The notes below the pieces were generated by a model. It was not told the DNA's origin, ran no database searches, and worked only from the letters and a program-made list of their open reading frames with translations. Shown here piece after piece: positions 1-64,000 of a DNA stretch of 64,000 nucleotides. Within the stretch, counting starts at the first letter, position 1. Each line of letters opens with the position of its first letter. The stretch is taken from the NCBI RefSeq assembly GCF_019649055.1, contig NW_026570254.1:124001-188000 (forward strand), written 5' to 3'. The position numbers and the translations under genes are program-made. The stretch is from Paramacrobiotus metropolitanus (lineage: Eukaryota; Tardigrada; Eutardigrada; Parachela; Macrobiotidae).

Positions 1-163
1 CTGGTTTGAGCATCTCCCGTGGACGTAAACTACCCCGCGCAGGTCCCTATTGCTGCGGCCAAAGCGGTCGTAACCCCAGTATTGTGTCAGGAAATTAACA
101 TGTCTGGTGCAAGCGAATTCTTCGGCATCTTGCTCGCAGTGGAATGGACCAATTTCTGTGTCC
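1..163 (-). CDS. Unidentified internal exon, runs off the window
   Basis: On the minus strand a pyrimidine-rich acceptor (ttggtttttcag) at 164-172 is followed by an open frame that reaches the window edge without a stop, about 54 residues. It begins DTEIGPFHCEQDAEEF and contains three cysteines and a tract GYDRFGRSNRDLRG. No family was recognised. The balance of charged, aromatic and Cys residues looks like real coding sequence, perhaps an extracellular domain, but that is inference. The rest of the gene would lie to the left of the window, and no upstream exon was securely found between 172 and 1600. Confidence 0.35.
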
Positions 164-172
164 CTGAAAAAC

Positions 173-1600
173 CAATTAAACCAATTTCGTTTGACACCAT
201 GCTTCTACGCTTATGCCTGATCATTAAAATGTCGCAGTAAATACATACAGACATACATATGTGTGACCTTTCCCAAAATAATCCTCTAATCAGGCAGTAA
301 CAGCACTGCTCTATAACTCAGCGCATACGCAGAACGAATCAAACTTACCCAGATCTTGTCGCCACATAGAAATTCCCGTTCCTATATCTTACATAGCTCC
401 AATCCATTGTTGAACGATGGAAACTGAAATAAAGTCTGTGAATTATTAATAGGTAAACCCCTGGGTACCTGATTGATACCTTTATTAAAAACCGTTCTTG
501 TGGTATGTGGTTTTTAAACTTTTTATCCTACTTTGATTGCGTCGAACATGTTTGTTGCAAAACAGTACATTAACGTGCTTTTCATTAATGAAATGCAGTG
601 AATAAAATTATGTTTTATCAAGTCATACCTCCGCTAAATTTATCTGAAATTAGGCACTATCCTGGATAGAAAAGCATCGATGATTGTGCGGATTCACAGC
701 CCAGATTGAGGAATCCACTTTGCAGGGTTAAGCAGGGATACTTGATCTATCTGTACTGTCGAAAAAAGAACTTTGGTGGATTACAATAAACTACGACTCA
801 GAATGCGCCAGTCCCAGACAAGCAGTTGCCGACACAAACTAGAATAAACTGTACAACATACAATACTCATTAATCTTTCATATTTTATAGTAACCGTAAA
901 TACACTGAAATAATCGTGTTTCTAATGCAGAACATAGTAAATTAGTAATTTTCATCACTTCCTCATGTACCGTATTTCGAGCCAATGGTCTGTTCAGAGG
1001 CCGTCGGCCTGGCTGCACCGCAGGACCTGCAAATTTTAGCTCGAACAAGTATGACGGCAAGCGCAGCATTTGACGGGATGTGTCATATCATTCAAATGCT
1101 ACCAATACGACGTCCGCCCAACGTTAGACCCGATTCAATAGGAAGATAAGTAAGTATTGTAAGTAATAAGTATGCGTGTTCAGGTATAAATATAGCTATT
1201 AATTGCATTTGCCGCTTGAAGCCCATGCTGAAAAGTGAAACGCTTCATATTGGGAAGTTTGTACTCGTACGAGTTTAGACCCGGATGATTCACAAGCCGA
1301 ATATTGTACGTAGTACCATGTGATGCAAAACCGGCGAAACTGATTCCATTGTGCTAAAACTTTAAAATTAATGCTAATTTTATCTGTACATAATATTATA
1401 AGTAATCTAGCCGTACACGTATTTAATGATTAATGTACAGCAATATTTTTACCCAGTAATTGGTTGTTGTTGTTGCTTGTTGTTGCGTTTAGAATTGCGT
1501 TGCGTTGCGCTGTTGAATTTAGCGTTTTTTTTTAAATTTATGCGTAGAGCATTAAATTTTATTACAGTGTAAATACGTAAACAGTGAATTGAATGCAACG
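173..1600. other. No supported gene
   Basis: AT-rich sequence. A short minus-strand frame at about 1000-1070, with a possible 63-bp exon between an acceptor-like ttgcag and a donor-like gtacat, could not be linked to anything. It is not called as a gene. Confidence 0.5.
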
Positions 1601-3609
1601 ATGTCGAGATGGGCGGCATGTGCCAATCGGCACTTAACGGTTCTGGAGCACCAACTTTCTTCTTGGATTCCACAACAAGCGAAGGATCGCTTCCCGATGC
1701 TTGCCATTGGCCGGCCACGAATAACCGTAAGTTGCCTGATCTTGAGAGCGTTGTTTACGAGATCCCAACAAGGCTTTGGTTCTTGATTTTGAGCTGTTTC
1801 GTAAAACGTTTTGAGTTGCTGATGCCAACAATCTTTGACTGACTTGAGGAACTCAGCATTGTTGGAATTTGCATGTAGTTGGGCTGTTTGGCCACGAAGA
1901 TCCATCCCTGGATTGATACATCAAATGGGCATCGAGTGTTCATTAAACGCGATGATCAAACTGGGTCCGTTCTTGGTGGCAACAAGGTAGGAAATGAATG
2001 AAATAATTATTTTAGTGTGTGCACTTTGACGATGTACTGGTGCGCTTGTACGTGAAGCTACGCGTGGGATTACTTATTGAAATACTAGCATATCACTGTT
2101 ATATGTATTTTGCATTCACCTTGCTTTCATTTTGTAACTTACAGCCTTTGTTGTTATTTTCTCCAGATTCGGAAGCTGGAATTTATTTTCGCTGACGTTC
2201 TTCATCACGAATGTGATACTGTGATAACATGTGGTGGGTATGTGTTCGTTATCGTCAATTTTATTGCGTGTTTTATTTTGCACAAATTGTATTTAATGAA
2301 CCTTTTCCCTGCCGACCAACTGCTTTTTGCTGCAAACATTTTATTGCTGCCAAAGTAGTTCTAAAATTTTCCCGTTATAGGAGGATTGCAGAGCAACCAC
2401 TGTCGGACTGTGGCGGCCGTGGCGGCTCAACTTGGACTTCGCTGCCTCTTAATTCTTAGGTCGGATCTTACGGTAAGTTAGCAATATAATAATTAGACAA
2501 GCTACATTGCTGCAGCATTCTTTTCACGGCTGTGGGATGATAACTGGTTATTGTGATTTTTAAAAGAAGGCTCTGGACGAGGTGCGGTTGAAGGGCAATC
2601 TTCTGCTGGATCACTTATCCGGAGCTAAATGTTATCTAGTTGGGCCGAAAGAGCCTTACAAGACTCACCTGCTGCCCCGCATGCAGGCGCTAGCCACACG
2701 TCTCCGCGAGGAACAGTATTGCAAACCGTACATCATTCCCGTCGGCGGTTCGGATATTGTGGGGCTGTTCGGTTACCTGGCGGCTTTCGAAGAGATCATT
2801 CTTGTATGGCGTTGCTTGCTCTACTTCGTAGTACTTACATTAATCGAACATGTCAGCTGATTAACCAGGTTTTTTCAGGACTGCCCAACAAGCGTCAAAA
2901 ACATTTTCGTTGCATGCGGGAGTGGTGGTACGATCGCTGGATTGGCACTGGCTAACTATCTTGCTGGATCAGCTTTTAGGTACTTTCGAATTATCGTGCA
3001 GTGATGTGTAATTTTCTGGATGGCGGGAAACGTATGGATAATTTGCATGTTTTGTAGAATATACGGCGTAACTGTCTGCGATAACGCCGCCTATTTTTAT
3101 GATCATGTGCAGCAGATGATCAACGTTTTAATGCAGTCGTCAAAGATCAAAGCTGAGGATATTTGCAATATTATTGATGGGTACAAAGGACTGGGATATG
3201 GGCTGTCTACGCAGGAAGAGCGTGGTGCGTTTTGTACCTACCAGTATCACGATATTTTGTGTATTGAAGAACTGCATTGGAGTGGCATCAGCGCTGTAAG
3301 TAATGGTCTTGTTTTTAATGAATAGACTTCATAAAAGAAATTGCATCGAAAACGGGAATATTCTTGGACCCGGTTTACACTGGAAAAGCGTGCCTTGGCA
3401 TGATGAACGAACTGGAAAGCGGAGCAGACATTTACGAAGGGGATTCTCTCTTTATTCATACTGGTGGCATATTCGGTATTTTTGGTGAAACATCTTTCGA
3501 GCGATTACCGGATAATTTCAACGAAAGGAACCAGAACATTGAAGATCTATATGGGATTAGCTTATGGAAAGATCCCAAAGAGCAGTTTCATCTCTTTCCG
3601 AAAAAATAA
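1601..3609 (+). CDS. D-cysteine desulfhydrase / ACC deaminase-like PLP enzyme
   Basis: Eight exons join in phase: 1601-1726, 1879-1986, 2167-2233, 2381-2472, 2567-2803, 2879-2979, 3058-3221, 3326-3609, giving 392 residues. The family (fold-type II PLP enzymes) degrades D-cysteine to pyruvate, ammonia and sulfide, or opens 1-aminocyclopropane-1-carboxylate. Visible signatures in order are the substrate-loop region FIKRDDQTG, the PLP lysine in GGNKIRKLEF (about K78), CGGLQSNHCR, IIPVGGSD, the phosphate-binding loop ACGSGGTIAGLALAN, GYKGLGYGLST, and C-terminal LDPVYTGKACLGM and FIHTGG. The first ATG after the in-frame open region was taken as the start. The N-terminus (MSRWAACANRH) lacks acidic residues and could be a mitochondrial presequence (inference). 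The donor after exon 7 (gtggtg) is weak, so that junction is the least certain. The stop codon lies inside an AATAAA. The gene is convergent with GARNL3. Substrate choice between D-Cys and ACC cannot be settled by eye. Confidence 0.9.
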
Positions 3610-3760
3610 AAAAATCTAAATAGATCTACGGTCAACCGGTTTCGTTTACGAAGTAGGACATGTAAAACTTGTATGGAAAAACATCCTTGACTAGACGATG
3701 AGATCGTTTTCGGCAAGAGGCCTGAGAAATGCAGCAGCATCAGCAGCTGTGAGAAAAATA

Positions 3761-6700
3761 TCAGACTGGTGACGCCGGCGGGGAACTGGTTGAGGAAACG
3801 GAATTATAGCTCGTTGGCACACCGGAATCGGTGCTAGCGGTGTCAGTGCGATGTTTAGTACGCGGGAGACCTAACCGGGTGTTCTCGTATAATCTGGGGG
3901 ACGGAGAATCACGGTCGGATAGATTATCAGGAATCTGGATAGAGGGGGCATTATGGTGAGCCATTCTGTGAGAAAGATTCGGGGATGCGGGCATCGTGCG
4001 AGATCCGTTGGGCTCCTTCTTCCACTGGCCAGTCAGCGCTCGAATCGATACTTTGTAAATTCGGAAGGGCTTTTTTGCTGTATTCGGCGCTATAAACAAT
4101 CATTTACATGAAAACTATTTGAAGTATGGTTTTCTTTCATTTTTTAGATTTTTTAAACGCTTCTAAATCTACCATACTTCAAGGAAAAGTAGTACGTACT
4201 GTATTATTGTATATCACAAAATTAATATAAGTGCATTTTACATATGTCCGAACAACAGTTCAATATAATCTTGTTCGGTTCACGTCGACGTGCCTTGGGT
4301 ACGGAAAATTAGTTGATAACTGCTATATTAGTTGTAGTTTTACGGATTATAAGCGACGTTTTGGCTTACAGTTAGGGCTTGAAAGTCCACTTCCGGATGG
4401 CGTATTTTCTTTGGAAATGAGCACTGCGCCTTCGCGACCACCCGAAGCGGTCGGCCACGGATAGAATTCGGGAGCTGTCGTGGCGAAGAATATATCGGTT
4501 TTTGAAGTGATCAGTTTCATTTCCGGCATAGTTCCGGAATATACAAGGTTTCCATTGATGAGCAGTCTTATTTCAAGCCCTTCTGCATTGAAGGCAATCA
4601 CATACGGCGATGCGCAAACTGCGAATTTGGAAACACGATATTTATTCCACGTGTATTGACACATACATTGCAGTAGTGATTCTTCGGAAGCGTATTATAA
4701 GGTGTCTGATCTCATAATCCTTTATTTGCGTTTCTCCGCATAAATATGAAATAGTGGATCGATGTAATGCTTATTTGTCATAGGTCACAACTACTCACCA
4801 ATATTTTCAGGCACAGAGCACCATTGGAAATCGAATTCCTCGGTGTTATGAGAGCCATCCAATTTTTGGAAATGGCATGTGTCTGTAACAAACGTTAATT
4901 ATTATCGAAAATACTATCTTGTGAAAATTATCAAGATTTAAATTACAATTTTTTAATCGCGAATATACTGAGAATCTGCTTATCGAAAGTTTATTTTAAG
5001 AAGTTATATTAGATGACCGCGTACATATGAGTTGCGAGTGCGAGCACCGTGTGGCATATGCGGATATGCCTATAACCTTATAATAAATATGCGGAACCTT
5101 ATAATAAATACAGCCTACGAATGATGATTTTTTGTGAAGCGAGAAGTAAGAACATGATTGACTATTGCTTTCACAATATGTGCAACTGTGTTTCTTACTG
5201 TGATAACACAGCAAAAGCTCTTTTTCGTCGTCCTCACAAACGTCCAGAGCGGCTACCAGATTGGTCTATAAGAAAGAGAAACACGTCACTCAGCTAAATG
5301 CTTGAAGCGCATAAGTATATATCGACATTACGGAGAACTGTTCTGTTTCCTGTTTACAACATCTAACAATCAATACAGCTAGCTGCACGGTGCGTACCTT
5401 TCCGGCTTCGGTTTGGTATAAACTAATGACCTCTCCCGTTCTCTCATTGATAAGATCAAAAGAATTTCGGTATCCCACGCAGACTTTGTTTTCCGGGCCA
5501 TTAACTCCGTCTATTAGCGAGATGAGGACGGGCGTTTCGTTCAGACTGAGTTCTTGGAGCGGGACAAACCCGTTAATGGTATCCTCGTGAGGACACAGCG
5601 CTGAGTACGCTATTGAGTGCTTCCACTACGAAAACACAAGCGAAAATGCACCCGTTACCGCATTGTTCGCTGCGTTGGCTGTTGCGACCGAAGTGGCTCA
5701 CCTGCATTAAGATGATCTTCCGGTTCATTGCGATGGCCATCCGGAGATAGTTTCCTCCTGGTCGATTTAGGGTAAAAAACAAGCAGCCTTTACTGCCTTC
5801 GAGTTTGTGATCTTTGCAGTCGGATTTCGTGTAAAAGGCGGTGGGTTCGGTTTCAAAGTCCTTTAAGCGGAACACGTACAGCCGGCTTTCTTTGCCTTTG
5901 TCCATGCGGGCGATGAGGATTCCGTGGTCTGCAGAAATAACCGACAGTGAACATGTATGTACAGACACTTCGGTTTCCGCTAGCAGGAAATGCTCCCATC
6001 AGTTTTTGTAGTGTTTGCCAAATATTACCTTCCACGACGGCAATCTGTCGGATTATAGCTGATCTTTCGAAAATCGGATGTGGTAGCATTCCCTCTGAAA
6101 AAATACGAACATTTTATTGGCTATCGCATGTCACGCAAGCAAATATACGGTACGACAATATGGCATGCCTCAAAGAAGCGCGATGTCGCGTGTGATGTAA
6201 TAATATGTTGGTCAGCAATGCTGACTCAGCATTATGGCCTTTCTATCATACAAACAGCGAGAGTAATGTCGAAAAAATATTTCAGGAATGCTCATTTTAT
6301 TGAGTTACGTTCTGTTATTATGCAGTACTGCATACAGCGCTTCATAATAATCTGGTTCGTGTTGCATATAAGTTAGAAAAAGTTCACTGCTCTTGCACGT
6401 GTAACAACTACCAAGTCAAGTTAGTCAAGTCTACCATTAGTAAAAACATACTAGAAATTATTAGAAATACGCATAATAAAATTAAAAGCTCATTTTGTGT
6501 TGTTTAAACGAACTCTGTGCAACCTGGCACATCTGCCGGCAATACACACGTTAAGTTTACCTTCTATGACAAATGCTCCGGCCGTCTCGGTAGCAATTAT
6601 TAACCGTTCGCTTCCCCAAGAGTCACCACAAATAATCTCATAGGCGAAGTCCGGGAAAAAACATTGTGGCTGCCAAGGCTATAAAACAAAAATTAATTAA

Positions 6701-9700
6701 TACAGTTTGGTGCACTGAGAATGACAGGTGCGGTATATAATTGTACAATATAATTATTTCAACTAACAAGTAATCAGTACAGTCGAACGTGCCCGTTTGA
6801 GCACAAACGACAACACTAAAAAATTCTTTAGTAAATTAAGACTACAACATGCTGGACAAAACAACACAAAAACATGTTCATTAATTGAAATGCGACTTCG
6901 TTCAGATTTATTTTTCTACGGAATTTGTAAAAGACTGTGCTTTCCAGGAAATTCAGACGTGTTCTGGCAGCCTGGCACTAAGCTGTTTTTATACCTCCTT
7001 TTTCGATGAGCTGGATGTAGCCAAGCTTGTCGGAGCGTCGCCCTTCATAATTGTATCTAACTTCAGCGCTTGCCCGATGCGAGAAAACTCCACTTGTCGG
7101 GCTTCCTCCTTTTTATTTGTAGACTTGCTCGTCAAAGACGGTTCGACTAACGCATCACTGAAGGCGCGTCGCGATAACATTACCTGCAAACGATACAATA
7201 ATAAGGGCATACTTATCAGATCTGCATATACAGAGGGACTGCGAGTGTGAAGGAAGCCCTTTCTTACATTTACTCAATGTACGTGTTGACTAAACTTTAC
7301 CGGTAATGATAATCGTGGCAAATTGAAATAACTAGCGCAAACTTAATTTTTTCTCCAAAATCAGCGAATAATTGATGGTTGTTCTGTTTTTGAATTACTT
7401 GCGATTACAGTTATCAGTTTGCCTCTAAATTAGAATTAGCTGAATAGCTGTACACAGCACGTCACTTCTGTCGCACAACAGTGCCTCTCAGAAGAGTGTA
7501 ACCTTTGTTTATCAGTGGAAATTATTGCCGCATTAACGTTAACGCTATTTTCATCTTTTAACTGCTTTGTTGAATTCAATATTTACCCGGTTGTCTCCAT
7601 GCATATGCTCAGCATAAAGGTCACGCAGCAAAGAGTCCAGCGTGCGTTCCCTTTTCTGGGCAAATGTGGGAGTATTAAAGGCCGCCTTTTCACCGTTTAT
7701 ACCTGGAAAATGTCAAGCAGACGGTAACCGTCTCAGATTCTTACATAATAAATTGCTATATCGACGGCAAATGGAACTTACACTTAACGATGAGAAACTC
7801 TCGAAATTCCTGGAAATCATAAAACAGAGAGGGAACCGGAAGCGGTGGGCCAAATAAAGGAACGGATTCCTCTGAGAAAACTTGCAGCCGGTATGCGCGA
7901 TTTTCCGCATCCCAGGAGACAACGGCAAAAACATCTACAAAATTGAAAAATTCACTGCTATTCGGAAGAAACTGAACAACTTCACTGAATCAGCTACACA
8001 AACAGAATGAATAAACAATATATTACAAGCTCGTCTGCTGGTAATAAAATACACTAACTATAAGATACTCGTAGAAGCTGTATTTTGGCCACAACATAAT
8101 TAAGTATTTTGAAACTGATTTATCCACTTTAAACTTTTTTTCGAGCATTAATATTGGTGGTATGTATGGCTTTTCTTTGGCCGGCTCCAGTTGCCGATTA
8201 TCTTAGTCAGAGCAACGTACGTGTGAACTGCGATTTAACCATCTGCGGACTGAACGTCGGCTGCTCTCCAGGCGGACAGTCCCAGAATACGATATTAACA
8301 ATATCATTGCCAATATGGCGCTTCCGTTCAACTTGCTGGGGATTATCGCTGGAATAGGGCAGCAGCGTGGAAATGTGGAACATAATCTCATGGCCTTCGT
8401 AGACAGTATAAATGGACTCGGTGCCGGTCGTATCGCCTGCGGATGACAATCAGACGAACATGTATGAGATGTGTCAGTGGATTGTAGATCAAAAACAGTT
8501 TAATCATTCGCGGGACGTCGGGCCCGTTTCCCGGGCGCCGTGCTGCATTTCTCCCACTGACAGCCGCAGCAGCAGCAGTAGCAGCAGCCGCGCCGGCCAA
8601 ATCAATCATGATTGTGCCAGGGAAATGAGGAATGCTGGCCTCAATGGCCCGCCGTCAACGATCTCGCCAGTTAGCTGTGACTGCGCGTGGACGCCATTGC
8701 AGGCTATTAGGCCGCATACAGCGTCCTGATCATCTACTTAACGTCCGCCGTTCCCCGAATACAAAACACCATTCTCTCCCTCTCTTACTCTTCGTATCCA
8801 GTCCGCCGCGGTATCGATCCCAGGACTTCAGCTTGACGCGGTCGCCCAGTAGTGAGACAAACTTGCTGAACGTGTCACTTCCGGTCTCTGGTAAAACACT
8901 CTGGATTAGGCGTTTGTGCTTCAGCACACCCGGCTAATTAGTTCCGCATTAGCTCATTATACAGCCGCCGATTTACAGCTGGTCGACGTCATGTCGAAAA
9001 AGCAGCTCCATTACAAACAGCTATTATTTGTCTAGGTGTCTGCGCTATATATAAAGCGAAAATTAAACATATATTTGCACTTGTATGTTTCATAGATTAT
9101 TGTATATTTTATTATTTGTATATTTTAATCATTATATTTCGGCATAATATGTGCAGCGAAAATTTAAATTAAACGTTTAAACGTATCACTACAAGTTGTT
9201 GATATACTAAAATTGAAAATACTCAGAATATTTTTATCTTTGCGGACATTAACCTAACCACAAACAATATCATTTTTAGGTCGAGATATTCGACATTGGT
9301 CTGCTGTTTGTGTGATAAGATACATTTGACAATGCTGTATTTGTTTGTTTCTCCGACAGCTCATAAAATAGTAATTCGTCACGTACGGCTAATTTAACGG
9401 GGAAACAGCCGGGGTTTGACTTACTATTGCTGAACATTTCGTTATCGGCTGTCTGGCCGGACATCGCGTATATCACGCCGAATTTGAAATTCACAGATCC
9501 CTCTTGCTCCTCAAGGACAAGCAGATCCTGTGTAGTCAAACCGAGGGAACAAACGTTAAACCTCAAGAGGCCACCACGCAGTCAGCACACGAAACAGCCG
9601 GGGCTTATTTGCATTGTGACACAAACTGACTTTGAGTATGGAGGGCGTCAATATTTCCTTAGGTCCTTTCTCAATTTTGTGCATCCTCGAGAAGCAGCCC

Positions 9701-12700
9701 AACACGCTCCGTACGGTCAGGGGCTTGCCGGGATTGTAAGGCAAGCAGATTTTTTCCGTTCCCTATTCACAGGCGTAAAGGGAAAAATTATATACATGCA
9801 GAACAATCAATAATGCACAGACGTATTCCGCGCGCGCGCTCAAAGCACAACCACACGCGTTGTACGCTAACAGCGCGCACTGCATCACACACATACACTG
9901 CTAACAAGCCGGAAGCTACTCGTTCCCTTAATGCAGTGATATATACCCAACATAATATTATATTGATCTCGGAGAATGACGGGGAAGCAGTGAAATTCCC
10001 CTTTGGAAAGTGTGCTCCCCGTTTGATGCGTGAAATAGCCATAAACGTAGGCTGTTTAGGGTGTTGAATTACTAATTAACTTCTATTGCTGCAGTAGTGC
10101 ATCGTGTGATCGACAGTGGCGGCATACATGTACATATACATCTAATACATTGCACATATCTATTGGTAATGCGCACTGCGCAGCTGTCGCCGAACTCACC
10201 GTTCTTCGCCATAAAATTGCGCGGTATTGCTGGATCTGGTGATCATTTGCGTCAGATAGTAAAATGGATAATACAAATGGATTTTTGTCGGAATCCATTC
10301 CAATGTAATTTTGGTGATCTGCAATAACGAGTAATTTTTGCTGTTAAATTGGCCAATTCAGGCTGTGCAGACAGATAAATATTTAGTAATTCATCACTAC
10401 TGCACCGATAATGTCGAGACCAGTCGCATTGTTTGCATAAATTGTTACACAAACTGCTTAACTGCTACTAGTACTACAATATACCATAATATTACACGAT
10501 GTTACTATTACTGTACTGCCTAATCTACGAGCAGTCTTTACAGTTTCAGTACTTACAGATTTTGTACGACTTTTCATTTGGGCTAAATGCTTAAGCACTC
10601 AATATACATGTATTTTCGATAACCTTTGTCCAGGCATCAAAAATAATAAGTTCGAAATCCAAAATAAATTACTGCCTGAGAGAAGCCCAACTTAGATGAT
10701 AGGACAATCAGGTGCAGGTAAACCTTTTATATTGGCGACTGCTTTTGAATTGTGTATTCAATGTTTGCGTTTTGCGTGCAGTCACATTCATAAAAGGAGC
10801 AAAAGAAAAAGAGAAGTGCCCCAACCGCAAACCGGCTCTCAGTGCGGTTATAAACAGGGTAACAAATCAGGACTATAGTCGACACTTACGCCTTCCCAAG
10901 AAGTATTTGAAGTACCATCTTGTCTGGTATTCAGGGTTTTCCAAAAGTGGTGTAGATGGGGAATGATATGAGTCAGTTTCACGTCCTCGTCGTTCTCCAT
11001 TTTCCACTCGGAAGCGGCTTCCCTCGTCAACATCGTCAGCTCGTCTGGCCAGCTAGAACCATAATTTTTTTGGCCACCAGCGGCACAGCAGATAATACCA
11101 ATGTTGCATTTAACTTGTAAAACAGATTTCTAAAAATGTAAAACAATCAATTATCCCTTTTTTATAGTTTCGTAGTTGCTCTTCATGCGGCTTGACACCG
11201 GGCAAACCCTTATATGAAAATCTCGTGTTTTGTGATGATGTCGCTTTTTCTGCTCAAACTGTACGTTGCATACATTTAGCTACAGCACGTATTATCTATT
11301 CTAAAGCAAATGCATTAACACGACTGGAAATATTGGAAAGTATGAAATACGAAATATGCAGTTTATAAAAAAGGAACATTAATTTTCCACGAATGACTGG
11401 CTAAATGATCCGCATTCTTAACATAAAATTCAGAAAGAAGTGTGAGCTAGAAAGGGCATATAATTGAAAAAGTTGCCAGTGCAACCATGCAGCGTGTTTG
11501 TATCTTCTCATCCTCACAGTTCATGAAAGATGCGGTGCGTAACCGAATAATTTCGAAACATTTTTGATGAGCTGTTTACGGCTACTGTTTTATAATTTGG
11601 GAACATGCTGTGCAAGATACAATATGTCCCAACCACTTTGCACACGCGGAAGTGTGCGTGAGGAAACGCAATTAATAGTCACTAGCAATATTTTAACAAA
11701 AAAATGTACGCGCATAGATTCTTTTTGCTCTAGCACAAAAAGGATCATTTATACGGCGTACCCGCTTTTCTTGCGTCACCTGCGCTTTTTTATCTGCTGA
11801 ATAAGCTTGAATATTCCAGCGTAAAACACAGTATGGGCCGACCGTGAACGCTTAAATGGGCACGAAATGTTAATACGGTACGCACAGTATATTAACCACC
11901 GGATATCAAATCAAAACCTGACAACAGCGCTTATTCATAGTATACGTAGATTAAGGGAAGCGCGCTGACTGCAGTTAGTTTGGTCGCTTTGTGAACTTAT
12001 TCCTCCAGCTGTGAATCCCATTAAAATATTGACCGGAAAATGCAGCCGGTGCAGTGGAAAATTTTATCACGTAATCAAATCGTTGTGTAGTGGCGAAAAC
12101 CAAAACGGGGAAGAGCGATAAAAGCACGCATAGAATATGCACCATATTATTATCCCAAATACGTATTTCATCAATTCAGTGTAATGCGCTATTAGGAAAG
12201 TTAGCGTAATATGTACGGAAATCGACTACACAACAACCCATTGATTGGGTTCAGTAGTGCGAAAAACCGAACCGGAAAGTAATAATGGCAGATTAGATGT
12301 GAAGTGGTTGTGAGTAAACATAAACACCGTTGTCAAGCCAGGCATCATTGTTTTCATGCCGGTATCAATCAAACCAGCAAGCGACCGCAGATTAAAATAA
12401 GCGTGGATAACAATGTATGTTTGCCATAAATATGCTTACCTAAGAAGTATGACTTCTACTGCGCAGTATTGTTATTGTCGTTGTAAATCGATGCTCGTTT
12501 CTGTCATCAATGCTTACAAAGAAATGCAACCGAAGATGTAAATACAAGAAGACATTACTGAGCGGATATGGATAATTATAAACGAAACAAGCAAAAGGTA
12601 AATTCACCGCGACGTTCAGTTCAATTCCTATGCAGCGTGTACAGTACTAGTACATATGTAGATATAAGCGGCAATATTAGCCAGTACTGCTTATGCTTTA

Positions 12701-15700
12701 TTTATTGACTTTTAAGTTTAACTGTTGAATTAAATAACCAACTGTATTTCTGCAGAGTATGCTTCACATATTATAATTCGACTCGCCACTATATATTATA
12801 TATATTTTAATTCATTTATCACTTCGAAGACATCGCAGACATTTTTAATGATTATTTTACTTACCAACTCCACCGAGCCGTAATGCCTTCGGCTAAATAC
12901 CCCTCTCCGGATAGAGAGATCCGCGCTAGGCGAACTGCAAGAAATAATCAGGAAAATCATTAACGGCGCTAAAGATGCCGTGGTTGTTGTGCTATCGTTT
13001 TCCAATATGATATTTTTCTCCGCACGTGGAAAAAAAGTAATCAACCTAAGCCAAATCGAAAATCTGCACCTTTGTGTGCGTTTGCGAAATATTTGACAGC
13101 TGAAGTCTTCCTGATAAATTTGGTCTTCGAACACTACCGGCAGTGCAAGTCGCGACACAGTTAGGGATTTTGATCTATCTCGTTTGTTAAAATGAAGCAT
13201 TTTTACAAATAAACCAACTTATTATCATCCTTATGTTATAAGCCGTACGCAGTCGGCACGTTTGCTGTGAAATGGTATTTCCGGCACAACACAAATCTGC
13301 TAGGCAAATACAGCATATTATATACTGCATTCGGTACACTCGATAGCCTGCACTTGCACAAATACAGAATACATATGCTGTATGCACGCGCGCATGCCGT
13401 CAAAACTGATAGGCTGCTGGATTTGGCGGGATAGTCCCATTATAGGAGGGGGATGCATGCATACGCGGCTTCCGCCAATATACTTTTTCAACAGATCATA
13501 ACCGGTTTTACATCGCGCCAGTACGCCGATTTCATGTACTATGTACCTCGCGCAATGATTTATCATACGAGTTGCCGATTGCGTCTATCAATTACAATAC
13601 AGCAGCAAAGCATTAGTGTGCTAATGCACCGTGCGTTTAATGATGTGACCGCAGGCAAATTGTTTTACTCATCTTGGCTTGGGTATAAAAAATTGTAAGC
13701 AAGAAATCAATGAATGTGCAGTGAATCCATCTGCATGTTTTAGTGTACAATATGCAGCCCAAACCGTACAGCTAGGGTGCCCTTTACAAGAACTGGCATA
13801 TTGTATGCATCACATCACCCCGCTTAAATAAGGTACGCGTAAGTTAAATTTCAGATGTGCATTAACGCGGTATCGCAAGCGTTACTCGTTACCGAGATCC
13901 CGAAAACCGATACTATGGCTATTTTGGCGAAAAAAAAGGCTGGGACTAAAAAAATAGTAGTAAATCAACTATTTGTACATGAATACACTCCAAGGGTAAA
14001 ACGGGTTATGATCGTAATCAACTGCAGAATGCGAGATTGTGTTTTACATTCTTACATAGTGAACCTACGTTATATATATAGTGAACTGTGAGTTATAATG
14101 GCTACGGGGTGCGATATCCTGAGCCGGCAGAAATTTAGCGGCATTCCTATTTCTTAACCTTTACCAATCCAGTGAGCTATATATTACCTTTCCATCATGC
14201 TGGGAATTAGGTACAGTGGTACTCTGATTCTTCGGATTAACTTTCTTCTTTGTGTGGTCTACTGAACGTACTGCACGTCGCTAAACGCTGCACATCTGTC
14301 GCAAAATATGCTACGGAAATGAGTTCTTTAACAGCTGTGAGACGGAAGAATGGGCAAGTAATTCTTTGACCAATGATACGTTTATACTAGCTTTATTGGT
14401 TAAATATGGCTTTAATATGCATACGTAAGAATTATACAATCTGTGCAGAATGCAGAGTATATGAAACGTATGTGCAATTGTGCATGTACTTAGCATTTGC
14501 TCCAGAACTCAAAAACAAACTCGGGAGTATTTTTTTTGCTTGAGCGTGAAGAATTTCCTATTGAATTCAGACCGCTGAGGGATATTTACGAAAGAACAAT
14601 CTGCGTTTTTTGCGTTTTTATCCAGCATTTGTGATCTCGAACCATATCAATGCAGTTTTTACAAATTTTCGACAGTATAAACTTCTGTGCAAAGGTCTTA
14701 ATAACACAAGCACTGACTTGATGAAAGTACAAGTATTATTAATCTCTTTCGTTGCAACTAACAAGTATCCGACGCGGATTTAGGTATATATACTGACCAC
14801 GGCCATACATATGTAACAGATATGCCCATAATTCATGGATAGAGCTACAATTTGTATACTACTAGTTTAGTACAGTAGCATTATGACTGCATACAACTAC
14901 AAGTGACGTATCATGACGTACTCAGTACTGTATGCTTTAACCTTCAAACCCGTTTGGTTTAGGTTAGCTTGCATATTCTGCATTTGTGATATGTATTTCG
15001 AAATTAGCAAAACCAGAACGAGCGCATCTTTACAAATCTGCACTCGTGATAATTATTCTTTTTATTATTATCTATAAGACCATAACTTCACCTTCCAGTT
15101 TTCATCAACAGAACCTTGGTAGTGTTTGTAGAAGCAAAGGTGCTGGCACATTATACACGAGAAACGGAGAAAGGTAGTGATAAAATGTGGTGTAAACAGT
15201 AGAGCGAAGAAAAAACTCTTTCAAAATAGTACGATTTTCAGATAACCAATAACCTAGAGCCCTGCACAGCCAAGTTGTGGCAGCAGCCGAAATTAATTCC
15301 TCTGCTTCGACTACTAACTTCTACGCTTTTTATTCAATTTTTTATTGATAGTTCTTGATCAATAGTACCTGTCACAATTATGCTTTTATGCAAAAAAGTG
15401 AAGGTCAAGAAACGGGAGCTAAAGGTTTACTTTTGTTTCTTCTCAAAAACTGCGTACGGTCTATCCCTCTGAACCACGTCTATGGGAGTTGCATCTAACT
15501 TCAAAACCACCGCAAACACTGACTGCGCTAGATCCTTCTGCTTACCGTATCGATGGACCACTCAACAGTTTTCAAATAGGTCCGCTTAAAAACTCCGGTC
15601 GGTGAATTTTTTATAGGAGCAATGAAAAGGGTCATAAGATGACCATTATCTCATCTCCGTAGTCACCGGTTGACTCCCTAGTAGTCCGTACCAACTTAAT

Positions 15701-18222
15701 AAGAAATTAAGATTTTAATATTACTGGATAGAATAGAAACAGAATAGAATTAGAAAATTTTGCAACAGAAAATTACACCAGAAAAGTGCAAAAAAGATAA
15801 ACAAAACGATGTACAGATATATTCATAATAATTATTCATTTCACGAAAGTGCGCAACTCATAATATTATTCCCAACTTCGTATTACTCCAACCTGCACGA
15901 TATTTTCAAACCAGCCTTGCCCAACTTGGTTGGGCAAGGCTGTACTGAAGCTTATTACAAAATCTCATAATTAAAGCTTGTTACACCATCGGGCAGTCGG
16001 TGACAATACATACGAAGTGTTAATGTACGGTAAGATGTGAGTAAGATACAGTCGTATATTATTCAATTATTCCTAATTATGGCATATTAACAGAATTTTA
16101 TAATAATTTTGCTCTTATAATTTCATTGCAGAAGGCCATGTGACAAAAAAGTACAACGTTTTCAATTTATAAAAAATTTAAAACGGGGTTTATGAACTGA
16201 CCGTGAGGTGCGCACCTGACCAGGGAACAGAATCTACTAGGTGAGTAGAAAACTTTCACATAGATACAATCCATAATTCAACAGGTCTGCACAAATCACT
16301 TTGTGTACCACGAGATACAAGTTTTTGTTTTAACTATTTTCTACATTAACTTATTTCATCCAGAAAATGTATTTGATAATCAATAATACTCGTATTTATA
16401 TGGGTATTTATGGATATTAGAAAAATCAAAACTAAAGTGATAGGAGTTTGCATTAGAGGAGTATGGTGATGCGTAAAACCACGCTCTAATCTATGGACAT
16501 ATATCTATATAAGCAAAGCGAATGCTCTAATAAAACTGAATCGATCATGCAAAGGCACCAAAGACTTCTAACAGGCTGTAAATCTGTACTACAGTATATT
16601 TAAAATTATGGTTCTGTCGGAAGCATGTAAACTGTCTAAAATCGTAAGAGGTGCGCTTTCGGTCAACCAATGCCCGACTCGATGCTTTTCTAATCAGATT
16701 TAAATTTTCCTTATTACTGGTTAGTTTTGAAATCTACTTGTATTTAATGAATTGTTCAATATCACATGCACGTGCTGAACTTGCATGTGATTATCATAAA
16801 TCATGTCATTACAATAACCTCGTCATTACGTATTCATTTAGTGAAGTACCGTATTTACTACAGCATTACACCACGCAGTAGAACTGCACACCTCGGCAGA
16901 CAGCAAACCCAGAAACATTCAGTTACCAGCATTTATGTTCAAATGGTCACACACGTTGTTAGCAGGTTTTAAAAGACAGTAAATGCTACCAGAAAAGGAT
17001 GAAAGCACAATTATAAATAAGTGTCGCGTGCCGAGTGTCTAAATTTTGCACCATTAACTTAACACTTACAGTGACCATTAAATATTGACATTGAAAAAGT
17101 GCCTGAAAGCAATGTAAACATGACCCCATCGATACGTTTCTTGCAAGGAGAGAGCAGCAGGAGCAAAACTGCAGACGTAAAAATCAATTCGAGTACATAA
17201 TATTCGCGCCCAAAATTTTCGAATGATCCACAAAGTGCCGGTAGTACAAGGCTAGCTGCAACACTGTTGACGATAATTTGAGCGCTTTTAGCGGTTGGTT
17301 ATGCACATTATGGTGCATGCACCAGGCCGATCTGGCACAGTAACGTAAACGACATAATATATTTAACATAATTTAAAAGAACGGAGAGATCCTGCTAAAT
17401 TTTTAATATTTCGTACACATCAAAAGTCTAATATCACTTGATGATCGCCAGCTGCAACTCAGGTTTCGCTATTAAGTTATTAACCACGCACAGGGATGGA
17501 AAATTGTACTACAGTACTATGTTTTTGCGCTGGTCCCAGTGTGCACCGCACTGACAGCGGTAAATAGACAGTTGCACAATGACCTCGAAATCTTTAAACA
17601 ATCTTCAACACATCTTCAAACTGTATTCTAACTTTTTATTTGTGTGCAACTACAAATGTGAGTATGGTTTATGCCTATAGCATATTTCACGCCAAATCAC
17701 TAATGTGTGCATCAGTATGCAAACAATTGTGATCATGACATCGCTACAGTAAATTCGATATTTGCAGACCATCTCTGTGTAATGTTATCAAATTGAATTG
17801 CAGTGTCACTTTAATAACTCTACTTACCAATGGCAAACGCATGATTACTGCGTAACGCCCAGAAATTGGCCTTTAGCGATAAATACGAGTATAATGTCTG
17901 ATAGTATACAAATTTTTCGACGTGAAACTAATTTCCAGCCACGCACTCCTCCTGCAAAGGCAATGAGCAGCTGCGTCAAGTTCACATACCTTCCCGGGGA
18001 TTCCGATGAATTCGGTAAAAAGCTGGAGTCTGCACCAAGCGGTGAGAGCTGTAAATTTGCTATAAACTTTTTTCCCTTTTTACGACGCGAGCCAGTAAAG
18101 ACGCGCCGGAGTAATCCAGGTTTTTCTCTAAAGGATCTCTCATCGGGCCGCAGCTCGTCCAGGGATCCGCTGCGTTTCAGTGATTCTTGCGACAATTTTA
18201 AGTCATTTCCGGTAGTATTCAT
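3761..18222 (-). CDS. GARNL3: GARNL3-like RapGAP-domain and CNH-domain protein
   Basis: Nineteen phase-consistent exons (high to low): 18222-17990, 12934-12865, 11052-10890, 10318-10200, 9762-9631, 9527-9425, 8887-8789, 8436-8221, 7934-7782, 7702-7587, 7183-6995, 6678-6561, 6094-6029, 5928-5702, 5625-5398, 5265-5199, 4882-4799, 4618-4370, 4089-3761; 986 residues, close to the vertebrate length. The RapGAP domain (about 165-400) has [37 protein letters not shown] and [10 protein letters not shown], which holds the catalytic asparagine of Rap GAPs. A linker reads [23 protein letters not shown] beta-propeller (about 535-800) includes [12 protein letters not shown] and [14 protein letters not shown]. 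The tail is Ser/Pro-rich. The role known for the family is GTP hydrolysis on Rap-type small G proteins. Exon 18222-17990 (N-terminus [14 protein letters not shown]) is joined only by phase (AG|T) and is less certain than the rest. The first ATG after an in-frame TAA was used. Confidence 0.92.
12935..17989. other. Large GARNL3 intron, no nested gene seen
   Basis: About 5 kb of AT-rich sequence between the first two GARNL3 coding exons. Only short random-looking frames were seen on either strand. It contains the perfect hairpin at 15912-15942, listed separately. Confidence 0.5.
15912..15942. repeat. Perfect 14-bp stem hairpin
   Basis: Arms 15912-15925 (cagccttgcccaac) and 15929-15942 are exact reverse complements around a TTG loop. 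It is GC-rich inside AT-rich intron sequence and is not followed by a T run. It could be an accidental palindrome, a short inverted duplication or a structured RNA element. No function can be assigned. Confidence 0.85.
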
Positions 18223-21200
18223 TTCGTCCTTTCTTTTAACGTCCTCAGGATATTATCGACTCACACATCTTGTGCATAAACACGTCAATAATCATCCAGT
18301 TATCGCAGCTTAAAATTAGTCGGACAGGATGTGCAACAGCATAAGCATGTCTCGGGTGCATATACCGCACATATCAGGTTTATTGCATAGTTGTGTACAA
18401 AAAATAAAAACATGTACAACAGCTGCAGTGTCCAGAGTTGCTATAGCTCGTCAACGGCGCAACTCCCGTCTTGGCCTACTAATACTCTTCTGTCCTAATG
18501 GTCCGTGGAGAATTCGGTCATGTCCCTGTCCATATGTTGGAAGGGGAAAAATCATTTGATCAAAAATTGAAAGTGTCGACAGGAAAATGAGCAGTTGATC
18601 GCAGAGGGATTGATACTGTCCAAAGAAATTTGCCCAACCGACTGCATCGTGAGCAGTTGCTGCCCGGCTGCGAATCAGGTGGTCTAATGCGCGCGTGGCA
18701 GATATATATCCAAGTGTAAACGTGTTTCCCCCTTTTTCCCGTACAGTTTACGTTAACTGGATCGATGGTTATATCCACTTGAGAAAGCACTGCACGTTTG
18801 CCCAGCCAGCACGGCTAGTGTATCCCCGCGCATATATCCATAATATTGTATTTCGGCTTCCCTTGGCCCAATAATGGAATACACTTAACCACAATCGACC
18901 AGCATTTGTCCTGGAATAGTAATCCAAGCCAACTAACTGCCTGGAAGAAATCCTAATGGTGTATTTGTTGAATAATTTCCAGCGCAAATCGTATCATGCC
19001 ACACAGGAAGCATGTTCGGCGCGGAAGTGTAGGTTGCAGAAATTGGATTTTGTTGAGGGCGCGCACGCAGGACACAGTATATGCATCCGCGTATATCTGT
19101 ATATGTTGCGATAAGCGAGCTGTCTGGAGATGCCGCGACGTAAGCCGGCCAATCTTTTGGCTGATGACAGAACCCGGCTTAAAAGGAAATCCGCGGGATT
19201 AACGCCTGTGCTAGTCCGGTTTAAATATCATCTGCCGTGATTATTTCGGAGTGCGTCAATATTCTCGCCCAAAGCATGAGAAAAAATTAATAGCGCTTTA
19301 TGACATTCATCAAAAACTGCTGGAAAAACTTAAGCATCTGAATAAAAGTGGTTTCATTCCTTTGTCAGCAAAAAGTTTTCGAAATGGTCAGTAATCTAAT
19401 AAATACTGGGAATTCAGATTTTTACGCCTGATAATCTCTTTATAGTTACGGGTAAACTTTTAAAAGCAACAAATCATTATGGAAACGCTCCCGTTGTTAC
19501 AATCAACAAATGCGCTCAGCGACGTCTCATGCAACACACCATGCTGCATTCTGAAATTCGGCAAATTGCAAGAGCTGAATGGGTTTTTAGCTAACTTTAT
19601 AACTCCTTACTGTACTCGCAGCGGTCTATCTGATCCCAAATACAACTTATTCTCGAATTCCGCGTACGTTAGGTGCACGCATGTACTTATTGTACACATA
19701 AGCCCTGCGACAGGTGAATGAGGTATGTCTTCCGCGATCAGGAATATTCAGTGAAGAGATGTAAAACAACCTGATTTCCTGCAGCTATACTGTAACAAAC
19801 GAGATGATCCACTTGGGTATTGATCAGTGGATGTTTTTAGATTCTGTTGTAGAACCCGTGATTCTTCTGAGCCACTGAGGATCTCATTTCAATAGGATTA
19901 AATTGGATATGTGGTTTATCTGTAGTTGCAGGGCTCCTGTGAACCGCTCCTGCTTGGCACTAGAGCTTACACATAAATCTGCTACCTTGGGTAAAGCCGT
20001 ATTTTCTCAGCTCTTTAGCCATCAATCCTGCAGCTATGGTCCCATATCTTCGTACCCCAGTCCAGGATCCCTAGACACTAGACTGACCTTTGCGGTGGCT
20101 GTTCTTCTGTGCAACATAAGGGTCTCAGTTGTAGCTTGTTTACACGATCCAGCACGATGAAAATATTACTGGCAACTCAAAGGGCTTCGTATGCGTGTTA
20201 TGGTCAATTATGATCATCCGATCATCACCGTAAGACTCGATATTACCAACACAAACTGTTTGCTCTAATTGAGTTACAACCGTGCTCGGAACGTGCCGGC
20301 AGTATAGATATACTCACACCAGTTAAGTGCCCTTATTAGCAATTTGCCTGCTTTTGCCGCGTGCGGTTCAAATAAGTTAAAGGACCCTAGACTTGATTCG
20401 TACCTTTAAAAAACGTTGACCAACTTGCGGACTAGGACAAAATAATTCAATAGTCTCTGGTATTGCTTATTGTTAAGTATATTTTGTGCTAGTCCATTAA
20501 GTGTTTTAATTTTTTCGTCCCCTAAACAAACTACAGTAACGGCATCGATTACCGTCAGCACAGCACATCAGCTGATTTTTGTTCCAGAATTCCAAGTACG
20601 GACTCATGTTTGTAACTATTGTTTAATTATTAAACTGTAAACAAGGATCGCGTGTGAATAATTGGTGAACAACATTCTCTGATGCCTCCAAACAACCCTG
20701 GGAAAAGTAGCACATCATTTCGCCTACCGTGTTGAGGCAACACGTGAATATCGATCGTGGCCGAACCCACGAACTGCTCATTGTTTTTTGGTTTACTGTC
20801 AACCTAACATGATAATATTTACACAACAGGAATAAACCGACTTCGTTGCACACCGCCGCACGAGTATTATAAATCCTCGAAAAAAGATGCATCGGAGCAG
20901 GGGAACCGGAATCTTGTCCAAACTTTAAAAAGATAATCATATTTTAAATTTGTAAGCCTGAATTTAATACTGTGGGAATTTTCTTCCGCCATAAACAGAC
21001 CTGTTTACGATTTCATTGTCTGCGTAATAGTTACAATTTTTAATAAATAAATTTTCAATGAATTCGTCAGGTGAAATTATCTGATTAAACCGTGTCCGAA
21101 GCCAACAAAAGTCATTTGAATTAGTGAAGGCAGAGCGTGTAAGTGCACTTTGTCAGCGGCAGTTGCACTTGTACCGTATGACTGTACAGTACGTATACCT

Positions 21201-21448
21201 TTGTACTGTAGGCATAATAATATCGCAGTCGCACTGCTTCTTTACAATTTACGTACATCGTACAATATGGGGACTGCCATGCTGGAATGGCTTAAGTGAA
21301 ATTAGAAAGCTTTAATTAATTTTTGTTCTAACATGCAAATTGTGGGAAGACGATTAATATTTAATACTGAAGTTACTCGCCATAATCGCATAGTCTGTCT
21401 GCACTACCGAATTTGCTATCAACGACCTTTTCCCGGATTTATTGAACC
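18223..21448. other. No supported gene
   Basis: About 3.2 kb with only short frames on both strands. No conserved domain, paired splice signals or repeat could be defended here. Confidence 0.45.
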
Positions 21449-23163
21449 ATGGCGTCCTTATTTGATGTTTTCACTTTGTCTCTTGTGCTTTGTGTCATTT
21501 TTGCGAACTCGTCTTCTGCTTCTGAACGTGTGAATGCCCGTGTACGCCGAGATGTGATGTCTGATTTGTTGGCAGTCCTTCGTCCGTCGCGCAACCTCGC
21601 TTTCGGATCATCCCGTGGACTGTTCGCCAGTTCCGCAGATCCCTCTTCTCCCTATCAACAACTTCCTGGGTCATTTCCATACCAGCAGTTTCCTGGATCA
21701 CAACGAACATCCAGTAGCTTGAATTCCCTCCTGCTGCCACGCAATTCCCCGAGCAACTCTGGCCATGAATACGTCTTTTTTATGGACAGACTTCCCAAAT
21801 CTTCCACTGGCCTCATCGCTCTGCCTGCCAGTGACCCAGTGGATCCAGCGCTTATGAGCCAGCTGAGCGGTCCTGCACGGATGAATTCCCCTCTGACAGG
21901 CAGTCGATCGCTGTTATCGCTGCTCAGCATGCTGCCTTCTGTCGGCACTCCGAACATGAAGATAATCGTGTTCCCGCGAGCTCGAGGACTGGATGATGCT
22001 GGTCCGTCAAACGGCATGCCCAATAATGCTCTTCCGGATGCCAACGGAGGCCAACATCCTGCTGATGTGGCGCCGCCGCCAGTTGACCCAGCGATGGCCG
22101 CGCGTCAGAGCAACGTTCCCGATGCGGTACAGCGAAATCAACCACCTGCGCCACTTCCTTCCAATGCGATGGGTCAGCCGATGGTGCCAGGTTAGTTCCG
22201 CTTGCATCTCGAACACAGCCATAGCCATCTATGTACGGTTGTACCACTCGACCATTACTTCTTTTTTAAAAATCAACCGTTTCAGTTTGATTTCTGCGAC
22301 TTCGACTCAAAGCCGCTTATTACCATGAGACTGTACATGTCCATGAGCACAATATCTTGAAAATCGTTTCGGTGTTTCAGTACTATGGTATGCGACAACC
22401 ACTGATATTCGAAATTAGGCATCGTTTTCTTCTGACGTCTAACCACAAAGCACTGCAGTTTTGGGGGAGATTAACATTTTACAGCTGGCAACATGCCAAT
22501 ATGAACACCATTTCAACGCTACCGATAAGATTCCCACCGATCCGGGCGTCTCACCGCAGGCCTTCAATAAATAATATCATTGTTTTACAGTTTTTCTATA
22601 TTGCTGAAATTTAGATTCTTCACATTTGGCGCCTAGTATGCCATATGCATGACAGACTTCGGTATCCTGAATAACTGTATTTACGCTTTTCAGTGGCCAG
22701 TAGCGCACCGCAGCCGGGTGCTCCTCTGAACCCGAGCTTTTTTCCGGGCGGCGCCAACGGACAACCGGGGCCCGCCATAATCGACAACACAAAACCGGGC
22801 CCAACCACACCCAACATGGGGTCGCCAGCCCAGCTTCCCGTTCTGACGGCCGCACCACCGCAACCTGTACAACAGTCACGGCCTGTTGACAGCGGTATGC
22901 CGGGAGCTAACGATCGACTGCTGGTAAATAAGCCCTTGACGCGCCCCGGAGATCAGACGCAGACACCCACGCTGTACGGCTCAAATCCGACCGGAAGTGC
23001 CAGTCGGCCACCCATCTTCAACGGGCCCAATCAGCTGGATGTGCCGGTGTTTTCTTTAGACTCTGCTTACAATAACCCGTACGCAAGCCGACTAACTGGT
23101 TTTGGTAGACCACAAATTGTGAAGTCCGGTTCCGTATATGTCAATGTTCTTCCTATTTCGTAG
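21449..23163 (+). CDS. Secreted Pro/Ser/Asn-rich protein, lineage-specific
   Basis: Two exons, 21449-22190 and 22694-23163, join in phase (donor gttagt, acceptor cgcttttcag) to give 403 residues. The N-terminus (MASLFDVFTLSLVLCVIFAN) is a clear signal peptide. It is followed by an RVRR|D site of the kind furin-like convertases cut (inference). The mature part is low in Cys, rich in Pro, Ser, Asn, Gln and Gly, with a near-repeat SPYQQLPGSFPYQQFPGS and several hydrophobic patches (SLLSLLSMLP). No known domain was recognised. The composition suggests an extracellular matrix, cuticle, eggshell or secretion protein, but no single one is supported. It is followed by a repeat-rich 3' region. If the 30 kb exon belongs to GARNL3, this gene is nested antisense within its intron. 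Confidence 0.75.
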
Positions 23164-23525
23164 TCTTTCTGGTTTGGTAGTTAACTTTTGATTACGGGTT
23201 TCTGGGATAATCGTTTTTCTTTATGATACTGGCTGCTGTGGTTTGTACCATTAAATTAATTTTACTGTCGACAGTCCATTGGAAATATGATCCGCCTGCT
23301 GAGATCGCTGCGTGATTGTACATATTAAAGGGACGATCTACTAATCTATCCATTTTGACCGCATTCATAGGCGATAGGCTATAAGTAATCTCATCACATG
23401 GGAAAGGCGCATTTTACAATTAGATGTTTTGGCACAGCAGTGCACGACGAACAGTTCTTCTCATTTCTCGGCTAGGATACTATAGCAAATCTTAGTTAAC
23501 AATAAGCAAATCAAACAATAAACTA

Positions 23526-23593
23526 AGCCAGTGCCGCTCTACAGTAGTATAGGCATCTGGCGAAGCCTATACTACTGTAGAGCGGCACTGGCT
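23526..23593. repeat. Long perfect inverted repeat, 29-bp arms
   Basis: Arms 23526-23554 and 23565-23593 are exact reverse complements (left arm begins agccagtgccgctctacag) around a 10-base loop, atctggcgaa. The right arm abuts the first copy of the direct repeat at 23593. The stem length and small loop would let RNA fold like a short hairpin precursor, but no function is shown. Confidence 0.9.
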
Positions 23594-23779
23594 AAGCATG
23601 TACCAAGGTAAATCGGTAGTCAATACAAAGTGTTTTGGAAAATACAAATTGGAGAATAAATAATTGGAATCTATAGCAAATTTAAGTAATTGGAATCTAT
23701 AGCAAATCTTAAACAATAAGCATGTACCAAGGTAAATCGATAGTCAATACGAAGTATTTTGGAAAATACAAATTGGAGA
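23593..23779. repeat. Direct repeat pair, 63 bp each
   Basis: Copies at 23593-23655 and 23717-23779 (spacing 124 bp) differ at about three positions. Both start taagcatgtaccaaggtaaa and end acaaattggaga. The interval also holds a shorter doublet, taattggaatctatagcaaa. The pattern points to local tandem duplication. Confidence 0.85.
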
Positions 23780-26718
23780 GTACATATATATAGTATATAG
23801 CACAAACTATATAAACTATCCTCACTGGCCAATGCCATGCCGAAAGAAAACTATCGACTTTTTAAGGAATATACGTGGTCGGTCTTATATTATTTCATGT
23901 TATATTACTGAACCTGGCCTAAAATACTGGCCTATGTCAGAGTAAAATGCTCGAGATTGTGAACGGGGGACATTTGCCGCGCTGCATAAGACGTATGCGG
24001 AATCGCAAACAGAAAATGTATTACAATTTACATTACAATATGGTACGATACGCGTACGTACTGGCCAGTGACCATCAACACAGTATTTATTGTTAGATGC
24101 CTAGTGGATGATCGTATAAATTCTGATTGAATCGTTAACTGAAAATGAGCAATCTTTTCGAGCAGTTTTCTGCGCATGCACTGTTCATATGTATTGCCGA
24201 AGTACACAAGAAGACGCTGCATGTGCTGCAGCTTTTTTGAGACAATAAATCGAAGATTTACAATAAGAGTAACAGCGCAAATGTAGTCCAGATCGCATAG
24301 CAATTTTTTCCAAAGCTTTGGATGACATGTTATCTTTTACGTACAGCGTAACCACGAGGCTATACACTAGCATACAGTTAATAGTAATATTATATCGCTG
24401 TTGCGTTTAAAAAGTGGCTTTACTTGCATCATCACCTGATATACAAACTGAATGAACTGGTAAGTGTAATGCACTTTTTGCGGCGGCTTGTGATGTTAGT
24501 ATTAGTTAGCATATTTCTACGTAAACAAATATAAATCGTAATGGCAGTAAAATGTATAGAATACAATCACGAAGCTCATGCACGTACCTAATCCTACGCT
24601 GAGTTTGCAGCGTTGTAGCATAAATCATTGGGATAATGGTTCTATATAGTTCGTCGGAATATTTGCTGTTGACAGCAATATTGAAATTAATGAAAACTGT
24701 CTGATTGTTGCATACAGTGTGCAGACATCTTCGAATGACAACTCAATTCCAAATTATTATTTCCAACCGTTTTTCAATATTGATGACCATGCTAACAACT
24801 GTAGGCACGCCGCGAATAACCGATGCGCAGCACATAATATTAGTCGGCAACACGAAAACTGAGACAATGCACAGTTGATGTGACCATGACATTTTCCGGG
24901 TCATTTCCAGCCGAAACAATTCTTGCCGATCTCTGCCGCAAGATAAATAACCACCACATGTTTAGTATCGTAAAAAATTGTACATCATAAGTTTCTCGCC
25001 CATGAACACTTGTCAAAAAGCGCAAATCGGAAAACCGCAATTTAATTTTTCAACAGACATCGCTGAGATAAACGGGTATGTCTGTGCTGTCACATACAAT
25101 TTCTTCGGAATTGCATATTGAATTGCAGCAGTGTTTTGGAATTGGCATAAGTGCCTCGCGATACACCAGCGGCATTAGACGATTTCCATTAACTGTCAGA
25201 CCGTTTGGAATCTGGGTGCCATTTTGTTATCTAGATTCCAGATTAGCAATCGAGCGGCAGAAAATTTTGGAGAGTTTTACGATTGTATCGATAATATAGT
25301 CTTTCGAAGTCAAAACAAAATAACTTCGGTAGAACCCGGTCGTGTGAAATTTCATTTATGTTAATCAAAACAAGCCAAAACAAAAATGACACCCTTAAAA
25401 AACTCTATTCATGGATCAGCACCATACAGATTACCCAAACAATTCCATCACATTATTATAATTTATAACAAAATTTTGTCCTCGGCAAATTTTGATGCTA
25501 CAGGAACAACTCTATGGAGCATTATTATAGTATAGAACAATACTATAATAATCTTGCTTGTCAAGCAAGATTATTATATTATCGTGAACGGATCGCAATG
25601 TGTATTAAATATTGTCCAAGGGACCAAGATCAATCTGGAAGTACACTGTAGCATGTGTATCTTGGGAAGACACCGCCGCTGTGCAAAATGTCGATTATTA
25701 CGACCGTCGTATTCGACTGAACAGCGTATGTACAAAGTACAAACATTAACGACACAATGTTATAAACACCTAATTGGAATTACCGACTCCACATTACCTT
25801 TTCGACGCGCGATTTTGCGTAATCAAAAATGTTGATTCAAAACTGGAACTCTTAACATCCTTCCGATGCAGCTTGGCCAAACGCTGCATGTTTCAAAAGT
25901 GGGAGAAGCTGATATCGACCTTATAGGCGCTCCGAACTGTGTTTATACTCTATTAGATTCCAAATAGCGCAACTGCAGAACATAAGCGGCGGTTGAGATT
26001 TAATTATCAACCAAGGATAATGTAGCAAGCCGAACGCTAGAATAATGGCATATATATTTAGAACATTAACACCGCCAACGAACGATAGTTATATGGGTTG
26101 CTTCAACTTGCTTGTATGCAGTTGATTCATATTCTGTAGAAATCCGTGAAAAGATTATCGTTTCTCACGATTGACTGGATTTCATCAATACACCAGCAAT
26201 TTAAAAGGGTAATGTGGTGAATGAAATGGAAAGTAAAATGATGTAATAAGAGGTTTCCACATGCATGTAACACTATATCAAATCGGAAAGTGTCAAGGGG
26301 GTGGATTTAAATTTTATGCGTTCTGGAACATTTTACCGCTTCAAAGAAACGCACATCTGTTGATAAAAATATTATGTTGCCGACTGCATGTATACAACCG
26401 GAGTGATCTGCCAGATAAACCTTGGATGTATATAAATTAGCTGCAGTCTGACCTTAGTTCATTCGCGTGAGTGATATAAAAAGAGGTTTGCACATTATCA
26501 CAAAAATAAGCCTCCACGACAGCTTGATAACATCTTTCCTGAACAATTTCATCAGCTCGGAAGCCATACTTTTACGACGGCGGACGCTGTTATAATGCTC
26601 GGTCCAGTGTAAACTCGGTGATTATACACCGTTTCCGGAACGAGATTGCGTGTGCGCTATCTGTACGTGGGCTACTTTAATTGCACATTGTATCCTGCAG
26701 CCATGGCATGGCCAAATA
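23780..26718. other. No supported gene; nested palindromes only
   Basis: About 2.9 kb of AT-rich intergenic or intronic sequence. Only the palindrome cluster at 25521-25577 stands out. A TATA-like gtatataaa at about 26427 and gatataaaaag at about 26475 precede the orphan ORF at 26719 and could be its promoter, which is weak evidence. Confidence 0.4.
25521..25577. repeat. Overlapping AT-rich palindromes
   Basis: One hairpin pairs 25521-25533 with 25540-25552 (loop agaaca). A second pairs 25545-25560 (ataataatcttgcttg) with 25562-25577 around a single base. The two share 25545-25552, so the segment can fold two mutually exclusive ways. Confidence 0.85.
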
Positions 26719-27207
26719 ATGCCAGAAAAATATAAAGCACCGGATATTCCAGAGTGCAATAAAGTCAACATAATGGTTAACGTGATTGACAAACAACGAG
26801 AAATCCGAAAACGCCGTTGCAGACTTATGAAGGTGATTATGGACAAACGATTACGGGATCACTGTCAACGTAAACCCAATAGTATAGGCGAAGACCATGG
26901 AAATCTGTGTACACTCTACAACGATACCCAGATATTCATGCATCATGCACGTACTGTTTCACTGTTGCACCTGGCTGTTCGCGAACGCAAACGAACCTTT
27001 TGCGGTACGGAATTTCTGTGTGATCGTGATTGTTCTGCGCGATTCCGTGCGGCCACGAAATACAACACAATAATATTCTATAATAGGTTTGACCGTACAT
27101 ACGAGTATGTAGAACCTCTACCGCAGCAGCAGCGTAAAAGTACAGATGAAATTATTAACGTTAATAACCTCGTCAAACCTTACAAAGAACGCCTTTCCTT
27201 GTCGTAG
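26719..27207 (+). CDS. Orphan basic ORF, 162 residues
   Basis: An uninterrupted frame from ATG 26719 (the frame is open from 26596, without an earlier ATG). It starts MPEKYKAPDIPECNKVN, is rich in Arg and Lys (REIRKRRCRLMKV) and has several Cys (FCGTEFLCDRDC). An acceptor-like tatcctgcag ends at 26700, so it may be the last exon of a spliced gene. No family was recognised and there is no second line of support beyond length in an AT-rich region. It could be a lineage-specific gene, a fragment of an old mobile element, or chance. Confidence 0.35.
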   Translation: MPEKYKAPDIPECNKVNIMVNVIDKQREIRKRRCRLMKVIMDKRLRDHCQRKPNSIGEDHGNLCTLYNDTQIFMHHARTVSLLHLAVRERKRTFCGTEFLCDRDCSARFRAATKYNTIIFYNRFDRTYEYVEPLPQQQRKSTDEIINVNNLVKPYKERLSLS

Positions 27208-30003
27208 TGCTATGATAGAGCACTTGTAATCTTACCTAGGACGCTAAGTAATTAATGTAATGTGCTGCTTGCGTTTCACGCGGCTGATGCGCGCTGGTCT
27301 GATAGAGATTAAATCCAATAAAATTTACTGTGTTTTTGAAAACCAACTTTCACAATTTTACATTAAATTTTATGAAAAAAGTTTTCAGTCACACAGAATA
27401 TTAAACATTTTCCCAACTCATCGGCATGACGTTGTAGGAAAAATAAAGGCGCAAGTGCAAAGGCAGATTGCACTAGACCCGAGCATTTGGGTGTTTAAAG
27501 GCATGGGCCGCATGGCAAAAAGTATTGTGCAGCTCACCTGCATAATATAATAAATTATTATGCAATCGACTTACTGTATTGTAACAAGGACTAGTCCAAA
27601 CTACAATTGTACATTCCATCCCTTCCGTACTTCGTAACAGAAAGTATGGATATTTATGAAACACCATATTTATGGAACATATTTAGCATACACCTCTAAA
27701 ATCTATATGTTGTACACTTGAAGTTTTAAAAGCACCGGCTTTTTGGTTTTTGGAATTTTTAAAACCAGCAGGATTTTGCACTTGCATAAAGTAGCCGAAA
27801 TATCTGTGTGCACAATCACCTAAATATTTTTCTAACTGTCGAATCCCCTGTGAACTTACAATATAGCAATATATACTCGTATATTGGTCGTAACTTGTAA
27901 GTGCCCTGTGTCACTCACAAATCAAAATCATTTTATATATAGATTATGCTTGTGAGCTTGTATATGCTTAGAACAAAATTATCAAGAACGTTGATAAATT
28001 TTTGCACTGATCAGTATAAAACAATAATCAGTCCGTCAAAAAAATACCACTCGGCAGGTGTAGAGATCCACTTATCAAGTGAAGTTCGCAGTATAGCAAC
28101 GGTATTATACTTTTAACAGACTACACCCAGCTTGTTCATCATGGGAGAAATTCTGTCATCGTAAACAAATTATGTAAGCTGCGTCTTGACTGTACTTTGT
28201 TTTAAAAGAAACAAAAACTACTTGAAACCCAAATAAAGTTATGAAAAAATGATAATCTGATAGTTTAACATGAAATGTCACAATGCACATGGTACAGCGT
28301 TACGTTTTAGGAAATTTCAAATTACATATTGCGAATGAGCTAATTGTATCTGTATAGACGTATCGCCAAAAAACGATTGAAGAAGCTTACTCTTCTCACC
28401 ATCGGTGCCGGCAGCGGCATGGCTGGTAATGTGGTATCACGGCCGTGTGGCTGCATCTTTTGTAGTACAACATACTTGTGATGGTGATGGGAGGGTTTTA
28501 ACACGCGATGATATCGGAAATTATTGCAAAACATATCGGTAAATTTATTTTCGTAATTTAACGTTATATCTCGCACACTGGGACACGGTAAAAGTTGCAG
28601 TCCATTAGAGACGAGAGTGGCAAAGTGCTTAGGCTATTCCCATATACTCACGGGGGAGTAATAAACAAATATTACTGCAGTTACACGAAAATATGTTATA
28701 CCCCGGGTGTTCGATCACAACAGCGAAACCTTGAGCTTCATATTGGGAAATATTAAAAAATCGTAGCTATGATTGTCCTCGGTTTCAGCTGAAAATCCGT
28801 GATACAACCGGCGTAAGAACAAGTACTTCGCGAATGCAGTTTTAATGCAAGCGATGTTCTTACGATCGTTCTAAAAAGTAAGCAAATTTTATGCGGATGC
28901 AAGACTGAAGCGTCGATATGCATTACAGGTATAAAGTACTTACATAACGACTATTACAGTAAATATAAACCATCTAAAAGGTATTAGTATTAGTATATAT
29001 AGAGCATCGATCCAAAGTGATACAATGGCTGAGCATTATAGCTTCCTTAAGGGATGGAAAACCAGTAAAATATACAAAGTTACCATAAAATTTTGTGAAC
29101 CAGATAATTCATTCAGTTTGGCTCCAGTTATTAGCATTGCTCACTGGTCAGTATGCTACCGCGCGTCATAATTGCTTCAGAAGACGTCTGTACTCTGTAG
29201 TTTAGAACATGATCGGAGCATGAATGGATCCTATAGTATACTATTCCGAATACTATAATTATAATTATAAAGGTAAACATTTGAATAATATTACTAGTAA
29301 TATTATTGGTGCAATGCCGTTATTACGAACTGGATTTGCACCATATAAATTTATTGTACCGTACCGGCAGCGGCGGTACAATATATGTTGCTGTGTTACT
29401 GCTGCAGCTCTAACACAATCGTAATCTGCTCCCAATTGACGCCGCTGCATCACAGTATGATGTTTGTGCGGATATACTAAAATTTTCATGTGTTACGAGT
29501 AGTACATCGACAAACATCTACTATAAAATAGACAATCCAGATAATTGATATTTTTGGCGGATTCTGAAGTCGAATGATATTTGTTTTGTGCATGCAAGAG
29601 TGCAACTCCTGATGGTTACCTAGGGTAGAGTATCCACAAACATACTCATTGCTCACCCGAGATGTACAGAACTCGTACATTCCAAGGTTTGTTACTTTGC
29701 TTCCAAATTTTTTATTTTTTGTAGAAGATCCAGCGTATAGAATTGATTGATAAGTCGTATAGTACATGACTGCCTAATTGCAAGTGGACTTACAAGAAAC
29801 TAGCTGAACTGCAAGAAACCTGATCAGAATAATTTAGGTGGGACGCTTATTAGGATCGCGTTTCATAATTATGCCGATGAATGCGCGGTGACAACTGCAC
29901 GGAAGCGGTGACACTGCGCTCGTACTAGAAGTAGACGATCAGCTGTGTGCGCCTTTACACCAGCATTAATTTGGCGTATTAATGTAATTAATATCGTACC
30001 TAC
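27208..30003. other. No supported gene
   Basis: About 2.8 kb with only short frames. An imperfect stem (arms cgtaagaaca 28812-28821 and tgttcttacg 28855-28864, 33-base loop) is the only structure noticed. Confidence 0.4.
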
Positions 30004-30476
30004 CCCAGTCCGCTGTACGTTTCCCCGCTGAGCTCTACATCGAGATCTTTAGCAAAAACATCATCCAGGTCGTTGGAGGAGCGTGGCGACAGCGAGACGA
30101 GCAGACGGGGCCACACACCGGGCCGCGGCGGGCTGTGGCCGGGCGGCGGCTGAGCGCGCATCCGCTGCGTCTCCGGAGGCGCACTGCAATTCAGAGCCGA
30201 CTGCACATGCCCGGATGCAGGGCTTGACGCGGAACTACACAGAACGGACATTCTTCGCAGAAGGGCGGTTTTGCCGGCGGGTGAAAGATGAACACTGTCC
30301 CGGGGAGACGTTGACGTGGATGACGGTGGTGGTGGAACATTATCCAGCTTATTGATGCTGGTGTGGGGAGAACTGGATCTCCGCCAGAAAGACGTGGATG
30401 GACTCAGTGAGCGACGGCGCTGAATGCTGCTGTGGCCGGACGGACCGGACACGCTGGGCACTCGCAGAGTGGACAT
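30004..30476 (-). CDS. Ser/Pro-rich 5' coding exon, possible alternative GARNL3 first exon
   Basis: A 157-residue minus-strand frame starts at ATG 30476 and ends at a donor (gtaggt) after CTGGG, leaving two bases of a codon. It is disordered and phosphosite-like: MSTLRVPSVSGPSG, RRRSLSPSTSFWRRSSSP, DNVPPPPSSTSTSPRDSV. The GC content is well above the surroundings. The phase is exactly that needed to join the GARNL3 acceptor at 12934 (GG|T), and no intervening minus-strand gene was found, so an upstream alternative start for GARNL3 is the best explanation. A separate gene whose other exons were missed is the alternative. A TATA-like ggatatatac lies about 90 bp upstream on this strand. Confidence 0.55.
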
Positions 30477-33400
30477 GACATAGAGCGCAGAGTGAAGAAG
30501 CAGCGGAAATTACTGATTAGAGTACCGTCGGAAAATTCACTGCAGGTATATCGTGTGTGTGGGTATATATCCACTATCCAGTGATCTGTCTTAGACGGTA
30601 CGGGAATGTGTGCGACTGACGTTTAGACGCACTCCTTGGCTGCTTACAAGTGTAGCAAAGCCATTAAGACACGCCATTTTCAAACCTATCGGCAAATGCA
30701 CTCAGACTCTGCCAAGTTATTCCCTCTTGACGCGCGGTGCGCCTGGGACAGCTGCCGTTTATATATTTGCCGTGATGCAAAAAAGCCAGGTTCCGCTGTG
30801 TGTATGATGGTATCCCCTCATTCGTTATACAAACAAAGCTTATGGATTATAAGAATGTTGAGTTGATCAATTATCTGATGGAAAACGCGCGCGGCAATGC
30901 CAGGAAGATTATTGGTAACATGCATATACTTGCACATACAGGACGCGTGTAAGCGTTGAGCGCGTTGCGCGGGATAATCAGATCCGCGTCAATATTTCTT
31001 TATAAGTCGAGGAGGAGACAAATACGCTTCCTTAAATAGGAACCCGTGATGCCCCTACAGCGGTAAGGTTGCCATTTAAAATGCCGGTTGTATACACGAT
31101 TATTGACACATACAGCACCGGAATCACGCTGTCATTTATTCCCTCACTCCATTTCAAGAACACCGGACAATTCCCCGGCTGGAGAGCGACAGGATTTTGT
31201 AGGAACGAAAAAGCTGATTTTAGTCAGATTTTCACGAATGGTTTCGGTAATGATTCCTATAGCCGCAGTTGTACGCGCCTGGCGATGCATGTCTGATCCC
31301 AAGCTACAGTATATGTACGTACACGAAGTCACAGACGATTATAATTACAGCACACAATAAAAAACCGGACTAAAGTAGTAAGTACTTTCTTAACATAATA
31401 AAACTAATAACGTTAAAGGTAATGCAGCAGAGTACAACAGCAGTATATTGTACATGACAAATGTAAGGCTCAGTAACAATTTTAGTGTAACAGTAACAAA
31501 AAACGCAATTTTGTTGCAGAAATAATGGCGTAATAAATTAATGTGGTCTTATGTAAATTTTGTGATCTGATTAAAGCCAAAAAACTTCGCACCAGAATAC
31601 CATTCTTTTGCCTTGGGAGATGTCTGCAACCGCTATATACAAAATTTTCTGTTCATGCATTACTTGCTGTCTGTGACACATCGTGTAGACCGCAATACTG
31701 TACCTGTAACCTATACTATAACCTTTTTGTGCGCTTAAATATTATTATTTCATTAAAAATTAAAACAAAAACAGACAGCTGATCAGAACTAAATTTCGAA
31801 GTCCGTCTAAATTTCGAAATTTCTACACCACAAACCAAGTAAGCCGCGGCGCCGCGAGAACTTCGACGGCTGTATTGTGAAGTATGTTTTTCCTTATAAT
31901 AATACAGTACCTACATGAATTTTTAAGTTCTTCAAAATGCAGTATGCAACTATAATGTGTACGGAGACAGTCAGTCAGATAGAATAAATATACAGACGCA
32001 CGTACACGACTATATCGTATGTACTTCCAGCAGTTAACGTTAGACCACAACGTCACGTACACTGTATGCATAATAAATTATTCGTATTATTTGCTTTTAA
32101 AGGAAAAAATCATCATCTAAAATCGTTTGGGAAGTATATTAATTTTGTTCTGTACAGAGATGGTGCCTACCGTTAAATCTTACGGAAGGGTCACCGCTAA
32201 AAATATTGTACAGAAAGGCCGCAGATTTATGGCGTAGGTTACCGTAAAAGTGCAACCCGATGTCGAATCGACACTTGATACCTTAATTAGCGCTAATTGC
32301 ATAACTGATTACAATTATGTACTAAAAATTAAAAGTTATTGTTAAGGAAGTATTCAGCTCTATGTTTGGTGACCCAGCGACTGTGCATAGGCTCTTTAGT
32401 ACTAGTTATAGACATCATGAGCTAAACTACTGGACACCATGCCAGTGAAGCAGATAAGAAAGGATCACAAGTATGAGCCGAGCGTCTATATAGAACCCGT
32501 ACTTATACAACATTTCAGGTATACGAAATTTATGGCCGACCTGAAAACCAAGGCATCCCAGAAATCGAGTCCAGAGAAATGTGCTTTTAATTCTTAACAG
32601 TTTATCGGCAATATTCGGCACTCCTACAGTATTTACTACATTCGACCCACAACTCTTACAATAATCAAGGTTGTCAGCCGTGCAGTTAAACGCTTTAAAG
32701 TATTAAAATTACCACAGATTACAGGTTTTAAAACCAGATTACAGTATTGTTTGTAAATGTGTATCGTACTCGAGTTAGCTAGTAATAAATGTACTGTAAC
32801 GTAATTGTTTCAGTTTACTATGCTGCAATACAGTTTCAGAAAATTGCACTGCCTTAATAATCCGATTTGTATAAAACTTTTTGTTTTTTAGGTGTACTTC
32901 TAAGTTACTGGATAGTTACTGTATCTGCTGCTGTGGGTATGGCATGCCGAGAGTGCAGCTCATTAGTCAGAGCACTACAGTTCTTACTAACTTGGAAAGC
33001 AAATCTCAGATTCTATTGTGAACGTATAAGTTATTGATTATGTGTTAATTATGTTTAGCCGACTTTTCCATGCTTAATTTTTGGCGCTATCGGCTATGAA
33101 CTTGCTGAAATTTAAACACCGGTGCCACAAATTCCGACATCTGCCCACAAGCATGAATCACCACATTTAAAATTTCCATGCGCATTTTATTTGCAACGAT
33201 TGCATTTAAGTGCAGACAACCATTCTTAACTAGTAACAATGACTGCAGCAACTGGCTCATTTGACGAATTAAAATAATCATAAAAACATCAATGAACCGA
33301 TAAAAAAACAGATGAAACTACCACCTACAACATAGCGTAAAACTAAAACCAGAGATGAGAATCAATTAAATACTTACAAGCAAAATAAGATTTTACATCT

Positions 33401-33992
33401 CTTTCAGAAATATTTAATTATCAGACAAAAATCATTATCGCACCGAGAAGGCGGCCCGAAAGTGCAAATGGCGAGTTGCAAAAAGGAACGTTACCATCTC
33501 TCCCAAATGAACCATCTCATTTCAGTGTGCCAATAGCCGATAAAAAAAAGCTCCGCTCTAGTCTCGGTTACACTGATTTCAGTAAGATTTCCCCATCCCA
33601 AAATTAATCAGACCATCCGAAACATTTATGCGCCAACCCCATCCGCCACATCATAACCTCTTTTCTCTCTCTGACGAATAATAATAAACAATAAGGCCTC
33701 TGTAAAATAACTTAAAACATATTTCGAAAAGGTAAATCAACATCCTTTCAGAAAAATCTCATGTCGTTCAACCACGAGTGGAAAACGGGGGACAACGAGG
33801 GTCCAAAAATTAACAAAACAGTCGATGTACTGTCGTTTTTCGATAATCTCCATCTTGTGCATGAGCAAATCGGCCCCTCTTCCGGAAAAATAACAACATC
33901 TCAGCCACGCATTCCATTGCCGAATTTATAACAAAACCACTGCAGAGTGGACGGTTAACAGGAACTCCCTTTCCGTTAAAATAACGAAGCGA
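30477..33992. other. No supported gene
   Basis: AT-rich intergenic sequence upstream of the 30 kb exon and downstream of the coactivator stop. Only short scattered frames were seen. The part just below 33992 is presumably coactivator 3' UTR. Confidence 0.45.
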
Positions 33993-36900
33993 TCATACGC
34001 TATTCTGGCTCAACAATTCTTGCAGTAGACTCTTCCCCCGATCTCCGGGTGGCTGTTGCAGATGTTGGTGGACCGGACTGTTTCCAGGCCGATTAACGCC
34101 CATTAAGTCAGGTGCTGGAGCATAGGATTGATTCATGTGCTGAGACATGACACCCTGTCCCTCTGTAGAATACATGGAGCGAAATTGCTGTTCGTTTACA
34201 TGATGTCCTTGGGATGTATGGTTGTTGCCCATTCCATTGGACGTTGCGTCGACATCGTTAAAAAAATCGTATGACGGGTAACTGTCCATGGACATTGTGG
34301 GGGCAGCCATACGCGACGCATGGTTCTGCGACGACAGGTTAGGAGCACCTGCTATCTGCATGTTCGATCGATCTCCGCCGCTGACATCCCAGCGGAATTG
34401 TTGCTGAGATGTTAAATTAGGCGGTGCACTGTTAATACCGCCATTCATCTGATATGACCCGAACGATCCATCGTCTGCAAAAAGTGATATGTTGAACACC
34501 TCTGGAGCAAACACCTTCTTACAAAATTATAACGTCGACGTAAAAACATCAGTTCGAGAAAAAATGCATATGCAACAGCGTTATCGGTTACAAATTCATT
34601 TTTTAATAACAGCTTCACGTCTGCATTATTCCAAGACTTTTAACAAAATCTACTATAACTGTGACTACAGAGGAGATGATCAAGAAATAAAGATGGCTAA
34701 AAGAACTGCTGTATACAAAAAGTCGATGACCGCTGGAAACTATAAAATTAGAAGCTATTCCTGTAGGATACGAATACCATTATAAGCTTTTCACATATAA
34801 TACGACTTCGAAACCCTCAAAAAATAAACGTTCGCTTACTGGCTCGCATGTCTTCAGTGATGTTACTGTAATTGTTCCGCATTAACTGCTGATTTTGACT
34901 CGGATTGGCCATCCGCGACTGCATTCCGGGCATAACGTTTCTTTGATACATGCCCGCGTTTCCAAAACCGTCTTGTTGCATTGTGCCCTGTTGCGAGAAC
35001 TGACTAGAAGGCATACCACCGCCTCCACCACCGGCTCCTCCTCCTCCGGATGGCGTCATTCGCGACTGCATCGTCGGTTGATTGGGATTCTGCGTCATCA
35101 TGTGCGCCGAAAGGTTGAACTGCTGTCCGTTACTCTGATTGATAAACTGCTGAGTGGAATATGGAGGCGGATTCTGCTGCTGCTGCTGTTGTGCGACAGC
35201 AGCCATGTTCATACTATTATTGGACTGTAATGGGTGGGGTGATTGGGGAGCACCGACTGCGCCCATCCCAGAGAGCTGCGACTGCTGCGGCCACATACCC
35301 GGACGCATCATTCGGCCAGACACCTGTGGATTAGGATGACGAGGACTCAAGGGTTGGGCGGGCGTCTGGACAGGAAATCGGAGGCCGGCTTGCGGCGGAG
35401 GCGAATAAGGCACTGACTGCTGGGGTGCAAACTGAGGATGATTCTGTAATAAATAATTATCATACAACGGGAAGAAAGCGTTAAGAAATAAGTGCAAATG
35501 AATGTCAACGTAACACCCACTCAGATGTTTCTCAATCGATTCATTATTTATAATAATTTGCAGAAAGTAACACCGAAGAATGTACTGTAATAGGTAGTTG
35601 TACAATAACTTACTTGTGGAACATTTTGGAATCCATTAACAGGGAAGTTGGAGCCGCTGGGACTGGGTATGGAGAGAGATCTCTGGAGGCTAGCAGGATT
35701 ATTAGACACCGGCAAACCGGGTGCCTGGCCCATACTGGCCTGACCCTGCTGCTGCGCGCGCACTTGTCGTTGCCATGCCTGCATCCGCAGTTGGGCCTTC
35801 AGGTGGTTGTTGCTTGACGTTCCCGAAGGAGGCACTGGTGAGCGGCTGGTGTTGAAATCGGAGGGCATTCCGGGTCTGGACGGTGAGTTAATCTGGTTGG
35901 GGAGCATCATGGCGTTGCCGGGCATTCGTTGCATTATCATACCACCACTATCGGTATTGTTACCATATACGTTCATTGATGTCCGCACTATCTGCTGATT
36001 CTGTACCATGGCATATCTTGGACCCTGCAGGTAAACAATTACTAACAATAAGAAAAACCAAAGAAGCAGCCAAAGACTAAAACCTGTATGAATGACACAG
36101 CCAAAAAAGACAACAAAATTGCACAACTATAAGAGAAAGACAATAACACTAGTCGCTTTACATGAACCAAGCACTACTCTGACCAGGACCTGAACTTGCT
36201 TTATATGCAAAGTTCTCATTTCGACGTTACTAAACTTTTTAAGCTGTCAGGCAGAAGAAAGTTTTCTTACCATTGCCATGGACGATGCTATACTCTGCTC
36301 TCGGTACGCTTGAGGGACCGGCTGTAACGACAGAGGCCCATTCATGGAAACATCGGCGCATAGAGCATCCCTAATGTGCGCAATGGCTTGCTGATCCGCT
36401 GCCGTCAAAACACTTCCCAAATCGCTACCACCGGGCCGCTCTTCCGATACCAAGTCTTCCAAGAGGCCCAGCACATCTTCCATGTTGTCATGAGTTCGAT
36501 TCATGCCGTCATCTCCAAATTCCCCTATCGATTCAGCCAAGCGAACTGGAGGCCTGGGTTGACCTACGCCAGGTGGGGCTAGTATCCGATTGCTCAAATC
36601 CTTTGGCAGTTTATTTTGTGGAAGATCACCGGGATTTGGTACGGGTAAGCCCCCGTCAGTCGCCTGCTGTTTAGTGGTATTCTGTAGCAGCGCAGCAAGC
36701 ATTTTATTTTTTTCAGCTAATTTGGGAGTATTGCCGGGCTCTGCCCCATCAATCTCTTCGATCTTTCTTTTCCCGGTTAACAGTGGGGCATTTTGATTCA
36801 CGTCGATGTGATTCGGTATAAATGAGTTCATCAAAGACTGTTCTTGGTACATGATGCTGGGCGATCCGTTCTCCAGACTTTCTGCAAGCAGAAGTCGCAA

Positions 36901-39900
36901 CTGTTTATTGTTTCCGTCGTCACCTGCACAGACAACCCATAAGGCTATGCTAAGTCTAATGTTTATTATTTCGATATAAAACGAAACCAAAATTTTGTCG
37001 GTTTTCAAAGCACAGTGTAAACTACCCTTGTCAATAAGATAAGGCCACAATATGGCACGCTTACTAGTTGTCTTGTCGTTCAGCAGGTGCTTCAAAACAG
37101 TATCCGGAGCCAAAGGATCGTCTTTAAGGGGAGTCAAAAGCTCTTTAAGAATATTGTGCGGATCATTCTCAGACGAATGATGGAGACCAGGTTCAAAATG
37201 TGTCCACTCAGCCAAGGAACCAGAAGTATCCGATGAAATATCACCACTACGCGCATTGGAATGGGATTCTCCAGATGACCACTGAAAAGCTGTGCTGGAT
37301 ACGGGCATGTCTTGAGATACGCCTGACTTGAGATCCTGAGCAGAGAGAGGCGACGACTTCGGGACATCAGAATCCCTAAATCAGAAAAATATTTGTAATG
37401 CCCTAATCAGAAGAGTCATTTAATAGTTAAAGGGCTTTACAGCTAGACCTCGGGTATTACGGTATCACAAGCAGGAAACATGCGATGGTCACTTTACAAG
37501 CTGATCTAAACTTTCCAGAAAATCATAAACAACTTTACTCGAGTAATACGGTAGTGTCTACTGATTTTGAGTGTCGTCATCGTTTGAATACAAGTCTAGG
37601 CTCTGGCTGATGTCACGCTCGCACTGCAGCAGAGACGAATCATGCACATAGTCTACTTGACACAATTAGGCACAAAATCCCCAAAGCGGCTGTGGTAGTC
37701 AGTAAAAATCATCCATGCAAAACAATTGCAGTTTGTGATTGCTACCGACTCGTACAAAACGGTCCTCACTTGTTGCTCAAAGTGGAGCGAAACATGAACA
37801 TCATCCGTTCAGTTTGCGACCACATTAACACCATCGTGCCAGGTTGTCCAACAACTTGTGCCAAACGATTCGAAATGTACCAAGTTGTTTCATTTGGTAT
37901 TCTAATTCTGTACATTTCCATATCGTTCAAAATATTCACTGTATCCATTTGTTCAAAAAATTAAAAACATCTAGTTATAAACGTCAGACAGTAAAACCAT
38001 TCTGAAAACTGAAAAACAAAATTTATTATTTTTAAAGCAATAAGGTTTTTAAACTACGTATCTATCGCGGAAAGCAAGTTAAGTACTGTAAATGACCAGG
38101 ATCTTAAGCAGATTACGAAATCTAACCTCTTACCCCTTGTCCCGAACTGCAATCCAGAAAATATTATTACAACACTATTCGTTTACCGAATACGCAGGAT
38201 AAACGCTCGTAAGGCTAATTCGCATCAGAAAAAGCTAAAACGCACTAGTCTGCCGTCGGAATTCAGGCAATTACATATCTACCTGTATCATGTCACCGGA
38301 AAAAAACAACAGATATACGACATACACTACGCAACAGGCAACATACAGTATCAGGCGAGTGGCGCACACTAGGGAAACTCAGCGTTTGAAAATGAATTCA
38401 CAACACAGCAAACAAATTACACAATCACACGCAGCTCGTTTAGCCTTGATTACAGCCTACATAGCTACCAAGTCGAACAGGTATGGTACATGTACACATA
38501 CTGGCATTCTACGGATGTCTATAATAATGCAGCAGCATTTTGCTAACCATTCCACCGAGCCCAGCCTAATCGACGTGCGGCAATCACTATCTCAGCGCAG
38601 GCTTGTTAACCACATCGAGCGCGTCACAAAACGGTTCTTTGAAAATGTTCTACGTCTCTCGAGTCTCGCTGGTACATTCTCCATTGCACCGTCGGTAAAT
38701 CTATATCAGGCAGCCGACAACCATACTCACATCCATAGCGCCCCAGCAATTCAATTCAATATATGTACCGTCTTCAAGACACATACTTACGTATACAACT
38801 GTTAATCACCGATCCCGTGGCCTTCTTTACCTGAATAACAATAAACTCCACCAGGCTCACCGAGGGTAACTTTAATTTCCCAACAATAAACCAAACCAAA
38901 ACATAAATATGCACTTTCAGTGCTCTGTTAAAACAGGCAGCCTTAATTAGGTGTAAACATACGAGCTTCCGGAAGCGGTCAAAGCCATACGGTGACGGCA
39001 GAATAGGTACATATACAGTACACACGTCTACTGTTAAATCGCCAACCAAAGAACTGCCGATAGGATTCTTGACTTTGACACACAGGCACTAGTAAACCTA
39101 CGGCACACTGCTCACCACGCAGCAGGTGGTACTAAAAACAGACCAACTGTTAAATCGAGAGAATTCGCCCGCAATGGAAAGTGTTTAGTCACACAGCCCA
39201 GCTCGCACGTGTTCGTAGCTGATAATCATAAATGAACCATCCGACACGACTTGCGCTAATAAACGTTCAGATATGCAGCATACAAATCAGACAAGAACGC
39301 TTCAGTTTCCATTAGGCGACACCTTGTTCAGACAATAGTAGGCACACACAATCAAACCCATATTAAGATGATGCACATGTGCTATCGAGTTTTAAACGCC
39401 AAACGAAAGATTTACGCGATATTTCCACTCCATGAATGTAAGTCCCATCCGCAAATCGATACAGTATCATACGCAGCCGTAATGCCATATGCATACAGTC
39501 ACCACCGGGTTTGTCAAATTCTGCACTGCACAAAATGCCCGCGTTTTCAGTGTATACCATCAAAGCCACTGCGACGCACAGCACTTTTACCAGCTTGGAA
39601 AACCTCAATCAATTTCCCTCAGCAACTTAACCATTTGCTAGCTCCAAAGCAATGGACATACCACAATATATATCTATACACAGTACACCCAGTTTCCAAG
39701 TTAAACACCAGTTCCAAGTCGCATGCGGAGACACGGAAACGTCAAAGTTAACCAGAATCCCTGCACCCGCCACAATCCGGAAAATCGATTCGTCCCAGTA
39801 TTTGGTATATGTACTTCGTTGTGACTTGGGCACAAGTGAAAATCAGCCTTTAAACATATAGAAATGCTTAAAGTTTTACACCTTCATGCTAATGCTGCAA

Positions 39901-41303
39901 ATTAATTCACTACAGCTGTTATTTTTAATGACTAACGAAACTCCAAAAAACTACTTCCTCTTGTGCCACAGAAAGGCGCAACAGAAAATTACAAGCTAAC
40001 CCATTTTACTATGGGCAAGGTAGTGAATTTATAGGGTTTACGGCACTTTACCCTATCTTCCAGTACGGGTACCTCTTCTGCTACATATATGGGGTAGCAC
40101 TGCAAAACCGTACACTGCGCCGGTATTCGTACCAAAATTCTTGTGGTAATATTTTAACTATCTGAGCATATTCACTTGTGTGATTTGCAAATCACATCAG
40201 GAAATTAGTACAAAAGCCAAATTCGCAAAATTTAATTTCCATAGGCAAAATCGGTACCTTATGGCTTATGTACAGCTGCACAGCAGTCACCAGCTCAGTT
40301 GCAGATACCGTATGTTGTGCATAAACAACACACAAGCGCACTGCACACACAACCATCATACACAGTACACACACACAGACGAGAATCTCGTTCGCTCGTT
40401 GCCGTCGGCCAGTGCTGCTGCATCTGACCAGCAGCTTCACCAACCGGCATGGCTACAATTCAAGATGCTGCAACACAAAAAAACCGCACAGCAGCAACAA
40501 GTTCTCGAAAAAATCTATGCCCGACTGTAAATGAACACGATGAAAAGCACCACACCGGATCACAGACATAGCAATAATCATGACTGCTGCCGTGACATTG
40601 ATACTCATAGCCAAATAAAGTGAACCAAGCTCTTCCGTTCCGTAGACCTAGCAATGGCACTGTCAACTGACAAAGTAACCGTTTGATAAATTTTGTCAGA
40701 AAATACGAACAAAATTCAGGAAAAACCCACAAGCTTCCCATGAGCAGACGACGATGCATATGTTCCAGGTAAAATTGTTCAACAGTAAAGTCGGGAAGAC
40801 ATTTGACAATTGTTCAACCAAATCGCGGAAAGAGTTAAACAATGAAACACCCAGCTCCTAAATAATCGGGCCGATTTAGGCCTCCTCCTCACCATCAATT
40901 TATTTATTTACGTCAGTATTTTTGAATCTAACGAATATCTTCAGGAAGAAGATGACTGGCCAATTAACTCGTACGTAGATGCCCTGTCTATGCAAATAAC
41001 TACATCCTGCGTCGGCACTGTCCTGTAATTTTCAACTTCGAACGCTCTCACCCTAACACCAAACTTCAAAAACAGATTCGCAAGATCCAATGGTAAATTA
41101 ACGACGCTGGTAGTTCACCAGGTACACATAGTACTTACCAATACAGAAATACGAACTAGAAAACGCACAACAAATCTTACCAAGGAAAAGGAGAATGCGG
41201 TGGAGCAGAACCACGCAGAAGCTGGCGGAGGGTTAGCTCTGGTGAGGATGATTTACTCATCGCACCCGTCATGCAGACTTCCGCTACAGCAGCACTGTCA
41301 CCG
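33993..41303 (-). CDS. p160/NCOA-like nuclear-receptor coactivator
   Basis: Six exons join in phase: 41303-41181 (ATG 41272), 37375-37026, 36923-36271, 36024-35614, 35443-34840, 34474-33993, giving 863 residues. LXXLL nuclear-receptor boxes are LRQLL (about 15-19), LKELL (107-111), LKHLL (125-129), LRLLL (about 155) and LAALL, with a terminal KSLLQELLSQ like the C-terminal box of NCOA1. An acidic helical stretch, EDVLGLLEDLV, resembles the CBP-binding AD1 region. The second half is Gln/Met/Pro/Gly-rich with poly-Q and poly-G tracts. Such proteins bind liganded nuclear receptors and recruit CBP/p300 (family knowledge; Taiman in flies). No bHLH-PAS exons were found upstream. Exon 41303-41181 may be internal, since its frame is open upstream of the ATG to a plausible acceptor. 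The 3.8 kb intron carries no recognised gene. Confidence 0.78.
37376..41180. other. First coding intron of the coactivator gene
   Basis: About 3.8 kb. It contains plus-strand open frames of 171 codons (38290-38805) and about 120 codons (39368-39751, 40180-40530), with His/Thr/Gln-biased composition from CA-rich DNA and no domain. They are judged incidental. A (CA)n-like tract lies at about 40360-40380. Confidence 0.45.
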
Positions 41304-42049
41304 CTACAACGCAAAAACAATCATTTTCCAAAACACCTGAGCATTCACAAAATACGTGTTTTCTAGCGCAAGCTATATCGGAAGACTGAACACGACAAGA
41401 ATCGCATGCAAACCGCCATGCCAAAATATCACCAAGTCAGAATTTCAGCATAGCATAGTTCAGGACAGAACTGTATCAAATTTTTTAAAAGCTATAAACG
41501 ACGAAACGAAGTAATACCAGTTATGCACAACACCAGAAAAGAGGGATGTGAAAACAGTTGATCGATCAATTACCTTGAATGGGAATTAACTAACGTATAT
41601 CCGGTCCAAACCAGAAGAATTCAAAGCTTTCGCGAAAAAAAGATACAGCGTAAACCGACAAAACAGCAACAAAAGAAATTATGTACACAATCCAAAACCC
41701 CATAATGTACGGTACAAATCAGCAATAACGCAAAAAAAAAACTACAACTGCACACAACCACAATGCACTACCATTGTTTAGCAATGATGCACTGTCGCAT
41801 ATGCTGCAGCACAATCAAATTTAAGTGACTTGTGAATGCGCGAGTCCGAGACGATAATATAAGTACTGTGACCAGGAAGCATAAGAGCAAGTAGAAGCCT
41901 CCCGCAAGCGGTACGGGCGCGCCCCATAGCACAGTAAGTAATCTTGCGGTCAGACGGCCGGCGGTAGCCGGCTTCAACGACACAACCCGACGGCGGTAGC
42001 CGCACTACGCAGACGGCAGAGCTACATAATATTACTAGTACTTATATGT
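41304..42049. other. Upstream region of the coactivator gene with GC-rich patch
   Basis: Mostly AT-rich, but about 41890-42000 is rich in CG and holds two copies of cggcggtagccg plus a ggcgcgcc. It could be a promoter or 5' UTR exon for the minus-strand coactivator (inference from composition and position only). Confidence 0.3.
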
Positions 42050-42802
42050 ATTGTACCATAATATTACTAAACTAAAAGGTATTCCATCGACTTACGTGAC
42101 GTCACGATAGGCAACACGCACAGTGAGACGCAATGGGCAACCCCTGCGGGTTTTGTGTTTATCAAAACGTTCAAATACGTACAATCCGTTCGTGCTATGG
42201 CTCAAAAAATGCAGAAAAAAATTCTAAGTTTGTAAACTAAAACTGACAAGTGAAACGTTCTCAAGGAAACGAAAACTTTACGATTCTCGTTAGCACAGAG
42301 GTCTATGAGGTGGTTTGCCAGTCCAGAGATCTCCATGCTAAACGAAAATCCTTGGTTCTTGATCTGTGGTGAAACGAAGTGACCAGAACCTGATCAGTCA
42401 ATCAAAAGGAAACAATTAAAATTTAATCAATAAATGAAAACCATCAAACAATTCAGATTTGATCAAAACACGTCATTTTTGTTTAGCGAAGAGGGCTAAC
42501 CATAAGGCAGACTGCCTCATAGACCTCTATGGTAAACAAGAATTACGTAAATCGTAAACTTTTCGTTTATATGACAACTTTTTACTTACCAACTTTCACT
42601 TTCCAAACTTCAAATTTTTTTCCGCATTTTTTGAGTCATAGTACGAACGGATTGTACGAATATGAAAGTTTTGATAAACACAGAACCCGCAGGGGTTGCC
42701 CACTGCGTCTCACTGTGCGTGTTCTCTACCATGACGTCATCGTACAAGGTGCATGCTCGATTGAATACAGTACCTGTTAGTTTAGTAATATTATGATTGT
42801 AC
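42050..42802. mobile_element. Fold-back/MITE-like element with ~250-bp inverted arms
   Basis: Left arm 42057-42310 and right arm 42515-42795 are diverged reverse complements. Both ends read cataatattactaaactaa going inward, and both arms contain gcaacccctgcgggtt-type and acaatccgttcgt blocks. The element is flanked by a 7-bp direct repeat, attgtac (42050-42056 and 42796-42802), which fits a target-site duplication. The roughly 200-bp centre has no coding capacity, so the element is non-autonomous. Each arm carries a perfect TGACGTCA (42097-42104, 42732-42739), the CREB/ATF consensus. A second copy of the terminal motif (cataatattacta) at about 42024 suggests nesting or a remnant. The superfamily was not assigned. 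Confidence 0.85.
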
Positions 42803-45800
42803 ATATGTACCGGTAGTACCAAACAAGAAAGTAACCAAACATAAAATTTACTTACTTACGGTGCTCATTTGGTGGATTAACAAATTATTATTTATTACCT
42901 AACACTCATGACTCATGAGCACAAAACACGAACTTTTGCCTAATTCAGTCGAAATTTCAAATCTGAAAACAGGAACCAGAAAACTAAGCACTAGTTTTAT
43001 ACTTTTATTACAGCCTGAACAAGGTGCGAAGGGAAACATATAAACAACCAACATAAAATTGAATTTCAGTACTCGAAAATTAACATGTTATTGCAGTAAA
43101 AAATAAGTGAAACATGGAGCAACAGTATTTTCTGCTTAAACGAAAAACAACAACAATGCATTTGTCAAAGTTTCTCATTCCGCACAGCAACGTAAAGCAA
43201 ACGGAAATGAACGTTGTGATCCCAAAAAACAAGTTTTCGACTTATTTGACAAAAATGGCTACCGCAATGCCCATGTTTATTAAAATACTGTAATAATAAC
43301 AATAATAAATGTCAGCACCAGCAAGCCAGAATAAGCAACGAGTATGTATGCACCCACGGTACACGCCTTCAAGGCACGTAACTTATTAGTGAAGCAAACC
43401 GAAGTACTGAATGAACTTCATTTGACAAAAGATTATGCCACTACACCATGCATACGGAACCACAATACGCGAAAATAATATCCATCTATATATTGCAGTA
43501 GCTAACATTGTACAATACATAATGGGCACCAGATCAGAATTCGCAACTTGCGCCTTCACATACTACTGCGCACTGGTTGTCGCGTGGTTTGATCTAGATA
43601 GAGGAGCCGAAAACGGTTTCGGTGTGTGCCAATCGAAAACGTTTGGTGCCAAACACCAAGTGCAAGCACACTGAAGTCAGTAGCGATGATGCACCAGTAC
43701 AACTACAAACCACAGCCACATTTTTATTACAATAAACTTATGACGGTGGTACTTCTACTCCGATAGTTGAACAGGCAAAGTGCGGTGCATAGATTCTTCT
43801 ACAATATAGAACTCTGTATATCCGCAAGACATTCGCAGATTTGGACAGATCAGATTCAAACAAAAACGGAATACAATAAAGAAATTGAAACCTTTCATTT
43901 ATCGTGTTTGCAAAACTTCGGACAGGGCGAAAGGCAATTCATCATCCTGCAATCGGTATCCTTTTTTCCGACCCTTCCACATTATAGTCCACTGTCCACG
44001 GATTAAGAGTACTGTATTGTTCAGTGTTCGCCGATATTATTTTTACGTTAACATAATATCATTGTGACCAAAAACAGCTAATTAAAAATACAGTAACCCG
44101 CGAAAAACCTGTATTAAGCACACCAGCAAACAAACTTGTTCCTACAGATTTTACACATTAACAATTTAACTGATTAACATTGGCACAACTTAATGTTTTC
44201 GCACCGACTTCAGCACATAAACAGAAACTCACGTCAAGCTTCGCAACTGGACTACGAAGGAATCTCTTGTTTTGCGAGTGTCATAGTTCAATGTATCGAA
44301 TAAGTGCTGTATAAAAGCACAATATTTAGGGAAACAACTAGTTACTGTTAACAAAAATGCTTTTTCAGCGATCTTTCTATCCTAGATCTGACCATTCCTG
44401 TTCGTTTCCCTTTCACAGTAGTATAATTCTGTTCCAGCAAAATTAACGGCAACTTCATAGCGATACTACAAACATACACATACCCACTTTGTGATCTGCT
44501 GCCTCCTTTCATTATTCATGAGGTCCAGATGGCGTTTCTTCTGCTTCAGAAATTCTTTGCGCGAAGATGCAAAAACAGGATGCACAGCGAAGCCAGTCCA
44601 CGAGTCAAGGTTATCGAAAAAGTACACAACCACAAGCTGCTCTGCACTTCAGTTTTCTGAATTTGAGCGTCAAACTTCAGAAAAGTTAGTGCTACGTGTT
44701 GTCTTCATGATGCTCCATCTCATCGGATCAAGCGTGAAAACAACTGTTTAAACTTTACATGCAAAAATAAAACAAATAAAAGTACTGCAAACCGTTGAAC
44801 TGCGCTATCTAAACTGATGGACAATTTGCAATTTCTGAATTGTATTGATAATTCATCGAGGTACTCGATCAGTAAACGTGGGATCTGCTACAACCGCGAA
44901 TCGCATTCGCGGCTCGTCATTGAGACGAGCTGACACACGGTAAACATACGTACTCCGGCTTTACCACGATTCCGACTAAAATGGTCCAGAGAGTCATTTT
45001 GTCGAAAAATGTTATTGTCGACGTTTATTTTAACGGTTAAGAACTTCAGGTTATTTTAAAAGGTAATTTCATGTTCGATAAGTTTTGGAGTTTTGTCTTA
45101 AATTTCCGCCCGAACTTACGAAAAATAATGTTATTTTGTGAAACAATAAAATTTAGAATAGTGACTACTAGTAGGAGTACACCTTCACTCTGGTGCATGT
45201 AAGTACATCGTTGTTTCTACAAAATGAAAATGCTCGTCGGCATACTGTTACATCATACATGTACAATAGATAATAGTTTATAACTTTATACAGAACGATA
45301 TAGAGATAGTCTATCTATATATCTATCTCAGATAGATAGATATAGATTAATAGATATTAGATTTCTGTATATATAGATTAACAGATACTATAATTCTTTC
45401 ACTTCTATGGAAACTTGTGACTGTATTGTATCGCCAAATTGAATAAATAAATTCGTACTTAAAAAAAAAAATAATAATATATATAATAAACTTAGGTATA
45501 CGATATTACGGTAATGCACGTACGTCATTAGTAGCTTTTATGCCTACATAGTGCGTTAACTTACAATCATTGCGGTACTTAAACGTATAATATTATTTCT
45601 TTTAAACAGTCTTAAAAATATCACTTATTTAATACTCTTTACCCACTGCCAGCAATCAGCATCATTGTGGTTGTTCTCGAAGGAAATTATTACAGAATGC
45701 ATAGTATGAATGAAATGCATGCACCGCCGCACGTCCAGATCTAGACTTGGAGCGCACTCAGGTATTTCACAAAGCATCGTTTTTGGCTTGTTTTATTTCG

Positions 45801-46064
45801 AAATAATAATGTACTCGTACAAAACTTTATTAATAATACTCGTACCTATATCGTGTCAACAGCAATCAAGTGTCACAACAGAAAAAGTACATGTGTTAAT
45901 TACAAGTTGGTGTAACTTGAGGACTAAAACTCTTAAGGACTACTGAGAAAATTTAATTATGACTTAAAGTTAAAACTGAACTTGCTTGGGGAAACACAAT
46001 TTTAATCTTTTGCGCAGGAAAGTTCAACATAGAATGATGGACATCGGACAATAAGTACTGTGCA
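42803..46064. other. No supported gene; GATA-type microsatellite
   Basis: Intergenic AT-rich sequence between the fold-back element and the first retroelement fragment. A short tract of tatcta/gatag units with internal symmetry lies at 45300-45375. A minus-strand frame at about 44500-44690, ending at a donor-like gtatgt, could not be phased to any gene. Confidence 0.4.
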
Positions 46065-46700
46065 ATGTACATACTGTATTATGGCTATGTCATAATATGC
46101 GAAACTCTTTCCTGCGCGAAGTGTCATAAGCCCGTAGATGTATATGGCCACCACGGACTGTCATGCTCCTTTTCCGCTGGACGACATCCTCGGCACGGTG
46201 GGCTTAACAGCATTGTGTGCCGCTCGTTAGTTTCAGCGGGTATTCCAACAAAACTGGAACCGCATACGTCTCATATATACGTCCGGCCGCCGTCCAGACG
46301 GATGCACTACGTTTGCCTGGAAACGTGGCATCTTCTTGGCCTGGGATGTGACCTGTGTGGAACTGTCGCCTCGTCCCATATCAAGTCTACTTCGGTTTCC
46401 GCTGCATCCGCAGCAGCACAGGCGGAAGACAAAAAAACCAAGTTGTATGCGTACCTGGAGGGCCGATCCATCTTTGCGCCCCTCGCATTCGAAACTCTCG
46501 GACCTTGGGGAAAGTCGGCATCTATTTTGATAAAGGAAATCGGCAAACGATTACGGCAGCATACTGGTGAGCTGCACTCACTCGAATTCCTTCGTCAGCG
46601 TTTGTCGATTGAAATCCAAAGAGGCAACGCAGTTTCCGTACTTGTTGTAATCATATCTCTTCTGTTTATGAACTGTATCAGTATTACTGGCTTGCGCTAA
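46065..46700 (+). pseudogene. Frameshifted zinc-knuckle / restriction-like endonuclease tail of a retroelement
   Basis: The frame encodes a Cys/His knuckle (CAKCHKPVDVYGHHGLSC), then RHGGLNSIVCRSLVSAGIP and LEP. The core nuclease-like signature GRRPDG-x13-AWDVT is read only in another frame (about 46280-46368), after which the first frame resumes with VASSHIKSTSVSA, YAYLEGR, LAFETLGPWG and FLRQRLSIEIQRGNA. Two compensating indels therefore disrupt it. The order knuckle, RH, then PD-x-D matches the C-terminal CCHC plus restriction-like endonuclease of RLE-type non-LTR retrotransposons (family inference). No reverse transcriptase lies upstream, so this is a truncated dead fragment. The related copy at 49118 is intact. 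Confidence 0.65.
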
Positions 46701-47153
46701 TAAAAGTACTGTATTATTAAGAAATGGACGAAATCGCAATACAGATTGAATCTGGCCAGTGTTGGCGAAATATCCGTCAAATTGTCAAAATCAACATAAA
46801 GTCATAAACACATATCCGTCTATCCAGGGCGGTGGGCATAGTGACAAGTCTGGAACTTACCATTAGTATAGTATGGCAAATTGCCACTTCTTACTTCACC
46901 GAGATGTTTTCAAACTTTTGATGACTAAAATTTATATTTTAATAAACCCCTTTAATATTGCAACCTGTGTATGTGTGTTTAGAATTGTGCATGTGTTTAA
47001 AATTAAATTCAGATCTCGTGTAGAAGTTGTGAGATTTGAATCACTTACTGACCTACATTTCGTGAACACAGTGCATACTAGCTGGTTCGGAAGGTTCTCT
47101 GTATTTTGCGCTTATGGCGTATTGATAAATTATACCTCTACTCCGCAATAAAG

Positions 47154-48476
47154 ATGGATATCGAGAATGTTGAAGAGCAGCTCACTCACAAGGAGACGTC
47201 CCGAGCGGGTGATCTGGCGAACGAGCAGCGCTGCGATCCCGCCGCGCACGTGTGGCCGCTGAGAACATTCGGTGATCCAGTATGGGTTCCCTTCACCTAC
47301 ACTTTCGTAGAACATGTTAAAGGTATTTGACTATTTGCAACTGCCTTTCTTGTGGCCTGGCAATCCGCTGATGCGGTTTTTTTATTTTAGGGGACTCCTT
47401 CGGAATGCTGATGGCAATTGCGAGCTTGCTGCCGGTGTTCATCGTGGTTGGCTTTGCTACATTAATACTCTTTCGCCGAGATCTCCACACGGTAATGCAA
47501 GCAGTGACTGAGTGACTGTTTAGCCGTTTTACTTTAAGCCAAAATCGCTCTAATGATAACTTCGCGTTGATTCTGAATGAATTCGTGCGCAGATCGGTAT
47601 GAATAGTTAGTTAGTAACTGGAAAATCGCCGATGAGTTCTTACGTCTTCGATTTTCCAGTATTGCGTTTTCTGTTTGCAGATTGTGTTTTTTATTGGAAT
47701 GTTACTTAATGAAGGGGTTAACTGGATCTGCAAACACGGATTGGGTCATCTGCGCCCTTGCACCAATCGGGTCCACCATGGGTCTATTTATGCAATGCCT
47801 TCCAACCATTCGCAGTTTATGTGGTTTTTCTTTGCGTATTTCACATTTTTTCTGCTTTTCCGGTTAGTATTTACGTGTTTCAACGTTTTAATGGATTGTT
47901 AATTTTGCTCAAATTTTTTAGACTACAAAAATCTAACCCGACACCTCAACAGTTGCAGCTGGGAAATTGGCTGTGGAAATCGGTTGTGATAAGTGCTTCG
48001 TTGGCCGCATCTTGTGTTGTGGCTTACAGCAGGTATCAACTGCCTTATATCGTAAAAAAACTTAAATTAATGAGAAATTACACATACCATTCGTTTTACT
48101 GCTACCCTTTGATCTGCCACCTGGAAATGTTTTATTTTCAGAGCTTACCTACACTATCATTCTTCTTCGCAAGTTATCTTGGGGTGTGTGTTGGGTTCCG
48201 CTTTGGGCATCGGCTGGTTTCTGGTCGTCCAAAATGTTCTGACACCATTGTTTCCAGTCGTCGCTTCGTGGTAAGTAATGTACAAATATTTACGTGAAAT
48301 TATGCCGCTGTTTTAAGGATTACCTATTTTGTCAGCGTGGCATCGGGACATTTTTATCACCTGCTATTCTGATTTCTTGTAGGAAAATTTGCGAAATTTT
48401 GCTGATTCGAGATACGACTTTAATCCCCAACATTTTATTTTTTGAATATTCAAAACAAAGGGAGGAGACTAGGTAA
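47154..48476 (+). CDS. DOLPP1: Dolichyldiphosphatase (PAP2 family)
   Basis: Six exons: 47154-47322, 47391-47491, 47681-47862, 47922-48032, 48142-48270, 48383-48476, giving 261 residues (family usually about 240). The enzyme removes a phosphate from dolichyl pyrophosphate at the ER lumen so the lipid carrier can be reused in N-glycosylation. All three PAP2 motifs are present: K108-x6-R115-P116 in [16 protein letters not shown] (S131-H133), and S187-R188-x5-H194 in SRAYLHYHS. Hydrophobic segments [30 protein letters not shown] and [10 protein letters not shown] are membrane spans. The conserved tail FLIRDT-like [11 protein letters not shown] is present. The N-terminus has about 45 extra polar residues. 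The last codons overlap a perfect donor (AG|GTAAGT, TAA inside it), so an extra 3' exon could replace the final residues. Retroelement fragments lie on both sides. Confidence 0.93.
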
Positions 48477-49117
48477 GTTTTGCTTTGAATGGTGTACAAT
48501 TGTATGACGCTGCTAAAGCTTGATTCGATTTTTCCGTGCAAAGCGTTGTTTAATATACTATTTTGTATTTTGTTTGCTGTACAGTATTCGCATGCGAAAA
48601 CTTCGGACAGGGAATCGAAATCACTGACATTCTTTATGAGTTGCATTGGTATTTCTGATGCATATTTTGTGGCTGATGAGTTACACTGGGAACTGAGTAC
48701 TCGTACGGAAAGATTTACTGTGATCGCGACGTGAGAAAGTGTTTTCACCGAAAACGGAGGGAATCTATGGAGCGTCATACGACCGGTGATGACTGTGTTG
48801 TGTATATGAAAAGTTGCCTTTTCAAGAATGTACTCGTGCTCTTTTCTGTGTGTGCATCTGACCTTTTTCTCATCGAAATTTTGGAGTTGTGCCTTTTAAG
48901 TAGTGTCTTATGGTCTGTTTTTACTGGTGTGATGTACAGAGCAATCCCGGCTTCATTCCTCTCAAACAATGTTGGGTGCAAGGTTTATCTTTGCAAAAAA
49001 ATTTTGGAATCGAAGTGTGCATGAACTTGAAAACTACGGTACATAATTAGAATGGCGAGAGTTGTGAGGAAGGTTAAAAATTTCAACAGAAATAAATTTT
49101 AATCTAACATTTTAATA

Positions 49118-49690
49118 ATGGAAACTAACGGACATCACGGGTTATCCTGCAATAAGTCAACTAAGGGACGATGGGCGCGACATAAAGAAATGAACAGTAT
49201 TGCTAAGAATTGTTGCGAAAGCGCCGGTTTTCCTTGTCAGCTAGAACCGACCGGCTTATCGAGTGTGAACGGAAAAAGGCCCGACGGCATGATGCTGATC
49301 CCTGTCCGCCAAGGGAAACCACTTGTGTGGGATGTAACCAGTTGGTGTACGGTCGCGGACTCGCATGTCACCGGCAGCTCGAAGAAAGCTGGATACGTGG
49401 CTCAGCTCGCAGAAAATTCTAAGCGCCGGACATATTCGTTTGTGGAAAATGGAAACTTTTTTTATCCTTTAGTGATTGAGACGTTGGGAGTATTTGGCCC
49501 CGCTTTCCGTGAACTGTTGCATTTCATGGGCCGTAAAATTCGAGACTTAACTGGAGAAGCGCGTTCTACTGCTTTCATTAAGCAGCGTTTTAGTCTCGCC
49601 GTTGTAAAAGGAAATGCTACGGCTGTTTTGAGCACGTTACCTTTTAACCCAAGAGAAGATAGAGATTTTGGTTGTTTTTTTAATGTTTAA
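49118..49690 (+). CDS. Intact stand-alone endonuclease-like ORF of retroelement origin
   Basis: A 190-residue uninterrupted frame from ATG 49118. It is collinear with the 46 kb fragment: GHHGLSCN, RHKEMNSIAKNCCESAG, LEPTGL, then GKRPDGMMLIP-x-QGKPLVWDVTSW, AENSKRRTYSFVENG, VIETLGVFG and FIKQRFSLAVVKGNATAVL. The PD...D-V-T spacing fits a PD-(D/E)XK restriction-like nuclease core as in RLE-type LINEs (inference). The first Cys pair of the knuckle is missing because homology starts at the ATG. There are no stops or frameshifts, unlike the upstream copy. It may be a recent 5'-truncated insertion or a captured host ORF. No promoter or polyA evidence decides this. Confidence 0.6.
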   Translation: METNGHHGLSCNKSTKGRWARHKEMNSIAKNCCESAGFPCQLEPTGLSSVNGKRPDGMMLIPVRQGKPLVWDVTSWCTVADSHVTGSSKKAGYVAQLAENSKRRTYSFVENGNFFYPLVIETLGVFGPAFRELLHFMGRKIRDLTGEARSTAFIKQRFSLAVVKGNATAVLSTLPFNPREDRDFGCFFNV

Positions 49691-49707
49691 ATTTTAACTT
49701 TCACGTA

Positions 49708-50255
49708 GTGTACCGCAGACTTGGGCCGCCAACTACATCTCCCCTTTCCGCCCGCCCCGCTCTTACCTAAAAATTTTCCGCCCCGCTCCGCCCCGCCGTA
49801 ACAAAAAAAATTCCCACTTCCGCCCGCCATATTTTAATTTCCCGCCGCCCGCCCGCCAAAAATTTGAAAAATTTTTCAAGTGCTTTTCATTTTTTAATTT
49901 TTTCCCTTTGTTCTTCTTCAAAAATGTCTGCTCAAAGACCACACCAGTTGCCAATTTTCGCGCGAAGCGCGAAGCCAGCAACCAATTTCGCCGCAAAAAC
50001 CGTTAGAAATTCTATAAAAATAGTAAGAAATAGTAATTCTATAAAAATAGTATTGCAGTAAATGATCTTAAATTTTATTTTATGCTTGATCTCCGCCCGC
50101 CTTTAAAATAATCCCGCTCACACTTTTTCCTCCCCGCCCCGTCCCTCCAAACTCAAAACTTCCGCCCGCTCCCGCCCTCCAAAAAAGCGGGGAGGGGCGG
50201 GAATGGCGGAGAACTTTCCCGCTCCGCAGAAAGGCGGCCCAAGTCTGGTGTACCG
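49708..50255. mobile_element. hAT-type non-autonomous element
   Basis: The terminal inverted repeats are cagacttgggccgcc (49716-49730) and its near reverse complement ending at 50247. Both ends are flanked by the same 8-bp duplication, gtgtaccg (49708-49715 and 50248-50255). CAG...CTG ends with an 8-bp duplication are typical of hAT transposons. The 532-bp element has no transposase. Its subterminal parts are crowded with ccgcccgcc / ccgccccgc units on the left and cgcccgctcccgcc units on the right, like subterminal transposase-binding repeats (inference). It inserted just downstream of the 49 kb ORF. Confidence 0.88.
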
Positions 50256-50585
50256 GCGCTTGCAATCATTGTTATCTTGGCGGCTATTGCCCAATAAAAT
50301 TATAATTTTAATCTACACAATGAAGAAGATTTCTCCGCTAAGAAAATGTGGAGAAAAATCCAAGAGGACATACAAAGATAGAAGTTGTAAAAGCAGAAAA
50401 CCAACAAATTACAACGGTCACCACCAAAACTGTGACCGGCAAAAATTGCCATAAACTGTTGACTGAACAGCAGAACAGTGAATAAATTAAACACATAAAC
50501 ATTTTTTTAATTGTCCGGGCAACAAAACATTCGGAAACATTAAATATAAAGGAGCAGAATCCACGGCGTATCCATATTCGTCGTT

Positions 50586-52398
50586 TCACTGACCACTCAG
50601 CTCACAGTCAGCCAAGAATCTTCGCTCAAGGGAAAAGTCGTATTTAAACTACAAAGGATACAAAGTAAATACTAAATATGGCTAACCATTTTCGCATTTC
50701 GATGCTGTAAGCATACAAGCTCACCTTATTTTCAATGTCCTCGAGTGTCATTAGGGGAATGGTTGGTACTGGAGCAGTTTTTCGAGCGGACAAATTTGCT
50801 GAAGCAAAATTCCGGAGTAAACTATTGGCATATCAGCAGCTACAACTACTGTAAAACTTACTCGCTATAAGTCCCAATTTGAACGGAACATCATCCACCC
50901 CAAGCGATGCAGTAACTAAGGATAACAAAATTAAATTCAAACATGTATCAAGCGACATTTGCAGCAATAATAGCATCACATATAATCAATAAGACAAGAA
51001 GCAGCACCACAGTGTTTGACTGCTTTACCGCTGTTTAAACGAAGGGTCCGACTTCCTCGCCTAGCCAGAGATAATCCTGTCTGGGTGTCAACGGAAGGAG
51101 ATTTCAGTTTCAGTGTCCCACTAGGCTTTCCCTTTTCCTTTTCTGGAGTTTTAGCTCCCGTAACATCTGACTGCTGCAGCATGTATGCATTTGCACTGAA
51201 ACATCAAACAAAATTTCGTAGCAAATTTCCACACCAGACACGACCAAAACCATAGAAATCGGACATACCCACTGTTAGATGGGGAGAGTGCTTTAAAATT
51301 CTCAGGCGGCACTCGGCCTTTTCGTGTGCAAATAATTAACTCGTCAATTTTTCTGCAAACAACACCGGAATTTCATAACATCTGCCGCCTCAGTATCACA
51401 AAAAAGATTAGAGAAGTACAGTGTTTGAGTGTTACACACAAACACTGCAATACATACCCGATGCTGTCGTAGCCATTTGGCGCTCTGGGCATTTTGTTCA
51501 GAACAATGATTTCACAAATGGCTTCCTGGACAGAATATCTCGGCACCATTTTCACAGTGAGGTACTTCTTTCGTATAGCCCGCTCATCTGTAAAAAAGAT
51601 ATCAATCTTAGCACATTAGGCGTTGGCGTGAAGGGCAACGGACATACTTGTATCGTACGTCGTATCCACCAAAGTGTATCCTGGCAGCACATTATTTTTC
51701 TCGTTAATAAGGCACATGCTTTCCACAACATTATTCAATCGTCCCTAAAATTGCAGAAATGTCATAATTGTACCATTATTATCCTTATGTATAACCTGCA
51801 AGCGAATCTCATTCCGTCGAAATATTGCAATTAACTCAAGCCGCCTGTGATCATCCACCGTAAATATATCTGTACATACGTCATACGATTAATAATTATT
51901 ATGACGTAATCTGACAATCACCAAATGCCAAAAAATGTAGACAACTGACATTGGTGTTAGAAATATAGTGTATGGTGGAAAACGAAACGCATATCGATGA
52001 AACTTGGCAAATTTTATCAGAGAAAAAATACCATAAAATCAAGCAGACATCCACTTACTACGCTACGACTCACATTATCCAAGGGGAAAAATCTGGTAAT
52101 GCAGAAATAGCGTCGCTGTGATTTGGACAAGAAGGATTCTTTCCACAGATCCGCATCCATCTGCTGGTCGTAGGTACTATCAATCTGCAAATGCAAAAAG
52201 TGGTTAGCTGCCTCCTAGCTATCTTGGCTATTATTTTCGCAAAATTCCGCAAAATTCCCGTCTACCAGAAAAGAAAAGAAACATAATTTAAACATTCTCC
52301 AGCCTTACGCATTTGTATCCCAAAGGGCAAGCATTTTTGCTGGTAACGATGCAAAGTCCTGTGACTGGATCGAGTTCCGAACCTTCGTACGCTGCCAT
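50586..52398 (-). CDS. MVB12: ESCRT-I subunit MVB12
   Basis: Nine exons join in phase: 52398-52309, 52184-52074, 51744-51648, 51587-51458, 51352-51269, 51195-51029, 50915-50862, 50798-50725, 50648-50586, giving 289 residues (vertebrate MVB12A/B 273-319). MVB12 stabilises ESCRT-I and helps sort ubiquitinated cargo into multivesicular bodies. An N-terminal MABP domain (about 8-150) shows DPVTGLCIVTSKNACPLGYK, DADLWKESFLSKSQRRYFCI, NVLPGYTLVDTTYD and AIRKKYLTVKMVPR. A basic, Ser/Thr-rich linker follows. The C-terminal UMA domain (about 225-285) has GVDDVPFKLGLI, IPLMTLEDIENK and FKYDFSLERRF. ATG 52398 gives the usual short leader before MABP. The frame is open further upstream, but a plausible 5' UTR acceptor lies just before the ATG. 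The gene is divergent with UVRAG. Confidence 0.9.
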
Positions 52399-53434
52399 CA
52401 GCTCCGACTGATAGACGAGCGTCACCAAAACCAAAATCTTGTGGTAGGGATAGCGCCCAAAAATGGATCCAAAGGCGACACTCAGAACTTCCAAAAAGGT
52501 CGACGGGCTAAATATTACTTACTCAACGAAAACATATGATAAAGAGGAAAGTCTTGAACACAAATGTCCAGATTAAGAATAATGGATACGTTCTGAACTT
52601 TTCGGGCGGCCAGATCGATAGGAATGTTTGACTAGTATCTCTGTCGTTGTCCAGAGGCAAGAACTTCCTATCTTTATCTAAACTTGCTAACTTATTAATG
52701 GATTGATTATGGAGTCAATGGACGATCGAGCCATCATCACGGACGTAGCATCTTATGAAGTCATTTGAATTTGGTTTTTTTAGTTTTAACTTTTAAGGCT
52801 GAAAAATTAGAATTAGTCAGGTAAGTTTCGTAGTTGTCCTTTCGAGGGCAATGGCTAGCTGCGCAGACCATGTAACATCCAACCGCACCCAAATGTGGCA
52901 CAGAGCAAGGCTGAGAATAAAATGCTCGCGACTACGTCATCCATTACGCCTCTTGTGTTTTTACCAGCTGCATGGTTGTAGGCAGCTCGCGACTACGTCA
53001 TCCAGTGTACCAGCTGCATGGTACAACAGTTTCACAGAACAACAGAAAATGCGTTTACTTTGTACTGGAAATATGAAAAATTTGTAACGCGATAAAAATC
53101 CGGCATCGAGACGTTATAGATGATTGGAAGCTAGCAAGTGATAATCAGAATCGTCGGTGACTGTTGTATGTTATTATAAATTATTGCTCCAAGTCATTGT
53201 TCAGGACGGAGGACGAAACCTGGCATCCAAACCAGCCCCTTTTCAGGCTTTGCTGCATGAATTATTATGGTCTTCCGTATTTGTCGATCCCTTGCCTGTT
53301 GCAGTTCCATGGCTGAAATGATTAGAAGCTTTCTTGAGTGAATGCGATGGATATGTGGCATGCTGCGGATGGTACATGGCGCAGTCATTGTGAAATCTCG
53401 CATCAAAACGTTTCACGTCACTCTGTATGCGTAA
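52399..53434. promoter_or_regulatory. Shared divergent upstream region of MVB12 and UVRAG
   Basis: About 1 kb separates the two opposite start codons, so both promoters must lie here. It contains a partial duplication: gctcgcgactacgtcatcca at 52924-52943 and 52985-53004, each followed by accagctgcatggt. The repeated ctacgtcat resembles a CRE-type half (TACGTCA). No TATA box was convincing. Confidence 0.45.
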
Positions 53435-55723
53435 ATGGAATCGACATTTCCCGATCCGTTTTCCCCCCAGGTAACCATGCTATTCACAACACCTACAGTA
53501 TTACGAAGGATTTAATGGTGGTCACTGCAGAAGCGGTTGCGGAATCTGCGAGGGATTAGCCGTTCGCCATTTGGACGTGCAGCCGTTCGCGTGTCCGGAC
53601 CGTGCCTTCGGAGTTGCCTTCACTCTACACATTCCTTCAGAGTGTCTCCTCCTGTGTTTATTAGCGAGCCCATCTACAATTCCGCGGTTGGTTATTGCAG
53701 AATTTTGCCTTGTGCGTTTTTTGTTATTGTTGCGTGTTTGTCGTGAATGCAGAATCCCACATGGGAAGAGATGGACACCACAATGTTCGCTGATGCTCGT
53801 AGCACGGAGTGTGTTGTGCAGCTGTTTCTGCTGCACAATGGGGATTACTCGCCCTATAAGAAATTATGCTATTGGCAGTTAGATTTCCGGTTACTGGTGC
53901 GCATAGGAGATGCAGTGGACTCCATGGATTACGATTTCAATCCAAATACTGTGATATTTGCCTTAAAGTGTGGTGTTTATGTGCTTCCAGATTCGGTGAG
54001 TATTTTCTTTTTGGGCTTGCAGCCCCAGGAATTGTGTGCAAATAAATGGTTCAATTTTTTGGGAGTGCTGTGGGCTTTGGGACTGATTTTATATCGTCTT
54101 ATGGAATTGAATTCAGACTGCATCCACAGTTTTGCGCGGCTTCGATAGCAAATAATGAAATAGGCTTTCATCGTGCGACGAAATTACTGCTGAAAACCAG
54201 ATTCATGAATTAGAAGGTTTTTCGTGGTTTTGAAAAACAAATTCGTGAACCAACTAATTCTAGTTTGGCATCTTGTTCGTCAGCGTATCATGCGTAATAT
54301 ATGGTTTTATTTTTTAGATTCCAAAAAATTTCCGCGAAATTCCTCCGGCGCCTTCACGGACAGTTCGTCGAGCATGCCCAGTCGGTACATTGCGACAGCT
54401 CCTGAAACTTGAGAACGATTATTCTGCTATCCAAATACGCAAAAGAGACAGCTACGCTCTAGTTCAAGAGAGCACGAACGATTCAGCGCAAAGCCAGATG
54501 CTTAACCGGCAGATCGAGCTTTTCACCCAGCGAGTGGTTCATTTGAAATCCCTCCTACGTGAGCGTCGACAGGAAAATTGTAACTTGTCCTTGTCAGTGA
54601 GCGATCTAACATCCCTAAACGAACGCGTATCCGATACCCTGGAAACCAGTGTTCTTGATCTCATTTTGCATAAGCGTAATTTGACGACGGCTCGTGAGGA
54701 ACTTCTGCGAAGCAAGACAGAATGTAGTGTTTTACGCGCTGGCCTTCGCAGTCGAAGGTGTGAATTAGTGTCAGATTTGAAATTAATTTACCCGATCCAC
54801 CGCAGTCCTAGTGGTCGTGTGTTCGTATCGGGCATTTGGCTGCCTTCGGTGGACGACTATGTAAACTGTGATGATACAACGCTTTCCGCTAGCCTGGGAT
54901 ATGCGGCGCATCTGCTGGTTTTGCTCTCCAGGATCCTGAACGTTCCGCTGCGATATCCTTTGAAATTCTATTGCTCGACTTCTTCCGTAACGAACCCAGC
55001 TAGTGCCAGGATATACGATCGAGATCGCGAGTAAGTCTACAATGTTGCCAGCATCAGCTTGACCAAACAGACCATCAGTTCGCTGCTGCGATATTTTGCG
55101 ATTGCGATTTCGCCGCAAAACTGAAAGTATTCTACGGTACAATGAATGCAGCCCACGCTTTTAATGATTAGTGGATAGAGGTACTGTAGTATGTATAATA
55201 AGTACAAAGGTCTAGCAACACTTGTACTGTTTTAAATTTTGGTATAAAATCGTTGTAATGACCCGTGATTGAAAGTTTTCGCTGTTGTAGGTATCCTTTG
55301 CACCTAAAGGTCAGGGATCGCAATCGTTTCTATGAAGGAGTGTATTTGCTCAACTGTGATGTCATCCAGCTACGCTTAAATTTTGGCCTTGGGACGCGGG
55401 AAGTGAAGAACACAATTGAAAATATTCAGTCTTTGATGGTGGAGCGATTCGAAGTGCAGCCACCGCGCACACCTTCCATACGAATTCCTCCATCGCCGCT
55501 GCCGCAGGATAACAGCGCCCACTCCAGCCCCTTCACCCCCATGGTGGTCAGCAATGGTTTGGCTAGTAATGGCCACGGCGAACAGGACGAAAGCGTTCCT
55601 CCGGTCACACCAGCCATTATTTTCCCGGTGCAATCCGCTCCCGATCTGGGCCGGTTAAAAGTACCGAGCAAACCCGAAAATCCCTTTTTTATCCAAAATA
55701 GACAGTCCCGCGATGCATCGTGA
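53435..55723 (+). CDS. UVRAG: UVRAG / Vps38-type subunit of PI3-kinase complex II
   Basis: Five exons, 53435-53470, 53531-53686, 53753-53995, 54318-55030 and 55291-55723, keep frame for 526 residues (human 699, with a longer tail). UVRAG pairs with Beclin 1 in the Vps34 complex that makes PI3P on endosomes and supports endosome maturation and autophagy. The N-terminus has KRLRNLRGISR and a C2-like region with NPTWEEMD. A coiled coil (about 180-275) includes NRQIELFTQRVVHLKSLLRE. The conserved domain shows LIYPIHRSPSGRVFVSGIWL, DDTTLSASLGYAAHLLVLLS, VPLRYPLKF, YEGVYLLNCDVIQLRLNFGL and GT. The tail is Ser/Pro-rich with PPRTPSIRIPPSP. The first three exons rest on short similarity plus phase; the donor gttggt after exon 2 is weak. 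It is head-to-head with MVB12 and convergent with the zinc-finger gene. Confidence 0.88.
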
Positions 55724-56418
55724 GTTTGTGCTAAGTTTGCAGTTGTAAACTTTGCAAAATTTAAAAATTATTTATTGCTTCGTTCGTAATTGCATTAAGA
55801 GTTCTATTCGATTTTACGAGATTGCTGTTAAATTCGTTTTATTCTGGCGTGTGGTTTTGGTGTAAATGATGTTTACTGTTTATCCGTTGGTTGATTTTGT
55901 TAGTGTTTCCTATTTACAAATTCTGTTTGTGCTTCAGTAATTAAGTTATTATATCTTGAAATGCTTCCGGTATCGGTAGCTGATAATTTATTTTATCAAC
56001 CAACACGACACGTTTAAAAGACACCGCTAACCATTTTGCTTTAACGTTCAGACAGACATATATCGGTCGATATATTAACCAAAGCAGAAACTTCACTGTA
56101 ATTATTGGAACAGAAGTAGTCAGTACTTCTGTGAAAAGACGAATGGTAAAATAAAAATCAACATCAGTAATAGTGCATAATAATTAGTGACTTATACCTA
56201 TACATTATTTCGCCGCGGAACCAAAAAAATTATATTTGACGGTACAATGAATTCTTCTGTTAATTGAACTCTTTCTCAACATGGCTTTGTAGTTTGGTTT
56301 TCTTCAGTTGTGAACTTAGCAGTCAAATTTATGTACAATACTTCATGAAGGAACAATACTTACTAAATTTTGGAGTAGATTTAAGAGTAAAAGGCGGGGT
56401 CGATTGGTACATGTACTT
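55724..56418. other. Convergent intergenic region
   Basis: AT-rich DNA between the UVRAG stop and the zinc-finger stop, presumably both 3' UTRs. No gene or repeat was recognised. Confidence 0.5.
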
Positions 56419-58005
56419 TTATTTTGTGGTCAGAGATCCGTGAATATTTTCTTTATGACGCTTGAGATCGATCTTCCGCTGAAAAGCGTCACCGCATCTG
56501 TCGCAAGGAAACGGCTTATAAGACGCATGCTTTCTCATGTGAGTGATGAGATTGCTCGATTGGCTGAACGCCTTGAGACATACGACGCATTTATGCGGCT
56601 TCTCTCCTGACAAAGCAAAACGATACACGGTTAAATTACCATTAACAGTTTACAACAATAATTTCAGGAATGAAGAGTAGCAAAAACAACGATGATATAC
56701 CTGTGTGTATGTAGGTATGTTTCTTCATATCAGACTTCTGATGAAATCGTTTTCCACAGAATTCGCACGCATGAGGCCTGGTGTCGGAGTGTATCAGAAG
56801 GTGTGTGGCTAGTGTGGATGACCTTTTGAATGCTTTGCCGCAGTGCATACAGGGAAAATGGCGATCAGGACGCAGCAGAATTCCGCCTTCTTCCATTGTA
56901 CCCAGGAGATCGCCATCCATTGCCGGAAACAGTCCACGTGACATGCCGAAATGTGAGCAACCGGCCAGTTGGTTGTAGATGTTGTACAAGTTTGGATTGC
57001 CGCAGTAAGGAAAATTCACTGGTGAAGTTAACGATAAAGTGGACAACAACGATTGTCTTTCTCTCTGCATCCAGAAAAACCACATTGGCAAAGTATCTGT
57101 AATAATAACCAAATACTACATAGTAAAGTACCTGGAAGTAAAAAACTGGTGTAATTAATAAGCTGCAGTTCCGCACTCCACCAATATTGTCATTCTCACC
57201 GTATAATTCTAATAATTATATATCTGTCGGACATATCGCAAATGTAATTGCCGGTAAAAGCGAACGTGCAGAAGAAAAAATCGTAAAAATTGTAAAAGAA
57301 AAGTCACTACAGAATCTAAAAGGTAAGAGACAGAGATATATCGATTGGGTTGCAGAGGTTATAAGGACGGTATCAATAATTTATAAAGATGTAACCATAC
57401 TTTAACGATTACTTTAAGAAGATTTTTGTATCATCTCTCAAAACGTTGTGTTGTTTACTTATCGGCCTAAAATAAACATCACCAGTATCACGTACGTATC
57501 GGCATTATTGGCGTAGCCTCGTACAAGTACTATAAAATTTCTTTAGTTGGATGTGACAATCCATGACCTTTTTCCATAATTAAACTTACTGCGAAATCCT
57601 TCGCCCACTGTAGCAGCGTTAACGTTTGGACATTCCTGCAGTGGCTTAGGGACGTTGCAAGCAGGAATACGGGGGACTGTAAAAGCAAAAGCAAATAACA
57701 TTTTGAAAACTGAGAAAGTTTGAAAAAAGTCATTCTCCTGAGGTCATCTTTGTAGTGCATGACAGCAGAAGCCGAACCAAAGTGATGGCTGCTAAAGGTC
57801 ACGCATGGCGGCTACCACTGTTTCAGTGGTATATATTCAGTATTGTTTGATAACAAGGCAGAACATATTTTATACCTGGGCACAAAAGAGTTCGCGAAAG
57901 GGCATTTGGTGAAGATGATATTCTACGAAAGCCGCGTCGGCTAAAATCCAGGGGGCATTCATCCCAGTTAAACAGCTGAGAAGAGCTCGGAGCAATTTTT
58001 TGCAT
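56419..58005 (-). CDS. GFI1/Senseless-type C2H2 zinc-finger repressor
   Basis: Four exons, 58005-57876, 57676-57590, 57096-56701 and 56606-56419, join in phase for 266 residues. Four C2H2 fingers lie at about 155-260: [60 protein letters not shown] and [20 protein letters not shown], with HSDTRP and HTGEKP linkers. The fingers are nearly diagnostic for GFI1, GFI1B and Senseless, which bind AATC-core sites. Four fingers match Senseless rather than the six of vertebrate GFI1. The N-terminus ([18 protein letters not shown]) has no SNAG repressor motif but carries PLDFS, close to the CtBP-binding PLDLS (inference). These factors control sensory-neuron and blood-cell fates in other animals. The stop codon lies inside an AATAAA. 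The two upstream exons are less certain than the finger exons. Confidence 0.88.
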
Positions 58006-60136
58006 GGTTTGAGTTAAAATATAGGGATGCTGGAAGATGCTTTAATACAGTGAAAAATAAAATTATTACACACTGTGTAGTTAACTTATCGGTCAAAAAA
58101 GGAGAAAAAGCTACGACAAAGAGAAAAACAGAGTGTAATTTGTGGAACGTATTACTGGTAGGCAAAAGCGTTGTCAAAGCAGACTGCAACTGAAATCCCC
58201 AGTGGAAAAAGTTTTGGTAGGATTTTGCGTCAGTGATGACATGAAAAGTGCTGGCTATCTGCCGTGACTGAATCTTTCGACTTGTACACGGAATGTGCCG
58301 AGAAAGCAACTTTATAATGCGTCAAAATGCCTATTCTGAATCTCAGTTATAGATTGGTGCGCCTGCTCCCTTTAGTGCTCCTGTTAAAGGTAGAATGCTG
58401 TCGATTTCCGGCTCTAATTTTATAAAGCCGTCGTAAATCATTTAATGATCAATTCTGTTTCACTTTTCCACGTCAACTCCATCAGGATAATCATAACAAA
58501 AACGCTGTCCCCTTTTGCGAAATCCCTCTGGGTAATTAATGATCTGCGCTCGTCGTTTTCGGCAGGAGAACTATCAGTTTAGATGGTATGGACAAATCCA
58601 CCCATTCTTCTCGCTATTAATTTTCTCCGGATGCAACTCATATGCAACTTCAGCAGACAAGATCACAATTTATCTGTGCATACCAATACCATGAATTCTT
58701 GCCAAGAGTAACATGTATATATAACCGGTATCTCTTAGCATGGAAAGGTTCGCCACTTTGGTTTCACCGTGCCGAAAATTATTAAAGGTTTATGAACCTG
58801 AAAAAAGCTTGAAATCGCAGCGAATGCTGCTGTAATTTCTTCAGCAGGACATATACTGATATAGCAACTAATATCTTGTATTTATGAATCAGGGTTATTT
58901 TATATCCAATATCTGTATTCGCACAAAAAGTTTAAACAAGTCTTATTCCACTTTGTTCGTATTATAACCCATAAAAAAACAAATTCGATTCTTCAAGGGA
59001 ATAAACTTTAACCACGTGCGTTCGCGGGAAGATAGACGAGACAATGCAGTAATACAAATCGCGGTTTCATTTTTTTGTATGAAAAAGCGTAAAAATAGCT
59101 CTTACAATAACCTGCCTAAAATATGAAATTATAGATACCTCTTGAATTTTTTCTTTTCGATCGGCGTCTGTTATATACGGCATCCAGAATAAATGTGTCA
59201 ACATTAAAGATACCCTCTGCTTTCATTTACCGTATTTACAGCCACTGTGATCTGCCTAAGCGGTCGGCTAATAAGTCCATTTCTGTTTAGCCTTTTCATG
59301 ATTTAATAAAAGTGAACTGTACTATTAGTTAAGAAAAGTTTGTTTCGGGGTTCCGACACAGCCGGACTTGGTAGGCTCATGTTGTGAACTCAGCGTTCGC
59401 CGCTACAAAACAGCCATGGATTATGCAGAACTATTCCTGTTTACGAACTAAACAATAAACTGGCACATAGCTTGACATTTATTTTGTGTATGATAATTGG
59501 GGGTTTTAGTTACCGTTCATTGCTGTTTCGCTGTGGAGGTGACTTCAGGGTTATGATGTATTTTTGGTCACATTCAAAGCATTCAGATTGATTGAAATAT
59601 GTGGCCTGACACCAAATTAAGGTTGAATATTAAAACAAATAAAAAACGGGAATGTTACTATATAATATGCCTGTCGCGATTACGAATGGGTAATCAAAAT
59701 TGCGTTACCTTTATAATTTCTTAGTGATTGGTATTTATTAACATTTTGGTGCAGTCATATAAGCACACAGTTCGATTACGCGGAATACTGGGAATCTGCA
59801 GCCAACTTGTGAATTATTGTTTGGCAGGTAATTTTGCCAGCCACTTTAATCATTAGGCACAAGTGGAAAATATTTTCAAGCCGAACTGATTGGTTATGCA
59901 GATTGATATTAAGGCAAGTGCTTTATGGAGATAACTGCATCAATGTTTGATGACTCTTTGGACGGATCTGACAAAGTATTCATGTGCTTACCTATTGAAT
60001 GTCTATGATAACAGTTATACTTAACTGCCGTGAATGATGCAGTTCTGAATGGATATTATTAGTGCGCGATGTGCCTAATGACCACTTGACAACACGCAAC
60101 ATCGTCAGCCGGGAATTCGATTACAATACATGCAAT
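58006..60136. other. No supported gene
   Basis: About 2.1 kb upstream of the zinc-finger start and downstream of the protease-homologue stop. Frames are short and uninformative, and no repeat or structural RNA was recognised. The zinc-finger promoter should lie near its left end. Confidence 0.5.
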
Positions 60137-63100
60137 TTAAACATTCGCCATATACGCATCCTCCGCGAGCATATCTAAAATCCAGGCAGAATAAGATTTT
60201 ATGCGGGTATAAATTGCAGGTGTGGGACGGGCAAAGTTGCGACGGCATTCGGCGGCGCTGTAACTGTAAATGCCGGCGAGGAAATAACGATCATTTCGCT
60301 GGAACACTAAAGGTGCTCCGAGATCTCCATCAGTCTGAAACGAAATCAGTCAGATTAATAATAATCGTTCTACCTTAATAAATTAGAATTTTATTTGCTG
60401 CTTTTACAAATAGGGTAATAACGTGCAATTAAAAATTGTTTTGCAGCAAAGTAATAGTACAAACTTTTAAAATTAACTGTAAATATTTCGCGCAGATAAG
60501 GATACTAGTCAGACATGCCTCGCAAGGAGCTGGTGTTGTACACAAATATTTGTCGCTCTTGAGGTTGTGTTGCACTGATTCGTTGCAGTACGACAAGTCC
60601 AACATTTCCACTTCTGCGGTGTCCGCAAAAATTGTGGCATTTGAAAACGGCTCTGGAATAGTAATAAAACACTGGTTATTGCTGATTACATATACTCCAT
60701 ACACAGGTCAGTGCATGTAGACAACTGATTTCAGCCTTTTTCTTTACCTAAAAGTGGATCTCGTGTTGGCGCTGGAACAGTAAGCGGCACATGACGAAAG
60801 CCGCCAAACACGCCTTTAGTGCCATTTCGCAAAAAGTCTTCATCGTCTTCTAACAAGCACGCAGGAATTCGTGCAGGATTATAATCCGGATGGGAAGCGA
60901 ACTTGATCAGCGCGATGTCCACTTCTATTGTATTCGGGGAGAAGTCGGGATGTAAGGAAATTTTTGTAGGTTTGACCTGGTGCATTAATAAATAAGTATC
61001 AATCGCACGAGATCTAGCACGCAGGGTTAATTTACGAAGCCATTCACTTGCAGCACCGTAAAAAGCAAAATCGAAGGATCAGATAGTTTTTATGTATCAT
61101 CGAAGCAAAATGACCAACCTCAGTTTTAATTGGCCATGAGCGGAAATCCAACACTGGCGAATCCAACTGAATAATCATATCTCTGATATCCGAAAACCTA
61201 TCGGCATATAAACCGTAATATACCGCAAAATACTCGAGCCGTACGTGTCAAAGCTGGGCAAAAGCGCTATTAGACTGTGTCAACAATAAAACTGGTTAAT
61301 TACTTCGAAGCACACAGCGCGGAAGTTAGTATCCAACCAGGATGGATCAGAGTTCCGGAGCAAGCCAGTCGGCGAGTGTGGGACAGGATAGCGGCGTGCC
61401 ATGGATGCAGTGATCGCGGTCGAAAACCGAGTTCTGCCGGCAAGTTCGGCGAGGGATATTCATGACCACAAGCAACTGCAAAATTACTGCGTAATTTTTG
61501 ATAGAATGATACGAAGAGAATTCAGTGCAAAATATTAAGCCACCAACATAAATTATGGCACATGAAGGGATCCTCGTCGGCACCGCTTGGGCAATCAGGT
61601 CGGCTATCACAGACCTATTATAATAATATAATAGTATAATAATATTACATTAGTAATAATTATCGCACTCAATGCACCTTTTGCTGGTCAATGCACATTG
61701 CATCAGCTTCACAGTAAAATTTCTTTTGTCCACAGCGATCGCCTAAACAAAATATCTAGACTAATAACATGCAAATCAGTGTTCGAAGGTTACGGCACTA
61801 GGCTTTGCTAAATAGTTTACTGTTTAACAAGCGTTTCTGTTTAACAAACGTTTTCAAGAAAGATCCAGCTTTGCAGCACCCACCATAAACAACCAGATCA
61901 AATCCAGTTCCTCCTATGGAATTGTCAGTAACAAAGGTCAACACAACAGTAGGACAAAAACTCCTGTAATGGACGGGGCCGTCATGTCCGCAGTATTTCT
62001 TTGGTCTTTCGTTATTGCATGCATCGTTGATTTCAAGATAATCGAATTTGCAGTTTGCACTGCGTTCAATACCGAAGTTGCCGGTGTTTATGCGAATAAC
62101 ATTTGCAGTGTTATTGTTTCGCAGCACCATTTCGCAACGGAGGTTGTTATCGTATGTCTCGTTATCAGGACTTGGAGGCCAACGCAGGAAGTGTGGCTCG
62201 AAGTCTTCCAGCATTAGTGTGGTTGAGCAAGCCGGATCCGGTTCGGCCATCGGTACCTGACATGCGTACAGGCAATGTCATTCACTAATTCCTACTGTTA
62301 TTAATAATTTAAATAACTCAAACTGATAAAGAAAAAGTCTTGTTAAGTCCTGGCGCTGTAAAACACGCTTATGCAATTTCTGTATTACCATGTCTTCTTC
62401 CCGGAAAAACAGCGCAAAGCCTTCTCTTTGGTTGCGATTATCGGAACAAAATTCCACCACGGCTCGATTCGATCGAGTAATATGGTCCGGAGGAGCATGG
62501 CTTCCGCAGAATGGACCTTTATTACGTAAGGCAGTTTAGCATGCGAGCATAGCAGCGGAAAGACTGGTTGTGCGCTTATGACCTTTAAAGTCAAAGTTGG
62601 TTTCACCACAAGGTTCGAATGTCGCTAGCTGTTCGTCACTCAAGCCTTCGAAAACTACAAGATTAACAAAAAACAGGTCATTTCATACACTTTGTAAGCG
62701 AGATTCAAAGTACTGTTGACAGAAATTTTAAACGAAATTTAAACAGGCTACGAATGGTCGTGATTTTCCAGTACCTCTTACATAATCCAGATTGCATCTT
62801 TCGGCCGCTTCGATAAAGAAATCCGCGTCATAATGGAGCAGAAGCCCCTAAAAAATTCAAACATCCTTAAAGTCGCTAGATTCTGGTGGTTGCTGTTAAT
62901 TTGCTTAGAATAGATTCTAGGTCTGTACTCTGTACTTTATTCGTAGCGTTCGTAGTAAAATCATCATTATTATTATTATTAGCTCAAGGAAGCCGCTGAA
63001 GCAGTTTATAATATAGACTGTGTTAACGGTTTTTTCTACGAGTAAATTGCCAAAATTCATGGCTTACCTTAGTGCTGTTCTCCGACTCCAAAACCCACCG

Positions 63101-63718
63101 GCATTTGGAATCAGAAAGGTACGCAGCATTAGGATAATGAGGATCACTCCAAATGCCTCCAGTAGCATTCCGGACATAAGCTGTACCGCTACAACCATCT
63201 AAAAATCGTCGCCGTTATTAACTGCCACTGCGAACCAGGACAAATACTTTTAATACTAAAACTATACTGTTAAAAAATGTTTACCGATGTAATCAATGAT
63301 TGGAGCTAGCGTAGGATAGACATAGGAATCGTTTTTTGGGCACTCGGCGAAATGGATGTCATCAATGGCTGCAGGTACACATAAACAAGTTTTCAAAGTC
63401 TAAACCAAGGAAAAGCAAATTAGTATGTTTATACGCACCAATATCCGAGCGGAAGCTGATCTCTCCAACCCCCAACGTAGCTTCAAATTCCATCTGAGAA
63501 GTGCAAGTATCAAAATAAAATTTGTGGATTATTCGCAAGCCATTAATGTACAAAAATTTCGTACCGTAAATTCCTCCCATTCATACTGCGCCCGATTTCG
63601 GAACTGTCGCCATCGATCTCCTTGATCACCGGAAACCGAGTGGACAATTTCGCTACATGCTGGCCAGCGTAACGAATTTTTATCGTTGTCGGTGCAGTTG
63701 GACGGAGTGACGGTTACG
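60137..63718 (-). CDS. MAM-CUB-CUB-LDLa serine-protease homologue, 5' end outside window
   Basis: Fifteen exons join in phase: 63718-63565, 63493-63439, 63368-63285, 63198-63068, 62847-62775, 62654-62583, 62516-62389, 62256-61884, 61742-61678, 61614-61548, 61475-61304, 61182-61119, 60976-60748, 60652-60519, 60334-60137, giving 665 residues of a longer extracellular protein. Domains in order are the C-terminal half of MAM (GDQGDRWRQF, RSDIAIDDIHFAECP), CUB (99-230; GCSGTAYVRNATGG, GFALFF), CUB (233-356; NCKFDYLEI, GGTGFDLVVYG), a six-Cys LDLa (358-396; CDSRPDCPSGADE) and an S1 trypsin fold (401-665). In the S1 fold the catalytic Asp is kept (DIALIKF), but the His motif reads TSALC and the Ser motif GDLGAP, and there is no IVGG activation site. 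It is therefore predicted to be non-catalytic, a scaffold or binding protein. Junction 60519/60334 uses a GC donor. Confidence 0.88.
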
Positions 63719-64000
63719 CTGTAAAATTGCAGTAATGCAGGTTACTGGCGTAAACTACTCGTGCTTCGATTAACGTATGGATATAGGATATGCATATTTC
63801 TTTGATGTTTCTTTTGTGTTTATTGGGATGTGATTGTGCAGCCATGACCTTTGTGCTACATAGTCACGCCCGAGATGCGGTAAACCAAGCGTGGCTATAG
63901 ACTGCCGCACATGTGGTTAAAAGAAATCAAAGCAGAAATCTTTCCTCTGGAAATCATCAGTGGTTATTAATGGTGACCTTTACCACCGGAAATATATGTA
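63719..64000. other. Intron of the protease-homologue gene
   Basis: The exon ending at 63718 starts at an acceptor (tgcaattttacag) and needs two more bases from an upstream exon, so transcription must begin beyond the window edge. No further exon was seen in these last 280 bases. Confidence 0.6.

Follow-up and report, generated by a model that had tools for sequence, protein, structure and literature searches.

A MAM-CUB-CUB-LDLa mosaic gene with a putatively non-catalytic S1 domain in the tardigrade Paramacrobiotus metropolitanus

Results

The window analysed here is a continuous stretch of 64,000 nucleotides of the Paramacrobiotus metropolitanus genome, and a mosaic gene with MAM, CUB, LDLa and S1 modules lies near its end on the minus strand. 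Its coding model comprises 15 exons running from 63718 down to 60137, encodes 657 residues in a consistent reading frame and ends in a TAA stop at 60139-60137, while the gene itself extends past the window end (coordinate 64000), with its 5' end, any signal peptide or membrane anchor and the first part of MAM outside. Exon edges were set by splice dinucleotides and phase after the three frames had been read by eye, and splice sites were picked to match homology, thus phase consistency alone is no independent proof of the model, and that proof comes from the domain scores. The 14 introns, of 63-220 bases, all agree in phase, with 13 GT-AG and one GC-AG; 13 would place a stop in frame if left unspliced, and the remaining one, of 70 bases, would shift the frame. 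The G+C content is 48.0% in exons and 34.2% in introns. Rfam and tRNA scans gave no matches.

The sole GC-AG intron (60518-60335, donor GAG^GCATGT) directly precedes the exon carrying the Ser motif. An alternative phase-0 donor at 60464, which scores 6 of 9 consensus positions, the same as the chosen GC donor, was set aside; it would add 18 intron-like residues and two cysteines, with GDLGAP unaltered. Another phase-0 candidate of equal score, at 60422, was rejected as lying past an in-frame stop. Two exon edges have phase-compatible alternatives, and neither these nor the GC donor affect the Leu-Asp-Leu reading described below.

The initial annotation had described the region ahead of the S1 domain as MAM-CUB-CUB-LDLa, of which the CUB-CUB-LDLa part was recovered and MAM was seen as its C-terminal part only. 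The MAM exons are 63565-63718 (C-terminal part, from the model, with the Pfam score below cut-off and further upstream exons presumably outside the window), 63439-63493, and 63285-63368, which holds the MAM end (AIDDIHFAEC) and a linker, the latter two resting on the model and Pfam. The Pfam MAM match covers profile positions 102-157 of 158 at 19.7 bits, below the curated cut-off of 26.4, and is partial, the gene continuing beyond the window. CUB1 is encoded by exons 63068-63198, 62775-62847, 62607-62654 and 62389-62516, the last containing its end, and CUB2 lies entirely in exon 61884-62256, all of them backed by the model, Pfam and CUB alignment; the first and second halves of LDLa lie in exons 61678-61742 and 61548-61614, backed by the model, Pfam and the LDLa residues. 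Pfam returned CUB at 6.2e-31 in two stretches and LDLa at 1.4e-6 in one repeat, and a PDB sequence search with the stem gave matches to cubilin at 2e-24 and to neuropilin at 4.1e-18. Residues 25-215, spanning MAM and CUB1, matched the enteropeptidase heavy chain (8h3s) as a single stretch with an E of 6.1e-5.

CUB1 shares E, D and SDN with MASP-1 at the aligned positions, E, D and TD of CUB2 are shared with cubilin, and LDLa keeps its six cysteines and the D..DC...DE pattern; we take the E/D/D of both CUBs and the LDLa pattern to be calcium ligands. The number of cysteines is even in each module (six in CUB1, six in CUB2, six in LDLa and eight in S1), and the model protein has nine N-glycosylation sequons, which together with the module types suggests an extracellular protein. 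As a side observation, CUB domains usually have four cysteines, against six in both CUBs here, and the extra pair is placed differently in CUB1 (62389-63198, minus) and CUB2 (61884-62256, minus).

The interval 60137-61475, to which the initial annotation had assigned a trypsin fold, coincides exactly with the S1 exons, the first beginning at 61475 and the TAA ending at 60137. Five exons make up this domain: 61304-61475, with the linker Cys, TSALC and no activation site; 61119-61182, drawn from the model and with an alternative phase-compatible start, seen by eye, that adds five residues; 60748-60976, with Asp102 in VDIALI; 60519-60652, resting on the model and donor scoring and followed by the GC-AG intron; and 60137-60334, with GDLGAP, the C-terminal helix and the TAA stop. 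The first, third and fifth rest on the model, alignment and a codon check. The match to Pfam Trypsin is significant for an S1A-fold domain (1.6e-19, profile 11-220 of 220), and 435 distinct PDB sequences matched S1 up to E 0.001; among the best 60 of these 435, the first was the activated protein C heavy chain (about 2e-19), followed by tryptases, thrombin, chymotrypsin, plasminogen and others. Both Pfam and the PDB sequence search place the homology over nearly the whole domain.

S1 comprises 265 codons without a stop and has eight cysteines, six of which fall, in the alignment, on cysteines 42, 58, 122, 168, 182 and 220 of protein C; this numbering, with 191, 216, 226, 189-191 and Gly193 used here, is the one that we take to apply to protein C. 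In the same alignment a Thr stands opposite Cys191, with a Cys two residues earlier, thus the 191-220 disulphide is uncertain. The first S1 cysteine, in our reading Cys1, lies ahead of the part that aligns.

Alignment with protein C bore out the lesions of the active site reported by the initial annotation. TSALC stands in place of TAAHC, His57 being replaced by Leu (codon CTG, 61317-61315, minus), and GDLGAP in place of GDSGGP, Ser195 being replaced by Leu (codon CTC, 60322-60320, minus), while the Asp loop is intact, with Asp102 in VDIALI (codon GAC, 60919-60917, minus). The RIVGG-like cleavage site is likewise absent, PAELGFRPRSLHPW standing where cleavage between R and IVGG would be expected, and the activation region reads ACGHEYPSPNLPAELGFRPRSLHPW, without a basic residue followed by I/V-V-G-G. 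The triad is thus Leu57, Asp102 and Leu195, and with S1 similarity and two of the three triad residues missing the domain belongs with the serine protease homologues (SPHs) and not with the active S1A peptidases. Both Leu codons are at least two bases away from every His or Ser codon, thus one sequencing error explains neither. Judged from the sequence, a loss of catalysis in the S1 domain would fit the evidence.

We joined GT or GC donors to AG acceptors between 64000 and 59500, allowing introns of 40-1500 bases, and sought [ST][AGSV][AGS]HC, GDSG[GSA][PS] and [RK][IV][VI]GG across the junctions. None of the 27,780 donor-acceptor pairs created a His, Ser or activation motif, so neither a TAAHC- nor a GDSGGP-type motif can be brought back by other splicing of this region; two control stretches of the window yielded zero as well (0/10,998 and 0/17,760), thus the null count is unsurprising by itself, though a rescue by splicing is excluded. 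Outside the gene, the motifs that a six-frame scan of the window returned were AAHC (17971, minus), VLGG and VIGG (1969 and 2374, respectively, both plus) and GDWGAP (35238, plus), none of them within 20 kb of the gene and none with S1 sequence at its site by tblastn. The same tblastn search, with the model protein against the whole window, found no second or active S1 copy or paralogue; beyond its own exons, CUB1 and CUB2 were weakly similar to each other (6.1e-5), and four other matches were at chance level (E 1.4 to 4.4). No relatives of S1 and CUB2 were found in IMG/VR, nor of S1 in GTDB genomes, which is what one would expect of an animal gene.

Discussion

The gene resembles enteropeptidase (TMPRSS15) in combining MAM, CUB and LDLa with a C-terminal S1 domain. 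Enteropeptidase has an N-terminal membrane anchor and SEA, a part of the protein that in our gene would fall outside the window, and the order MAM-CUB-LDLa-SRCR-S1, whereas here a second CUB takes the place of SRCR, for which Pfam gave no match in the visible part of the protein, the activation site is absent and the triad is dead. In addition, among the best 60 of the 435 PDB matches, the S1 domain scores best against protein C and not against enteropeptidase. As in the clip-domain homologues masquerade and SPCLIP1, the S1 domain is non-catalytic, but the clip family was not among the Pfam matches up to E 1 for the visible part of the protein.

SPHs are defined in the honey bee study by S1 similarity with at least one triad residue missing (PMC1761132). 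Table 1 of that study gives 44 SPs and 13 SPHs, and among the latter both His and Ser are lost in SPH54 (ASYSC, NDEGAP; EGF, 5 LDLa, SRCR) and in SPH56 (TTASC, EFAGSP; SEA, frizzled, 2 LDLa), while four of six clip homologues retain the His motif, with Ser replaced by Gly (PMC1761132). In Tenebrio (mealworm), 125 SPHs are counted among 269 sequences, including SerPH364 with an S-D-E site and SEA, EGF, LDL and SRCR (PMC11172050), and in a planthopper the count given is 25 SPHs of 90 genes (PMC4085338). Going by these tabulated entries, SPH54, SPH56 and SerPH364 share with our gene the replacement of both His and Ser and the presence of LDLa upstream in a long mosaic, and SPH54 and SerPH364 also keep Asp, as here, whereas the Asp motif is lost in SPH56. 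Unlike our gene, the three carry SEA, EGF, SRCR or frizzled, with no MAM or CUB in their tabulated entries, and their replacing residues as given there are not Leu-Leu.

A CUB and LDLa arrangement ahead of S1 is shared with matriptase and with Schistosoma SmSP1, described as CUB-LDLa-S1, whose triad is given as intact whereas that of our gene is dead; two further Schistosoma genes are noted in the same account as lacking the catalytic Ser or His (PMC3967958). Drosophila Notopleural is described as a functional homologue of matriptase, and its catalytic-Ser mutant fails to rescue (PMC6331135). Since non-clip mosaics with both residues dead are already tabulated in insects (PMC1761132, PMC11172050, as far as their tables go), the weight that the initial annotation had placed on the architecture as a distinguishing mark has to be reduced. 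Non-catalytic S1 mosaics are thus a known class, while the combination of MAM-CUB-CUB-LDLa with a dead S1 may be new, no record of it having been found in the portions of the open-access literature that the search covered.

We consider it probable that the locus is a functional gene for an extracellular MAM-CUB-CUB-LDLa-S1 mosaic in which the C-terminal S1 domain is a pseudoprotease that works by binding and not by catalysis. The binding or assembly role put forward in the initial annotation fits the open frame, the S1 cysteines and the CUB and LDLa residues, with the exception of its appeal to the architecture as a special feature; we infer a putative role of this kind purely from the types of module present. 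The protein would be exported, and its S1 domain would not be activated by cleavage. The CUB, LDLa and MAM modules might hold ligands or cell-surface partners, with S1 tied to the stem, probably via a disulphide of the Cys1-Cys122 type, and the S1 fold could then offer an additional protein-binding surface, other proteins using it as a scaffold or cofactor.

A decoy or substrate trap, in which the dead active-site cleft would bind and shield a protease substrate or inhibitor, is a different use of the same fold. Asp102 and Gly193 are kept, and over its C-terminal half S1 aligns with active proteases, but in the one pairwise alignment with protein C, Ser and Ala occupy the places of the pocket-wall glycines 216 and 226 and there is a shift in the 189-191 region, and the usual new N-terminus cannot activate the S1 domain; we therefore regard a decoy as unlikely. 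Because of the altered glycines 216 and 226, a trap gripping its substrate in the P1 pocket would be less likely than binding via exposed loops.

The lesions could also be those of a decaying pseudogene or of a relaxed domain, catalysis having gone as the S1 exon set was no longer needed, and the loss of both catalytic residues and of the activation site, the altered pocket, the shifted place of Cys191 and the one non-canonical splice donor all point in that direction. We simulated neutral substitution with the 265 S1 codons of today as the starting sequence, in 400 runs per distance, assuming neutrality at both catalytic codons and scoring base changes and not the exact replacements. At d = 0.3 substitutions per site, 4/400 runs had at least two bases changed in each of the two catalytic codons, while the 265 codons acquired a mean of 6.0 stops, no run (0/400) was free of stops and 3.9 of the 8 cysteines were left. 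At d = 0.2 both codons were changed in 2/400 runs, with 4/400 stop-free and a mean of 4.5 stops. A recent loss of constraint is compatible with the 96/400 stop-free runs at d = 0.05, but set against the open frame and eight cysteines observed, the simulation makes a long neutral decay of the S1 domain unlikely, and decay or relaxation in general is in our view quite improbable. The absence of a stop and the eight cysteines, compared with simulated decay, suggest that the rest of S1 was kept under constraint while its site changed. In our reading the S1 domain is maintained and serves in binding or assembly, without catalysis, the constraint being argued from the simulation on a single sequence.

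HGF is a precedent for a dead S1 fold acting as a receptor ligand in a mosaic protein, and in our gene too a dead S1 fold could engage a receptor while other parts localise the protein. However, Pfam gave neither a kringle nor a PAN match in the visible part, and the activation cleavage site is absent here whereas HGF requires cleavage, which makes this reading very doubtful. Finally, it is most improbable that the gene really encodes an active protease, obscured by a sequencing, assembly or gene-model error. The GC donor, the two exon edges that can be moved and the reliance on a single assembly leave some room for it, but two base errors would be needed at each of two separate codons whose flanking residues align well, the activation site is lost too, and no tested junction brings the motifs back.

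Returning to the pseudoprotease reading, we offer tentatively, as a possibility below even chance, that, in one animal lineage, catalysis, pocket and activation disappeared jointly from an enteropeptidase-type mosaic and this mosaic became a fixed extracellular adaptor, with Leu-Asp-Leu lying within a conserved binding surface. The gene would add a well-supported case in which a protease fold has probably become a binding module within a CUB/LDLa/MAM mosaic, and if orthologues fix Leu-Asp-Leu, it would offer a clear-cut system for asking at what point, and for what reason, a catalytic centre is exchanged while the remaining mosaic is retained.

Neighbouring sequences

The neighbouring zinc-finger, Vps38/ATG14-type and CNH-domain genes, the domain repertoire and the introns would suit an animal source. 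Downstream of the mosaic gene and on the same strand, C2H2 zinc-finger ORFs (Pfam zf-C2H2) occupy 56419-57115 (minus), with fingers that we take to resemble GFI1/senseless. On the plus strand, 54318-55031 matches Pfam ATG14/Vps38 (2e-10) and presumably belongs to a UVRAG-type gene, and the next ORF, 55262-55720 (plus), has no Pfam match. Two further plus-strand ORFs, 46038-46697 and 49103-49687, share similar HHGLSC, GR..RH, RPDG and WDVT motifs without a Pfam match, and we assume them to be retroelement remnants. Long Gln/Pro/Met-rich ORFs cover 33996-37380 (minus), where 36250-37380 has no Pfam match, and these might, on our assumption, form a p160-type coactivator tail. Near the other end of the window, the minus-strand ORF 4350-4694 has a weak CNH match (profile 213-250, 0.0033, below the curated cut-off) and ORF 5576-5998 (minus) matches part of the CNH domain (profile 35-112, 2.1e-8); 4350-5998 (minus) is perhaps the C-terminus of a Ste20-like kinase.
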